From contig NZ_CP125619.1 of the NCBI RefSeq assembly GCF_030053115.1, forward strand, positions 5,665,001-5,729,000: a stretch of 64,000 nt of DNA, given 5' to 3'. Shown here piece after piece: positions 1 through 64,000 of the stretch; the stretch's first letter is position 1; the number at the start of each line of letters is the position of its first letter. This stretch comes from Pseudomonas svalbardensis. GTDB taxonomy: Bacteria; Pseudomonadota; Gammaproteobacteria; Pseudomonadales; Pseudomonadaceae. Both the position numbers and the translations under genes were made by a program. The notes beneath the pieces are model-generated. The model was not told where the DNA came from, made no database searches, and saw only the letters and a list, made by a program, of their open reading frames with translations.

Positions 1-918
1 GGCCGCAGCCTCTTCACCATGGAAACGCGCAACGATCTCTTCGGCCAGCTTGATCTTGATATCACGCGGATTGGCACCCGCCTCGACATCAGCACGGAAT
101 GCATTGATCTCATCCATGGGGCGGAAACTGAGCAATTCGAAGTAGCGCCACATCAGCGCATCCGGAATGGAAACCAGCTTGCCGTACATCACACCCGGCG
201 CTTCCTGAATACCCACGTAGTTGCCCAAGGACTTGGACATTTTCTTCACGCCATCCAGACCTTCGAGCAGCGGCATGGTCAGAATGCACTGAGCCTCTTG
301 ACCATATCCACGCTGCAGTTCACGCCCCATCAACAGGTTGAACTTCTGATCAGTACCACCCAGCTCGACGTCCGCGCGCAAGGCGACCGAGTCATAACCC
401 TGAACCAGCGGATAGAGAAACTCGTGAATGGCAATTGGCTGATTGGTGGTGTAGCGCTTATCGAAGTCGTCGCGCTCGAGCATGCGAGCTACGGTGTACT
501 GCGAAGTCAGGCGAATGAAATCGGCCGGCCCCATCTGATCCATCCAGGTGGAGTTGAACGCAACTTCGGTTTTCGCCGGATCAAGAATCTTGAAAACCTG
601 GGTCTTGTAGGTCTCGGCATTCTCGAGAACCTGCTCGCGGGTAAGAGGAGGACGTGTCGCACTCTTGCCACTCGGATCGCCGATCATCCCGGTGAAGTCA
701 CCTATAAGGAAGATCACCTGATGCCCCAGCTCCTGGAACTGGCGCAGCTTATTAATCAGCACGGTATGACCCAGGTGCAAATCCGGCGCGGTCGGATCGA
801 AGCCTGCCTTGATACGTAGCGGCTGGCCACGCTTGAGCTTTTCGATCAGCTCGGACTCGACCAACAGTTCTTCCGCACCACGTTTAATCAGCGCTAGCTG
901 CTCTTCAACCGACTTCAT
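1..918 (-). CDS. tyrS: Tyrosyl-tRNA synthetase, 3' end cut by the window edge
   Basis: Class I aminoacyl-tRNA synthetase that charges tRNA-Tyr with tyrosine in the cytoplasm. The frame is open from the ATG at 918 to base 1, giving the first 306 residues; the C-terminal RNA-binding part lies outside the window. The N-terminus reads [11 protein letters not shown]. The class I signature HLGH is at about residues 48-51 and KMSKS at about 226-230, both in the positions expected for the TyrRS type found in pseudomonads. It is divergent from the M23 peptidase gene, with about 210 bases between them. Identity is certain from the motifs; only the missing end is unknown. Confidence 0.96.
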
Positions 919-1130
919 AACAGACCCGCATGGCTCGAATTCAAAGGGAACCAACCATACAAGATCGCGCGTCAAATACAAGTTTTGCCCGGCGCACGGA
1001 CGCCAATCCGCGACCACAGCGTTTGCGGACTTGCTTCAGAGATGATTTGGTTATATTTTATACAGTTATTTCATCTTCATCATGTCATTCATCTTTTCCA
1101 ATTCATCTTTTTCAAAGTCAAAAATTACCT

Positions 1131-2567
1131 ATGACCAAAGAATCGTCTAAAGCGCCGCCGCTTTACCCGAAGACCCACCTGCTCGCAGCAAGTGGCATCG
1201 CCGCCCTTCTGAGCCTGGCGCTTCTGGTATTTCCTTCCAGTGATGTTGAAGCCAAAAAGACGACCCTGAGTCTTGAACTGGAAAGCCCTGCTGAACAACT
1301 GACACAAGATCAAGACGCTGCCGAGGCCGTCCAGGCCACAAATGAGCCAGCAGCTTCCCCTTTCGCGCAGATCGAAAACAGCGCCGAAGAACCCCAGGAA
1401 ACCGCTCAGGCCGCACCGGCGCCAGCATCCACGCCCGCCCCTGCGATCGAAGAAAAAAAATCTCCAAACCATAGGGAAGTGATCGTTTCTAAAGGCGATA
1501 CGCTCTCCACACTGTTCGCGAAAGTCGGCCTTCCGGCAACTTCGGTGCATGAAGTACTGGCCAGCGACAAACAGGCCAAGCAGTTCAGCCAACTCAAACA
1601 TGGCCAGAAACTTGAATTCGAACTGAGCCCCGATGGCCAGCTGACCAACTTGCACAGCAAGGTCAGCGACGTCGAAAGCATCACCCTGATCAAGAATGAC
1701 AAGGGTTATGCATTCAACCGCATTACCGCCAAGCCTACCGTGCGCTCCGCCTACGTTCATGGCGTGATCAACAGTTCGCTGTCGCAATCCGCTGCACGTG
1801 CAGGCCTGTCCCACAGCCTGACCATGGACATGGCCAGCGTGTTTGGCTATGACGTCGACTTCGCCCAGGATATTCGCCAGGGTGACGAGTTCGATGTCAT
1901 CTACGAACAGAAAGTCGTCAACGGCAAGGCCGTCGGCAATGGCCCGATCCTTTCCGCGCGCTTCACCAACCGCGGCAAGACCTACACCGCCGTGCGTTAC
2001 ATCAATAAACAAGGCAACAGCAGCTACTACACAGCTGACGGCAACAGCATGCGCAAGGCGTTTATCCGTACGCCGGTGGACTTCGCCCGCATCAGTTCGA
2101 AATTCTCCATGGGCCGCAAGCACCCAATCCTGAACAAGATCCGCGCCCACAAAGGCGTCGACTATGCAGCGCCGCGTGGCACCCCAATCAAGGCAGCCGG
2201 TGACGGCAAAGTGTTGCTGGCCGGACGCCGCGGTGGCTACGGCAACACCGTAATCATCCAGCACGGCAATACCTACCGCACGCTGTACGGCCACATGCAA
2301 GGCTTCGCCAAAGGCATCAAGACTGGCGGCAGCGTCAAGCAAGGCCAGGTGATCGGCTACATCGGCACCACCGGACTCTCCACCGGCCCGCACTTGCACT
2401 ACGAGTTCCAGGTCAATGGCGTACACGTCGATCCATTGGGCCAGAAGGTAGCGATGGCCGATCCGATCTCCAAAGCTGAACGCGCACGTTTCCTCGCGCA
2501 GAGCCAACCGCTGATGGCGCGTATGGATCAAGAGAAATCCACGCAGCTGGCTTCGAGCAAGCGATAA
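1131..2567 (+). CDS. M23-family peptidoglycan DD-metalloendopeptidase, MepM/YebA-like
   Basis: Predicted zinc endopeptidase that cleaves peptide cross-links in murein, acting in the periplasm. I start it at the ATG at 1131 (MTKESSKAPPLY); the frame runs further upstream, but that part is AT-rich intergenic sequence and reads as low-quality protein. Of 478 residues, about 18-35 form one membrane anchor or signal segment. A Pro/Ala-rich linker follows, then a LysM/OapA-like segment from about 114 (REVIVSKGDTLSTLF). The C-terminal M23 domain carries HKGVD at 340-344 and HLH at 421-423, which supply the zinc ligands H340, D344 and H423. anmK starts 3 bases after its stop, so the two are probably co-transcribed. 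Confidence 0.93.
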   Translation: MTKESSKAPPLYPKTHLLAASGIAALLSLALLVFPSSDVEAKKTTLSLELESPAEQLTQDQDAAEAVQATNEPAASPFAQIENSAEEPQETAQAAPAPASTPAPAIEEKKSPNHREVIVSKGDTLSTLFAKVGLPATSVHEVLASDKQAKQFSQLKHGQKLEFELSPDGQLTNLHSKVSDVESITLIKNDKGYAFNRITAKPTVRSAYVHGVINSSLSQSAARAGLSHSLTMDMASVFGYDVDFAQDIRQGDEFDVIYEQKVVNGKAVGNGPILSARFTNRGKTYTAVRYINKQGNSSYYTADGNSMRKAFIRTPVDFARISSKFSMGRKHPILNKIRAHKGVDYAAPRGTPIKAAGDGKVLLAGRRGGYGNTVIIQHGNTYRTLYGHMQGFAKGIKTGGSVKQGQVIGYIGTTGLSTGPHLHYEFQVNGVHVDPLGQKVAMADPISKAERARFLAQSQPLMARMDQEKSTQLASSKR

Positions 2568-3662
<1,095 letters not shown>

Positions 3663-3686
3663 CTAGCCATACCGAATCCCGGACAG

Positions 3687-3720
3687 CAAAACGCCGCAGA
3701 GCCCTGAGGCCATGCGGCGC
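3687..3720 (-). terminator. Rho-independent terminator of erpA
   Basis: Inverted repeat CGCCGCA (3692-3698) and TGCGGCG (3713-3719), 7 bp with a 14-base loop. Read on the minus strand it is followed by TTTT, so it fits the end of erpA. It lies between the convergent anmK and erpA. Confidence 0.7.
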
Positions 3721-3742
3721 TTGGTGATGCGATGTATTGCGA

Positions 3743-4093
3743 TCAGATCGAGAACGAAGAGCCGCAGCCACACGTGGTGCTGGCGTTCGGGTTCTTGATC
3801 ACGAAGCGCGAACCTTCCAGACCTTCCTGATAATCCACCTCGGCACCTGCCAGGTATTGGAAACTCATCGGGTCGACCACCAGACTCACACCTTCGCGTT
3901 CGACGATGGTGTCGTCATCGGCCACTTCTTCATCGAAGGTGAAGCCGTACTGAAAACCTGAACAACCACCGCCCGTAACGAATACGCGCAGCTTCAAGCG
4001 ATCATTCCCCTCTTCATCGACCAGGCTCTTCACCTTGTGCGCGGCACCGTGGGTGAATTGCAAAGCCGTGGGGGTGAAGGATTCGACGCTCAT
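3743..4093 (-). CDS. erpA: Iron-sulfur cluster insertion protein ErpA
   Basis: A-type carrier that delivers Fe-S clusters to apo-proteins such as the isoprenoid-pathway enzymes. The 116-residue protein has the three invariant cysteines of HesB/IscA proteins: C44 in GGGCSGF and C108/C110 in the C-terminal CGCG. The length and the N-terminus ([11 protein letters not shown]) match Pseudomonas ErpA. It lies downstream of argC on the same strand, but a strong hairpin terminator at 4217-4243 separates the two, so it probably has its own promoter in the roughly 125 bases before it. Confidence 0.95.
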
Positions 4094-4216
4094 GCTAACT
4101 ATCTCCCGGCGTTACGCCGCCATAATGCGTGATGACGCGCATTATCCGCTTCTCCTAGAAAATCGGTCAACTATTGTTACGGTATATCAATCAACACATT
4201 TGCCCGCCCGAAATGC

Positions 4217-4243
4217 AAAAAAGCCCGTCAGACGGGCTTTTTT
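4217..4243 (-). terminator. Rho-independent terminator after argC
   Basis: Near-perfect palindrome AAAAAAGCCCGTC-AGACGGGCTTTTTT. On the minus strand the stem is followed by a T-run 19 bases after the argC stop; the flanking A- and T-runs would let it work in both directions. Confidence 0.9.
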
Positions 4244-4261
4244 GCTGAGCAGGATAAAGCC

Positions 4262-5296
4262 TTACGGCAGCATGCCTGCATGGGACAGACCCAAGCGCTC
4301 ATCCAGACCAAACAGGATGTTCAGGTTCTGCACCGCCTGACCCGACGCACCTTTGACCAGGTTGTCGATCACCGACAACACCACCACCAGATCACCATCC
4401 TGCGGACGATGCACCGCAATACGGCAAACGTTGGCACCGCGCACACTGCGGGTTTCCGGATGGCTGCCAGCAGGCATGACATCGACGAACGGCTCGTTGG
4501 CATAACGCTTTTCAAACAGCGCCTGCAGATCCACGGAGCGGTCCACGACTGTCGCGTAGAGCGTCGAGTGGATGCCTCGAATCATTGGCGTCAGGTGCGG
4601 AACGAACGTCAGACCGACGTCTTTGCCCGCGGCACGACGCAGACCCTGGCGGATTTCCGGCAGGTGACGGTGACCTTTGACGGCGTAAGCCTTCATGCTT
4701 TCCGACGTCTCGGAGTACAGCGAACCTACAGACGCGCCACGACCGGCACCACTGACACCGGACTTGCAGTCAGCGATCAAGCGGGTGGTATCGGCGAGAC
4801 CGGCTTCAAGCAATGGCAGGAAACCCAATTGCGTAGCAGTCGGGTAGCAACCCGGCACGGCGATCAGACGAGCCTGCTTGATCTGCTCGCGATTGACTTC
4901 CGGCAAGCCGTAAACCGCCTCTTCCAGCAGTTCCGGCGCGCCGTGCGGCTGACCGTACCACTTGGCCCACTCATCGGCGTCTTGCAGACGGAAGTCCGCC
5001 GACAGGTCGATGACTTTGGTCCCGGCTGCCAACAGTTCGCCGGCCAATGCATGGGCAACACCGTGAGGCGTGGCGAAGAACACCACGTCGCAAGCGCCCA
5101 GCGTCTTGATGTCCGGAACGCTGAACGCCAAGCCATCGTAATGACCGCGCAGGTTCGGATACATATCAGCCACGGCCAGACCGGCCTCGGATCGGGAAGT
5201 GATGACGACCACTTCTGCTTGCGGATGCTGTGCCAACAGACGCAGCAGTTCGACACCGGTGTAACCCGTGCCGCCGACGATACCGACCTTGACCAT
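4262..5296 (-). CDS. argC: N-acetyl-gamma-glutamyl-phosphate reductase
   Basis: Third step of arginine synthesis: NADPH-dependent reduction of N-acetylglutamyl phosphate to the semialdehyde. The start is the ATG at 5296 ([14 protein letters not shown]), giving 344 residues, the normal length of the long ArgC type; the frame reads on upstream but that part is promoter region. GGTGYTG (8-14) is the nucleotide-binding glycine loop and C150 in VPGCYPTA is the catalytic cysteine. It is divergent from hemJ with about 135 bases between, as in other pseudomonads. Confidence 0.97.
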
Positions 5297-5431
5297 AAAC
5301 CTGCCCTCAACGAACCCACTGGAAAGCCGTCGATAATAGGGGCCACGCGGCTCTGCGACAACCGTCAAGGTGACGTGCGGCGGCACAAGCCTCTACTATT
5401 CGGGCTACCGTGAACCTGGGAATAACTAAAA

Positions 5432-5860
5432 ATGCTTTATCTGTGGCTCAAAGCGCTTCACATCGTCAGCATGGTCTGCTGGTTTGCCGGCCTGTTCTAT
5501 CTGCCGCGCCTGTTTGTCTATCATGCCCAAAGCGAGGACACCGTCAGCAAGGAACGCTTCAGCATCATGGAGCGCAAGCTGTACCGCGGCATCATGGGGC
5601 CGGCGATGATCGCCACCTTGATTTTCGGCATTGCACTGATCGGCCTGAACCCAAGCATATTCAGTCAGGGTGCGTGGATTCACGCCAAGTTGACCCTGGT
5701 GGTGATCCTGATCGGCTACCACCACATGTGCGGCGCTCAGGTGAAACGTTTTGCCCGTGGCGAGAACACCCGCAGCCATGTCTTTTATCGCTGGTTCAAT
5801 GAAGTGCCGGTTCTGATATTGCTGGCTATTGTAATTCTGGTCGTCGTTCGGCCGTTCTAA
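5432..5860 (+). CDS. hemJ: Protoporphyrinogen IX oxidase HemJ
   Basis: Small integral membrane protein of the HemJ (formerly UPF0093) family, which oxidises protoporphyrinogen IX in heme synthesis in bacteria lacking HemG/HemY. The 142 residues contain about four hydrophobic helices. The N-terminus (MLYLWLKALHIVSMVCWFAG) carries the conserved early histidine H10, and YHHMCG is a further family stretch. It stands alone on the plus strand between the divergent argC and the flavoprotein gene. Family assignment is firm; the enzymatic role comes from family knowledge. Confidence 0.93.
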   Translation: MLYLWLKALHIVSMVCWFAGLFYLPRLFVYHAQSEDTVSKERFSIMERKLYRGIMGPAMIATLIFGIALIGLNPSIFSQGAWIHAKLTLVVILIGYHHMCGAQVKRFARGENTRSHVFYRWFNEVPVLILLAIVILVVVRPF

Positions 5861-5893
5861 CTCCAATAAGCACAACTCACCGGGGTACTTCCA

Positions 5894-6862
5894 ATGTCGC
5901 TGCCCGCTCTGCTCGAACAACGTTTGCGTCTACCTGTGGTGGCAGCGCCAATGTTCCTGATCTCCAACCCAAAACTGGTGCTCGCCTGCTGCCGTAATGG
6001 CGTGGTGGGCAGCTTTCCTGCGCTGAACCAGCGCGAGAGCAGCGGCTTCAAGGCCTGGCTGGAAGAGATCGAAGCAGGATTGGCGACACTGGATAACCCC
6101 GCGCCTTACGCGGTGAACCTGATCGTCCACAACAGCAACCCGCGGCTGCAAGCGGACCTTGCGATCTGCATCGAGCACAAAGTGCCGATCGTGATCACCA
6201 GTCTCGGCGCTGTGAAAGAACTGGTCGATGCAGTGCACAGCTATGGCGGTCTGGTGTTTCATGACGTGACGACTCGTCGCCATGCAGAGAAAGCTGCCAA
6301 GGCCGGGGTCGACGGTTTGATCGCCGTGGCAGCAGGTGCCGGTGGACACGCCGGAACCTGGAGTCCGTTCTCACTGATTGCCGAGATCCGCCAATTCTTC
6401 GACAAGACCCTGCTGCTGGCCGGTTGCCTGAACCACGGTCACGAGATTCTTGCGGCACAATTGCTTGGTGCGGATCTGGCCTACTTCGGTACGCGATTTA
6501 TCGGCACCACCGAAAGTCATGCGTCTGACGCCTATAAAGAGATGCTGCTGACTTCCAGAGCCGCGGACATCGTCCATACTCCAGCGGTGTCGGGAGTACC
6601 GGCGAGCTTTATGCGTCAGAGCCTTGAGGCAGCAGGTTTCGACATGGCAGCGCTGCAAGGCAAGGGCGAGGTGAACTTCGGCTCCAAACTCAAGCCCATA
6701 AGCGATGAAGCCAAAGCCTGGAAAACCGTCTGGTCCGCAGGCCAGGGTGTCGGCGAGATTGATGACCTGCCGAGTGTTGATCAATTGGTCGCTCGCCTCG
6801 ATGCCGAGTACCGAAAAGCACTGGAACTGGCGGCAGCGCTGCCCAAGCGCTGGCCACGCTGA
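5894..6862 (+). CDS. Nitronate monooxygenase-type flavoprotein
   Basis: A 322-residue TIM-barrel FMN protein of the 2-nitropropane dioxygenase/nitronate monooxygenase family. The N-terminus (LLEQRLRLPVVAAPMFLISNP) is the usual first strand, and AAGAGGHAGTWSPF contains the conserved glycines and the histidine near the flavin. The substrate cannot be read from sequence; detoxification of propionate-3-nitronate or general quinone reduction are both possible for the family. It begins 33 bases after hemJ, with an ACCGGGGTACTTCCA leader that contains only a weak ribosome-binding site. Confidence 0.88.
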   Translation: MSLPALLEQRLRLPVVAAPMFLISNPKLVLACCRNGVVGSFPALNQRESSGFKAWLEEIEAGLATLDNPAPYAVNLIVHNSNPRLQADLAICIEHKVPIVITSLGAVKELVDAVHSYGGLVFHDVTTRRHAEKAAKAGVDGLIAVAAGAGGHAGTWSPFSLIAEIRQFFDKTLLLAGCLNHGHEILAAQLLGADLAYFGTRFIGTTESHASDAYKEMLLTSRAADIVHTPAVSGVPASFMRQSLEAAGFDMAALQGKGEVNFGSKLKPISDEAKAWKTVWSAGQGVGEIDDLPSVDQLVARLDAEYRKALELAAALPKRWPR

Positions 6863-6872
6863 CAGGAAAACT

Positions 6873-6898
6873 TGGCCAGCCCATTCCGGCTGGCTTTA
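6873..6898 (+). terminator. Possible weak terminator after the flavoprotein gene
   Basis: Stem GCCAGCC (6875-6881) and GGCTGGC (6888-6894) with a 6-base loop, followed by TTT only. The short T-run makes it weak. Confidence 0.45.
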
Positions 6899-6948
6899 CA
6901 CTCCATCCGCAATACTCCCTAAAACATTCGCGACAAGGATGCCTCGCA

Positions 6949-7914
6949 ATGAGCGAAAACCGTTTCAAGATCGTGTTCGACGGGGCTCTGCTGCCAGGTG
7001 TTGACGTCACCACCGCCAAGCTCAATCTCGCCGAGTTGTTCAAAAGCGATGTGGCCGCCATCGAGCGACTGTTCAGTGGCAAGCCGGTTGCGCTTAAACG
7101 CGACCTGTCACAGGTCGACGCGCAGACTTATCTCCAGGCGCTGACCAAAACCGGTATCGATGCCCGGATCGAATCCGAACCCTCGATCGAGCTGAACCTG
7201 TCTGACGTTCATGAACACGCCCCTGCCGTCACGGCAGATCCCGAATCCCCTTACGCACCACCCCGGGCTACCGTTGGCGAAGTTTTGCCTGAATTTTCCA
7301 CACTCAAGCCGTTCAGCTTCGATGGCCGCATTGGCCGCTTGCGTTACCTGGCCTGGACGATGTCGCTGACGCTGGTAACCCTTGGTGTTGGCGCTGTGCT
7401 TGCTGTTTTCGGCTTGGCCCTCATCACTACGGACACGACCGCCGGCCTGATTCTCGGTGGCTTGCTGGCCTTTATTCTCTTTGTGGCGCTCGCGTTCGTC
7501 AGCATTCAGTTCAGTGTCCAGCGCCTGCATGATATCGGTTGGTCTGGCTGGATCTGGCTACTGACGCTCGTGCCGTTCGTGGGCAGCATCTTTCCGTTCG
7601 TGATGGTGATTGTGCCGGGTAATAACACCGCCAATCGATACGGCGCGCCACCACCGCCCAACAGCACCGCCGTCAAGGTCCTGTCTTCACTGTGGCTGGT
7701 GTTTATCGCGATCCTGTTCATCGGCGGACTGACCGGTGGCCTTACGACCATTCAGAGCGAATATGAAAGCGCCACCCAGAGCCGCTATGAAAGTGACTCC
7801 GTGACCACCGAAGAGATCGAAGATCAAACCGCCGTGGAAGCAGAGCCAGCGCCAAATTCAGCCGACGATGCAGCCGAAGAAGCCCAGCCCCCTGTAGACT
7901 CTGCGAAAGAATGA
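6949..7914 (+). CDS. DUF805-family membrane protein with an N-terminal extension
   Basis: 321 residues of unknown function. About 1-85 form a soluble N-terminal domain (MSENRFKIVFDGALLPG), then a Pro-rich linker, then the DUF805 domain from about 120 (FSFDGRIGRLRYLAW) with several hydrophobic helices and the typical QRLHDIGWSGW loop. The last 55 residues are acidic and low in complexity, rich in E, D, A and P, and probably cytoplasmic and disordered. DUF805 proteins are of unknown function. The N-terminal extension resembles the start of other Pseudomonas DUF805 proteins, but I cannot give it a role. Confidence 0.85.
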   Translation: MSENRFKIVFDGALLPGVDVTTAKLNLAELFKSDVAAIERLFSGKPVALKRDLSQVDAQTYLQALTKTGIDARIESEPSIELNLSDVHEHAPAVTADPESPYAPPRATVGEVLPEFSTLKPFSFDGRIGRLRYLAWTMSLTLVTLGVGAVLAVFGLALITTDTTAGLILGGLLAFILFVALAFVSIQFSVQRLHDIGWSGWIWLLTLVPFVGSIFPFVMVIVPGNNTANRYGAPPPPNSTAVKVLSSLWLVFIAILFIGGLTGGLTTIQSEYESATQSRYESDSVTTEEIEDQTAVEAEPAPNSADDAAEEAQPPVDSAKE

Positions 7915-7976
7915 ACAGCGCTCCCCGTCCGTGACACCTGCGTCGCCGGCGCGGAGCTGTTGCGATGGAGAAATGC

Positions 7977-8765
7977 ATGACCCGTTACGCTCTGATCACT
8001 GGCGCTTCCAGCGGCATCGGCCTGGCGATGGCCGAAGCGCTGGCCCGGCGCGGCCGCAGCCTGATCCTGGTGGCCCGTCAGCGTGATCAGCTGGAAAGTA
8101 TTGCGATTGAACTGACTCAACGTTTTGGCGTGGAAGTGTTGTTCCGAGCCTGTGATCTCGGCGAGCCGCTACGGCTATCCGGTTTTCTGCTGGAGCTGGA
8201 GGAAGGTGACCGACAGATCGATTTGCTGGTCAACTGCGCCGGCATCGGCACCTGCGGCCCTTTTCTGGCTCAGGACTGGATGACCGAACAGGACCTGATC
8301 GAAGTGAACATCCTCGCACTCACTCGCCTGTGTCACGCGATCGGCAACAGTATGGCGCTGCAGGGCGGCGGGCAAATTTTGAATGTCGCCTCGGTGGCGG
8401 CGTTCCATCCCGGCCCGTGGATGAGTACTTATTACGCCAGCAAGGCTTATGTGCTGCACTTTTCCGAAGGGTTGCGCGTCGAACTGAAAAAATGTGCGGT
8501 CAAGGTGTCGGTGCTCTGCCCCGGCCCTACCCGCACGGCGTTTTTCCGCACCGCGCAATTGGACGCTGGCAAACTGGTCGACAGCAAAATGCTGATGAGA
8601 CCCGAGGAAGTCGCGCTCTACACCGTCCGGGCTCTGGAGAAAAACCGCGCCATCATTATTCCGGGCCGACGCAACCGCTGGCGCGCCTTCCTGCCGCGAC
8701 TCGGCTCGCGCTGGCTGACCCGGACAATCGCCGGCATGGTCAACAAGGCTTACTGCCCGCGCTGA
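7977..8765 (+). CDS. Short-chain dehydrogenase/reductase
   Basis: Classical SDR of 262 residues. I prefer the ATG at 7977 (MTRYALITGASSGIG) to the one at 7965, because GGAG at 7967-7970 lies 6 bases upstream. TGASSGIG is the dinucleotide loop, NCAG the structural motif, and a Ser (NVASVAAF) with YYASK gives the catalytic Ser-Tyr-Lys set. The C-terminal stretch after residue 210 (basic, with RRNRWRAFLPRLGSRW) is typical of the DltE/YqjQ-like SDR group. The substrate is unknown. It is the third gene of a same-strand run with the DUF805 and HIT genes. Confidence 0.9.
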   Translation: MTRYALITGASSGIGLAMAEALARRGRSLILVARQRDQLESIAIELTQRFGVEVLFRACDLGEPLRLSGFLLELEEGDRQIDLLVNCAGIGTCGPFLAQDWMTEQDLIEVNILALTRLCHAIGNSMALQGGGQILNVASVAAFHPGPWMSTYYASKAYVLHFSEGLRVELKKCAVKVSVLCPGPTRTAFFRTAQLDAGKLVDSKMLMRPEEVALYTVRALEKNRAIIIPGRRNRWRAFLPRLGSRWLTRTIAGMVNKAYCPR

Positions 8766-8847
8766 TCGCACCCTCAAGGTAAAAGACTGGGCTCGGGCAT
8801 AACCCATGGTTACACTCAGGCCAGCCCAAACAACGGAGAAAACAGCT

Positions 8848-9186
8848 GTGGATACTCTGTTCACCAAGATCATCAACCGGGAAATCCCGGCGAAGATCAT
8901 TTACGAGGACGACCAGGTACTGGCCTTCCACGACATCGCCCCACAGGCACCGGTGCATTTCCTGGTGATCCCGAAAAAAGCGGTGCGCACGCTTAACGAC
9001 CTGACCGAGGACGACAAGGCATTGGCTGGGCATATTCTGTTCACCGCCCAGCGTCTGGCCCTGGAACTGGGCTGCGAAGAGGGCTTCCGCGTGGTCATGA
9101 ATTGCAATCCACTGGGTGGGCAGACCGTCTATCACATTCATATGCATGTATTGGGTCAGCGCCAGATGCATTGGCCGCCGGGCTGA
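8848..9186 (+). CDS. HIT-family nucleotide hydrolase (HinT-like)
   Basis: Histidine-triad protein of 112 residues that should hydrolyse nucleoside phosphoramidates or related AMP conjugates. The start chosen is the GTG at 8848 (VDTLFTKIINREIPAK): GGAG lies 9 bases upstream, and the N-terminus then matches HinT proteins; the longer frame from 8806 reads poorly. The triad is H96-I-H98-M-H100. NCNPLGGQTVYHIHMH is the family block. A REP-like hairpin and then coq7 follow. Confidence 0.93.
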   Translation: MDTLFTKIINREIPAKIIYEDDQVLAFHDIAPQAPVHFLVIPKKAVRTLNDLTEDDKALAGHILFTAQRLALELGCEEGFRVVMNCNPLGGQTVYHIHMHVLGQRQMHWPPG

Positions 9187-9199
9187 TTGCAGTAAGCCC

Positions 9200-9227
9200 T
9201 GTGGGGGCGGGCAATCCCGCTCCCACG
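9200..9227. repeat. Single REP-like palindrome
   Basis: GTGGGGGCGGGCAATCCCGC and TCCCAC form an imperfect palindrome between the HIT gene and coq7. It resembles one arm of the fluorescens-group REP sequences (GTGGGAGCGGGC type). Confidence 0.65.
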
Positions 9228-9312
9228 AGCACCTGCGTCGCAATGACCCAGCGCAAACCTTCCCCGGCCGATTGGGTTAAACTGGCCGCCGAGATTCTTC
9301 CCGGAGGTCAGC

Positions 9313-9960
9313 ATGACTACCCAACGTCACTATTCGCCGATTGACCGCCTTCTGCTGCAAGCCGATGCCGCGATGCGTACCTTGTTGCCCTTCAGTGGTC
9401 AGCCGTACCGTCCTTCGCCCGCTATCGTTCAGCCGGATGCGCAAATGAGCGACGAAGACACCCGGCACGTCGCCGGTCTGATGCGCATCAACCATACCGG
9501 CGAAGTCTGTGCCCAGGCGCTGTATCAGGGTCAGGCCCTGACCGCCAAGCTGCCGCAAGTGCGCGCCGCCATGGAGCATGCCGCCGAAGAAGAAATCGAC
9601 CACCTGGTCTGGTGCGAACAACGCATAAAACAGTTGGGCAGCCACACCAGCATTCTCAATCCACTGTTCTACGGCATGTCGTTCGGGATTGGCGCGGTGG
9701 CCGGATTGATCAGCGATAAAGTCAGCCTGGGGTTCGTTGCCGCGACCGAGCATCAGGTGTGCAAACACCTCAACGAACACCTTGAGCAACTGCCAGCCGA
9801 GGACGAAAAGTCCCGGGCGATCCTCGAGCAGATGCGCATTGATGAAGAACACCACGCCGAAAGCGCGCTGGAGGCAGGGGGTTTCCGCTTCCCGGCACCG
9901 GTGAAGTTCGGCATGAGCCTGATGGCCAAGGTCATGACCAAGAGTACTTACCGGATCTGA
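9313..9960 (+). CDS. coq7: Ubiquinone synthesis di-iron hydroxylase Coq7
   Basis: Hydroxylates the C6 position of demethoxyubiquinone, a late step of ubiquinone synthesis, at the membrane face. The 215-residue length is normal for the Pseudomonas protein. The di-iron ligands are visible as E in [25 protein letters not shown] and the final DEEHHAESA, matching the two ExxH half-sites of the ferritin-like fold. GGAGGTCAGC directly before the ATG is a strong ribosome-binding site. Confidence 0.96.
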
Positions 9961-9996
9961 ACTCAGGGCCTTGCTCCTACAAGGGACACTCGCAAT

Positions 9997-10032
9997 AAAA
10001 AAGGCGACTGCCGTGAGGGAGTCGCCTTTTTT
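9997..10032. terminator. Bidirectional terminator between coq7 and speD
   Basis: AAAAAAGGCGACT-(loop)-AGTCGCCTTTTTT, a 7-bp GC stem flanked by A- and T-runs, so it can end both the plus-strand coq7 and the minus-strand speD transcripts. Confidence 0.9.
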
Positions 10033-10045
10033 GTGTTCAGCAATT

Positions 10046-10840
10046 TTAGTTCGGCATGTTGCGCGCGTAGAAGATTTCCAGCATTTCGTGTTTCACACGC
10101 TCGGTCACCTGAGCACGCTGCTCAGACGACAGGTTGTTGGTAGCGTCGCCGAACAGGTAGTTATCCAGCTCGAAGTTCTTCAGCAGCATTTTGGTGTGGA
10201 ACAGGTTTTCCTGGTACACGTTCACGTCGGTCATCTGGTATGCGTCGCGAGTGTCTTCGGAAAGGTAGTTCTGAATCGAATTGATCTCGTGGTCGATGAA
10301 GTGCTTTTTGCCTTCCACGTCACGGGTGAAACCGCGCACACGATAATCCACGGTCACGATGTCCGAATCGAACTGGTGGATCAGGAAGTTGAGCGCCTTG
10401 AGCGGTGAAATGACGCCACAGGTCGACACATCAATGTCCACACGGAATGTCGCGATGCCATCGTCCGGATGGATTTCCGGGTAGGTGTGCACCGTGATGT
10501 GGCTCTTGTCGAGGTGGGCCAGGATGATTTCAGGCAGCGGGCCCGGGGACTCTTCGATCTGACTGTCGGTCGGGGTCACCGGCTCTTCAGAGATCAGAAT
10601 CGTGACACTGGCGCCCTGGGGTTCATAGTCCTGACTGGCAATGTTCAGGATGTTGGCACCAATGATATCGACAACTTCTGTGAGGATCTGCGTCAGGCGC
10701 TTGGCGTTGTACTCTTTATTGATGTACTCGACGTAAGCCTGTTGGTCTTGCGGGGTTTCCGCGTAGCAGATGTCATAGATGTTGAAGCTCAAGGTCTTTG
10801 TCAGGTTATTGAACCCGTGGAGCTTGAGTTTGCTTTTCAC
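10046..10840 (-). CDS. speD: S-adenosylmethionine decarboxylase proenzyme
   Basis: Makes decarboxylated SAM, the aminopropyl donor for spermidine. It is of the E. coli type (264 residues). The autocleavage site that creates the pyruvoyl cofactor is visible as K112-S113 in [13 protein letters not shown]; the conserved histidines follow. It is convergent with coq7 across a shared terminator. No spermidine synthase gene lies within the window. Confidence 0.96.
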
Positions 10841-11002
10841 CGTTAAAACTCTCTATGCAGTGCGGCCCGGCCGCGTAATCAAGCATGCCAGCGCCACTTT
10901 TTCCGGGGTAGTGGCCCCTCAACCGACAGGCCACACACCCGAGCAGACGCCAGCTTTAGATCGCCACAGTCTGCACTGCCTTTATGATAGTTGAATGTCG
11001 AT

Positions 11003-11431
11003 TCAACCGAGCTCGATGATCTCGTAGTCATGAGTAATTGCCACGCCAGCCGCTCCAAGCATGATCGACGCCGAGCAATACTTCTCGGCAGACAGCTCGA
11101 TGGCGCGTTTGACCTGGGCTTCTTTCAAGCCGCGGCCCTTGACCACGAAATGCATGTGGATCTTGGTGAAAACCTTCGGATCTTCGGTGGCGCGCTCGGC
11201 TTCGAGGAAGGCTTCGCAGCTTTCAACAGCCTGACGGGACTTCTTGAGGATGCTGACCACGTCGAAATTGCTGCAACCGCCAACACCCAGCAGGAGCATT
11301 TCCATCGGCCGGACACCAAGGTTGCGACCGCCGGCATCGGGCGGACCGTCCATGACCACGACATGACCGCTGCCGGATTCACCGAGGAACATGGCTTCGC
11401 CAGCCCATTGGATGCGTGCCTTCATCGCCAA
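11003..11431 (-). CDS. OsmC-family peroxiredoxin-like protein
   Basis: 142-residue OsmC/Ohr-superfamily protein. It begins MAMKARIQWAGEAMF and carries the two family cysteines, one in GVGGCSNFDV and one in KYCSASIM, which in this family act as peroxidatic and resolving residues. This subgroup is related to E. coli YhfA, which sits next to crp, and here too it is divergent from the crp-like vfr gene. The substrate is unknown. Confidence 0.9.
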   Translation of the reverse strand: MAMKARIQWAGEAMFLGESGSGHVVVMDGPPDAGGRNLGVRPMEMLLLGVGGCSNFDVVSILKKSRQAVESCEAFLEAERATEDPKVFTKIHMHFVVKGRGLKEAQVKRAIELSAEKYCSASIMLGAAGVAITHDYEIIELG

Positions 11432-11656
11432 GACTCCACTGTATAAAAAAGGGTCGCCAGCTTAGCACAGGGGCCTTGATGGACGGCGTCTCGCCTTCCT
11501 ACGACGCAAGCCGCTGCGCTGTAGGTAAATTCTCGAATATTGCAGGAAGTGTCTGTTAAGCTGGCGCCAATTCACTGGCGCATAGCCAGCTTTGTAGCAA
11601 CCTCAGCGACTCATAAGAAAACCAAACACACCGTGAAGTCTTTTCGGGATACAACC

Positions 11657-12301
11657 ATGGTTGCTATTACCCCAACACCCAAAATCAAGAACCTCGACAA
11701 GCTGTTGATGCACTGCCAGCGCCGTCGTTATGCGGCCAAAAGCAACATCATTTGTGCCGGCGATCGCTCGGACACGCTGTTCTTCATCATCAAGGGTTCG
11801 GTCACCATCCTGATCGAGGATGACGATGGCCGCGAAATGATCATCGCCTACCTGAACACCGGAGACTTTTTCGGCGAGTTGGGCCTGTTCGAACAGGCTG
11901 GCCTAGAACAGGAACGCAGCGCCTGGGTGCGCGCCAAGATCGAATGCGAAGTCGCGGAGATCAGCTACGCGAAATTCCGCGAGCTGTCCCAACAGGATCC
12001 AGACATTCTTTACGTGCTCAGCGGACAAATCGCACAGCGCCTGCGCAACACCACCCGCAAAGTGGGTGACCTTGCATTCTTCGACGTTACCGGCCGCGTC
12101 GCACGCTGCCTCTTGGAGCTGTGCAAGCAGCCAGATGCAATGACCCATCCCGATGGCATGCAGATCAAGGTGACCCGTCAGGAGATCGGGCGGATTGTCG
12201 GTTGTTCACGAGAGATGGTCGGTCGCGTACTCAAGGACCTGGAAGAACGCAATCTGGTGGACGTCAAAGGCAAGACCATGGTGGTCTTTGGTACGCGCTA
12301 A
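11657..12301 (+). CDS. vfr: cAMP-dependent global regulator Vfr (CRP family)
   Basis: Cyclic-AMP receptor transcription factor controlling virulence and motility genes in pseudomonads. Starting at the ATG at 11657 gives 214 residues, the length of P. aeruginosa Vfr; the frame is open upstream but reads as non-protein. The cNMP domain holds [11 protein letters not shown] and a RSAWVRAK phosphate-binding stretch. The C-terminal helix-turn-helix is [20 protein letters not shown]. Its stop overlaps that of the convergent lipoate-ligase-like gene by 4 bases. Confidence 0.95.
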
Positions 12302-12999
12302 GCCCTGAACATGTCTGCCAGCAACTGGTGGTACAACGTGTCGAGTCGCCCCAACGCATCAGGTGCTGCATATTTTTCATGAAGAGCAATGTGGCTCTCG
12401 GCGCGAACTCGCTGCTCCAGGCCACAGGCTTCATTGAAACGGTTAACCGCCGCAACCATTGACTCACGCTCGTTATCGAGCAACAAAGCACCGTGCACCA
12501 ACCCTACCGGACGCGTACCGCCCTTGCTCTGGCGCCAGCGTTGAGCCGTGCCGACCATCTTGCGCCCATCAAGGTTGACGTTGAAACGCCCATCACAGAA
12601 CGCACCCTCTATTTCGCCCAAAGACGAAACGCCGCCCAGTTCATCGAGTAGCTGACAAATCGGATCGCAAAGCCGGCGATAACCGGTTTCGATACGGTTC
12701 TGGTCACCCTCACTACGCGGTGGCGCGTAGACCAGTGCGATGTTGATCGTTGAGGCCGATTGCGGCACCGGTTCACCGCCGGTTTCACGCAACAATACCG
12801 GCCAACCTGCCGCCGCCGACACTTCGCACGCGGCCTCGAACCCAGGCAGACGATTCAATCGTCGCGGCATGACCAGCGCCTTATCACTGGGTTGCCAGAA
12901 CAACAGACCAAACTCCGAATCGCCGGTGCACACATGGGCCAACAGATCCTGTTCGGCGAGCAGGCCGGCTTCGACGGTCAAGGCGATGGGCTGGGTCAT
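12298..12999 (-). CDS. Lipoate-protein ligase family protein (BPL/LplA fold)
   Basis: 233 residues of the biotin/lipoate ligase A/B fold. [10 protein letters not shown] corresponds to the RRxGGG-type ligand loop and [11 protein letters not shown] to the catalytic lysine loop. The start could be ATG 12999 ([18 protein letters not shown] lies 11 bases upstream) or ATG 13011, which would add MSTA. The ligand is not certain: lipoyl, octanoyl or an unknown acyl group. It is a single gene convergent with vfr, and a terminator at 13028-13053 separates it from the trp genes upstream. Confidence 0.82.
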
Positions 13000-13027
13000 G
13001 GCAGTAGACATCCTTTGTTTGGAGTAT

Positions 13028-13053
13028 AAAAAAGCCGGCATCGCCGGCTTCTT
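13028..13053 (-). terminator. Terminator of the trpGDC operon
   Basis: GCCGGC (13034-13039) and GCCGGC (13043-13048) form a GC hairpin; on the minus strand it is followed by TTTTTT. It lies 14 bases after the trpC stop. Confidence 0.85.
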
Positions 13054-13066
13054 CATTAGGTCACGT

Positions 13067-13903
13067 TCAGTCGAGTGTAGAACCGCTTACTGCGATACCA
13101 CGCTCAGGAAAGAACAGACGCTGCAGTTCGGAGCCCGGGCTTTCGGCGCGCATGAACGCTTCGCCAACCAGGAATGCGAACACATCGCTGATTTCCATCA
13201 GCTCGACATCGGCCCGGTTGAGAATGCCACTTTCGGTGATCACCAAGCGATCACGCGGGATACGCGGCAACAGATCGAGGGTGGTTTCCAGATTGACTTC
13301 GAAGGTGTGCAGGTTGCGGTTGTTGATACCGACCAACGGAGTGTCGAGGGTTTTCAAGGCCCGCTCCAGCTCGTCGCCATCGTGAACTTCCACCAGCACA
13401 TCGAGGCCGACACTTTTGGCGACGGCAGCCAACTCGGCCATTTTCACGTCATCCAGTGCGGAGACGATCAACAGCACGCAGTCGGCGCCCAACGCTCGGG
13501 CTTCAATGATCTGGTACGGATCGATCATGAAGTCCTTGCGGATCACCGGCAGTTTGCACGCCGCCCGCGCCTGTTGCAGATACGCATCGGCGCCCTGGAA
13601 GTAATCGATATCGGTGAGCACCGACAGACAGGTCGCGCCGCCCTTCTCGTAACTCTTGGCGATGTCGGCGGGAACGAAGTTCTCGCGGATAACGCCTTTG
13701 CTCGGTGAAGCTTTCTTGATTTCTGCAATGACCGCTGGCTGCTTGAGCTTGGCCTGAGCCAACAATGCCTTGGCAAAACCACGGGGTGCATCGGCCGCCT
13801 TGGCCAGACTTTCCAGCTCCGCCAGGCTTACGCGAGCGCTACGCTCGGCGACCTCCTGAACTTTGCGGGCCAGAATGTTTTCCAGAACCGTCGGTACACT
13901 CAT
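13067..13903 (-). CDS. trpC: Indole-3-glycerol phosphate synthase
   Basis: Closes the indole ring in tryptophan synthesis, converting CdRP to indole-3-glycerol phosphate. 278 residues, monofunctional (no TrpF fusion). [11 protein letters not shown] carries the catalytic lysine and phosphate site, and VLIVSALDD and [12 protein letters not shown] are IGPS blocks. It overlaps trpD by 4 bases (ATGA), showing translational coupling; it is the last gene of trpGDC. Confidence 0.97.
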
Positions 13904-14949
13904 CCCTCATTCTCCACTCTGAATACCGCGGTAAATGCACCCAACTCCTCCAGTTTTTCCCGAGCGAGGCCTGTGTGCAGCGCATCGTGCGCCAGGGCAA
14001 CGCCTTCTTTCAAACTGCGGGCATGGTCGGCGGCGTACAGCGCGGCACCGGCATTGAGCATAATCATTTCCGCGGCTTTCTGACCATTCTCGGTCTTGCG
14101 CTTGCCCAGGGCATCGCGGATCAGCTCCAGCGAGGCCGCCGGGCTATCCACTGCCAGACCGTGCAGGCTCTGGCTCTTCATCCCCAAGTCTTCTGGCTCG
14201 ACCCAATACTCGGTGATCTGGTCATCCTTCAATTCCGCCACAAAGGTCGGCGCCGCCAGACTGAACTCGTCCAGGCCATCCTTCGAGTGCACCACCAGCA
14301 CGTGCTTGCTGCCCATACGCTGCAAGACTTCGGCCAGCGGCCGGCACAACGCCTGATTGAACACGCCCACCACCTGATGCTTCACGCCGGCCGGATTCGT
14401 AAGCGGGCCGAGCATGTTGAACAGCGTACGCAAGCCCAGCTCCCGGCGCGGGCCGGCGGCGTGCTTCATGGCGCTGTGATGGGTCTGGGCGAACATGAAA
14501 CCGATGCCGACGTTGTCGATACAGCGTGCTACCTGAACCGGCGTCAGGTTCAAGTAGATACCCGCCGCCTCCAGCAAATCGGCGCTGCCGCTTTTGCCCG
14601 AGACCGCACGGTTGCCGTGCTTGGCCACAGTGCAACCGGCCGCCGCGACCACGAACGAGGAAGCGGTCGAGACGTTGAAGATGTTTGCACCGTCACCGCC
14701 GGTACCCACCACATCGACGACGCCATCGAGGGTCTTGAGTTCGACTTTGTCCGCCAGCTCGCGCATGACCGACACGGCACCGACGATCTCGTCGATGCTT
14801 TCACTCTTCATACGCATGGCCATCATGAACGCGCCGATCTGCGCATCCGTGCATTGACCGGTCATGATTTCGCGCATGACATCGCGCATCTCATCGGTGC
14901 TGAGGTCGAGCTGTTCGACGATACGGCTCAGGGCTGTCTTGATATTCAT
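13900..14949 (-). CDS. trpD: Anthranilate phosphoribosyltransferase
   Basis: Transfers phosphoribose from PRPP to anthranilate. The 349-residue length is normal. [14 protein letters not shown] is the PRPP-binding glycine loop, and [18 protein letters not shown] the following conserved block. Middle gene of trpGDC, 9 bases after trpG and overlapping trpC by 4. Confidence 0.97.
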
Positions 14950-14958
14950 GAAAAGTCC

Positions 14959-15552
14959 TTAGCGCGTGCCGCCGGTTTGTTTGAGGAAGTTAGCGAACAG
15001 CTCGTGACCCTGTTCGGTGAGGATCGACTCAGGGTGAAACTGGACGCCCTCGATGTTCAGTGTTTTGTGGCGCAGGCCCATGATCTCGTCGACCGAACCG
15101 TCTTCAAGCTGGGTCCAGGCGGTCAGCTCCAGGCAATCGGGCAGGGTTTCGCGTTTGACGATCAGTGAATGATAGCGGGTGACCGTCAGCGGATGGTTCA
15201 GGCCTTCAAATACGCCTTTATCCTCGTGGAACACCGGGCTGGTTTTGCCGTGCATGACCTGACGGGCGCGCACTACATCGCCACCAAAGGCCTGGCCGAT
15301 GGACTGATGCCCCAGGCAGACGCCCAGAATCGGCAATTTACCGCCAAAATGTTTGATCACATCAATCGACACGCCGGCTTCGTTCGGCGTGCAAGGGCCT
15401 GGTGAAACGACGATCCGCTCAGGATTGAGGGCTTCGATTTCGGCAATGGTGAGCTCATCGTTGCGCACGACTTTGACCTGGGAGCCGAGCTCACCGAGGT
15501 ATTGCACAACGTTGTAAGTAAAAGAGTCGTAGTTATCGATCATCAGCAACAT
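14959..15552 (-). CDS. trpG: Anthranilate synthase glutaminase subunit
   Basis: Supplies ammonia from glutamine to TrpE. Class I glutaminase of 197 residues: nucleophile C79 in GVCLGHQ, with the catalytic His and Glu in HPESIL. The start is the ATG at 15552 ([11 protein letters not shown]); AGAGG lies 11 bases upstream, a somewhat long spacing, and the later ATG at 15543 has no ribosome-binding site. It is the first gene of trpGDC, after a leader region with a Trp-rich peptide (15716-15784). Confidence 0.97.
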
Positions 15553-15602
15553 GGCGTTAAGAACCTCTTGAATTCACTGACTTTAATACAGCCTTCGAAT
15601 GA

Positions 15603-15673
15603 TTTACCCGCAGTGTCCTGCACTTTGTCAGTCGCTGGAGTCGCGCTGCAAAGCGGTTTGTCTTGCGGGTAAA
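15603..15673 (-). promoter_or_regulatory. Long-range inverted repeat in the trpGDC leader
   Basis: TTTACCCGCA at 15603-15612 is repeated inverted as TGCGGGTAAA at 15664-15673, a 10-bp stem that would enclose about 50 bases of the trpG leader RNA. On the minus strand it lies after the Trp-codon peptide and a CCGGC-CCG-GCCGG hairpin. A role in attenuation is inferred from position only; no clear U-run follows either hairpin. Confidence 0.45.
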
Positions 15674-15715
15674 GAAGGCAAAGCGGTAAAGATCCGGCCG
15701 GGCCGGCAGAAGGAT

Positions 15716-15784
15716 TCAGGCGCGCCAACGCCAACGGGCGTGTGCCTTGATGACTTGATCCAGAAGTTTGCTGACGATCAACAC
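15716..15784 (-). CDS. Putative trpGDC leader peptide (Trp-rich)
   Basis: A short minus-strand frame ending VIKAHARWRWRA-stop, with Trp codons two apart just before the stop. The tail matches, residue for residue except one, the [12 protein letters not shown] at the end of Gph before trpE. The start is uncertain: I give the GTG at 15784 (22 residues, GAG 9 bases upstream); in-frame TTG and GTG codons exist and the frame is open back to a stop at about 15818. After the stop comes a CCGGC-CCG-GCCGG hairpin. Attenuation of trpE and trpGDC has been reported for P. putida; here the evidence is the sequence alone. Confidence 0.65.
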   Translation of the reverse strand: MLIVSKLLDQVIKAHARWRWRA

Positions 15785-15957
15785 GGGGAAGGTCTCATTT
15801 ATACGTCTTGGCACAGTAACTTAGCTGGGCAGAGCGTGCAATATGGGGCGATCGAAGCTCTTGAAACAATTGACGGGTTCGCGCCGAACGGCAACAGGCT
15901 CTATAGTTTTTGGCACTGTCGCTTTGCTCACTACAACAATAACAAACGGACTTGCTC

Positions 15958-17865
15958 ATGATCAGACAGACGTTGGCTGTACCGCTTGCCGGCTGCTTGC
16001 TCGCTATGGCCTGCACCCAGGCGATCGCGGCGCCCAACCCTTATTCGAATTTCATCGTCTTCGGCGATAGCCTCAACGATGCCGGGCAGTTTACCGACAC
16101 GGGCGGCCCTCCCGGCTCAACCCTGCGCTTCACCAACCGGACCGGACCGGTTTACCAGGACGGCAGCGGCGAAGCCTACTCCGCCAACTCGACCCAACTG
16201 CTGGGTGGAAGGCTCGGGTTTTCACCGGACCAGACGGCCGCGTCAACCTCGGCGGCGCGTGCGAACCAGGGCCTGCCGGACGGAAACAACTGGGCCGTTG
16301 GCGGTTACCGCACCGACCAGATCCTCACCTCGATCACCACCGCATCTGCCACGGGTGAACGCACGCGTTCGGGCTATCTGCCGACAAACAACTTCAGCGC
16401 CGATCCGAATGCGCTGTATTACATCTCCGGGGGCGGGAACGATTTTCTTCAGGGACGTGTACAAAGTGGCGCTCAGGCGAATGCCGCTGCGGATCGACTG
16501 GCCAACAGCGTCCAGGTTTTGCAGACCGCCGGCGCCCGGTACATCGTGGTATGGCTGCTGCCCGACCTGGGTTTGACGCCCGCCATCAATGGCACGCCCC
16601 AGCAGACACCCACCTCACTACTGAGCTCTGCCTTCAACCGGCAACTGGTCACCCGTCTCGCGGGGATCGATGCCGAAATCATCCCGTTGAACATTCCGTT
16701 GCTGTTGCAGGAAACCTTCGCCGATCCGGCTCGATTCGGTTTTGCTACAGGCCAGAACCTGACGGCGACTTGCTTCAGCGGTAACAGCTGCACCGAAAAC
16801 GCTACGTATGGCATCAACAGTGCCAGCCCGGACCCCAGCAAGCTGATTTATAACGATGGGGTTCATCCGACCGAAGCCGGGCAAAAACTGATTTCCGACT
16901 ACGCCTATTCCTTACTCGCAGCGCCTTGGGAGCTGACGTTGTTGCCGGAAATGGCCCACGCTACCTTGCGTGCGCACCAGGATGGACTGCGCAGCCAATG
17001 GCAATCGGACTGGGAGAACTGGCAGGCGGTCGGCCAATGGCGCGCGATTGTCGCCGGTGGCGGACAGCATCTGGATGTCGATAGCCAAAGCAGCGGCGCC
17101 AGCGCCGACGGCGACGGTTACAACCTGAATATCGGCGGTAGCTATCGTCTCAATGATGCCTGGCGCGTCGGTGTGGCGGCGGGGTTCTATCGTCAGAACC
17201 TGGAAGCAGGCAATAACGATTCGGACTACAAACTCAACAGCTACCTGGCCACCGCCTTCGCCCAGTTCCAGCAGAATCGCTGGTGGGCCGATGCCGCGTT
17301 GACCGGCGGCAAGCTGGATTACGACAACCTCAAACGCAAATTCGACCTGGGTGCCAGCGAAGGTGCGGAGAAAGGCGATACCGATGGCGATCTCTGGGCC
17401 TTCAGCACTCGCCTTGGCTACGACATTGCGCAACCGGGCAGCGAGTGGCACCTGTCGCCGTTCATCAGTGCCGATTACGCAAAAGTGGAAGTCGACGGCT
17501 ACTCGGAAAACAGCACTCGTTCCACAGCGCTGACCTTTGATGATCAGACTCGCGATTCAAAACGTTTGGGCGCCGGTCTGCAGGGTAAGTATCAGATCAC
17601 CCCGCAGACTCAAGTGTTCGGCGAGTACGCGTATGAGCATGAATACGAGGATGACACTCAGAAAGTGAACATCGCGCTCAACAGCCTGCCGTCCCTGGAC
17701 TTCAAGCTGGACGGCTATACACCGCAAAGCCACTTGAATCGCGTGAGCCTGGGGGTCAGCCACAAGTTGACGGCCGATCTGGCACTGCGTGGCGGATACA
17801 CGTTCCGCAAGGATGATGACTTTACCCAGCAAGGGCTTACCGTTGGGGTTGCGCTGGACTTCTGA
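15958..17865 (+). CDS. estA: Autotransporter GDSL esterase/lipase EstA (EstP)
   Basis: Outer-membrane-anchored esterase: a type Va autotransporter whose GDSL passenger stays attached to its barrel. 635 residues from the ATG at 15958 (ACGGA 7 bases upstream). A signal peptide ends near AIAA (about 20-23); the GDSL block [16 protein letters not shown] ([14 protein letters not shown] near residue 36) and DGVHPTEAG supply the catalytic Ser and Asp/His; GGGNDF is the block III Asn. From about 350 a 12-strand autotransporter barrel runs to the terminal Phe (VALDF). It sits between trpG and trpE. Confidence 0.94.
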
Positions 17866-17884
17866 TCCGGCAAACAGCAGGCAC

Positions 17885-17923
17885 AAAAAACGCGGCGCCC
17901 TCACAGGTGCCGCGTTTTTTTTA
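17885..17923 (+). terminator. Terminator of the esterase gene
   Basis: AAAAAACGCGGC-(loop)-GCCGCGTTTTTTTT, a strong GC stem with a T8 run, 20 bases after the stop. Confidence 0.9.
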
Positions 17924-17937
17924 TGCTGGGAGGCCCT

Positions 17938-18027
17938 TGTGGGAGCGAGCCTGCTCGCGAAAGCGGTGGGTCAGACAACATCAATGTTGGCTGTGCTGGC
18001 CTCTTCGCGAGCAGGCTCGCTCCCACA
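17938..18027. repeat. REPIN: inverted pair of REP sequences
   Basis: TGTGGGAGCGAGCCTGCTCG near 17938 and its inverse CGAGCAGGCTCGCTCCCACA ending 18027 enclose about 45 bases. This is the classic fluorescens-group REPIN. It lies between the esterase terminator and the trpE stop. Confidence 0.9.
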
Positions 18028-18041
18028 GGTTTTGCGTGAGC

Positions 18042-19523
18042 TCAGGCGTCCGGGGTTTGCTCGGCCAGGGCTACGGCGCGGAACATTGCGCGGCGCTTGT
18101 TCAGGGTTTCTTCCCATTCCAGCGCCGGTACCGAGTCGGCAACGATGCCGCCGCCGGCCTGCACGTGCAGTTCGCCGTTCTTGATTACCGCGGTGCGGAT
18201 CGCGATCGCGGTGTCCATGTTGCCGTTCCAGGCGAAATAGCCAACGGCGCCGCCGTAGACACCACGCTTGACCGGTTCCAGTTCGTCGATGATCTCCATC
18301 GCGCGGATCTTCGGTGCGCCAGACAAGGTACCCGCCGGCAGAATCGCGCGCAGTGCGTCCATCGCCGTCAGCCCTGCCTTCAGTTGACCGGTGACGTTGG
18401 ACACGATGTGCATCACATTGGAATAACGCTCGATCACCATTTTTTCGGTGAGTTTCACCGAACCGATTTCCGAGACCCGACCGGTGTCGTTACGACCCAA
18501 GTCGATCAGCATCAAGTGCTCGGCAATTTCCTTGTCGTCGGACAGCAGGTCTTTTTCCAGCGCCAGGTCAGCCTCTTCATTGGCGCCCCGAGGACGGGTG
18601 CCGGCGATCGGGCGCACGGTGATCAGGTTGTCCTCGACCCGCACCAGCACTTCCGGCGAACTGCCGACGACGTGGAAGTCGCCGAAGTTGAAGAAGTACA
18701 TATAAGGCGTCGGGTTGAAGCAACGCAGCGCCCGGTAAAGATCGATCGGCGCAGCCTTGAAGTCGATCGACATGCGCTGGGACGGCACGACCTGCATGCA
18801 GTCACCGGCCAGGATGTATTCCTTGATGGTGTCGACGGCTTTTTCGTAATCGTCCTGGGTGAAGCTCGAACGAAACACCGGATCAGCAGACTGTTGCTTG
18901 CTGAAATCCAGGCCACGGCGCGGCGTGATCGGCTGACGGAGTTTTTCCAGCAGCTCTTCCAGACGCGCCTGACCTTGTTCGAAAGCATCGTCCTGCGAGG
19001 GATCGGCCAGGACAATCGCGTGCATCTTGCCGGCGAGGTTGTCGAATACCACTACCGCGTCAGAAACCATCAGCAGAATGTCCGGCACGCCCAACGGATC
19101 CGGGTTCGGGCACTTGCCCAGACGCTTCTCCACATACCGCACACAGTCGTAACCGAAGTAACCCACCAGGCCGCCGTTGAAGCGCGGCAGGCCAGGGATG
19201 GTCGGCACGTTGTAGCGAGCTTTGAATGCTTCGACGAAGGCCAGTGGATCTTCGGCTTCGTGGCTTTCGATCTCGATGCCGTCATGGGTCACGCTGATGT
19301 GATGGTCATGAACCCGCAGCACGGTGCGGCACGGCAGACCGATGATCGAGTAACGGCCCCACTTCTCCCCGCCCTGCACCGATTCCAGCAGGTAGGAGTT
19401 GGGCTCGTCGGCCAGCTTCAGGTAGATCGACAACGGCGTGTCGAAGTCGGCGAGGGTTTCGCAGGCAAGCGGGATGCGGTTATAGCCAGCAGCGGCCAAA
19501 CGCAGGAATTCTTCGCGGATCAT
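18042..19523 (-). CDS. trpE: Anthranilate synthase component I
   Basis: Aminates chorismate and releases pyruvate to form anthranilate, using ammonia from TrpG. 493 residues. The N-terminal region contains [15 protein letters not shown], which includes the Trp-feedback-site ESV/S element; the C-terminal chorismate-binding domain contains GTRPRG and [18 protein letters not shown] lies 6 bases before the ATG. It is separated from trpGDC by the esterase gene and preceded by gph, whose Trp-rich end probably serves as its attenuation leader. Confidence 0.97.
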
Positions 19524-19570
19524 GGGGTAGCCTCGTGGCTTGAGGGTCTAACAGTCAGGTATGCAAACGC

Positions 19571-19584
19571 GCCGGTATGCCGGC
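19571..19584 (-). promoter_or_regulatory. Hairpin in the trpE leader, possible attenuator
   Basis: Stem GCCGG-CATA-CCGGC on the minus strand, followed by GCGTTT, 11 bases after the gph stop and about 48 bases before trpE. Its 3' arm (GGCGCG) can pair instead with CGCGCC inside the last codons of gph, which would give two exclusive structures. The stem is short and the T-run weak, so terminator function is inferred. Confidence 0.5.
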
Positions 19585-19594
19585 CAGGAACAAG

Positions 19595-19639
19595 TCAGGC
19601 GCGCCAACGCCAGCGGGCCAGGGCCTTAATGACTTTCAT
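19595..19639 (-). promoter_or_regulatory. trpE leader-peptide segment inside the end of gph
   Basis: The last 14 codons of gph read [18 protein letters not shown], with Trp codons two apart directly before the stop. The internal ATG at 19639 could start a separate leader peptide, or ribosomes finishing Gph could read the same codons. The same tail precedes trpGDC. Confidence 0.65.
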
Positions 19640-20413
19640 CCAGAGTTTGCGAGTGACCACCACGATGGCGTTTCCAGAAGGGGGTTGAACAGCGTCGGGC
19701 AACGTTATCTCAGCGGCCGGATCCAGGCAACCGGGAATTAACTTGCGCAGATCGTCGATCACCAGCGCCGGCGACTCTTCGGCAATCGGCCGGCCATGGT
19801 TATAGCCGTAACTGAGCGCCACGCATTTGACCCCGGCCGCTTTTGCCGCCAACACATCACTGCGCGAATCGCCGACGAACAAGGATTGCGACGCCGGGAT
19901 GTTGGTCATTTTCATCACGAAAAACAGCGCGGCCGGGTCCGGCTTTTTCTGTGGCAGGGTATCGCCGCCGATGATCAAGCGGAAATAACGGCCGATTTTC
20001 ATCTGATCCAGCAGCGGCGCGACGAAGCGCTCCGGCTTGTTAGTGATCAGCGCCATCTCGACACCCTGCTTGTGCAGCCATTTCAGGGTGTCGCGCACGC
20101 CGGGGTAAACCACCGTCAGCTCGTGACCGTCCTCGTAAAAACCGTTGAACAGCTCCAGGGCATGCTCGGCCTCGACCTCATCGACACCCTCGGCGTCGAT
20201 GTGGTTGGCCAAGGCCCGGCGTACCAGCGTGTGCACGCCGTTGCCCACCCACTCACGCACCGATTCGATGCCGGCCGGTTGACGCCCGAGTTTGAGCAGC
20301 ATGTTATCCACAGCCGCTGCGAGGTCGGGGACCGAATCGATCAGCGTGCCATCCAGATCGAACATCACCAGCCGCGGCAGAGACCCCGGGAACAGCTGCT
20401 CAAAGCCACTCAT
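19595..20413 (-). CDS. gph: Phosphoglycolate phosphatase
   Basis: HAD-superfamily phosphatase that clears 2-phosphoglycolate, for example from DNA repair. 272 residues: nucleophile motif DLDGTLIDS near residues 19-27, motif [10 protein letters not shown], motif III/IV KPDP and [14 protein letters not shown]. The core fold ends near residue 230. The tail after that ([12 protein letters not shown]...) is an extension that closes with ARWRWRA, part of the trpE leader. It overlaps rpe by 4 bases (ATGA), so rpe-gph-trpE reads as one transcription unit. Confidence 0.96.
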
Positions 20414-21084
20414 GGACGGGCCAGCGCCAGTTCGGAACGCATCTTTTCAATCACCTCTTGGTAGTTCGGTGCATTGAAGATCGCCGAGCCGGCGACGAAG
20501 GTGTCGGCGCCAGCAGCGGCGATTTCACGAATGTTGTTCACGTTCACGCCGCCGTCGATTTCCAGGCGGATGTCACGCCCGGAAGCATCGATCAGCGCCC
20601 GCGCTTCACGCAGCTTGTCGAGGGTGCCGGGGATGAACTTCTGCCCGCCAAAGCCCGGGTTGACACTCATCAGCAGGATCATGTCGACCTTGTCCATCAC
20701 GTACTTGAGCACGTCCAGCGGGGTCGCCGGGTTGAACACCAGGCCCGACTTGCAGCCACCTTCGCGGATCAGTTGCAGGGAGCGGTCGACGTGCTGCGTG
20801 GCTTCCGGGTGAAAAGTGATGTAAGTCGCGCCGGCTTCGATGAAGTCCCCGACGATACGGTCCACCGGGCTGACCATCAGGTGAGCGTCGATCGGCGCGG
20901 TCACGCCGTACTTGCGCAACGCGGCACACACCATCGGGCCGATGGTCAGATTCGGCACGTAGTGGTTGTCCATGACATCGAAGTGCACGAAGTCGGCGCC
21001 AGCGGCCAGGACGTTGTCCACTTCTTCACCCAGGCGGGCGAAGTCGGCGGAGAGAATCGACGGAGCAATTACGAAGGGCTGCAT
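20410..21084 (-). CDS. rpe: Ribulose-phosphate 3-epimerase
   Basis: Interconverts ribulose-5-P and xylulose-5-P in the pentose phosphate pathway. The start is the ATG at 21084 ([15 protein letters not shown]) with AAGGTG 4 bases upstream, giving 224 residues, the usual length; the frame is open further upstream, overlapping the end of the alcohol dehydrogenase gene, but that reading is not protein-like. [16 protein letters not shown] and DAHLMV carry the metal ligands, and EIDGGVN the final catalytic Asp block. Confidence 0.97.
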
Positions 21085-21163
21085 GACGCACCTTTTTTGA
21101 GCAGAATCACGATGGCGCGCATTGTATACCTCATGCTTTGAAGCGCGCACCGTGACGCGATAA

Positions 21164-22312
21164 TCAGTAGGCCGCTCGGTAAATCTTCTCGATATCGACG
21201 GCACTCAATTTGCGCGGATTGTTGCGCATCAGACGCTCAATTCCCGCCGCTTCCACGGCCATGGCCGGGATGGCGTCTTCGGGTACGCCGAAGCTGCGCA
21301 GGCCCGGCGGGATTTCCACCGCCGCGCATAAATCGGTCATCGCCTCTACAGCCTTGTCCGCCGCGTCGTTGGCGCTCAGATGAGCGGTCTTCACTCCCAT
21401 GGCCTCGGCGATATCTTGCATGCGCTCCACGCAGGCCATTTTGTTCCAGGTCATGACATACGGCAGCAGCAAGGCATTACTGACCCCATGGGCAATGTTG
21501 AAACGGCCGCCCAGCGGATACGCCAGCGCGTGCACCGCGCCGACCCCCGCATTACCAAACGCCATACCGGCCATCAGGCTGGCGGTGGCCATGTCTTCGC
21601 GGGCCTGGAGATTGGACGGATTGGCGTAAGCCTTCGGCAGCGCCTTGGCGATGAGCTTGATGGCGCCGATGGCCAGCGCATCGGTAATCGGTGAGGCGTT
21701 GAGCGACAGATAGGATTCGATGGCGTGCACCAGCGCATCGACGCCACTGGCGGCAGTGACACTGCGCGGACAGGTCAGGGTCATTTGCGGGCTGACCAGC
21801 GCTACATCCGGTAATAGATAGTCGCTGACGATGCCTTTCTTCAGCTGCGCGACCTTGTCGGAGAGAATCGCCACGTTAGTGACTTCCGAGCCGGTGCCGG
21901 CGGTGGTCGGGATGGCGATCAGCGGCGGGCCTTTGCGCGGCACCTGATCGATGCCGAACAGATCCTCCAGCGCCCCGTGATAACCGGCGTAGGCCGCGAC
22001 ACTTTTAGCGATGTCGATGGCACTGCCGCCGCCCAGGCCGATCAGTCCGTCATGCCCACCCTCGCGGTAGACCCGCATGCAGTCTTCGACGATGGCGATT
22101 TCCGGGTCTGGCAACACACGGTCGAAAATTTCGTAGGGGCGGTCGCCCAGCTGCGCCAGCGCCAGCTCGACCGTGCCGGACTTGACCAGTGCGGCATCGG
22201 TGACGATCAGCGGGTTGTCGATGTCCAGGCGTGTCAGTTCAGCCGCCAGTTGCTCGATGGCACCGGCGCCGGTGATCAGTTTGTGAGCGATTTTGAAAGA
22301 GCAAAGACTCAT
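21164..22312 (-). CDS. Iron-containing alcohol dehydrogenase
   Basis: Group III metal-dependent alcohol dehydrogenase, 382 residues. [11 protein letters not shown] is the NAD-binding glycine loop. The iron ligands are seen as D and H in [10 protein letters not shown] and H in [20 protein letters not shown]. The N-terminus ([19 protein letters not shown]) and the C-terminus ([20 protein letters not shown]) are typical of the YiaY/ErcA-like group. The natural alcohol is unknown. It sits upstream of rpe on the same strand and is the first gene of an accessory stretch not in the order I know from P. aeruginosa. Confidence 0.9.
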
Positions 22313-22441
22313 GTGCGCAGCCTCTTATAGATAGGGGAGCTGGGCACAAGCGTAGCTGGGGATTTGCGGTTGTCTGCCATTCAGGGCGCGAATGACATCT
22401 TGCGCCGCCCAAGGCAAGACGGCTCCTCCTGCAAAATGATT

Positions 22442-24570
22442 TCAGGCGCCCATCGCCGGATCACTGATAGAGGACCTGCCTGTCTCGATGCGCCCCGAAA
22501 AACGCCGTGAAAAAGCGCTGTCCGTATCACTGCTAACGCTGAAGTCGTACCAGCGGCCACTCTCATCAAGCGACCATACCCGCTCGGCACTCTGACCGCT
22601 CTCGAGCCGAACCGCCCAAGGGCTGTCATTTCGATAGGCTTCAGGGCGCAGGGTTACCGTGCATGGCTGCGATCCCGTATTGAGCAAACGTACGTGCAAG
22701 CGATCCGCCACGTAATAAACACGAACTTCCGGATGAGCGCCACTTTCCGCAAGCCGTGTGGCATTACCCGTGAAATGCCGATGAAAACCATTGGGCCCCA
22801 GCACCCACAAGTCGTACAAAGCCGGGTTGCCCGACACGTCCCAATCATCTTCCAGTGTTTCGCCAACACCAACCATGTATCGGCGGGGTAGCCGATCAAG
22901 ATGAAGCCTGTCGTAGACATGCAGGACGGCACCTGTCTCGCCATGGTTAACAAAATACAGCTGCATGCCCTTCTCGCCAGGCTTGAGTTCAGCACTGACG
23001 TAAAGCTCATAGGGCAGAGCGCACGAAGGCCGGGTACCTGCTGGCCGGGGTGGCATGACAGGCGTCTGAGGTACTGGCGTATAGTCCAGTTTTTCCTGAA
23101 CCGAACGCAACTGGTCGGCTTGCGCCCGGGATTTGCAACCGTCCAACGTCGGGATCTCATCGTTGGGCGCTGCAAAATCGAAGACGCTCGTCAGATCCCC
23201 ACAAACGGCACGTCGGTATGGGCTGATATTGGGTTCGTCGACACCGAATCGCGCCTCCAGAAATCGTAGTATCGATGTATGGTCGAATACTTGTGAGTTG
23301 ACACGTCCGCCGCGACTCCAGGGCGAGATGACAAAACAAGGCACCCGCATCCCCGGCCCAAAGACTTTCCCGTCCGGTTGAGGCTGCCCCTGAGAGCCTG
23401 GGGGCTTGGGCTGACGAAAGTACTCGAAAGCCATCTGTTCATCCGTCAGGGTGGTTTTACCGGCGAACGATTTGCCGTCGGCTCGCGGTGAGGGGGCTGA
23501 CGGCGAAGGGATATGATCGAAGAATCCGTCGTTTTCATCGTACGTGACGATCAACACCGTTTTACTCCAGACCTGCGGGAATGACGTCAAAGCGTCCAGT
23601 AAGGCCTGGATATACCACCCTCCTTGCACCGGACTTGATGAGCCGGGATGTTCGCAATAGGTTTTCGGTGCCGAAACCCAAGAGACTTGCGGCAACCTGC
23701 CCTCCTTTACATCTAGTTTGAACGACGCTAGATACTCATCAGGATTGCGGCCCGGCATGGTATTGGCGATCCCCTTGTATAACGGATTGCCAGGATTATC
23801 CTTGAGCGGGTCATATCCACGAAAAGACCTGTCGATGTTATTGGCAACCGGATTGCTGGAGGCTTCGTTCGCCCGTCGATATTGTTTGAACGCGCAATGC
23901 AGGTTGTCGCCCCATTCGTCGGGCATGTTCTGATAGGAAATCCAACTGACGCCAGCCTGTTCAAGGCGCTCGGCGTAGGTCTTCCATTCGTATCCGAGTA
24001 TCGAATCGCGCAGCACGTCCCACTCGTTCTTGACGAAAGCAACATTGGCGCCCGTGGGCCCGTTGGTTCCCGTAAAGAAGAACGAACGGTTGCCATTGGT
24101 GCCCGCATGCATCGCGCAGTGATAGGCGTCACACAGCGTAAAAGCTTGTGCGAGAGCGAAATGGAAAGGAATCTCTGCCTGCTGGTAATACCCCATGGAG
24201 TCTGCTCTTTTGTACCTCGGCCATTCGTGCAGTCGCCCATCGCCCCAAGCGCTCTGACCATCGACCCAGTCATGCGGTGTGCTGATCGCCCGCTGGGCGT
24301 TATACATCTGCCCATCAAGGTGATAAGGCGTCAGATGGCTGCCCGACGCCGTTGTTTGTTGCCAGACACTGCTCCCTTGAGGCACCGGAATGGTGAAGCG
24401 ATCAGCAAAACCACGAACGCCGGTCAGTGTCCAAAGTAGTGATCAAAGGAACGGTTCTCCTGCATGAGGATCACCACATGTTCGACATCCATCAGCGTGC
24501 CGGTTCTGTTATTGGCCGGGATCGAGTAAGCCCGCTGAATGCTGTCAGAAACGTTTGTTTCAGTGTCCAT
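22442..24570 (-). pseudogene. Phosphocholine-type phospholipase C with a -1 frameshift
   Basis: Homologue of PlcN/PlcH, which hydrolyse phosphatidylcholine-type lipids. From the ATG at 24570 ([19 protein letters not shown] 7 bases upstream) the frame reads [20 protein letters not shown] and then meets a stop. One base is missing near 24426-24427 (GGACAC-TGACC, expected GGACACCTGACC); with it restored, translation continues as [11 protein letters not shown] to the stop at 22442, 709 residues in all. The rest is intact: phosphoesterase domain (SYQNMPDEWGDN, TYDENDGFFDH) and C-terminal DUF756 repeats. There is no Tat or Sec signal. Either a young pseudogene or a sequencing error in a single C. 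Confidence 0.85.
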
Positions 24571-24600
24571 ACTTGCACCTCACCAAGATTCCAGGCCGGG

Positions 24601-25713
24601 TCAAATTCGATAGAACGTATGAATACTGCCGGGGTGGGACTTCACGCCGTTGAGTGTCTGGGTCACTCGCACCTTGTTTTCCCTCAGCCAGGAATCGACG
24701 GGGGTGAAAATCCACTCATCGCCGTGAATCTCGAAAGTCCCTTTGACAGGCACACCGCAGACATCCTGTACCGTGTAGACAGCCCCTGGGGCGCCTTTGC
24801 CCTTGATGGCCTGCACGGGGTGTGCACTGCCTTGATCGGCCGGATCGGTGATCACGGGAACGGGCGGGCGCACGCTGAATGCACGCAACTCGCTTTGCGG
24901 TGCATTGAGAGCGCTCCCCCGCTTGAGCCTGATCTGATGCAAACCTGGCTCCCAAAACCTGGCAGGCCTGAAAGTCCAACGGCCGGTCTCCTTTGAAAAC
25001 TCTCCGGCGATCGGTGTACCGACTTCATCCAACAGCTGCAGGTTTATAGCGCTCTGGTCGGAGCCAGTGATGAGTTGATCCTGAGCTGTGAACGAATAGG
25101 GAAGCGGCCGCAAAATCAGCGGAGGTGGTACGAACGGGGAAAGAGCCACCGTGAAGTTCAAAGGTTCACTATACGGCGAGGTAACGCCTGCAAGACTCTG
25201 CTGCACCTTGATGGCCTTTTCCCCATCGCCCCAGACTGTGGGCGAGGTGTAAGACCATTGTTTACCGGTGACTTCGACATACGCCCACCAGCTTTCTCCA
25301 GGCAGGGCACTTTTCACCCAGACGCTGGCACCTTCGGCGCACGTGCCGCTGATCGTCGGGTTGTTGCCCGTCACTGCACCAGGTGCTGGAGAACGGATGA
25401 CTGGTACTGCAAAAACCCTGAACGCGCGCGACTCACTGTAGGGCGAGGTAGCGCCTCCAAGACGCTGCTGCGCCTTGATGGCCTTTTCCCCATCGCCCCA
25501 GGCTTTGAACGAGGTGTAACTCCATTGTTTACCGGTGACTTCGGCATACTCCCACCAGCTTTCTCCAGGCAGGGCACTTTTAACCCAGACGCTGGCACCC
25601 TCGGCGCACGTGCCGCTGATCGTGGGATTGGAATCCGTCGTTTCATTTCGCTGAGGCGCTTCAACAGTCGGTGCGAGAAGTTCAGTAATCTGTTGGTCTG
25701 ACATGTCGTTCAA
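24601..25713 (-). CDS. Ig-like repeat protein upstream of the phospholipase gene
   Basis: 370 residues, no signal peptide and no membrane segment. Four Ig-like beta-sandwich units: two near-identical 89-residue repeats (residues 29-117 and 118-206, each with NPTISGTCAEGASVWVKSAL and TGKQWSYTS), then two diverged ones at about 215-290 and 291-370 with the same pattern (sheet strands, ETGRWTFRP and GDEWIFTP). The units resemble bacterial Ig-like domains used as spacers or binders in large surface or toxin proteins. It ends 30 bases before the phospholipase start, so the two are likely co-transcribed. The function is unknown; a carrier or binding partner of the phospholipase is only a guess. Confidence 0.8.
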   Translation of the reverse strand: MNDMSDQQITELLAPTVEAPQRNETTDSNPTISGTCAEGASVWVKSALPGESWWEYAEVTGKQWSYTSFKAWGDGEKAIKAQQRLGGATSPYSESRAFRVFAVPVIRSPAPGAVTGNNPTISGTCAEGASVWVKSALPGESWWAYVEVTGKQWSYTSPTVWGDGEKAIKVQQSLAGVTSPYSEPLNFTVALSPFVPPPLILRPLPYSFTAQDQLITGSDQSAINLQLLDEVGTPIAGEFSKETGRWTFRPARFWEPGLHQIRLKRGSALNAPQSELRAFSVRPPVPVITDPADQGSAHPVQAIKGKGAPGAVYTVQDVCGVPVKGTFEIHGDEWIFTPVDSWLRENKVRVTQTLNGVKSHPGSIHTFYRI

Positions 25714-25834
25714 TCGCCATGAGAGTGCTCATGGAGAGATTACGACTGGAAAAGCACGCACCGCACCTGACAGTTCTGACAGTGCCGACGAACGGTAAAA
25801 TGGGCAGTGCCCCCCTTCTGAGGGGCACAAACCG

Positions 25835-26659
25835 TCAGACCTGCGCCGTACGCAGTTTCTCGCTGCGGCCGCGCAGCCATTCCAGGGTCAGCAGCAGGAT
25901 CACCGAGAAGGCAATCAGCAACGTCGCCGCCGCCGCGATGGTCGGGCTGAGGTTTTCGCGGATGCCGCTGAACATCTGCCGTGGCAATGTCGCTTGTTCG
26001 GGACCGGCGAGGAACAGCGTCACCACCACTTCATCGAACGAAGTCGCGAAGGCAAACAGCGCACCGGAGATCACGCCGGGAGCAATCAGCGGTAAGGTCA
26101 CCCGACGGAACGCCGTCAGCGGCGAAGCACCCAGGCTCGCAGCAGCGCGCACCAGATTCTGATTGAACCCCTGCAAGGTCGCCGACACGGTAATGATCAC
26201 AAACGGCACGCCCAACACCGCATGCACCACGATCAGCGAGAAGAAGCTGTTGCCCAGACCCAGTGGCGCGAAGAACAGATAGCTCGCCACACCGATGATC
26301 ACCACCGGGACTACCATCGGCGAAATTACCAGCGCCATCACCAGCGCCTTGCCGGGGAAGTCGCCCCGCGTCAGGCCGATTGCCGCCAGCGTACCGAAGA
26401 TCATCGCCAAAACAGTCGCCGCCGGGGCAACGATGATGCTGTTCTTCAGTGCTCGCATCCATTCCGCCGAGGCGAAGAAGTCCTGATACCAGTGCAGCGA
26501 GAAGCCTTGCAGCGGATAGACCAGGAAACTGCCCGAGTTGAACGACAGCGGAATAATCACCAGCACCGGCAGAATCAGGAACAACAAAATCAAGCCGCAG
26601 AGAATCCGCAAGCTGTAGAACCACACCCGCTCAATGGGCGACATATAAGGACTCAGCAT
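25835..26659 (-). CDS. agtD: ABC transporter permease (second subunit)
   Basis: Inner-membrane permease of the spermidine/putrescine (PotC/YdcV) type, 274 residues, six hydrophobic helices. The EAA loop is visible as AAASLGASPLTAFRRVTLPLIAPG. It starts 12 bases after the other permease gene. The gene order ATPase, binding protein, permease, permease plus the neighbouring AgtS/AgtR-type regulators match what I recall of the P. aeruginosa agtABCD system for GABA and 5-aminovalerate; the symbol rests on that and is tentative. Confidence 0.88.
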   Translation of the reverse strand: MLSPYMSPIERVWFYSLRILCGLILLFLILPVLVIIPLSFNSGSFLVYPLQGFSLHWYQDFFASAEWMRALKNSIIVAPAATVLAMIFGTLAAIGLTRGDFPGKALVMALVISPMVVPVVIIGVASYLFFAPLGLGNSFFSLIVVHAVLGVPFVIITVSATLQGFNQNLVRAAASLGASPLTAFRRVTLPLIAPGVISGALFAFATSFDEVVVTLFLAGPEQATLPRQMFSGIRENLSPTIAAAATLLIAFSVILLLTLEWLRGRSEKLRTAQV

Positions 26660-26671
26660 TTCGTTCTCCCC

Positions 26672-27919
26672 TTAGCTCAGGCGCAGGCGACTGGCGCCCA
26701 CCAGCCAGCTGTAAATCAGATAAAGCACTACGGTCGCCAACAGCAGCAGCCCACCGAGTGCGGTCGCCATGCCCCAGTTGATGCTGGTATTGGTGTAGAA
26801 GGCGACGAAGTAACTGACCATCTGATCGTTCGGGCTACCCAGCAAGGCCGGGGTGATGTAGTAGCCGATGGCGAGGATGAACACCAACAGACAACCGGCG
26901 CCGACACCGGCATAGGTCTGCGGGAAGTACACCCGCCAGAAACTGGCGAACGGGTGGCAGCCGAGGGAAATCGCGGCGCGCATGTAAGTCGGCGAGATGC
27001 CTTTCATCACGCTGTAGATCGGCAGAATCATGAACGGCAGCAGGATGTGCACCATGGAGATGTAAACCCCGGTGCGGTTGAACACCAGTTCCAGCGGTTT
27101 ATCGATGATGCCCATCGCCATCAGGCCGCTGTTGATCAAGCCACCCGACTGCAGCAACACGATCCACGCGGCGACCCGCACCAGGATCGAGGTCCAGAAC
27201 GGCAGCAGCACCAGAATCATCAGCAAGTTGCTTTGCCGTGATGGCAAGTTCGCCAGCAAGTAGGCCAACGGATACGCCAGCACCAGGCAGATCACGGTGA
27301 TGATCAGCCCCATCCAGAAGGTGCGGGCGAAGATGTCGAGGTAGATCGCTTGGTCTGGGGTGGCCGGGGCCACTTCACCGAGGTCGTCGATACGGTGGTC
27401 GACCGCCGCCAGCAGGTAGTACGGGGTAATGCTGCTGGTGTTACGGCGCACGGCTTGCCAGTAGGCCGGGTCGCCCCAGCGCTCGTCGAGACCTTCCAGC
27501 GCTTCTTTATAAGAGGCCGGTTCGGTGGCGAACGGTAAGGCACGTGCAGTTTTGGTCAGCAGGCTGCGGTAGCCGGCCAACTCCATGTTCAAGCGCTTGG
27601 ACAGGTCGCCCAGGGTCTGATTCTTGCGGGCTTCAGCGAGGTCTTCGCTGGCCGCCTTATAAACCGGTTCAGCGGGCAAGCCTCGGCCATCCCAACTGGC
27701 GATAGCCACCACGGTGCGCGGCATGCCGCCGACCACTTCCGGGTTACCGACACTTTTGTAGAGCAGCGCCACGATGGGCACCAGGAACACCAGCAACAGA
27801 AACAGCACCAACGGCGCGATCAAGGCTTGTGCTTTCCAGCGGTTGATCCGCTCGGCGTGCTTGAGCCGCTGCTTCAAGGTGGGGTCGGTGCCCGCGTTCA
27901 GGGGAATGGCGGTGGCCAT
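26672..27919 (-). CDS. agtC: ABC transporter permease (first subunit)
   Basis: PotB-type permease, 415 residues from the ATG at 27919 (MATAIPLNAG; CGGAG 6 bases upstream; the longer frame adds a non-conserved tail). About 45-70 form the first membrane helix. A large periplasmic loop of about 130 residues follows (AIASWDGRGLPAEP to DLGEVAP), which makes it longer than usual PotB proteins (about 280-300). The EAA loop reads AAISLGCHPFASFWRVYFPQTYAG. Substrate assignment as for the second permease. Confidence 0.88.
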   Translation of the reverse strand: MATAIPLNAGTDPTLKQRLKHAERINRWKAQALIAPLVLFLLLVFLVPIVALLYKSVGNPEVVGGMPRTVVAIASWDGRGLPAEPVYKAASEDLAEARKNQTLGDLSKRLNMELAGYRSLLTKTARALPFATEPASYKEALEGLDERWGDPAYWQAVRRNTSSITPYYLLAAVDHRIDDLGEVAPATPDQAIYLDIFARTFWMGLIITVICLVLAYPLAYLLANLPSRQSNLLMILVLLPFWTSILVRVAAWIVLLQSGGLINSGLMAMGIIDKPLELVFNRTGVYISMVHILLPFMILPIYSVMKGISPTYMRAAISLGCHPFASFWRVYFPQTYAGVGAGCLLVFILAIGYYITPALLGSPNDQMVSYFVAFYTNTSINWGMATALGGLLLLATVVLYLIYSWLVGASRLRLS

Positions 27920-28008
27920 GGCGTACTCCGGAAATCTTTGATCGTTACAGAGGCAGGCACTCCCTGTAAGGGAGGCCACCTCTGTTCTTGTTAGCTACAC
28001 ATCGCCCC

Positions 28009-28101
28009 TGTAGGAGCATGGCTTGCCCGCGAAAGCGTCGGCACATTCAACATTAATGTTGACTGACACACCGTCATCGCGGGCAAGCCTTGCTCCTACA
28101 G
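28009..28101. repeat. REPIN between permease and binding-protein genes
   Basis: CCTGTAGGAGCATGGCTTGC at the left and its inverse GCAAGCCTTGCTCCTACAGG at the right, with about 50 bases between. It lies inside the ABC operon and may form a strong hairpin that dampens read-through or stabilises the upstream mRNA. Confidence 0.9.
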
Positions 28102-28126
28102 GAGTGGATAAGCCCACGGGGTGGTC

Positions 28127-29170
28127 TTATTTTGCAGCCCAGGAATTGAAGCGCTGTTCCAGTTGCTCACCGTTGTCAGCCCAGAAGCTGACGTCGATCT
28201 GCACCTGGTTGGCGATGTTTTCCGGGGTGGTCGGCATGTCTTTCAGGACATCCTTGGCCAGCAACGGTACGGCTTGAATGTTGGCCGGGCCGTAGGCAAT
28301 GTTTTCCGAGTAGGTCTTTTGCTGCTGCGGAGCTACCGAGAACGCGATGAATTTCTTCGCCGCTTCGGCGCGCTTGGCGTCCAGACCTTTCGGAATAGCC
28401 CAAGCGTCGAAGTCGTAGATACCGCCGTTCCACACGACTTTCAGGTTGCTTTCTTTCTGCACGGCAGCGATCCGGCCGTTGTAGGCCGAGCTCATGACCA
28501 CGTCGCCGGAAGCGAGGTACTGCGGCGGTTGCGCGCCGGCTTCCCACCACTGGATGCTTGGCTTGAGTTCATCAAGTTTCTTGAACGCGCGGTCCTGACC
28601 ATCCTTGCCGGCCAGTACTTTGTAGACGTCTTTCGGCGCAACGCCGTCGGCCATCAGAGCGAATTCCAGGGTGTACTTGGCGCCTTTACGCAGGCCACGC
28701 TTGCCCGGGAATTTCTTGGTGTCCCAGAAATCCACCCAGCCGGTCGGTGCGGAAGCCAGTTTGTCGGCGTTGTAGGCCAGCACGGTCGACCACACGAAGA
28801 AGCCCACGCCGCATGGCTGGATAGCGCCTTTGACGTAGTCTTCAGACTTGCCGAACAACGCCGGATCAAGTTGCTCGAACATGTCCTCGTCGCAACCACG
28901 GGACAGTTCTGGCGATTCAACTTCTACCAGGTCCCAGGACACGCTCTTGGTGTCGACCATGGCTTTGACCTTGGCCATCTCACCGTTGTACTCGCCCGCC
29001 ACGATCTTGCCGTTACCTGCCGCTTCCCACGGTGCGTAGAAGGCTTTGACCTGCGCTGCCTTGTTCGCCCCGCCAAAGGACACCACGGTCAGGTCCGGGC
29101 CCGCCGCCATTGCGTGTGCCGCACCGATCATGCCCATGACCAAAGCGGTGAATTTCAGGGATCTCAACAT
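28127..29170 (-). CDS. agtB: ABC transporter substrate-binding protein
   Basis: Periplasmic binding protein of the polyamine (PotD/PotF) type, 347 residues. The signal peptide LRSLKFTALVMGMIGAAHA-MA is cleaved near residue 22-24, followed by GPDLTVVSFGGANKAAQVKAF, the typical start of these proteins. The ligand by neighbourhood would be GABA or 5-aminovalerate; this cannot be read from the residues. It lies between the ATPase and permease genes, with a REPIN just downstream. Confidence 0.9.
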   Translation of the reverse strand: MLRSLKFTALVMGMIGAAHAMAAGPDLTVVSFGGANKAAQVKAFYAPWEAAGNGKIVAGEYNGEMAKVKAMVDTKSVSWDLVEVESPELSRGCDEDMFEQLDPALFGKSEDYVKGAIQPCGVGFFVWSTVLAYNADKLASAPTGWVDFWDTKKFPGKRGLRKGAKYTLEFALMADGVAPKDVYKVLAGKDGQDRAFKKLDELKPSIQWWEAGAQPPQYLASGDVVMSSAYNGRIAAVQKESNLKVVWNGGIYDFDAWAIPKGLDAKRAEAAKKFIAFSVAPQQQKTYSENIAYGPANIQAVPLLAKDVLKDMPTTPENIANQVQIDVSFWADNGEQLEQRFNSWAAK

Positions 29171-29219
29171 TTATTGTTCTCTCCACGTGCAGGGTTGGTG
29201 TTGTTGAAGCAGGGGGCGA

Positions 29220-30344
29220 TCAATGCGCCTCTAGAAGTGGGTCGAGCGCGCGAACGTGTTCGACCTGCCAGCCAAGCGGTACCACGTCGCCGACGGCCAG
29301 CGCGGGATCGAGCTCGGCAATCGGTTGTTTCACAAAGAAATCGGTCTTGCCGCAGACTTCCAGGCGAACACGGACGTGGTCGCCCAGGTAGATGAATTCC
29401 GCCACCCTCCCCGAGAAGCGGTTGACGCAGGACTCGCTGGAGCCGTTGAGGCTCACGCGTTCCGGGCGAATCGACAGCGTGACGGGTTCGCCGGTCTTGC
29501 CGACGTTAACGGCCAGGGCTTCAACCTTTTCACCGCGCCCTAACTCAACCACGCAGCGGTCGCCGGTGTGACTGTGCAAGCGGCCATTGAGGCGGTTGTT
29601 CTCGCCGATGAAGTTGGCGACGAAGGTGTTTTTCGGCTCTTCGTAGAGGGTGCGCGGCGGTGCGATCTGCTGGATCTCGCCCTGGTGGAACACGGCAACG
29701 CGGTCGGACATGGTCAGGGCTTCGCCCTGGTCGTGGGTCACGTAGACCACGGTCACGCCGAGGCGCTGGTGCAGGTGCTTGATTTCCATCTGCATGTGTT
29801 CGCGCAATTGTTTGTCCAGTGCGCCGAGGGGTTCGTCCATCAACACCAGTTGCGGTTCGAACACCAAGGCGCGGGCCAGGGCCACCCGCTGCTGCTGACC
29901 GCCGGACAGTTGCGCCGGGTAGCGCTGGGCGAAGGTGTCGAGCTGGACCATGCTCAGGACTTTTTTGACCTTGTCGCTAACATCGCTCTTGTTCAAGCCG
30001 CGCACGGTCAACGGGAACGCCAGGTTCTCGGCGACCGTCATGTGCGGAAACAATGCGTAGTTCTGGAACACCATGCCGATGTCGCGCTTGTGCGGCGGCA
30101 CGTTGTTGATGGAACGCCCGGCCAGCTGGATTTCGCCTGCGGTCGGTGTTTCGAAACCGGCGAGCATCATCAGGCTGGTGGTCTTGCCGGAGCCGGACGG
30201 CCCGAGCAAGGTGAGGAATTCGCCTTTGCGAATCTCCAGGTTGAGGTCTTTGACGATCAGGTTCTCGCCGTCGTAGCTTTTTTGTACTCCACGAAAGCTG
30301 ACCAGAATATCGCTGGCCCCTGCGCTTGAATCGACCTGGCTCAT
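29220..30344 (-). CDS. agtA: ABC transporter ATP-binding protein
   Basis: PotA-type ATPase, 374 residues from the ATG at 30344 (MSQVDSSAGA; AAAGG about 8 bases upstream). Walker A is GPSGSGKT at 48-55, Q-loop VFQNYALFPH, signature LSGGQQQR, Walker B LVLMDEPLGALD, switch H in YVTHDQ; the C-terminal third is a TOBE_2 domain. It is the first gene of the four-gene importer operon. About 230 bases without a gene and then a REPIN lie between it and the response regulator gene. Confidence 0.92.
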   Translation of the reverse strand: MSQVDSSAGASDILVSFRGVQKSYDGENLIVKDLNLEIRKGEFLTLLGPSGSGKTTSLMMLAGFETPTAGEIQLAGRSINNVPPHKRDIGMVFQNYALFPHMTVAENLAFPLTVRGLNKSDVSDKVKKVLSMVQLDTFAQRYPAQLSGGQQQRVALARALVFEPQLVLMDEPLGALDKQLREHMQMEIKHLHQRLGVTVVYVTHDQGEALTMSDRVAVFHQGEIQQIAPPRTLYEEPKNTFVANFIGENNRLNGRLHSHTGDRCVVELGRGEKVEALAVNVGKTGEPVTLSIRPERVSLNGSSESCVNRFSGRVAEFIYLGDHVRVRLEVCGKTDFFVKQPIAELDPALAVGDVVPLGWQVEHVRALDPLLEAH

Positions 30345-30577
30345 ACCCACACCTTTGTTGTTGATGACTGCTATGGACTAAGCCTAGTGGACGATGCCGA
30401 CCACGCAAATCGGGGCGCAGGAGAGAATGGCCTCAGCCGGATGGAAGGTTGGGGGTAGGGATTGCCCTACAAGGATGGCGCGTTTTGACCAACACAGCGT
30501 CAAACGGTCAGCTGCAAGCCACAAGTAAAGGCAAAAGCGATTCGGAGGGATGTCGCAAATGGATATGCGCCGCACAT

Positions 30578-30657
30578 CCCTGTAGGAGCGAGGCTTGCCC
30601 GCGAAGCTTTTGGCGTCAGTGAAATCGCCTTCGCGGGCAAGCCTCGCTCCTACAGGG
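30578..30657. repeat. REPIN between the ATPase and response regulator genes
   Basis: CCCTGTAGGAGCGAGGCTTG and the inverse CAAGCCTCGCTCCTACAGGG, about 40 bases between arms. A near-perfect copy, close to the one at 51595-51660. Confidence 0.9.
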
Positions 30658-30671
30658 AATGCATGCGGTTT

Positions 30672-31301
30672 TTATAGGAGTTTGTGCTCCATCGCGTACT
30701 TCACCAGTTCCGCCAGGGAGGTGATGTTGAGTTTCTGCATCAGCCGCGCCTTGTGGGTGCTGATGGTTTTGCTGCTCAGGGCCAGCTGCTGGGCGATGTC
30801 GTTGACGTTGGCGCCTTGGGCCAGGCGTTCGAACACCGAGAATTCGCGCTCGGACAGCAACGAGTGCAACGGCCGCGAATCGGTCAGGCCGACTTCGAAG
30901 ACCATGCGGTCGGCAAGGTCCGGGTCGATGTAACGCCCGCCCGCCGCGACCTTGCGGATCGCCGTCAGCAACAGTGCCGGATCGCTGTCCTTGGTCGCAT
31001 AACCCGCGGCGCCGACCTTCAACGCACGGGCGGCCATTTGCGCTTCGTCGTGCATCGACAACACCAGAATCGCCGGCGGATTGTTCAGTGCACGAATACG
31101 CGGAATCGCCTCCAGCCCATTAACCCCAGGCATGGAGATGTCCAGCAAGACCACTTCGCAGGGAACATGGCGCAAGGTCTCGAGCAACTGCTCGCCATTG
31201 CTCGCCTCCCCTACCACCAGCAAATCCTTGGCCAGGCCGATCAATTGCTTGATGCCTTCGCGGACGATGGTGTGGTCTTCGGCTACCAGTACACGGATCA
31301 C
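30672..31301 (-). CDS. agtR: LuxR-family response regulator, AgtR-like
   Basis: 209 residues: receiver domain with phospho-acceptor D54 (VVLLDISMPG) and acidic pocket E8/D9, and a C-terminal LuxR helix-turn-helix (ANVNDIAQQLALSSKTISTHK). It starts directly at the stop of the sensor gene with no gap (31301/31302), so the pair is one operon. By position next to the importer it is the likely orthologue of P. aeruginosa AgtR, which activates agtABCD. Confidence 0.9.
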   Translation of the reverse strand: MIRVLVAEDHTIVREGIKQLIGLAKDLLVVGEASNGEQLLETLRHVPCEVVLLDISMPGVNGLEAIPRIRALNNPPAILVLSMHDEAQMAARALKVGAAGYATKDSDPALLLTAIRKVAAGGRYIDPDLADRMVFEVGLTDSRPLHSLLSEREFSVFERLAQGANVNDIAQQLALSSKTISTHKARLMQKLNITSLAELVKYAMEHKLL

Positions 31302-33701
31302 TTACTTCTCCTCATCCAGCGGCACTCGCACGCTCAGGGTCGTGCCTTCACCCGGTTCACTCTCAAGCGACAACTGTCCGCCCATGATCAACACCCGTTC
31401 GCGCATGCCGACTACCCCAAAGGATGTCGACCTACCGGTGGCAGGGACAAATCCTACGCCATCATCACTGACGGTCAGACACAACTCGTCGCCTTCCAGC
31501 GCCAATGTCAGTTCGACAGTATGCGCCTGGGCATGGCGCATGACATTGGTCAGCGCTTCCTGAAGGATCCGGAACAGGCCAATCGCCTTGGCATCACTGA
31601 GCACCGGCAGATTCTCCGGCACCTGCACCAGACACGGAATCTGCGTGCGCGCCTCGAATCGGCGAGCCTGCCACTCGATGGCCGAGGCAATCCCGGCGTC
31701 GAGAATCGGTGGCCGCAGTGCCGTAGCTACATCGCGAACCAGTTGGAACAACTGAGCGATCAGTCGCTTCATGCTGTTCAAGCGTTCGTTCAGACCGGGG
31801 TCGAGCTGGGCGTAGGCCAGTTCACACATCGACGTTTCCAGTTTGAGCACGGTCAACATCTGACCCAGTTCGTCGTGAACTTCCCGGGCGATGCGGGCCT
31901 TTTCCTCTTCCCGCACGCTCTCCAGGTGCGCGGACAACTCACGCAGCTGTTCGCGAGAGCTGGCCAGTTCCAATTCGATGCGTTTGCTCTCGCTGATGTC
32001 CCAGACGATCCCGTCCCAGACATAGGCGCCGTCTTCGAGTCGGCGGGTGATGGCCTTGATCTCGGCCCAGCGCTGTTCGCCCGAACGGGTGAGAATCCGT
32101 CCCTGCCACGACCAGTCACTGTCGGTATCCAGCGCATGGTCCTGGGTTTGGTGATAACTGCCCTTGTCGGCCGGGTGCACCAGGCTGCGCAAGCCTTTGT
32201 CGCGATGGGCCAGGGTGGCCGGTGAGTAACCCACCAGGCTCTCGCTGCCTTCACTGATGTAGGCAAAGTCGATCTGCCCCGTCACCGGTGCCCGCTCCAG
32301 ACGAAAGACCAGTCCTGGAACGTTGGCGGCGATCCCTTGCAGACGCGCTTCGCTTTCCTGCAACGCGGCCAATGCACGGCGGCGCTCGGTGACGTCGTTG
32401 AGGTAAACCACCAGGTATTCGCCGTCGCGAAACCGCAAAAAGCTCAGCGAAACATCCACCGGCAGATTGCTGCCATCCGCCCGCACACAGTTGGTTTCGA
32501 AACTTTGTGGGCCTTCCTCGCTGGCCCGGGCGCGTTTCCACAGGTTCAGCCAGCGGTCCATGTGCAAGCCGGGCTCGAAGTCGATCAACGGCCGATCAAT
32601 GATCCCGCCCGCCGGATAACCCAGCATGGTTTCGGCCGCGCGATTGGCGTAGCGCACATGGCTGTCCCAGTTGACCCAAAGGATACCGACGGTGCTCTGG
32701 TCGATGGAAAACTGCGTGAGGCTCAAGGCTTCTTCGCTGGCGGCACGCAGCGCAATGTCTTCGCGCGCGGCCCGCAAACGTTGCTCAAGACTGTGCTGCT
32801 GCCGACGCTGCCAGAACACGATGGCCATGCTGCTGAGCATCAACACCACCAACAGCAGGCAGAGGTTTTGCCAGAAACCCGGGGACTCGGTCAGCCTCGG
32901 GTATTTGGGTTGCAGCCATTGGTTGTGCAGTTGCTCCAGGTCCTTGGCCGGGATCGCCCGCAACGCGCTTTCGACGATGCCGGCCAGTTCCGGCCAGTCC
33001 CGGCGCGTGGCCACCCGCAACAGTTGCGGCAAGCCGATATCACCGACCACCACCAGCCCGGCGAACTCAGGTTCGGCGGACAAACGCCCCAGCTGCGCTT
33101 CGTCGACCACGGCGTAACTGGCCTGCTGACTCAACAACAGTTGCAGTGCCTGGCGCTCGATCGGTACGCCTTGAAGGTTCAGGTGCGGGTAATTGCTGCG
33201 CAGGTAATCGGCGGTGGCGCCGGGCATGCGCACGGCGACGCGGGTCTGGCTGTCGAGTTTTTCCAGCTCTACCACGCCGGTGCTTTTCTGGTCGCTGACC
33301 ACCAGTTGCGGCACCCGCATATACGGGTCGGAAAACTGCCAGAGCCGCAGGCCACCGGGTGTTTGGGTCAGCCCCGGAGCGATGTCGATTTCACCCTCGC
33401 GCGCGGCGTCTTCCAGGTGCGCCAGGTCGGGAAAGTTGCGCCAGCTCAGCTCGACGTTGAGCGCCTTGGCCAGCCACTTCATCAGCTCGACATTGACCCC
33501 GGACAAACGCTGCAAGCGGCGATCGTATTGGGCGTAGGGCACTTGCAACACCAGCCCCACGCGCAATTCGCCATGTTGCGCCAGCCATTGCTGCTGGCCC
33601 GCGGACAATTGCGCGACGTGCACCGGTGGCGCGGGAGCCGCCCAGCCCATCAAGGGAAACCACAAACAGCCGATAACCCACAGGCAGCGAAAACGCATCA
33701 T
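31302..33701 (-). CDS. agtS: Sensor histidine kinase with periplasmic binding domain, AgtS-like
   Basis: 799 residues from the ATG at 33701 (MMRFRCLWVIG). Signal peptide to about 22; an SBP_bac_3 domain at about 30-270 that should bind the inducer in the periplasm; one membrane helix (LLLVVLMLSSMAIVFW) near 290; two PAS domains at about 325-445 and 460-580 (YLVVYLNDVTERRRA between them). A HisKA_3 dimer domain follows with H609 in REVHDELGQ, and then a HATPase_c domain (GVVGMRERV). The architecture equals NarL/UhpB-type kinases and pairs with the LuxR regulator. The substrate-binding fold suggests it senses what the neighbouring importer carries. Confidence 0.9.
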   Translation of the reverse strand: MMRFRCLWVIGCLWFPLMGWAAPAPPVHVAQLSAGQQQWLAQHGELRVGLVLQVPYAQYDRRLQRLSGVNVELMKWLAKALNVELSWRNFPDLAHLEDAAREGEIDIAPGLTQTPGGLRLWQFSDPYMRVPQLVVSDQKSTGVVELEKLDSQTRVAVRMPGATADYLRSNYPHLNLQGVPIERQALQLLLSQQASYAVVDEAQLGRLSAEPEFAGLVVVGDIGLPQLLRVATRRDWPELAGIVESALRAIPAKDLEQLHNQWLQPKYPRLTESPGFWQNLCLLLVVLMLSSMAIVFWQRRQQHSLEQRLRAAREDIALRAASEEALSLTQFSIDQSTVGILWVNWDSHVRYANRAAETMLGYPAGGIIDRPLIDFEPGLHMDRWLNLWKRARASEEGPQSFETNCVRADGSNLPVDVSLSFLRFRDGEYLVVYLNDVTERRRALAALQESEARLQGIAANVPGLVFRLERAPVTGQIDFAYISEGSESLVGYSPATLAHRDKGLRSLVHPADKGSYHQTQDHALDTDSDWSWQGRILTRSGEQRWAEIKAITRRLEDGAYVWDGIVWDISESKRIELELASSREQLRELSAHLESVREEEKARIAREVHDELGQMLTVLKLETSMCELAYAQLDPGLNERLNSMKRLIAQLFQLVRDVATALRPPILDAGIASAIEWQARRFEARTQIPCLVQVPENLPVLSDAKAIGLFRILQEALTNVMRHAQAHTVELTLALEGDELCLTVSDDGVGFVPATGRSTSFGVVGMRERVLIMGGQLSLESEPGEGTTLSVRVPLDEEK

Positions 33702-33774
33702 CGAAATCTCACACACTGACAAATACTGACCAACCCATTAGGCTGCCGGAATAACTTCTGGCCTGGAATATCCG

Positions 33775-34767
33775 ATGCCCCCTGTCTACCGCCTGGCACT
33801 GCCAGCATTGTGCCTGTCGCTGATCCTGCCTTGTGCCTTTTCCGTCGAGGCCGCCGACCCGGCGCCTACCACTACGGGAACACCCGCCGAAGAAAAACCG
33901 GTCGAGCGCCAGCCGCTGCTTGAGCGTAGTCAGGAAGAAGCGTCTGCACTTGAGCGACAGATCCCGGCTCAGGAACAGCAGCAACTGCAAGCGGGCAGCG
34001 ACACGTTTCTGGCCTTGTGGAAACCGGCCAATTCCGGCGAACCCAAAGGCGCGGTGATTATCATCCCGGGCGCCGGCGAAACCGTTGACTGGCCGCAAGC
34101 AATAGGTCCACTGCGACGTAAATTGCCGGACGCCGAGTGGAGCAGCCTGAGTATCACCTTGCCGGACCTGCAAAGCGATGCCATTGCGCCGCGTATCGTA
34201 GAAGTGGCCCTCACACCAAAAGCCCCTGACGCCGGCAGCAAAGACTCGACCACCGCCGCGCCCATCGAACAAGCGGCGGGCGGTGAAGCGGAGGTGGCGG
34301 ACAAGGCGATCGCCGAAACCACCGAGGAACAGGCCAAAGCCGACGTCGAACGAATCTTCGCCCGCATCGACGCCGCGATTGCCTACGCCGAACAGCAAAG
34401 CGCTCGCCGCATTGTCGTACTGGGGCATGGCACTGGCGCTTACTGGGCCGCGCGCTACCTGAGCGAGAAGCAGCCCTCGCAAGTGGAGAAGTTTGTGATG
34501 GTCGCCGCTCAGATGCCGGCGAAAGCCAAACCAGAGCTGGTCGAACTGACACCGACCCTGAAGCTGCCCACCGCAGACATCTTCTATATGGACAAGCCGC
34601 TGGATCGCAACCTGGCGCTGGAACGCTTGCAGTCCAGCAAACGGTTGAAGACTTCGGGGTTCAGTCAGGTATCGCTCAAGGCTTTGCCGGGTAATTCCAA
34701 GGCTGAGCAAGAGCAGCTGTTCCGTCGGGTGCGGGGCTGGTTGAGTCCACAGAACGCGGTGAACTGA
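33775..34767 (+). CDS. DUF3530 alpha/beta-hydrolase-like exported protein
   Basis: 330 residues with a signal peptide (LALPALCLSLILPCAFSVEA) and then an unusual low-complexity stretch rich in A, P, T and E. The hydrolase-like core has VLGHGTGAYWAARYL, where the nucleophile elbow is GHGTG: threonine stands where a hydrolase would have serine. Function unknown; DUF3530 proteins are common in pseudomonads. It is divergent from the sensor kinase gene and convergent with the djlA-like gene. Confidence 0.85.
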   Translation: MPPVYRLALPALCLSLILPCAFSVEAADPAPTTTGTPAEEKPVERQPLLERSQEEASALERQIPAQEQQQLQAGSDTFLALWKPANSGEPKGAVIIIPGAGETVDWPQAIGPLRRKLPDAEWSSLSITLPDLQSDAIAPRIVEVALTPKAPDAGSKDSTTAAPIEQAAGGEAEVADKAIAETTEEQAKADVERIFARIDAAIAYAEQQSARRIVVLGHGTGAYWAARYLSEKQPSQVEKFVMVAAQMPAKAKPELVELTPTLKLPTADIFYMDKPLDRNLALERLQSSKRLKTSGFSQVSLKALPGNSKAEQEQLFRRVRGWLSPQNAVN

Positions 34768-34776
34768 TAGATCGCA

Positions 34777-34800
34777 GCGGCGCCATCGTCGGATCGCCGC
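34777..34800. terminator. Possible hairpin between convergent genes
   Basis: GCGGCG and CGCCGC, 6 bp with a 12-base loop, between the DUF3530 gene and djlA. No T-run on either strand, so termination would be weak. Confidence 0.3.
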
Positions 34801-34811
34801 CTTACAGACAG

Positions 34812-35579
34812 CTACCGAAAATCCCGCCGCTCACGAATCAATGTGTAGGCGCTATGCAGTTCGCGAGTCTTGTCAGTGGCTTCGCGCACCTGCAGCGCCG
34901 TCGCACCGCTGCCGGCGATCTTGTCCGGGTGATGGCGACTCAGCAGGCGTCGATAAGCACGCTTGATCTGCGCCGGCTCGCTGGTCGCCGAAACGCCCAA
35001 AAGCCGCAGAGCATCTTGATAAGTCAGCGCGCTGCTGGCCTGTGCAAACTTGTGCCGCTCGTAATCGGCCGACAGCGCCAGCACCTGCCGCGACGTCCAG
35101 CCCAGCCATTTACCCCACTGTCTGATCAGCTCTCGCTCAGCGCTACCGGCGCGGCCATCAGCCCAAATCATCCGCCAACAGGCGCGCAAGACGCCTTCGG
35201 CCGCATGGGGCTGAGCGCCCAAGCGGCGCAAATAACCGCGCAACCGGTCATCTCCCGACTTGCCGCGATTGAACGCGGCAATGGCCCGACGCTGGGCCGA
35301 CTCGGTCATGTCCAGCGAACGCATTTCCTGACGGGCCTGCTGGATGTGGCCTTCCACCACCCGTCCATCGCACTTGGCCAGCCGCCCCAACAACACAAAC
35401 AGCAGTTCATCGTTGCGCAGCACCGGGCGGCCACCGAGCTTTTCTCGCAAGTGCGCCCAGCTCTGCAAGTGCAAGTGCCGATCCAGCACCTGCCCCAACA
35501 AGGCGCCAAGCATGGCCCCCGGAATGCTGGCGATGTAAAAGCCCGCTCCGGCTCCAATCAGAGTCCCTGGCCACAACAT
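34812..35579 (-). CDS. djlA: DjlA-like membrane-anchored J-domain co-chaperone
   Basis: 255 residues. The N-terminal helix (IGAGAGFYIASIPGAMLGALLG) is a membrane anchor with glycine spacing typical of DjlA dimers. The TerB-like central domain spans about 50-160, and the C-terminal J domain carries HPD in LLSRHHPDKIAG near the end. It should recruit DnaK at the inner membrane. It starts 1 base after the murU stop, completing amgK-murU-djlA. Confidence 0.9.
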   Translation of the reverse strand: MLWPGTLIGAGAGFYIASIPGAMLGALLGQVLDRHLHLQSWAHLREKLGGRPVLRNDELLFVLLGRLAKCDGRVVEGHIQQARQEMRSLDMTESAQRRAIAAFNRGKSGDDRLRGYLRRLGAQPHAAEGVLRACWRMIWADGRAGSAERELIRQWGKWLGWTSRQVLALSADYERHKFAQASSALTYQDALRLLGVSATSEPAQIKRAYRRLLSRHHPDKIAGSGATALQVREATDKTRELHSAYTLIRERRDFR

Positions 35580-35580
35580 G

Positions 35581-37268
<1,688 letters not shown>

Positions 37269-37398
37269 TGCAAGGGTCTCCGACGGCGCTAGCCGTCAAG
37301 CGGGTCATGCTTTATTATCCAGCATCTTTTTCAGACCATCGAGAGGCGTGCGGCCCACACCGCGGGCAGATGGCACGCAGGAAGCCCGGACTAATAAG

Positions 37399-40200
37399 AT
37401 GGCATTGAAATCCCCCGCGTTTCGTAAAAAATTTCCGTTGTTGGTTACCGGCAGTCTGCTGGCCCTGCAACCTCTAGCCACTTCGTTCGTGGTCGCCGCG
37501 GAACAGTATGACTGCTCAGTCTCTGCTTCGGGTGCCTGGAACTGTGCGCCAAAATCTCCAGCAGCTGCGCTGCCACCTCGCCCCGTCCATGACGGCAGTG
37601 CGGCGGTAAGCACGAGCGGCGAGACTCCGGCTGACAGCGGGTTTAGTCAAGACACCGGCGCCAAGCCTGTGCTGGTGACCGAATCCAAGGGCCGCGGCCT
37701 GAAGTCGCGTAGCGAAGACTACAGTCACCTCGACTGGGTTCCGCGCGAGAAGCTCACTGCAGCGCAATTGGCCGAAACCGGTCCTTACTGCGCTGGTTCC
37801 TATATCGAACCGATTCGTCCTGGCATGAATGACAAGACGAGTAAAAGTGACGCTCCGACCTTCCTCGGCGCCAAAGCCTCTCGCTATAAGCAGGATGAGC
37901 AAGTCGCGACCCTGGCGGGTGACGTGGTCATGCGTCAGGGCAGCATGCAGGTCGAAGCCGACGAAGCGAACCTCTACCAGGCCGAGAGCCGTGGTGAACT
38001 GAGCGGCAACGTCCGTGTTCGCGACAACGGCGCACTGATCGTTGGCGACCACGCCGACGTGCAGCTCGACACTGGTGAAGCCAAGGTCGACAACGCCGAA
38101 TACGTGATGCACAAATCCCGTATCCGCGGTAATGCGCTGTACGCCAAACGTGCCGAGAACGCGATCATCCGCCTCAAGGATGGTACGTACACCACGTGCG
38201 AACCGGACAGCAACGCCTGGCAGCTCAAGGGCAACAACATCACCTTGAACCCGGCCACCGGTTTCGGTACCGCGACCAACGTGACGCTGCGGGTCAAAGA
38301 CATTCCGGTTCTGTACACGCCGTACATCTATTTCCCGATCGACGACCGTCGCCAGTCCGGTTTCCTGCCGCCGACCATCGGCACCGGCACCGATACCGGC
38401 TTCATGCTGGTCACTCCGTATTACTTCAACCTGGCACCGAACTACGATGCCACGTTGTACCCGCGCTACATGAGCAAGCACGGGCTGTTGATGGAAGGCG
38501 AATTCCGTTATCTGACCCCGTCCAGCGAAGGTCAGTTCGGCGCCGCGTACCTCAACGACGAAGACACCGATCGCAGCAAGCAGACCGACTACCAGAAAAA
38601 CCGCTACATGTATAACTGGCAGCACAAGGGCGGTCTCGACTCGCGCGTTCTGACACAAGTCGATTACACCAAGATCAGCGATCCGTATTACTTCCAGGAT
38701 CTGCAAACCGATCAGATCGGCGTTAAAAGCTCTGATTTCGTGAACCAGCAGGGCTCTGTCACCTATCGTGGCGACAGCTACACCGCTCGCTTGAATGCAC
38801 AGGCTTATCAGCTCGCGACCGTTTCGGACATTACGCCGTACGACCGCTTGCCGCAGATCACTTTCAATGGTCAGCTGCCGACTCACCCTGGTGGCCTGAA
38901 TTTCGACTACGAGACAGAAGTCGTACGGTTTGACCGTGATTTGAAGGACGGTAACTTCGTAAACGAAGATGGCACCGTCGAACCGCGTCTTGATAACAAC
39001 GTGACGGGACTGGCACGTGCCAACGGCGACCGCTTGAATCTCAAACCGGGTGTCAGCCTGCCGCTGGACTGGACTTATGGCTTCGTGAAGCCATCGCTCA
39101 AGTACCAGTACACCCAGTACCAACTGGATCTGGACGGTACCGGCAAAAGCCAGATTGACGCGCAAACCGCGGAGCAGCAAAAGCTCAACGGTACTTTCAG
39201 CAGCAGCCAGAACCGTGGCGTGCCGATTGCAAGCATCGACAGCGGCCTGTACTTCGATCGCAACACCCAATGGTTCGGCAAGAATTATCGCCAGACCCTC
39301 GAACCGCGCCTGTTCTACCTGTACGTCCCTGAAACGGATCAGGAAGACATTCCGGTATTCGACACCAGCGAATACACCTTCAACTACGCGTCGCTGTTCC
39401 GTGACAACCGCTTCTCCGGCGCCGACCGTGTCGGCGACGAGAACAAACTGTCTCTGGGCGTAACCAACCGCTGGATCGAAGACAATGGCTTCGAACGTCA
39501 ACGCATCAGCGTTGGCCAGGCCGTGTACTTCAAGGATCGTGAAGTTCAGTTGCCAGGCATCGATGCAAAAACCCGCGACGATGCGCAGGCTAATGTCTCG
39601 CCTTATGCGCTGGAATACGAATATCGCTGGAACCGTGATTGGCGCACCACGGCCGATTACAACTGGGACCCGGACAGCCGCAGCCCTCGCTCGGGCAGCG
39701 CGATGTTCCACTACCAGCCTGAAGACAACCCGAACAAGGTCATCAACGCCGGTTATCGCTATCGCAATGACCAGGTCCGTTACGACCAGAACACCGGTAA
39801 GTGGCAAGTGGGCGGTGGTGACTACGGCACCCCGGGCCAACCTGGCTACGTGAAGGACTACTACAAGATTCAGCAGCACGATTTCTCGGTGATCTGGCCG
39901 ATCGTGCCGCAATGGAACGCCATCAGCCGCTGGCAGTATGACTACAACCGTAACCGTACCCTGGAAGCTTTCGGTGGCTTCGAGTACGACAACTGCTGCT
40001 GGAAACTGCGCCTGATCAACCGTTACTGGGTTTCGTATGACGAGTTCAGTCAGAACGCCCCGGAAAACGAAAAAGGCGACCACGGCATCTTCCTACAAAT
40101 TGTTCTGAAGGGACTCGGCGGCCTCACCGGCTCCAAAGTAGAGAGCTTCCTCGACAAAGGCATCCAAGGTTATCGTGAACGTGAAGACCAAGCTTTCTGA
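37399..40200 (+). CDS. lptD: LPS-assembly outer membrane protein LptD
   Basis: Outer-membrane barrel that, with LptE, inserts lipopolysaccharide into the outer leaflet. 933 residues from the ATG at 37399 ([12 protein letters not shown]); the frame is open further up but overlaps the amgK promoter region. Signal peptide to about residue 35; a Pseudomonas-type N-terminal insertion to about 140; OstA/LptA-like periplasmic domain ([20 protein letters not shown]) at about 165-290; large LptD barrel to the C-terminus with the conserved DNCCWKLRL cysteine pair. The last 26 bases overlap surA. Confidence 0.96.
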
Positions 40201-41497
40201 TTGTCTGCGCCCGCTGATGCTGGGCGCGCTGTTCCTGGGTACCGCGGCGAACGCCGCGGTGCAGTCCATCGATAAAGTGGTGGCCATTGTCGACAACGAC
40301 GTGGTCATGCAGAGCCAACTGGACCAACGCGTTCATGAAGTTCAGCAAACCATCGCCAAGCGCGGTTCTGCTGTACCGCCGGCCAACGTGCTGGATCAGC
40401 AGGTACTTGAACGTCTGATCGTCGAAAACCTGCAACTGCAGATCGGCGAACGTTCCGGTATCCGCATTACCGATGAAGAACTGAACCAGGCTGTCGGCAC
40501 CATTGCCCAGCGCAACAACATGTCGATTGAGCAATTTCGCGCCGCTCTGACTCGCGACGGCCTGTCTTATGAAGACGCCCGCGACCAGATTCGCCGCGAA
40601 ATGGTCATCAGCCGTGTGCGTCAGCGTCGTGTGGCCGAGCGTATCCAGGTGTCCGAACAGGAAGTGAAGAACTTCCTCGCTTCCGACCTCGGCAAAATGC
40701 AGCTGTCCGAAGAATTCCGTCTGGCCAACATCCTGATTCCTACGCCGGAAAGCGCCAACTCCGACGCTATTCAGAATGCAGCCAAACAGGCAGACGCGGT
40801 TTACCAGCAGCTCAAGCAAGGCGCTGACTTCGGTCAGTTGGCAATCGCCAAATCCGCGAGCGAAACCGCACTGGAAGGTGGCGATATGGGCTGGCGTAAA
40901 GCCGGTCAACTGCCACCTCCGTTCGATCGCATGCTGAGCACCATGGCTGTCGGCGACATTACCCAGCCAATGCGCACACCGGGCGGCTTCATCATCCTGA
41001 AAATCCTCGACAAGCGTGGCGGTGAGACCCAGGTACGTGATGAAGTGCACGTACGTCACATCCTGGTCAAACCTAGCCCGATCCGCGACGAAGCAAAAAC
41101 CAAGGCGCTGGCTGAGTCGCTCTACACCCGCATCGAAGCGGGAGAAGATTTCGGCGAACTGGCGAAAAGCTTCTCGGAAGATCCGGGTTCCGCCCTCAAC
41201 GGCGGCGACCTGAACTGGATCGACCCAAATGCTCTGGTTCCCGAGTTCCGCGAAGTGATGGCCAAGACCCCACAAGGTCAGCTGTCCAGGCCGTTCCAGA
41301 CCCAATATGGCTGGCACGTTCTGGAAGTCCTTGGTCGTCGTGCCACTGACAGCACCACCCAGGCCCGCGAGCAGCAAGCAATGACCGTATTGCGTAACCG
41401 CAAATATGACGAAGAGCTGCAAACCTGGCTGCGTCAGATCCGTGACGAAGCGTACGTAGAGATCAAACTCCCTGGTGCAGACCAGGCAGCGCAGTGA
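40175..41497 (+). CDS. surA: Periplasmic chaperone/prolyl isomerase SurA
   Basis: Escorts unfolded outer-membrane proteins, LptD among them, to the BAM complex. 440 residues from a GTG at 40175; a GTG at 40181 is also possible, but the AAGG box favours the first with a 5-base spacing. Signal peptide ends near NAA (about residue 28). The N-terminal SurA domain ([18 protein letters not shown]) is followed by two parvulin domains, the second with [11 protein letters not shown] and GGDLNWIDP. It overlaps lptD by 26 bases and pdxA by 4, so the cluster is translationally coupled. Confidence 0.96.
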
Positions 41498-42483
41498 AAC
41501 CCAAACGTTTCGCGCTGACACCCGGCGAACCGGCCGGCATAGGTCCTGACCTGTGCCTGCTGCTCGCCTCGCAAGCCCAGCCACACCCCCTGATTGCCAT
41601 TACCAGCCGCGACCTGCTCCTTGAACGGGCCGTGCAGCTGGGTGTGGTTGTCGATTTGCTGCCGGTCACCCCGGACAACTGGCCGGATGTGCCCGCGCCA
41701 GCCAACAGCCTGTATGTCTGGGATACACCGCTCAACGCCAAGGTCACCGCCGGGCAACTGGACAAGGCCAACGCGGCTTTCGTTCTGGAAACCCTGACTC
41801 GAGCTGGCCAAGGCTGCCTGGACGGGCATTTTGCCGGCATGATCACGGCCCCTGTGCACAAGGGCGTGATCAATGAATCCGGGATCGCCTTTTCCGGGCA
41901 CACAGAATTTCTCGCCGACCTGACCCATACCGCACAAGTGGTGATGATGCTCGCCACTCGCGGATTGCGCGTGGCGCTGGTCACCACTCACCTGCCTCTT
42001 CGCGAGATTGCCGATGCGATCACGCCGGAGCGTCTGGAGCGAGTCACGCGAATTCTGCACGCCGATCTACAAGAAAAATTCGGCATTGCCCGGCCACGCA
42101 TCCTCGTGTGTGGGCTCAACCCCCATGCCGGCGAAGGCGGACACCTGGGCCATGAAGAAATCGACATTATCGAACCTACATTAGAGCGCCTGCGTGGCGA
42201 AGGAATGGACCTTCGCGGCCCCCTGCCCGCCGACACTCTGTTTACCCCCAAATATCTGGAGCACTGCGATGCGGTGCTGGCGATGTACCACGACCAGGGC
42301 CTGCCTGTGCTGAAGTACAAAGGCTTCGGCGCGGCAGTCAACGTGACCCTCGGCTTGCCGATCATCCGTACATCGGTCGACCACGGCACTGCCCTGGACC
42401 TGGCCGGCAGCGGCAAAATCGATACCGGCAGCCTGCAAGTCGCCCTGGAAACCGCCTACCAGATGGCCGAGACCCGTTTATGA
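41494..42483 (+). CDS. pdxA: 4-hydroxythreonine-4-phosphate dehydrogenase
   Basis: NAD-dependent oxidation in pyridoxal-5'-phosphate synthesis. 329 residues from a GTG start ([20 protein letters not shown]) embedded in GTGA with the surA stop. [10 protein letters not shown] and the metal histidines in [16 protein letters not shown] and [12 protein letters not shown] are visible. It overlaps rsmA by 4 bases. Confidence 0.96.
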
Positions 42484-43298
42484 CCGAGCATTACCAACAC
42501 AAGGCGCGCAAACGCTTTGGCCAGAACTTTCTGCACGATGCCGGCGTTATCGACCGCATCCTGCGCGCCATCCGCGCCAAGCCCGAAGACCGACTGCTGG
42601 AAATCGGCCCTGGCCAGGGAGCGCTGACTGAGGGCCTGCTTAACAGCGGTGCCCAGCTGGACGTGGTGGAACTGGACAAGGATCTGATCCCGATCCTTAA
42701 CCAGCAGTTCGCCGGCAAGAGCAATTTCAATCTGCATCAGGGCGACGCGCTGAAGTTCGACTTCACCAGCCTGAACGCCGCGCCGAACAGCCTGCGGGTG
42801 GTCGGCAACCTGCCGTACAACATCTCTACGCCGCTGATTTTTCACCTGTTGCATAACGCCAGCCTGATTCGCGACATGCACTTCATGCTGCAAAAAGAAG
42901 TGGTCGAGCGCCTGGCAGCAGGCCCCGGTGGTGGTGACTGGGGTCGCTTGTCGATCATGGTTCAGTATCACTGCCGGGTTGAGCATCTGTTCAACGTTGG
43001 CCCCGGCGCGTTCAATCCGCCGCCCAAAGTCGATTCGGCTATCGTGCGCCTGGTACCCCACGCAGTGCTGCCGCACCCGGCCAAGGATCACAAGTTGCTG
43101 GAGCGTGTCGTGCGCGAAGCCTTTAACCAGCGCCGCAAGACCCTGCGCAACACCCTCAAGCTGCTGCTGAGCAATGCTGAAATCGAAGCCGCTGGCGTTG
43201 ATGGCAGCCTGCGTCCCGAACAACTCGATCTGGCCGCCTTCGTGCGCCTGGCCGACAAGCTCAGCGAACAAGTCCTACAGACGCCCGCCGCCGACTGA
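42480..43298 (+). CDS. rsmA: 16S rRNA dimethyladenosine methyltransferase
   Basis: Dimethylates A1518 and A1519 near the 3' end of 16S rRNA (KsgA). 272 residues; SAM motif [15 protein letters not shown] and catalytic NLPYNIST. N-terminus [20 protein letters not shown]. Fourth gene of the lptD cluster; about 120 bases separate it from apaG. Confidence 0.97.
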
Positions 43299-43419
43299 CA
43301 GGCTATGAGCGTTATCGGGTAGGACACCAGCCTTCATGTCTGGTTTACTACCCGATACTTGGCCTAGACTGATCTCCATCAGCTACGCCCCGCGTTCCGC
43401 TTCGTTTAAGGCCTCTTGC

Positions 43420-43800
43420 ATGTCCGATCCTCGTTACCAGGTCGACGTCAGCGTCGTCACCCGCTATCTGGCAGAACAATCGCAACCCGAGCAAAACCGC
43501 TTTGCCTTCGCCTATACCATCACCGTGCACAACAATGGCGAGCTACCGGCCAAACTGTTGTCGCGGCACTGGGTGATCACCGACGGTGACGGGCATGTCG
43601 AAGAGGTTCGCGGTGCGGGCGTTGTTGGCCAGCAACCGTTGATCGAGGTGGGCGAGAGTCACACCTACAGCAGCGGCACCGTCATGACCTCCAAGGTCGG
43701 CACGATGCAGGGCACTTATGAAATGGTTGCTGACGATGGCAAACACTTCGACGCCATCATCGCCCCATTCCGTCTGGCGGTGCCCGGAGCCCTGCACTGA
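43420..43800 (+). CDS. apaG: ApaG protein
   Basis: 126-residue single-domain beta-sandwich protein found next to apaH. The start is the ATG at 43420 ([17 protein letters not shown]), which gives the standard length; the earlier frame start at 43336 would add a non-conserved extension. GxGxxG-like pattern in RGAGVVGQQ. Role in Co2+ and Mg2+ or nucleotide homeostasis is not settled. Its last base is the first of the apaH ATG. Confidence 0.94.
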
Positions 43801-44681
43801 TGGCAACGTACGCCGTCGGCGATCTGCAAGGCTGCCTTCAAGCATTGCAATGTCTGCTCAAGCAAGTCGCCTTCGACCCGACACGGGATCGTCTGTGGCT
43901 GGTCGGCGATCTGGTCAACCGTGGCCCGCACTCCCTGGACACCTTGCGCTTCCTCTATAGCATCCGCGAATCTTTGGTGTGCGTGCTCGGCAACCATGAC
44001 CTGCACTTACTGGCGGCCGGGAAAAACATCGAACGCTTGAAGAAGTCCGACACCCTGCTCGAGATTCTCGCAGCGCCCGATTGCGCGGAACTGCTGGAGT
44101 GGCTGCGGCAGCAAAAGCTCATGCATTACGACGAACAACGCGATGTCGCCCTGGTACATGCTGGCATTCCGCCCCAGTGGTCACTGCGCAAGGCCTTGAA
44201 GTATGCCGCCGAAGTCGAGATGGCATTGCGCGATGACAACCTGTTGCCGCCCTACCTCGATGGCATGTACGGCAACGATCCGGCGAAATGGGACAACGAC
44301 CTCAAAGGCGTGACACGCCTGCGGGTGATCACCAACTATTTCACCCGAATGCGGTTCTGCACCGCCGAGGGCAAGCTTGACCTCAAAAGCAAGGAAGGCC
44401 TCGACAATGCGCCACCCGGCTACAAACCCTGGTTTCAGCACAAAGAGCGCAAGACCAAGGGCCTGAAGATCATCTTCGGCCACTGGGCCGCTCTGGAAGG
44501 CCGATGCAATGAGCCGGGCATCTCGGCCCTCGACACCGGTTGTGTCTGGGGCGGCGCCCTGACCCTCATGAATGTCGACAGCGGTGAACGCCTGTCTTGC
44601 AAATGCGACGAGCATGGCCTTGCCCTGCCGCCAGGCGCCGCACTTATCTCCGAACCATCGTCAGCCAGCGCCCCGCGCTAG
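43800..44681 (+). CDS. apaH: Bis(5'-nucleosyl)-tetraphosphatase, symmetrical
   Basis: Cleaves Ap4A to two ADP, and removes Np4 caps from mRNA. 293 residues, calcineurin-like phosphoesterase: [18 protein letters not shown] and GNHDLHLL supply the two-metal site. The start overlaps the apaG stop by one base, so the two are coupled. Confidence 0.97.
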
Positions 44682-44714
44682 ACTGCGCTTTCAGCCGAGC
44701 CACAGGAGCCCGCC

Positions 44715-45044
44715 ATGAGCGAATTCAAACGTATCCCCCCGGAACAGGCCCAGGCCCTGCGCGAACAAGGCGCAGTGGTGGTCGATGTTCGCGACCCAGC
44801 GACCTTTGCCGCACTGCACATTGCCGGATCCAAGCATCTGGACAACGTTTCCATCTCGGACTTCATCCGTGCCGCCGACCTTGATGCACCGACGGTAGTG
44901 GTCTGCTATCACGGCAATTCCAGCCAGAGCGCTGCGGCGTACTTGATCAGCCAGGGCTTCTCCGACGTCTACAGCATGGATGGCGGTTTTGAGCTGTGGC
45001 GTACGACTTACCCTTCGGAAACGGCGCAAGGCACTTCCGAATAA
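44715..45044 (+). CDS. glpE: Thiosulfate sulfurtransferase GlpE
   Basis: Single-domain rhodanese of 109 residues transferring sulfane sulfur to cyanide or thioredoxin. The catalytic cysteine is C64 in [24 protein letters not shown] before the ATG is the ribosome-binding site. It is 33 bases after apaH, so it may belong to the same operon. Confidence 0.94.
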
Positions 45045-45055
45045 TTTTTTTGTAA

Positions 45056-45087
45056 CGCGCAAGCCCCGGTCCCCGCGGGCTCGCGCG
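45056..45087. other. GC-rich hairpin downstream of glpE
   Basis: CGCGCAAGCCC (45056-45066) and GGGCTCGCGCG (45077-45087) make an 11-bp stem with one mismatch. The T7 run lies before it, not after, so it does not look like a normal plus-strand terminator. The remaining roughly 250 bases before prkA hold no gene I can see. Confidence 0.45.
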
Positions 45088-45340
45088 GTGGCAGACGAAC
45101 GGTCTGCCACAACTAATTACGTATCTCGCCTTTACCTCCCGAATTCCCAACTATCCTTAAGCGCAGGCCATCCAAAACAGGGGAGAGCCGGTACACCGGC
45201 GCGCGGGTCATCGGGAGTAGCTTTCGGGGTAGTCAGCTTCGAAAGAGTTCTGGGGGGTAAACAGCGACTGCATATTCGGTCGCTGCCAGCATCGACTGAA
45301 TGATCCGGCGTCGGCTCCACGTATCGAGCGAGGTGACGTC

Positions 45341-47263
45341 ATGAGTATCTTTAGCCACTTCCAACAACGCTTCGAGTCCACACGCCAGGAAGAACTCTCG
45401 CTGCAAGAGTATCTTGAGCTGTGCAAAAGCGACCGCAGCGCCTACGCCTCCGCCGCCGAGCGTCTGTTACTGGCCATCGGTGAACCGGAGCTCCTCGACA
45501 CCTCGGCCAACTCGAGGCTGTCGCGAATCTTTTCCAACAAGGTAATCCGCCGCTATCCGGCCTTTGAAGACTTCCACGGGATGGAAGAATGCATTGACCA
45601 GATCGTGTCGTATTTCCGCCATGCCGCTCAGGGCCTGGAAGAGAAGAAACAGATTCTCTATTTGCTCGGCCCTGTGGGTGGCGGTAAATCGTCCCTGGCC
45701 GAGAAGCTGAAACAACTGATCGAAAAAGTGCCCTTCTACGCGATCAAGGGCTCGCCGGTATTCGAATCACCTCTGGGTCTGTTCAACGCCACTGAAGATG
45801 GCGCGATCCTCGAGGAAGACTTCGGCATTCCACGGCGCTACCTCAACACCATCATGTCGCCATGGGCTACCAAACGCCTGGCCGAATTCGGCGGCGACAT
45901 CAGCCAGTTCCGCGTGGTGAAGCTCTATCCGTCGATCCTCAACCAGATCGCAGTGGCCAAAACCGAGCCGGGAGATGAAAACAACCAGGACATCTCGGCG
46001 CTGGTGGGCAAGGTCGATATCCGCAAACTCGAAGAATTCCCGCAGAACGACGCCGACGCCTACAGCTACTCGGGGGCACTGTGCCGGGCCAACCAGGGCC
46101 TGATGGAATTCGTCGAAATGTTCAAGGCACCGATCAAGGTGCTGCACCCACTGCTGACCGCCACCCAGGAAGGCAACTACAACAGTACCGAAGGTCTGGG
46201 GGCAATTCCGTTTACCGGGATCCTGCTGGCCCACTCCAACGAATCGGAATGGCACACCTTCCGCAACAACAAAAACAACGAAGCCTTCATCGACCGGATC
46301 TACATCGTCAAAGTGCCGTACTGCCTGCGGGTCAGCGATGAAGTGAAGATCTACGACAAGCTCTTGTTCAACAGCTCCCTGGCCAAGGCTCACTGCGCGC
46401 CTGACACCCTGAAGATGCTTGCCCAGTTCACCGTACTCTCGCGACTGAAAGAGCCGGAAAACTCCAACATCTACTCCAAAATGCGCGTGTATGACGGCGA
46501 AAACCTCAAGGATACCGATCCGAAGGCCAAGTCGATCCAGGAATACCGCGACAACGCGGGTGTCGACGAAGGCATGAACGGCCTGTCGACCCGCTTCGCG
46601 TTCAAGATCCTGTCGAAAGTGTTCAACTTCGATCCGCACGAAATCGCTGCCAACCCGGTGCACTTGCTTTACGTGCTGGAACAACAGATCGAACAGGAAC
46701 AATTCCAGGCCGAAACCCGCGAACGCTATCTGCGCTTCCTCAAGGAGTACCTGGCACCGCGTTATATCGAGTTCATCGGCAAGGAAATCCAGACCGCCTA
46801 CCTCGAGTCTTACAGCGAGTATGGCCAGAACATCTTCGATCGCTATGTGCTGTACGCCGACTTCTGGATCCAGGACCAGGAATACCGCGACCCGGAAACC
46901 GGCGAGATCCTCAACCGCGTAGCGCTGAACGAAGAACTGGAGAAAATCGAAAAACCGGCCGGCATCAGCAATCCGAAGGATTTTCGCAATGAAATTGTCA
47001 ACTTCGTACTGCGCGCCCGGGCCAATAACAACGGCAAGAACCCGACCTGGCTCAGCTACGAAAAACTGCGGGTGGTTATCGAGAAAAAAATGTTCTCCAA
47101 CACCGAGGACCTCCTGCCAGTCATCAGCTTCAACGCCAAGGCCAGCAAAGAGGACCAGCAGAAGCACAACGACTTCGTCACACGGATGGTCGAGCGGGGC
47201 TACACCGACAAACAGGTTCGACTGCTGTCCGAGTGGTACCTGCGGGTCAGAAAATCACAATAA
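45341..47263 (+). CDS. prkA: PrkA serine protein kinase
   Basis: Cytoplasmic stress kinase of the PrkA/YeaG family: an AAA-type N-terminal domain with Walker A GPVGGGKSS from about residue 110 and a C-terminal kinase-like domain. 640 residues, full length. In enterobacteria the yeaG-yeaH-ycgB genes respond to nitrogen starvation and stationary phase. Here the same trio runs as prkA-yeaH-ycgB. Confidence 0.95.
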   Translation: MSIFSHFQQRFESTRQEELSLQEYLELCKSDRSAYASAAERLLLAIGEPELLDTSANSRLSRIFSNKVIRRYPAFEDFHGMEECIDQIVSYFRHAAQGLEEKKQILYLLGPVGGGKSSLAEKLKQLIEKVPFYAIKGSPVFESPLGLFNATEDGAILEEDFGIPRRYLNTIMSPWATKRLAEFGGDISQFRVVKLYPSILNQIAVAKTEPGDENNQDISALVGKVDIRKLEEFPQNDADAYSYSGALCRANQGLMEFVEMFKAPIKVLHPLLTATQEGNYNSTEGLGAIPFTGILLAHSNESEWHTFRNNKNNEAFIDRIYIVKVPYCLRVSDEVKIYDKLLFNSSLAKAHCAPDTLKMLAQFTVLSRLKEPENSNIYSKMRVYDGENLKDTDPKAKSIQEYRDNAGVDEGMNGLSTRFAFKILSKVFNFDPHEIAANPVHLLYVLEQQIEQEQFQAETRERYLRFLKEYLAPRYIEFIGKEIQTAYLESYSEYGQNIFDRYVLYADFWIQDQEYRDPETGEILNRVALNEELEKIEKPAGISNPKDFRNEIVNFVLRARANNNGKNPTWLSYEKLRVVIEKKMFSNTEDLLPVISFNAKASKEDQQKHNDFVTRMVERGYTDKQVRLLSEWYLRVRKSQ

Positions 47264-47293
47264 CCCGCTGCCGGTCAGACCGGTTGTCGTCAG

Positions 47294-47335
47294 CCAGAGG
47301 CCTGTGTACGCATTTTCTGTTACACAGACCTCTGG
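47294..47335. other. Hairpin between prkA and yeaH
   Basis: CCAGAGG-CTGTGTA and TACACAG-CCTCTGG (one mismatch pair) form a stem of about 15 bp with a 12-base loop. No T-run follows, so it may act in mRNA processing or stability rather than termination. Confidence 0.6.
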
Positions 47336-47466
47336 AAGGTGTTCGAAAGTCGGTAGCGAGGTTCAGGCAGCGTCCAAAAGCGCTTGGGGGAGCGTGAACA
47401 TCCCTTGGCACCGTCGGATGCTGCATAACCGCTCGCCCCTTTCAGGACAGCTTCTAAGGAGCAGTC

Positions 47467-48738
47467 ATGAGCTATGTGATCGACCGACGTCTCAATGGCA
47501 AGAACAAGAGCACGGTGAACCGTCAGCGGTTTCTGCGGCGTTACCGTGATCACATCAAAAAGGCTGTCGAAGAGGCGGTCAGCCGGCGCTCCATTACCGA
47601 TATGGAACACGGCGAACAGATCAGCATTCCCGGCCGCGACATTGACGAGCCGGTGCTTCACCACGGTCGCGGCGGCAAACAGACCGTCGTGCACCCGGGC
47701 AACAAGGAGTTCACCAGCGGCGAGCACATTGCCCGCCCGCCCGGAGGTGGCGGTGGCAGAGGCCCCGGCAAGGCCGGCAACTCGGGCGAAGGGATGGACG
47801 AATTCGTCTTCCAGATCACCCAGGAGGAATTCCTCGAATTCATGTTCGAGGACCTTGAACTGCCGAACCTGGTCAAGCGCAACCTGACCGGCACCGACAC
47901 CTTCAAGACCGTTCGTGCCGGGATCAGTAACGAGGGCAATCCGTCGCGGATCAACATCATCCGCACCTTGCGCTCGGCCCATGCACGGCGAATCGCCCTG
48001 TCTGGCAGCAGCCGGGCAAAATTACGCGAAGCCAAAGAAGAACTGCTGCGACTCAAGCGTGATGAGCCAGACAACTTCGGTGATATTCAGGAAGTCGAAG
48101 CAGAAATCGAAAAACTCAGTGCGCGCATTCATCGCGTACCGTTCCTCGATACCTTCGACCTCAAGTACAACCTGCTCATCAAGCAACCCAACCCCAGTTC
48201 CAAAGCGGTGATGTTCTGCTTGATGGACGTGTCCGGCTCCATGACCCAAGCGACCAAGGACATCGCCAAGCGTTTCTTTATCCTGCTGTACCTGTTTCTC
48301 AAGCGTAACTACGACAAGATCGACGTCGTGTTCATCCGCCACCACACCAGTGCCAGGGAAGTGGACGAAGAGGAGTTTTTCTATTCTCGCGAAACCGGCG
48401 GCACCATCGTTTCGAGCGCCTTGAAACTGATGCAGGAGATCATGGTCGAGCGCTATCCGAGCAATGAGTGGAACATCTATGCCGCCCAGGCCTCCGACGG
48501 CGATAACTGGAACGACGACTCGCCAATCTGCCGCGACATTCTGATCAACCAGATCATGCCGTTCGTGCAGTACTACACTTACGTTGAGATCACCCCGCGC
48601 GAACATCAGGCCTTGTGGTTCGAGTACGAACGCATCGCCGAAGCCTTCTCTGACACTTTTGCCCAGCAACAACTGGTCTCGGCCGGGGATATCTATCCGG
48701 TCTTCCGTGAACTCTTCCAGCGCAGGTTAGTGACATGA
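47467..48738 (+). CDS. yeaH: YeaH/YhbH-family protein (DUF444)
   Basis: 423 residues; von Willebrand A-like fold with a MIDAS-type motif DVSGSMTQA near residue 257. The N-terminal half is charged and glycine-rich ([15 protein letters not shown]), probably disordered. Biochemical role unknown; it is always linked to PrkA and SpoVR-family proteins. AAGGAGCAGTC before the ATG is a strong ribosome-binding site. It overlaps ycgB by 4 bases. Confidence 0.93.
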
Positions 48739-50297
48739 CCGCCAAAGAGCAGAAGCGCCAACCCATTTCCACCGGCTCCGAATGGACGTTCGAGCTGATT
48801 CAGGCCTACGACAAAGAAATCAGTCGTCTGGCGGCTCGCTACGCGCTCGATACTTACCCTAACCAGATCGAAGTGATCACCGCCGAGCAGATGATGGACG
48901 CCTACGCCTCCGTCGGCATGCCGCTGGGTTATCACCATTGGTCCTACGGCAAACATTTCCTCAGCACCGAGAAATCCTACACTCGCGGCCAGATGGGGCT
49001 AGCGTACGAAATCGTGATCAACTCGGACCCGTGCATCGCCTATTTGATGGAAGAAAACACCATCTGCATGCAGGCTTTAGTCGTCGCCCATGCCTGCTAC
49101 GGGCATAACAGCTTTTTCAAAGGCAACTACCTGTTCCGCACCTGGACTGACGCCAGTTCGATCATCGATTACCTGGTCTTCGCCAAGCAATACATCATGC
49201 AGTGCGAAGAGCGCCACGGTATCGACGCGGTCGAGGACCTGCTGGATTCCTGCCACGCCCTGATGAACTATGGGGTCGATCGCTACAAACGCCCATATCC
49301 GATTTCCGCCGAAGAAGAACGTCGCCGGCAAAAGGATCGGGAAGAGCATTTGCAGAAACAAATCAACGATCTGTGGCGGACCATTCCAAAAGGTGCGGAC
49401 AAGTACAGCGACAAGGACAACGCGCGCTTCCCCGCAGAACCTCAGGAAAATATCCTCTACTTCATCGAAAAACACGCACCACTGCTGGAGCCATGGCAGC
49501 GGGAAATCGTGCGGATCGTGCGCAAGATCGCTCAGTATTTCTACCCGCAACGTCAGACTCAGGTGATGAACGAGGGGTGGGCCACGTTCTGGCATTACAC
49601 CCTGATGAACGACCTGTATGACGAAGGCCTGGTGACCGACGGCTTCATGATGGAGTTTTTGACGTCCCACACCAGCGTGGTCTATCAACCCGGCTTCGAC
49701 AGCCCCTACTACAACGGCATCAACCCCTACACCCTGGGTTTTGCCATGTACCGGGACATTCGCCGCATGTGTGAACACCCGACCGAAGAGGACTACCGCT
49801 GGTTCCCTGAGATTGCCGGCACCGACTGGCTGTCGAGCATCAAGTTCGCCATGAGCAGCTTCAAGGATGAAAGTTTCATCCTGCAGTACCTGTCACCCCA
49901 GGTGATCCGTGACCTGAAGTTGTTCAGCATTCTTGATGACGACCAGAAGGACGATCTGCTGGTCCCGGCCATTCATGACGAAGGTGGCTACCGCATCATC
50001 CGTGAAACCCTGGCGGCGCAGTACAACCTCGGCAATCGTGAACCCAACGTGCAGATCTACAGCATCGACCGGCGTGGTGACCGCTCGCTGACCTTGCGTC
50101 ACCAGCAACACGACCGCAAACCGCTGGGCGAGTCCACCGAGGAAGTGCTCAAACACCTGCACCGCCTCTGGGGCTTCGACATTCACCTGGAAACCCTGCA
50201 AGGGGACCAAGTGATGAAAGTCCATCACGTTCCACCCAGAAGTGAACACGCCGAGGGGGATTACGGCCGGTTGGACCTGGCTGTCATCCATCTTTGA
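48735..50297 (+). CDS. ycgB: SpoVR-family protein YcgB
   Basis: 520 residues of the SpoVR family, third member of the stress trio. Conserved stretches include [29 protein letters not shown] and [14 protein letters not shown], with histidines and glutamates spaced as in a metal site. Function unknown; the family affects spore cortex in Bacillus and is under RpoS in E. coli. Confidence 0.94.
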
Positions 50298-50360
50298 TCC
50301 TGTTTCTGCCTCCGGAGGTTCGACGCAAAGGTTATTCTGTCGAGCTAACGGAGGTTTTTT

Positions 50361-51590
50361 ATGCAGATTTATAAAGTCGGCGGTGCGGTACGCGATCGCC
50401 TGCTGGGCAAGCCTGTCACCGACATCGACTGGGTTGTGGTTGGCGCCACCAGTGAAGAAATGCTCGCCAAGGGCTTTCGCCCGGTGGGTGCGGATTTCCC
50501 GGTTTTTCTTCACCCCAAAAACGGTGAGGAATACGCCCTCGCCCGGACCGAGCGCAAAAGCGGACGCGGTTACGGCGGCTTTACCTTTCACGCCAGCCCC
50601 GAAGTCACCCTCGAAGAAGACCTGATCCGTCGTGACCTGACCATCAATGCCATGGCTGAAGACGATCAACAGAACCTGACCGATCCTTACCACGGCCAGC
50701 GCGATCTCGAGGCGCGCTTGCTTCGTCACGTCTCCCCCGCGTTCGCCGAAGATCCGCTCCGGGTTCTGCGCGTTGCCCGCTTCGCAGCTCGTTATGCGGG
50801 GCTCGGTTTCACCGTGGCGCCGGAGACACTGGAACTGATGCGCCAACTCAGTGAATCAGGTGAACTGGAAGCTTTGACCGCCGAACGCAGCTGGAAGGAA
50901 ATTTCCCGCGCCCTGATGGAAGATCAGCCACAGGTGTTCATCGAAGTGCTGCGCGAGTGTGGCGCTCTCAAGGTATTGATGCCGGAAGTCGATGCCCTGT
51001 TCGGCATACCGCAACCGGAAGCCCACCACCCGGAAATCGACACAGGCGTGCACACTTTGAGCGTGCTGGAGCAAGCGGCGCGGCACAAACAACTACTCAC
51101 CGTGCGCTGGGCCTGCCTGCTGCACGACCTCGGCAAGGGACTGACGCCCGAGGAGGAGTGGCCGCGACACATTGCTCATGAGCACAAGGGCTTGAAGCTG
51201 ATTAAAGCGGTCAACGAACGCTTCAAGGCGCCGAAGGACTGTCAGGAGCTGGCACTACTGGTGGGCAAATATCACACCCACGGCCATCGCGCCCTGGAGC
51301 TGAAGCCGTCGACTTTGCTGGAGTTGCTGCAAAGTTTTGACGTTTACCGTCGGCCGCAGCGGTTCGAGGAATTTATCGCGGCGTGCGAGATGGACGCGCG
51401 TGGACGTAAAGGGCTGGAGCAGCGAAGTTACCCACAGGCTGATTATTTGCGGGGGGCGGCGAATGCTGCTCGGACCGTAGCGGTTCAGCCGTTGCTGGAA
51501 AAAGGATTCAAAGGGCCGGAGTTGGGTGAGGCGATCAAGCGAGAGCGGCTCAAGGCGCTGAAGGCCTACAAAGAGGCGGCGTCTGCCTGA
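50361..51590 (+). CDS. cca: CCA tRNA nucleotidyltransferase, multifunctional with HD domain
   Basis: Adds or repairs the 3' CCA of tRNAs. 409 residues: [20 protein letters not shown] gives the Gx(R)D block and the DxD metals, [10 protein letters not shown] the nucleotide block. The C-terminal HD domain ([16 protein letters not shown]) gives phosphatase and phosphodiesterase activity in the long type. AACGGAGG 10 bases upstream of the ATG is the ribosome-binding site. Confidence 0.96.
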
Positions 51591-51594
51591 AAAG

Positions 51595-51660
51595 CTTCGC
51601 GGGCAAGCTTTGCTCCTACAGGTAAAATGGCCCATGTAGGAGCGAGGCTTGCCCGCGAAG
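51595..51660. repeat. REPIN between cca and folK
   Basis: CTTCGCGGGCAAGC...CTACAGG and CATGTAGGAGC...GCCCGCGAAG arms point outward with only about 10 bases between, the opposite orientation to the other copies. It sits between the convergent cca and folK, where it may act as a terminator. Confidence 0.88.
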
Positions 51661-51672
51661 GCGTCATCCGCC

Positions 51673-52191
51673 TCACAACAAATTCGATGGGGTCAACTGC
51701 TCACCGCGCCACTCAAACGCCACCGGCGCCAACACCTGATCAATCTGTGCCTCGTCCCACAACGTCGCAAAGCTCTTGCCTACACCCGGATGCACGCGAT
51801 CCGGCGCAATCAGCGACAACGGCCACAGCACGAAGGCATTTTTCAGAATTTCTGCCCGCGGCAGGATCAAGCCATCGAAGTTGCCCACCAGATCGCCGAA
51901 CAGCAGCACGTCGATATCCAGCGGCAAACCCTTGCGGTCCGGCGCATAACGGCCATTGTCCGCCTCGATGAATTTCAGCCGGCGATCCAGCTCCATCAGC
52001 GGCAAATCGGTAAAAGCCGACACCACAAAATTGAAGAACGGCCCGCTCTTGATTCCCACCGACTGGCTTTCGAACACCGCCGAGCAGCGTACATCCACCA
52101 GGAAACCTGCCAGGGCTTCAAGGCCAGCCTGCAAATGGGATTCGCGCTCGATATTGCTACCAAGCCCGAGATACACCTGAGTCAGCGACAT
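51673..52191 (-). CDS. folK: Hydroxymethyldihydropterin pyrophosphokinase
   Basis: Folate synthesis step before DHPS, transferring pyrophosphate from ATP. 172 residues; GLGSNIERESHL is the N-terminal signature and DIDVLLFGD carries the two magnesium-binding aspartates. It overlaps folB by 10 bases. A second folK-type gene elsewhere in the chromosome is possible in pseudomonads. Confidence 0.92.
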   Translation of the reverse strand: MSLTQVYLGLGSNIERESHLQAGLEALAGFLVDVRCSAVFESQSVGIKSGPFFNFVVSAFTDLPLMELDRRLKFIEADNGRYAPDRKGLPLDIDVLLFGDLVGNFDGLILPRAEILKNAFVLWPLSLIAPDRVHPGVGKSFATLWDEAQIDQVLAPVAFEWRGEQLTPSNLL

Positions 52192-52538
52192 CCGCGCTCG
52201 ATCTCCACGCCCACACCACCCGTGGCAGCCGGGATGGCGCCTGGCTTGGTCAGCTTGAGGCGCATCCAGGTGATGTTGAATTCGCTCATCAGCACTTCAG
52301 CCAGACGCTCGGCGAAGGTCTCGACCAGCTGGAACTGCGCCTGCTCGGCAAAAGCCTGGATGCGCGACGACACACTGGCGTAATCGAGCGCCAGCGTCAG
52401 GTCGTCACCGGCGGCGGCCGGGCGATTATCCCAGGCGAAACTCAGATCAAGACGCAAGCACTGTCGGATGCCTCGCTCCCAGTCGTAGGCACCAATCACG
52501 GTGTCGACTTCCAGGCCCTCGATAAACACTCTGTCCAA
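52182..52538 (-). CDS. folB: Dihydroneopterin aldolase
   Basis: Splits dihydroneopterin to hydroxymethyldihydropterin, feeding FolK. Of the candidate starts I choose the TTG at 52538: GGAG lies 8 bases upstream, and the protein then begins (M)[15 protein letters not shown] as FolB should, 118 residues long. E21-like residues of the aldolase pocket are in the VIGAYDWER block and K in [10 protein letters not shown]. The TTG start is unusual among its neighbours. Confidence 0.93.
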
Positions 52539-52612
52539 GCACTTTTCTCCGCTGCACGACAAGGGCGCAATGCGCCGTTAGAATCAGGGCGTCCTCGCCC
52601 GGAATAGTTAGC

Positions 52613-53182
52613 ATGTTTTGGTTACTGGCGACCCTCGCCTACCTGCTCGGCTCTCTGTCCTTCGCCATTTTGCTCAGCCGCCTGACCGGTAACCCCGATC
52701 CGCGAATGAGTGGCTCGGGCAATGCCGGTGCCACCAACATGTTGCGCCTGGCCGGCAAAAAACTCGCCGTCCTGACCTTGATCGGGGACCTCTTCAAAGG
52801 TCTGCTACCCGTACTGATCGCCGGCATTGCGGGCCTTTCGCTTCAAGAACAGGCCTGGATCGGCGTCTGTGCCGTCATCGGTCACCTGTTCCCGTTGTAC
52901 TTTCGCTTTCGCGGTGGCAAGGGTGTCGCCACCTCTGCCGGCATGCTGTTGGGGCTTTACCCGCCCGCCGCACTGCTGGCGGTCTGCGCCTGGCTGCTGA
53001 CGTTCTACCTGACTCGCACCAGCTCACTGGCAGCCTTGATCGCCACACCGCTGACCCTGCCGCTGCTGGCCTGGCAAGAACCGGCGGCACTGCTGCCCAT
53101 GAGCGCACTCACGGGACTGATTGTCTGGCGTCATCGGGGCAATCTACGCGACCTGTTTGCCGGGCGCGAACGGCATTTTTAA
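52613..53182 (+). CDS. plsY: Acyl-phosphate glycerol-3-phosphate acyltransferase
   Basis: Inner-membrane enzyme acylating glycerol-3-phosphate from acyl-phosphate, the first step in phospholipid synthesis. 189 residues, about five membrane helices. [22 protein letters not shown] and [10 protein letters not shown] are the three conserved loops. Divergent from folB. Confidence 0.96.
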
Positions 53183-53217
53183 TTACCGGGCAAGAGCGCG
53201 ACTCATCCCGCACATCA

Positions 53218-54243
53218 TCACAGCGCCGACAATTGCTCCATCGGCCAACGCGCCTGCACGCTGATCGCCAGGCTTTCATGCTGACCGGCCTGCAAACGCT
53301 GGCAGCCGGCAAAGGCAATCATCGCGCCGTTGTCGGTGCAGAACTCCGGACGGGCATAAAAAACATCGCCCTTCATGTCGCCGAGCATCTTCTCCAGTGA
53401 AGTACGCAGTGCCTTGTTGGCGCTGACGCCGCCAGCGATCACCAGACGCTTCATACCGGCCTGTTTCAGGGCACGCTTGCACTTGATGGTCAAAGTCTCC
53501 ACCACGGCCTGTTGGAACGCCAGCGAGATGTCGCAACGGGCTTGCTCGCTGTCGTCCCCGGCGCTGACGCTCTGCTGCCAGGTGTTCAGGGCGAAGGTTT
53601 TCAAGCCACTGAAACTGAAAGCCAGGCCCGGACGGTCGCACATCGGACGCGGGAAAGTGAAACGTCCTGCAACCCCTTGCTCCGCCAGCCGAGCGATTTC
53701 CGGACCACCCGGATAATTGAGGCCCATCATCTTCGCGGTCTTGTCAAAAGCCTCACCGGCGGCATCGTCGAGGGTCTCGCCCAAGAGCGTGTATTGACCG
53801 ATCCCGTCGACCTGAACCAGCTGCGTATGACCGCCAGACACCAACAAAGCGACGAACGGGAATTCCGGTGGTTGCGACTCCAGCATCGGCGCCAGCAGGT
53901 GACCTTCCATGTGGTGCACACCCAGCGCCGGAATACCCCAGGCGAAGGCCAGCGCCTGAGCGCAAGAAGCGCCCACCAGCAAGGCACCGACCAGGCCAGG
54001 ACCCGCGGTATAAGCGATGGCATCGATCTCAGTCGGCACACAGTCAGCTTCAGCCAACACCTGACGAATCAAGGGCAGCATGCGTTTGACGTGGTCACGC
54101 GAGGCCAGCTCCGGCACGACCCCGCCATAGGCGCGGTGCAGGTCGATCTGGCTGAACAGCGCGTCGGCCAGCAGGCCGCGTTCACTGTCATATAATGCGA
54201 CACCAGTTTCGTCGCAGGAGGTTTCTAATCCCAGTACTAGCAT
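53218..54243 (-). CDS. tsaD: tRNA N6-adenosine threonylcarbamoyltransferase
   Basis: Catalytic subunit for t6A37 modification of ANN-decoding tRNAs. 341 residues; metal-binding [11 protein letters not shown], nucleotide block VSGGHTQLV, and the N-terminal [13 protein letters not shown]. Divergent from rpsU, with about 200 bases between, as in many gammaproteobacteria. Confidence 0.97.
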
Positions 54244-54442
54244 GGGTTTGCGCCTTGTTTAGGCTGAATTCGAAGGCGCGCATAATAGTCGCCATGGGAT
54301 GCCCCGACTAGCGGTTTTCGATCAGAGGCTTTGCATTCCGAGCGATGAGGGGTTAACATCCGCAACCCTTAAAAACCGACGTCTTCAAGTGCTCTTTTGC
54401 CACGAGGATGTTGACCCCGGTAATGAATGAAGGTAGCTCTGG

Positions 54443-54658
54443 ATGCCAGCCGTCAAAGTAAAAGAGAACGAACCCTTCGACGTAGCTCTGCGTCGTTTCA
54501 AGCGCTCCTGCGAAAAAGCCGGTGTACTGGCTGAAGTTCGTAGCCGCGAATTCTACGAGAAGCCTACTTCTGAGCGTAAGCGTAAAGCAGCAGCCGCTGT
54601 TAAGCGTCACGCCAAGAAAGTACAGCGCGAACAGCGCCGCGCCGTTCGTCTGTACTAA
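54443..54658 (+). CDS. rpsU: 30S ribosomal protein S21
   Basis: 71-residue basic small-subunit protein ([19 protein letters not shown]...), the first gene of the rpsU-dnaG-rpoD macromolecular synthesis locus. The C-terminal two thirds is rich in K and R. A GC-rich hairpin follows at 54689-54709. Confidence 0.97.
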
Positions 54659-55140
54659 TACACAGACGTTCGTAGCAAGCTTCTGCCAAGCCCGGCCCTC
54701 AGCCGGGCTAATGGCATTTGCGGACAACGCTTGATGCTTCACCGTCAAAGCCGCACACGCGACCGAGACAAATCTGCTTCACAGCGTCAGACCTGGCTCT
54801 TTTGCCAGCGGTGCACGTCTTTTCTGACGAGCCTTCCAAGGCTACTGACGAGCACACCCACTGATTCCTCTCACGACGATCAGCCCAAGGCACCTTCTTG
54901 CGTGCCAGCTTATGAGCTATCCGAGGCCATCGACAGGCCGCAGCGGATTTCAGCGCAACACTTTCAAATAGTCGAATACTGATTGGTACTAACGTCAGTG
55001 GATTTTCGGCAGATACACTTCCCGACAGCGATTACGCAGACGACACTGGTCGAGCCGCACATTTTGCGCGCCTCAAACAACGACCCGCGCTCAGCCGCTC
55101 TTCGTTTCGGATCCATTGCAGCGCAGATGACGAGAACGCC
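54659..55140. other. Gap between rpsU and dnaG
   Basis: About 480 bases. Apart from the hairpin just after rpsU, I see no gene I can support: the two longest frames (54731-54982 plus, 54708-54893 minus) have no recognisable product or good ribosome-binding site. In P. aeruginosa I recall a GatB/YqeY-type gene here; its usual N-terminus is not present in any frame I can see. Confidence 0.6.
54689..54709 (+). terminator. Hairpin after rpsU, likely internal terminator
   Basis: AGCCCGGC-CCTCA-GCCGGGCT, an 8-bp perfect stem but without a T-run. In E. coli an internal terminator between rpsU and dnaG keeps primase low; this hairpin is in the same place. The function here is inferred. Confidence 0.55.
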
Positions 55141-57108
55141 ATGGCCGGGCTAATTCCCCAGAGCTTCATTGACGACCTTCTGAACCGCACCGACATCGTC
55201 GATGTGGTCAGCTCGCGCCTGCAAATGAAAAAGGCTGGCAAGAATTACACCGCCTGCTGCCCGTTTCACAAAGAGAAAACCCCCTCCTTCAGCGTCAGCC
55301 CCGACAAGCAGTTCTATTATTGCTTTGGCTGCGGCGCTGGCGGCAACGCCCTCGGCTTCATGATGGACCACGACAATCTGGATTTCGTCCAGGCTGTCGA
55401 AGAACTGGCCAAAGCCGCCGGCATGGAAATCCCCCGCGAAGAAAGCGGACGGCCGCACAAACCGCGGCAGCCGACCGATTCGCCGCTCTACCCGCTACTC
55501 ACCGCCGCCGCCGACTTTTACCGCCAGGCACTGAAAAGCCATCCATCGCGAAAAGCAGCCGTGGATTACTTGAAAGGTCGCGGACTGACCGGCGAAATCG
55601 CCCGAGACTTCGGCCTCGGCTTTGCCCCGCCTGGCTGGGACAATCTGTTCAAGCACTTGAGCAGCGACACCCTGCAACAGAAAGCCATGATCGATGCCGG
55701 CCTGCTGATCGAGAACGCCGAAACCGGCAAACGCTATGACCGCTTTCGCGATCGCGTGATGTTCCCGATCCGCGACAGCCGCGGGCGAATCATCGCCTTC
55801 GGCGGCCGGGTATTGGGCGACGACAAGCCGAAATACCTGAACTCACCGGAAACCCCGGTATTCCATAAGGGCCAGGAACTCTACGGCCTTTATGAAGCAC
55901 GCAAGAACAACCGCAACCTCGACGAAATCATCGTCGTCGAAGGCTACATGGATGTTATCGCCCTCGCCCAACAAGGCCTGCGCAATGCTGTCGCGACTCT
56001 GGGCACCGCCACCAGCGAAGAGCACTTGAAGCGCCTGTTTCGCGTCGTGCCCAACGTGCTGTTCTGTTTCGACGGAGATCAGGCAGGTCGAAATGCCGCC
56101 TGGCGGGCATTGGAGGCAGCGCTGCCGAGTCTGCAGGACGGGCGGCGCGCACGCTTTCTGTTCCTCCCCGAAGGCGAAGACCCGGACACGCTGGTCCGCT
56201 CCGAAGGCACCGACGCCTTCCGCGCACGGATCAACCAGCACGCCCAACCATTAGCGGATTATTTTTTTCAACAGCTGACCGAGGAATCGGACCCACGCTC
56301 GCTCGAAGGCAAGGCCCACATGGCCACCCTCGCCGCGCCACTGATCGACAAAGTCCCGGGTGCAAACCTGCGCATCCTGATGCGTCAGCGCCTGACCGAA
56401 ATTACCGGGCTTAGCGGTGAAGCCGTGAGCCAACTGGTACAAAGTGCACCTCAGGAAGCACCGCCGGCGTACGACCCGGGCATCGATTACGACGCCATGC
56501 CCGATTACAGCGACTACCATCAGCCGCAGGCACAAGAGATGTATGTGCCGCAACAGGATTGGACGCCGAAGAAACCCGGCGCCGGCGGCAAAAAATGGGA
56601 CAAAAAACCGTGGGACAAAAACGGCAAACGCGGTGGTGATCACGATCAACCCCGCGCGCCACGGGTGCCGGCCGCTGTAGAACCGCCGACCCTGGCCGCC
56701 TTGCGCACGCTGTTGCATCACCCGCAATTGGCCGAGAAAGTCGAGGATGCCGGGCACTTTGCTGCAGAGGATCACACCAACACGCAATTACTGGTGGCCC
56801 TTCTCGAAGCCGTCCAGAAGAATCCCAAGCTAAACTCATTTCAGTTGATTGCACGCTGGCACGGTACGGAGCAAGGACGTTTGCTCAAGGCGCTGGCGGA
56901 AAAGGAATGGCTGATTGACGGAGATAACCTTGAACAACAGTTTTTCGACACCATTACTAGCTTGTCAGCCCGCCAACGCGAGCGAAACCTGGAACAACTT
57001 CTCAGGAAAGCACGTCAAAGTGAACTGAGTACCGAAGAGAAAAATCAACTGCGCGACCTATTAAGTCGCAATGTTTCCGCAACAAGCCCGACCTCAACTG
57101 GCGCGTGA
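55141..57108 (+). CDS. dnaG: DNA primase
   Basis: Makes RNA primers at the replication fork. 655 residues. CHC2 zinc finger with C39/C40, H43, C61 and C64 (CCPFHKE, YYCFGCGAGG). Toprim core with VVEGYMDVIALAQ and FDGDQAGRNAA. C-terminal DnaB-binding domain after a linker at about 440-520 that is rich in P, G and K (KKPGAGGKKWDKKP). It ends 67 bases before rpoD. Confidence 0.97.
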   Translation: MAGLIPQSFIDDLLNRTDIVDVVSSRLQMKKAGKNYTACCPFHKEKTPSFSVSPDKQFYYCFGCGAGGNALGFMMDHDNLDFVQAVEELAKAAGMEIPREESGRPHKPRQPTDSPLYPLLTAAADFYRQALKSHPSRKAAVDYLKGRGLTGEIARDFGLGFAPPGWDNLFKHLSSDTLQQKAMIDAGLLIENAETGKRYDRFRDRVMFPIRDSRGRIIAFGGRVLGDDKPKYLNSPETPVFHKGQELYGLYEARKNNRNLDEIIVVEGYMDVIALAQQGLRNAVATLGTATSEEHLKRLFRVVPNVLFCFDGDQAGRNAAWRALEAALPSLQDGRRARFLFLPEGEDPDTLVRSEGTDAFRARINQHAQPLADYFFQQLTEESDPRSLEGKAHMATLAAPLIDKVPGANLRILMRQRLTEITGLSGEAVSQLVQSAPQEAPPAYDPGIDYDAMPDYSDYHQPQAQEMYVPQQDWTPKKPGAGGKKWDKKPWDKNGKRGGDHDQPRAPRVPAAVEPPTLAALRTLLHHPQLAEKVEDAGHFAAEDHTNTQLLVALLEAVQKNPKLNSFQLIARWHGTEQGRLLKALAEKEWLIDGDNLEQQFFDTITSLSARQRERNLEQLLRKARQSELSTEEKNQLRDLLSRNVSATSPTSTGA

Positions 57109-57128
57109 GGTCATAGCTCAGGTATAAT
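57100..57128 (+). promoter_or_regulatory. Possible promoter directly upstream of rpoD
   Basis: A perfect TATAAT at 57123-57128, about 48 bases before the rpoD ATG, just after the dnaG stop. No good -35 is seen at 17 bases (GGCGCG), so it may be weak or activator-dependent. It could let rpoD be transcribed apart from rpsU-dnaG. Confidence 0.45.
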
Positions 57129-57175
57129 CCTCGGCTTGTTTTTTGCCCGCCAAGACCTTCAGTGGATAGGGTGTT

Positions 57176-59026
<1,851 letters not shown>

Positions 59027-59032
59027 CAACTA

Positions 59033-59058
59033 AACCCCCGGCCCAGGCCGGGGGTTTT
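59033..59058 (+). terminator. Terminator of rpoD
   Basis: AACCCCCGGC-CCA-GCCGGGGGTTTT, perfect 8-bp GC stem with T-run, 7 bases after the stop. Confidence 0.92.
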
Positions 59059-59148
59059 GCTTTTATACAGATTAAATCCCCCGCACCTCCCTCCCTCCGA
59101 ATTGCCCGTCTACACTCGAAACATTCCCCGAGCCATAACGAGACCGTT

Positions 59149-62100
59149 ATGCCCAGACTGCCGACCGTGCTTTTTTTGCTGTCGCTATTGACCTGGACCG
59201 CAACGGCTGGCGCGCTGACTCTGACCGACGAAGAACGTAGCTGGCTGGCGGCTCACCCGGACTTGCGCCTGGGTGTCGATGCGTCATGGCCACCCTTCGA
59301 GTTTCGCGACGATCAGGGCCGTTATCAGGGCCTTGCGGCGGACTATATCGACCGGATCCGTCAACGCCTGGCCATCAAGCTCACGCCCATCGAGCCCGTC
59401 AGCTGGACCGTCGTCCTGGAGCAGGCAAAACAAGCCAAGCTGGACCTGTTGCCCGGCATCATGTCGACCCCGGAGCGCCAGACTTACCTGTCATTCACCC
59501 GGCCCTACCTGGACTTTCCGATTGTCATCCTTGCCCATGTCGGAGGCGCCCAGCCACGCAAACTCGAAGACCTGTACGGGCTGAAAGTCGCCGTGGTGGA
59601 AAACTACGCACCCCACGAGCTGTTACGCACCCACAATCCCGACCTCAACCTGGTGGCGATGCCTAACGTCAGCTCAGCGCTGCAGGCGCTGGCTACCGAT
59701 GAAGTGGATGCGGTGGTCGGCGATCTCGCCTCCAGCGTCTGGAGCCTGCGTCAGCTCAAGCTCGACGGGCTCTACGTCAGCGGCGAAACCCCCTATCGCT
59801 ATCAATTGGCGATGGGCGTGCCCCGGGACAACAAGATACTGGTCGGCATTCTGGATAAAGTCCTGGCGGACATGACCACGGACGAAATCAATGAGATTCA
59901 GGAGCACTGGGTCGGCAACGTCCTCGATCATCGAACATTCTGGAACGATCTGCTTGTTTACGGTCTGCCGGGATTGCTGCTGCTGATCATCGTGCTGGCG
60001 ATGGTTATCCGTATCAACCGCCGGCTGAGTTCAGAAATTGCCCGCCGGGTCGACCTAGAGCAAGAACTGCGCAGCAGCGAATACCATTACCGCGGGCTGG
60101 TGGAGAGCCTTTCGGCCATCGCCTGGGAAGCGCGGATCAGCGATTTCACCTACAGCTATGTGTCCCCCCATGCCGAGGATCTGCTCGGTTACCCCTTGTC
60201 TCATTGGCTGATTCCGGGCTTCTGGCGCAACATTATCCACCCGGCCGACCTGACCCGCGCCCAGACCTTCTGCGATCACGAAGTACTGGCCGGACGCGAT
60301 CACAGCCTCGATTACCGGGTCATAACCGCCGATGGCCGCTGCATTTGGGTGCGCGATATCGTCAGCCTGATCGAGCACGGCCATGAACCGGTGATGCGCG
60401 GGCTGATGATCGACATCAGCGAAGCCAAGCGCACTGAAGAGGCGTTGCGCCTGTCGGAACAGAAGTTCGCCTCGGTGTTCCAGCAATGCCCGGACATTCT
60501 AGTCATCGCGCGACTCTCCGACGGCTGCCTGCTGGAGGTCAACGAAGCGTTCGAAGAACAGATCGGTCTCAAGGCCGAAGACGTCATCGGCCAGACGGCC
60601 ACCGACCTGAACATCTGGGGCATACCCGCCGTCGGGCCTGGCTTGTTGCAACGGTTGCAGGCCGGCAGCATCCGTAACCTGGAGATGCCCTTTCGCCGCA
60701 ACAATGGCCAAGTGTTTACCGGCCTGATCTCCGCTGAACCGTTCGACCTCGATACAACCCCTGCGCTGGTCGTGGTCGTGCGGGACATCAGCCAGCTCAA
60801 GGAAACCCAGAAACAGCTGCAAACCTCCGAAGAGAAATTCGCCAAGGCCTTCCATGCCTCACCCGACGGCTTGCTATTGTCCCGGCAGAGCGACGGCTTA
60901 CTGCTAGAGGTCAACGAGGGTTTCAGTCGCATTACCGGTTTCAACAGCGCGATGTCCGTGGATCGCTCCGTCCTCGATCTGGGGATCTGGGTCAATCTCA
61001 ACGAACGCAAACAGATGCTCGATTTGCTGCACCGAGACGGTTTCGTCCGCGACTTCAGTTGCCATATACGCCGCAGCGACGGGCAGATCCGCCTCTGCGA
61101 GGTGTCCAGCCGTCCGCTGCCGATCGGCGATGAAGACTGCATGTTGACCATCGCCCGGGACATCACCGAGCGACACCTGATGCAGGAGAAGCTGCAGCAG
61201 GCCGCCACGGTATTCGAGAGCACCGCCGAAGGTGTATTGATCACCGACACTCAACAGCACATCAGCGCGGTCAACCGTGCGTTTACCGAAATCACCGGCT
61301 ACAGCGAGAGCGAAGCATTGGGCCACACCCCTCGCCTACTCGCCTCGGGCCTGCACGACAGCGCGTTTTATGCCGCCATGTGGCATCAACTGACCGCCGA
61401 AGGTCATTGGCAGGGCGAAATTTCCAACCGGCGCAAGAATGGCGAGCTCTATCCGAGCTGGCTGACCATCAGTGCGGTGCGCAACCGGGACAGATTCGTC
61501 ACCCACTTTGTCGCGGTGTTCGCAGACATTTCCAGCCTCAAACACGCCCAGGCCAAGCTCGATTACCAGGCACATCACGACCCGCTGACCGGTCTGCCGA
61601 ATCGCACGCTGTTCGAGAGCCGATTGCTGACCGCGCTCAACAACCAACAGGAAAACGGCGGCCAGGGCGCGGTGTTGTTCCTGGACCTGGACCGTTTCAA
61701 ACACATCAACGACAGCCTGGGTCACCCGGTCGGTGACCTCCTGCTCAAGGGCATTGCCGTGCGCCTCAAGGAGCAGTTGCGCGACATCGACACCGTGGCG
61801 CGCCTGGGCGGCGACGAATTCATCATCTTGTTGCCCGGGCTTCAGCAATCCAGTGACGCCGACAACATTGCGACCAAATTGCTCAATTGCTTCGGCGCAC
61901 CGTTCCAGGCTGGCGAACATGAGTTTTTTATCAGCGCCAGTATCGGCACCAGCCTATATCCCAAGGATGGCTGCGACGTCGCCACGCTGGTCAAGAACGC
62001 CGACGCGGCGATGTACCGCTCAAAAGCCAAGGGTCGCAACCGGGTTGAAAGCTACACCCGCGATCTCACCGCTCAAGCCAGCGAGCGAGTGGCACTGGAG

Positions 62101-62895
62101 CATGAACTACGACGCGCTATCGAGCGCAACGAACTGCACCTCCATTATCAACCGAAGATCAGCCTGGTCGACCATCGCCTGGTCGGAGCAGAAGCGCTCA
62201 TTCGCTGGCGCCACCCGACCTTCGGCGATGTGCCACCGGAGCACTTCATTCCGCTGGCCGAAGAAAACGGCATGATCCTGCAAATCGGCGATTGGGTTCT
62301 CGAAACCGCCTGCCGGCAGATGTTTGAGTGGAATCAGGTTTACGAGCCCGTCGGCCCGCTGTCGGTCAACCTCGCGGGCGCTCAGTTGCGCCAGCCGAAC
62401 CTGCTCGGCCGGATCGAACAATTGCTCAAGGACAACCGCCTCAAACCCGGTTTCCTGCAACTGGAAATTACTGAAAACTTCATCATGAGCCAGGCTGAAG
62501 AGGCGCTGGCAGTGCTGCATCAACTCAAACACCTGGGTGTGCAACTGGCGATCGACGACTTCGGCACCGGTTACTCGTCCCTGAGTTACCTCAAACGTCT
62601 GCCACTGGACATTCTCAAGATCGACCAGTCTTTCGTCCGCGGCCTGCCGGATGATCCCCACGACGCAGCCATCGTTCGCGCCATCATCGCCCTGGGCCGC
62701 AGCATGCAATTCACCATCATTGCCGAGGGCGTGGAAACCCTCGCACAGCAGCAATTCCTCGCTGCCGAAGGCTGTGAACAGATCCAGGGCTATATCGTCA
62801 GCCTGCCCTTGCCACCAGAAGAATTTGCCGCGACGTTTCTTCGTATAGCCATTTCAGACTTTTCGGATAGCACAGCCGAGAAACCGTCGCTATAA
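59149..62895 (+). CDS. rmcA: RmcA-like multi-PAS GGDEF/EAL c-di-GMP regulator
   Basis: 1248 residues, orthologue by position and architecture of P. aeruginosa PA0575 RmcA, a redox-linked modulator of c-di-GMP. Signal peptide (1-22), periplasmic SBP_bac_3 domain (about 25-265), membrane helix (VYGLPGLLLLIIVLAMVI) near 270, four PAS domains from about 305 to 815. A GGDEF domain follows with the intact motif GGDEF at 887-891 (RLGGDEFIILL), then an EAL domain with EAL at 1015-1017 (GAEALIRWRHP), DDFGTGYSSLSYL and the K in LKIDQSFV. Both catalytic motifs look complete, so cyclase and phosphodiesterase activity are possible. The stop overlaps the likely tRNA promoter. Confidence 0.95.
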   Translation: MPRLPTVLFLLSLLTWTATAGALTLTDEERSWLAAHPDLRLGVDASWPPFEFRDDQGRYQGLAADYIDRIRQRLAIKLTPIEPVSWTVVLEQAKQAKLDLLPGIMSTPERQTYLSFTRPYLDFPIVILAHVGGAQPRKLEDLYGLKVAVVENYAPHELLRTHNPDLNLVAMPNVSSALQALATDEVDAVVGDLASSVWSLRQLKLDGLYVSGETPYRYQLAMGVPRDNKILVGILDKVLADMTTDEINEIQEHWVGNVLDHRTFWNDLLVYGLPGLLLLIIVLAMVIRINRRLSSEIARRVDLEQELRSSEYHYRGLVESLSAIAWEARISDFTYSYVSPHAEDLLGYPLSHWLIPGFWRNIIHPADLTRAQTFCDHEVLAGRDHSLDYRVITADGRCIWVRDIVSLIEHGHEPVMRGLMIDISEAKRTEEALRLSEQKFASVFQQCPDILVIARLSDGCLLEVNEAFEEQIGLKAEDVIGQTATDLNIWGIPAVGPGLLQRLQAGSIRNLEMPFRRNNGQVFTGLISAEPFDLDTTPALVVVVRDISQLKETQKQLQTSEEKFAKAFHASPDGLLLSRQSDGLLLEVNEGFSRITGFNSAMSVDRSVLDLGIWVNLNERKQMLDLLHRDGFVRDFSCHIRRSDGQIRLCEVSSRPLPIGDEDCMLTIARDITERHLMQEKLQQAATVFESTAEGVLITDTQQHISAVNRAFTEITGYSESEALGHTPRLLASGLHDSAFYAAMWHQLTAEGHWQGEISNRRKNGELYPSWLTISAVRNRDRFVTHFVAVFADISSLKHAQAKLDYQAHHDPLTGLPNRTLFESRLLTALNNQQENGGQGAVLFLDLDRFKHINDSLGHPVGDLLLKGIAVRLKEQLRDIDTVARLGGDEFIILLPGLQQSSDADNIATKLLNCFGAPFQAGEHEFFISASIGTSLYPKDGCDVATLVKNADAAMYRSKAKGRNRVESYTRDLTAQASERVALEHELRRAIERNELHLHYQPKISLVDHRLVGAEALIRWRHPTFGDVPPEHFIPLAEENGMILQIGDWVLETACRQMFEWNQVYEPVGPLSVNLAGAQLRQPNLLGRIEQLLKDNRLKPGFLQLEITENFIMSQAEEALAVLHQLKHLGVQLAIDDFGTGYSSLSYLKRLPLDILKIDQSFVRGLPDDPHDAAIVRAIIALGRSMQFTIIAEGVETLAQQQFLAAEGCEQIQGYIVSLPLPPEEFAATFLRIAISDFSDSTAEKPSL

Positions 62896-62896
62896 T
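62891..62896 (+). promoter_or_regulatory. -10 element of the tRNA-Ile2 promoter
   Basis: TATAAT overlapping the rmcA stop (CTA TAA TCC), with a GC-rich CGCGACC start region typical of stringently controlled tRNA genes. The -35 at 17 bases (TAGCAC) is weak. Confidence 0.6.
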
Positions 62897-62910
62897 CCGC
62901 GACCTACTGA

Positions 62911-62987
62911 GGGCCTATAGCTCAGTTGGTTAGAGCAGAGGACTCATAATCCTTTGGTCCACGGTTCAAGTCCGTGTGGGCCCACCA
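62911..62987 (+). tRNA. ileX: tRNA-Ile2 with CAT anticodon (lysidine-modified)
   Basis: 77 bases including encoded CCA. Acceptor GGGCCTA pairs with TGGGCCC. D arm GCTC/GAGC, anticodon loop CTCATAA with CAT at 62945-62947, T arm with GGTTCAAGTCC. CAT would read as Met, but the body (ACTCATAATCCTTTGGTC, like E. coli ileX) and the position after rpoD, where E. coli keeps ileX, fit the TilS-modified tRNA-Ile that reads AUA. An elongator tRNA-Met is less likely. Confidence 0.85.
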
Positions 62988-62993
62988 AACAAG

Positions 62994-63018
62994 AAAGCCG
63001 CGCAATGCGCGGCTTTTT
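62994..63018 (+). terminator. Terminator of the tRNA gene
   Basis: AAAGCCGCGC-AAT-GCGCGGCTTTTT, strong stem and T-run, 7 bases after the CCA end. Confidence 0.9.
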
Positions 63019-63019
63019 C

Positions 63020-63388
63020 GTGCCTGCTCTCTAATTCAGTTTGCTTCACGTGTCGCAAAGTCGGATGACGCCCGCAGACCTTGTAGGCAAACTCTGAAAC
63101 TTGCATTTGGGCGCTTTGCTGCCATGTTGTGCTTTTCTTCGACGGGATACTTTCCGGACGTCGCTGACCATTCAGAGATCGGGCTTGGAAACCCGACGAG
63201 CGAATCGCAACAACGCGCCCAACATGACCGCAGACGTTTACGGCGGCAATCCCTGTGTCATGGCGGCTGTGCGTGGGACGTCTTCGGACGTGCCGGTTTC
63301 CTGGGCTCCCGGTTTCCAACCTGCGCACAGCTGCCACCCATTCGCTTGGAAACGAACGTGGCAGCTCCTCAAGCTTAGGAGATACACC
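63020..63388 (+). promoter_or_regulatory. Long structured leader of a DUF3077/DUF6124-type gene
   Basis: About 370 bases with no convincing gene but strong RNA folding signs. Hairpin TCGGG-CTTGGAAA-CCCGA (63179-63196); UUCG hairpin ACGTC-TTCG-GACGT (63278-63291); a 9-bp stem AGCTGCCAC/GTGGCAGCT (63329-63366) enclosing TTCG-CTTGGAAA-CGAA. The ribosome-binding site AGGAG (63377-63381) can pair with CTCCT at 63365-63369, overlapping the previous stem by two bases, so the two are partly exclusive. The CTTGGAAA loops put GGA in a loop, as in RsmA/CsrA sites. Confidence 0.55.
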
Positions 63389-63664
63389 ATGAGCAAAACA
63401 GACTCGTCCCAACCTTCAGAACTGAAAACCATCGGCTTCACCCCGTTGATTTTTTGCTCGAATCAAGCGCTGTTCAACGTCCGCGGTGGCGTCCCTATCA
63501 GCGACGCGCTGGCACAGGCTTCTGATTTTCTTTTCCTGGCCAAAGCGCTTACCGTGGATGCCGCCTACGCAAAAGACACCGACCGCCATGCATGGGCTGC
63601 GCATTATCTGACGGCGATGAGTAAGGCGGTGATTGATGATGTGGTGAAGGTGCCGACACGGTGA
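63389..63664 (+). CDS. Small DUF3077/DUF6124-type protein
   Basis: 91 residues from the ATG at 63389 (MSKTDSSQPSELKTIGF), AGGAG 7 bases upstream; the frame is open back to 63101 but that part is the structured leader. The core FTPLIFCSNQALFNVRGGVPISDALAQASDFLFLAKAL is typical of a small family abundant in pseudomonads and of unknown function. No membrane segment. First gene after tRNA-Ile2; accessory in character. Confidence 0.75.
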   Translation: MSKTDSSQPSELKTIGFTPLIFCSNQALFNVRGGVPISDALAQASDFLFLAKALTVDAAYAKDTDRHAWAAHYLTAMSKAVIDDVVKVPTR

Positions 63665-63719
63665 CCGGCTCGGGCTACGGCGAAGTCCGAAGAATACCGG
63701 CAGCTCTTCCTTGAAATAC

Positions 63720-63740
63720 GCCCCGACTTTTCGGGGCTTC
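63720..63740 (+). terminator. Terminator-like hairpin after the small gene
   Basis: GCCCCGA-CTTT-TCGGGGC, 7-bp stem, followed by TTCC. Weak T-run; 56 bases after the stop. Confidence 0.5.
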
Positions 63741-63765
63741 CAATCTTCATAAGCGCACATCACCC

Positions 63766-64000
63766 TCAACTATTAGAAGCAACCGTTAACGCAGGAATGG
63801 CCTGCACGGGTCGCAGCCGCTCAAGCATTGCACCCGTCAACACGATCTCATACGTATCCGCCGCCCTACCCCACTGCTCCACCATGACCATGCCGTCGAC
63901 CAGCACGCGTCCCAATTCGGTAATCGTATCGGCCAATTTCTCTACGATCGTTTGAGTCCGAAACCACACACGATCAGTAATCTCTTTCAGCTCGGCCGTG
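63766..64000 (-). CDS. Unknown protein, 5' end beyond the window
   Basis: The minus-strand frame is open from the window edge to a stop at 63766, giving the last 77 residues (...TAELKEITDRVWFRTQTIVEKLADTITELG...AIPALTVASNS). I do not recognise it. It is mostly helical in character with no membrane segment. The visible GTG at 63969 is only an internal codon; the true start lies outside. Confidence 0.55.
   Translation of the reverse strand, partial: TAELKEITDRVWFRTQTIVEKLADTITELGRVLVDGMVMVEQWGRAADTYEIVLTGAMLERLRPVQAIPALTVASNS

Follow-up and report, generated by a model that had tools for sequence, protein, structure and literature searches.

Known attenuators and the gph-trpE junction

The trpL leader of E. 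coli is a ribosome-mediated transcription attenuator, and ermC and catA86 are translational attenuators, in which the position of the ribosome on the leader decides access to the downstream ribosome-binding site (RBS). The window studied here, the whole 64,000-nt stretch of DNA from Pseudomonas svalbardensis, carries on its minus strand the gph gene followed by trpE. As in E. coli trpL, a short leader ORF with close Trp codons near its stop precedes a trp gene, and a hairpin follows the stop codon. Unlike trpL, this element usually lacks a U-tract and showed no conserved exclusive antiterminator, its leader ORF is in frame with the upstream gene, and two copies per genome occur where trpE and trpG are apart. 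The resemblance to ermC and catA86 is that a region of the leader ORF pairs, here by prediction, with the downstream RBS, whereas the signal in this case would be charged tRNA-Trp and the paired part of the leader precedes the main control codons by some 10 codons.

Within the genus, attenuation of trpE and trpGDC was reported in P. putida (Olekhnovich and Gussin 2001, cited in PMC8297930); from what that citation conveys, the same genes in the same genus are concerned, and very probably the same element. A study of 3' ends in P. aeruginosa described premature ends in trpGDC beside a potential upstream ORF with a GTG start, which were significant by the %ET criteria only in azithromycin-treated biofilm (PMC8297930). 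The leader before trpG is comparable in that it also starts with GTG and lies where those premature ends were found, but the trpE leader described here is not discussed in the excerpted text of that study. No paper on the overlap with gph was found in the openly licensed PMC literature, searched mostly by titles and the beginnings of abstracts, and the long-range pairing to the trpE RBS described below is unreported within the openly licensed PMC literature searched.

Organization of the locus

The features of the locus are collected in Table 1. The gph reading frame ends in ...RWRWRA-stop, and the ATG of trpE at 19523 lies 71 nt past this stop. Two Trp codons in the gph tail (19612-19610 and 19606-19604) are followed by CGC GCC TGA; the first-pass annotation had placed them directly before the gph stop, and they are indeed near it, but two codons (CGC GCC) intervene. 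The tail also contains a third Trp codon (19642-19640) and an in-frame ATG (19639-19637). The first-pass annotation had mentioned neither this third Trp codon nor the promoter signal inside gph, the leader copy at trpG or the long-range pairing. Taken together, the comparison of loci makes it quite probable that gph runs on in frame, through its tail, into a Trp attenuator before trpE that is complete in itself.

Table 1. Positions of genes, leader elements and predicted pairing segments in the window
Feature	Position	Strand	Remark
gph	20413..19595	minus	272 aa
gph HAD core, residues 1-226	19736..20413	minus	TIGR01449 PGP_bact match at residues 16-225
gph C-terminal extension, residues 227-272 and stop	19595..19735	minus	putative promoter-bearing linker and leader peptide, in frame
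trpE leader -35-like TTGCCT, inside gph	19725..19730	minus	TTGNNN-N16..18-TANNNT search
trpE leader -10-like TAACGT, 17 nt from -35	19702..19707	minus	N17 spacing in 200/207
SD-like GGAAA of trpE leader	19671..19675	minus	near-invariant alignment columns
trpE leader peptide ORF, GTG start, 22 codons, Trp codons 8/18/20	19595..19663	minus
P1, TCGTGGT over leader start, predicted to pair with GCCACGA 19539-19533	19659..19665	minus
GGTCA, predicted to pair with TGACT 19557-19553	19654..19658	minus
P, GCAAAC, leader codons 5-7, predicted to pair with P'	19645..19650	minus
Hairpin H, GCCGG-CATA-CCGGC, 10 nt past leader stop, without U-tract	19571..19584	minus
P', GTTTGC directly after hairpin H	19563..19568	minus
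P1', GCCACGA overlapping trpE RBS (GAGG 19534-19531)	19533..19539	minus
trpE (anthranilate synthase component I)	18042..19523	minus	TIGR00564 above cut-off
trpG leader -35-like TTGCAC	15836..15841	minus	read by eye
trpG leader -10-like TACTGT, 17 nt from -35	15813..15818	minus	read by eye
trpG leader peptide ORF, GTG start, 22 codons, VLIVSKLLDQVIKAHARWRWRA-stop	15716..15784	minus
Hairpin after trpG leader, no U-tract	15694..15707	minus
trpG	14959..15552	minus	TIGR00566 and NF006462 above cut-offs

The leader before trpE

The proposal that the 3' end of gph also serves as a Trp leader for trpE was borne out. The pattern is more than chance, being present in all 138 readable gph-trpE junctions among 139 fetched loci (L050, cut before gph on the fetched stretch, was dropped before the counts, as were L220, L291 and L292, which had no gph, trpE or trpG match). 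As in attenuators of the trpL type, a trp gene is preceded here by a short leader ORF that contains regulatory Trp codons, and attenuation, as reported for P. putida, is likely the function of this leader. Loss of the WRW codons with retention of the hairpin, named in the first-pass annotation as evidence against its own reading, was not encountered in these loci, although the WRW/RWRWR ending was partly built into how the leaders were found.

The leader appears to possess its own expression signals. In 205/207 loci, the 110 nt upstream of the leader start contain a TTGNNN-N16..18-TANNNT match, versus 1/207 in a gph control stretch and about 6 expected from shuffles. An SD-like GGA, GAG or AGG was located within -15..-6 of the start in 206/207 trpE loci. 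The GTG codon occurred at a fixed offset in 138/138 trpE leaders and 39/39 trpG leaders; in the 69 family-level trpE loci it was picked among in-frame GTGs at listed offsets and is therefore not an independent count. An in-frame ATG after this start was lacking in 8/207 trpE and 18/39 trpG leaders, including the trpG leader of this genome, and ATG 19639 was rejected as the only start. The suggestion that a separate peptide begins at this ATG did not stand against these counts, and the start of the leader peptide is corrected here to what is most likely GTG 19663. The Trp codons of the leader are codons 18 and 20, joined in most trpE leaders by codon 8. Trp codons were present within codons 1-14 in 195/207 trpE leaders, and a Trp at codon 8 was present in 0/39 trpG leaders.

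Codon usage in the tail is strongly constrained as well. In 127 fused loci, the synonymous entropy was 0.21 bits over 18 conserved leader codons versus 1.01 bits over 125 core codons (p 2e-10), with a conservation cut of 90% for the leader codons and 95% for the core codons; the codon table and codon entropy exclude 5 insertion-type leaders, and alignment A1 excludes L092/L095.

A second leader before trpG

Among the places listed for the genome (6.36 Mb), the sequence TGGCGNTGGCGNGCNTGA matches perfectly at exactly two, one belonging to trpE and the other to trpG. The trpG leader peptide VLIVSKLLDQVIKAHARWRWRA shares its ending with the gph tail and has no gph upstream. In the window, trpE and trpG are separated by a plus-strand ORF (15952-17865; 637 aa, resembling a GDSL protein at its start and a barrel at its end, as read by eye), and the distance between gph and trpG is about 3.8-4.1 kb in many of the genus genomes. 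An inverted repeat, TTTACCCGC...GCGGGTAAA, lies between the trpG leader and trpG (15691-15590, minus strand).

Among 59 genomes of the genus, the raw count placed trpG apart from trpE in 40, of which 39 showed a second leader within the 400 nt upstream of trpG, and adjoining in 19, none of which showed one. The single exception, G051, carries gph in duplicate, the second copy lying 1578 nt from trpG, and was therefore counted as adjoining. In this genome (locus L128), gph occurs twice in a row before trpE, with matches at 1591760-1592572 and 1593251-1593874. After this correction, the second leader was found in 39/39 genomes with a detached trpG versus 0/20 with an adjoining one (Fisher p 1e-14, a value that overstates independence because the genomes are related). 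The Trp leader unit appears to follow the break-up of the trp operon.

Predicted long-range pairing in trpE leaders

For trpE leaders, pairing is predicted between the leader itself (codons 4-9 and the area around its start) and two downstream targets, the stretch that follows the hairpin and the trpE RBS. Helices P and P1 were first seen in single-sequence MFE folds. Shuffle tests gave modest signals, with p<=0.05 in 30/64 trpE and 1/39 trpG leaders, and with z<-2 in 17/69 trpE and 0/14 trpG leaders of the family set. As these single-sequence tests were weak, swap tests were made, in which the pairing of each leader with its own downstream segment was compared with its pairing to the segments of other lineages. 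For 25 leader types of the first set, 1 of 5000 permutations was as good; for 50 leader types, P reached z -6.0 and P1 z -5.4, each with 0/20000 permutations, versus z -0.6 and -2.0 for the controls. The second control, that of P1, was weakly positive (438/20000; p<0.05 in 14/60 draws), and its window overlaps P'. With one locus per genus in 17 genera, p<0.05 was obtained in 60/60 draws for both P and P1, and in 0/60 draws for an unrelated leader segment used as a control.

Compensated partners were observed between lineages, for instance GCAAAC/GUUUGC, GCACAG/CUGUGC (L261), CACACAC/GUGUGUG (L216) and AAAAACACAUUU/AAAUGUGUUUUU (L276). A helix of at least 7 pairs was predicted in 94/207 trpE versus 3/39 trpG leaders, and one of 5-6 pairs in 113/207 and 36/39, respectively, so that length alone separates the two sets less. 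P1 looks broken or shifted in three loci (L087, L088, L125). Between genera, the predicted pairing of the trpE leader shows covariation, and trpG leaders lack it. Pairing of the leader with a downstream RBS, the property that marks translational attenuators, is indicated here by the covariation of P1 as a predicted helix. A covarying and testable RNA pairing is thereby supplied for an attenuator whose hairpin is without a U-tract.

The hairpin and transcription-level explanations

The GCCGG-CATA-CCGGC hairpin noted between gph and trpE in the first-pass annotation is present at 19584-19571, and its counterparts are nearly universal: a strong hairpin followed the stop in 203/207 trpE and 53/53 trpG leaders versus 63/207 control stretches, at a median of 10 nt from the stop and with 30 (trpE) and 10 (trpG) different 5' arms. 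Its fixed distance from the stop, along with the title of Olekhnovich and Gussin 2001 (cited in PMC8297930), which announces attenuation for both trpE and trpGDC of P. putida, favors classical transcription attenuation, with the hairpin as a terminator that competes with a fold made by CGCGCC/GGCGCG or by CUGG and the 3' arm of the hairpin; predicted duplexes do contain the pairing of the leader CUGG with this arm. Such a mechanism is nevertheless rather doubtful. Six or more T among the 9 nt that follow the stem were found in only 3/203 trpE and 3/53 trpG leaders, on which grounds a canonical intrinsic terminator was rejected, and in two loci (L105/L122) the GC hairpin is gone while the leader, the promoter signal and GTTTGC are kept. 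The complementarity of CGCGCC and GGCGCG pointed out in the first-pass annotation does exist in this genome, but the two-fold switch built on it was rejected, as the exact complement occurs in only 105/207 trpE and 0/39 trpG leaders. In addition, CGCGCC would lie beneath any ribosome positioned at the Trp codons or the stop, and this fold would thus require that part of the leader to be free of ribosomes.

A Rho-dependent mechanism appears unlikely as well. It would have the leader ribosome leave when Trp is present, Rho load on a C-rich stretch past the stop, and the 3' ends be trimmed back to the hairpin. The lack of a U-tract and the composition of trpE leaders beyond nt 30 after the stop (C 0.365 versus G 0.199) are consistent with it, whereas the corresponding trpG stretch has only C 0.288 versus G 0.254, and a stall would have to block Rho in some way. 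The missing U-tract also counts against the reading preferred here, that of a self-contained Trp attenuator acting through ribosomes on the leader, as it leaves the transcription step unexplained.

Possible mechanism

With charged tRNA-Trp in short supply, ribosomes started at the GTG would stall at the UGG codons, and this stalling would raise the expression of trpE and trpGDC. For trpE, the route is proposed tentatively: the first half of the leader may pair with the post-hairpin segment and the trpE RBS, and stalled or queued ribosomes may keep this pairing open. A stall at codon 8, or a queue behind a stall at codon 18, would have this effect, unlike a single ribosome at codon 18. In ribosome-masked folding, one ribosome at codon 18 changed nothing relative to one at the stop codon, a queue or a codon-8 stall opened the helix, and the trpE RBS gained only 0.05-0.06 in unpaired probability (34/50 and 34/43 loci positive). 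For the trpG copy, which shares only the hairpin, a termination or RNA-decay step, possibly Rho-dependent, can be guessed.

The gph tail and its fusion to the leader

Fusion of gph to the leader is not a general property of the element. Of 201 loci with a gph match (6 of the 207 had none and were excluded), 149 are fused and fall in four genera of the sample, and in the other 52 gph stops before an intact leader; one of the unfused cases (G034/L118) counts little, as it comes from a poor genome in which trpG is also split. In L083/L133 and L232, gph is out of frame and the leader is kept, and these loci are nested among fused relatives. When the fusion label is mapped on a tree built from 128 gph cores, no fewer than 4 changes are required, and well-supported branches force 3 of these. 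Translation of Gph appears dispensable for the trpE leader, because gph stops before it in those 52 loci, and the fusion is lineage-specific and probably neutral for the switch. The idea in the first-pass annotation that ribosomes finishing Gph sense Trp, which would make the phosphatase gene part of the switch, could draw on the fused majority; it is very improbable given the retention of the leader in the unfused loci and the conservation of promoter signal, SD and GTG in fused loci as well.

The position of the tail outside the HAD core was confirmed, as the best-scoring general models (Pfam Hydrolase_like, TIGR01449) stop at gph residue 225 and residues 232-272 have pLDDT <50 almost throughout in an AlphaFold model built on a 16-row alignment. 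The NCBIfam model NF009698 (PRK13223, phosphoglycolate phosphatase) matches residues 1-272 with 538.9 bits, above its cut-off of 466. This curated model takes in the putative regulatory leader (19595-19735) as an enzyme C-terminus, and the annotation thus presents the leader as enzyme sequence. That the tail is conserved for Gph function with incidental Trp codons, as its inclusion in this 272-aa equivalog might imply, is hardly credible in view of the same peptide before trpG without any gph, the unfused loci, the low-confidence fold and the codon-level constraint. The odd conserved tail of a phosphoglycolate phosphatase family model may accordingly be reinterpreted as a regulatory element.

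Taxonomic distribution

With Rfam covariance models applied to 14000-24000 at E up to 1, none matched at the leader and two weak plus-strand matches were located elsewhere; identity with an Rfam family, Trp leader included, was rejected, as no minus-strand match was obtained at the leader. A covariance model, R1, built on an RNAalifold consensus that does not show P:P', served solely for finding relatives, with stricter filters in searches of more than 40 genomes. It matched 14 of 293 genomes from the order, 13 in the family of the window and one weakly (E 0.007) elsewhere. In Pseudomonadaceae, 109/119 genomes from 17 of 19 sampled genera were matched; the 10 missed genomes count against the reading preferred here, with losses or divergence being possible.

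A family-wide scenario is plausible but stops short of being probable. The start and first codons of the leader would pair with the trpE RBS region, ribosomes parked on the leader would control trpE chiefly at the level of translation, the unit would have been copied to trpG without the pairing whenever trpE and trpG split, and gph would have repeatedly gained or lost its in-frame read-through. Three further weak R1 matches, without adjacent gph, trpE or trpG (L291 in G350:C44, L292 in G400:C1 and L220 in G321), may be due to chance or may represent a third leader.
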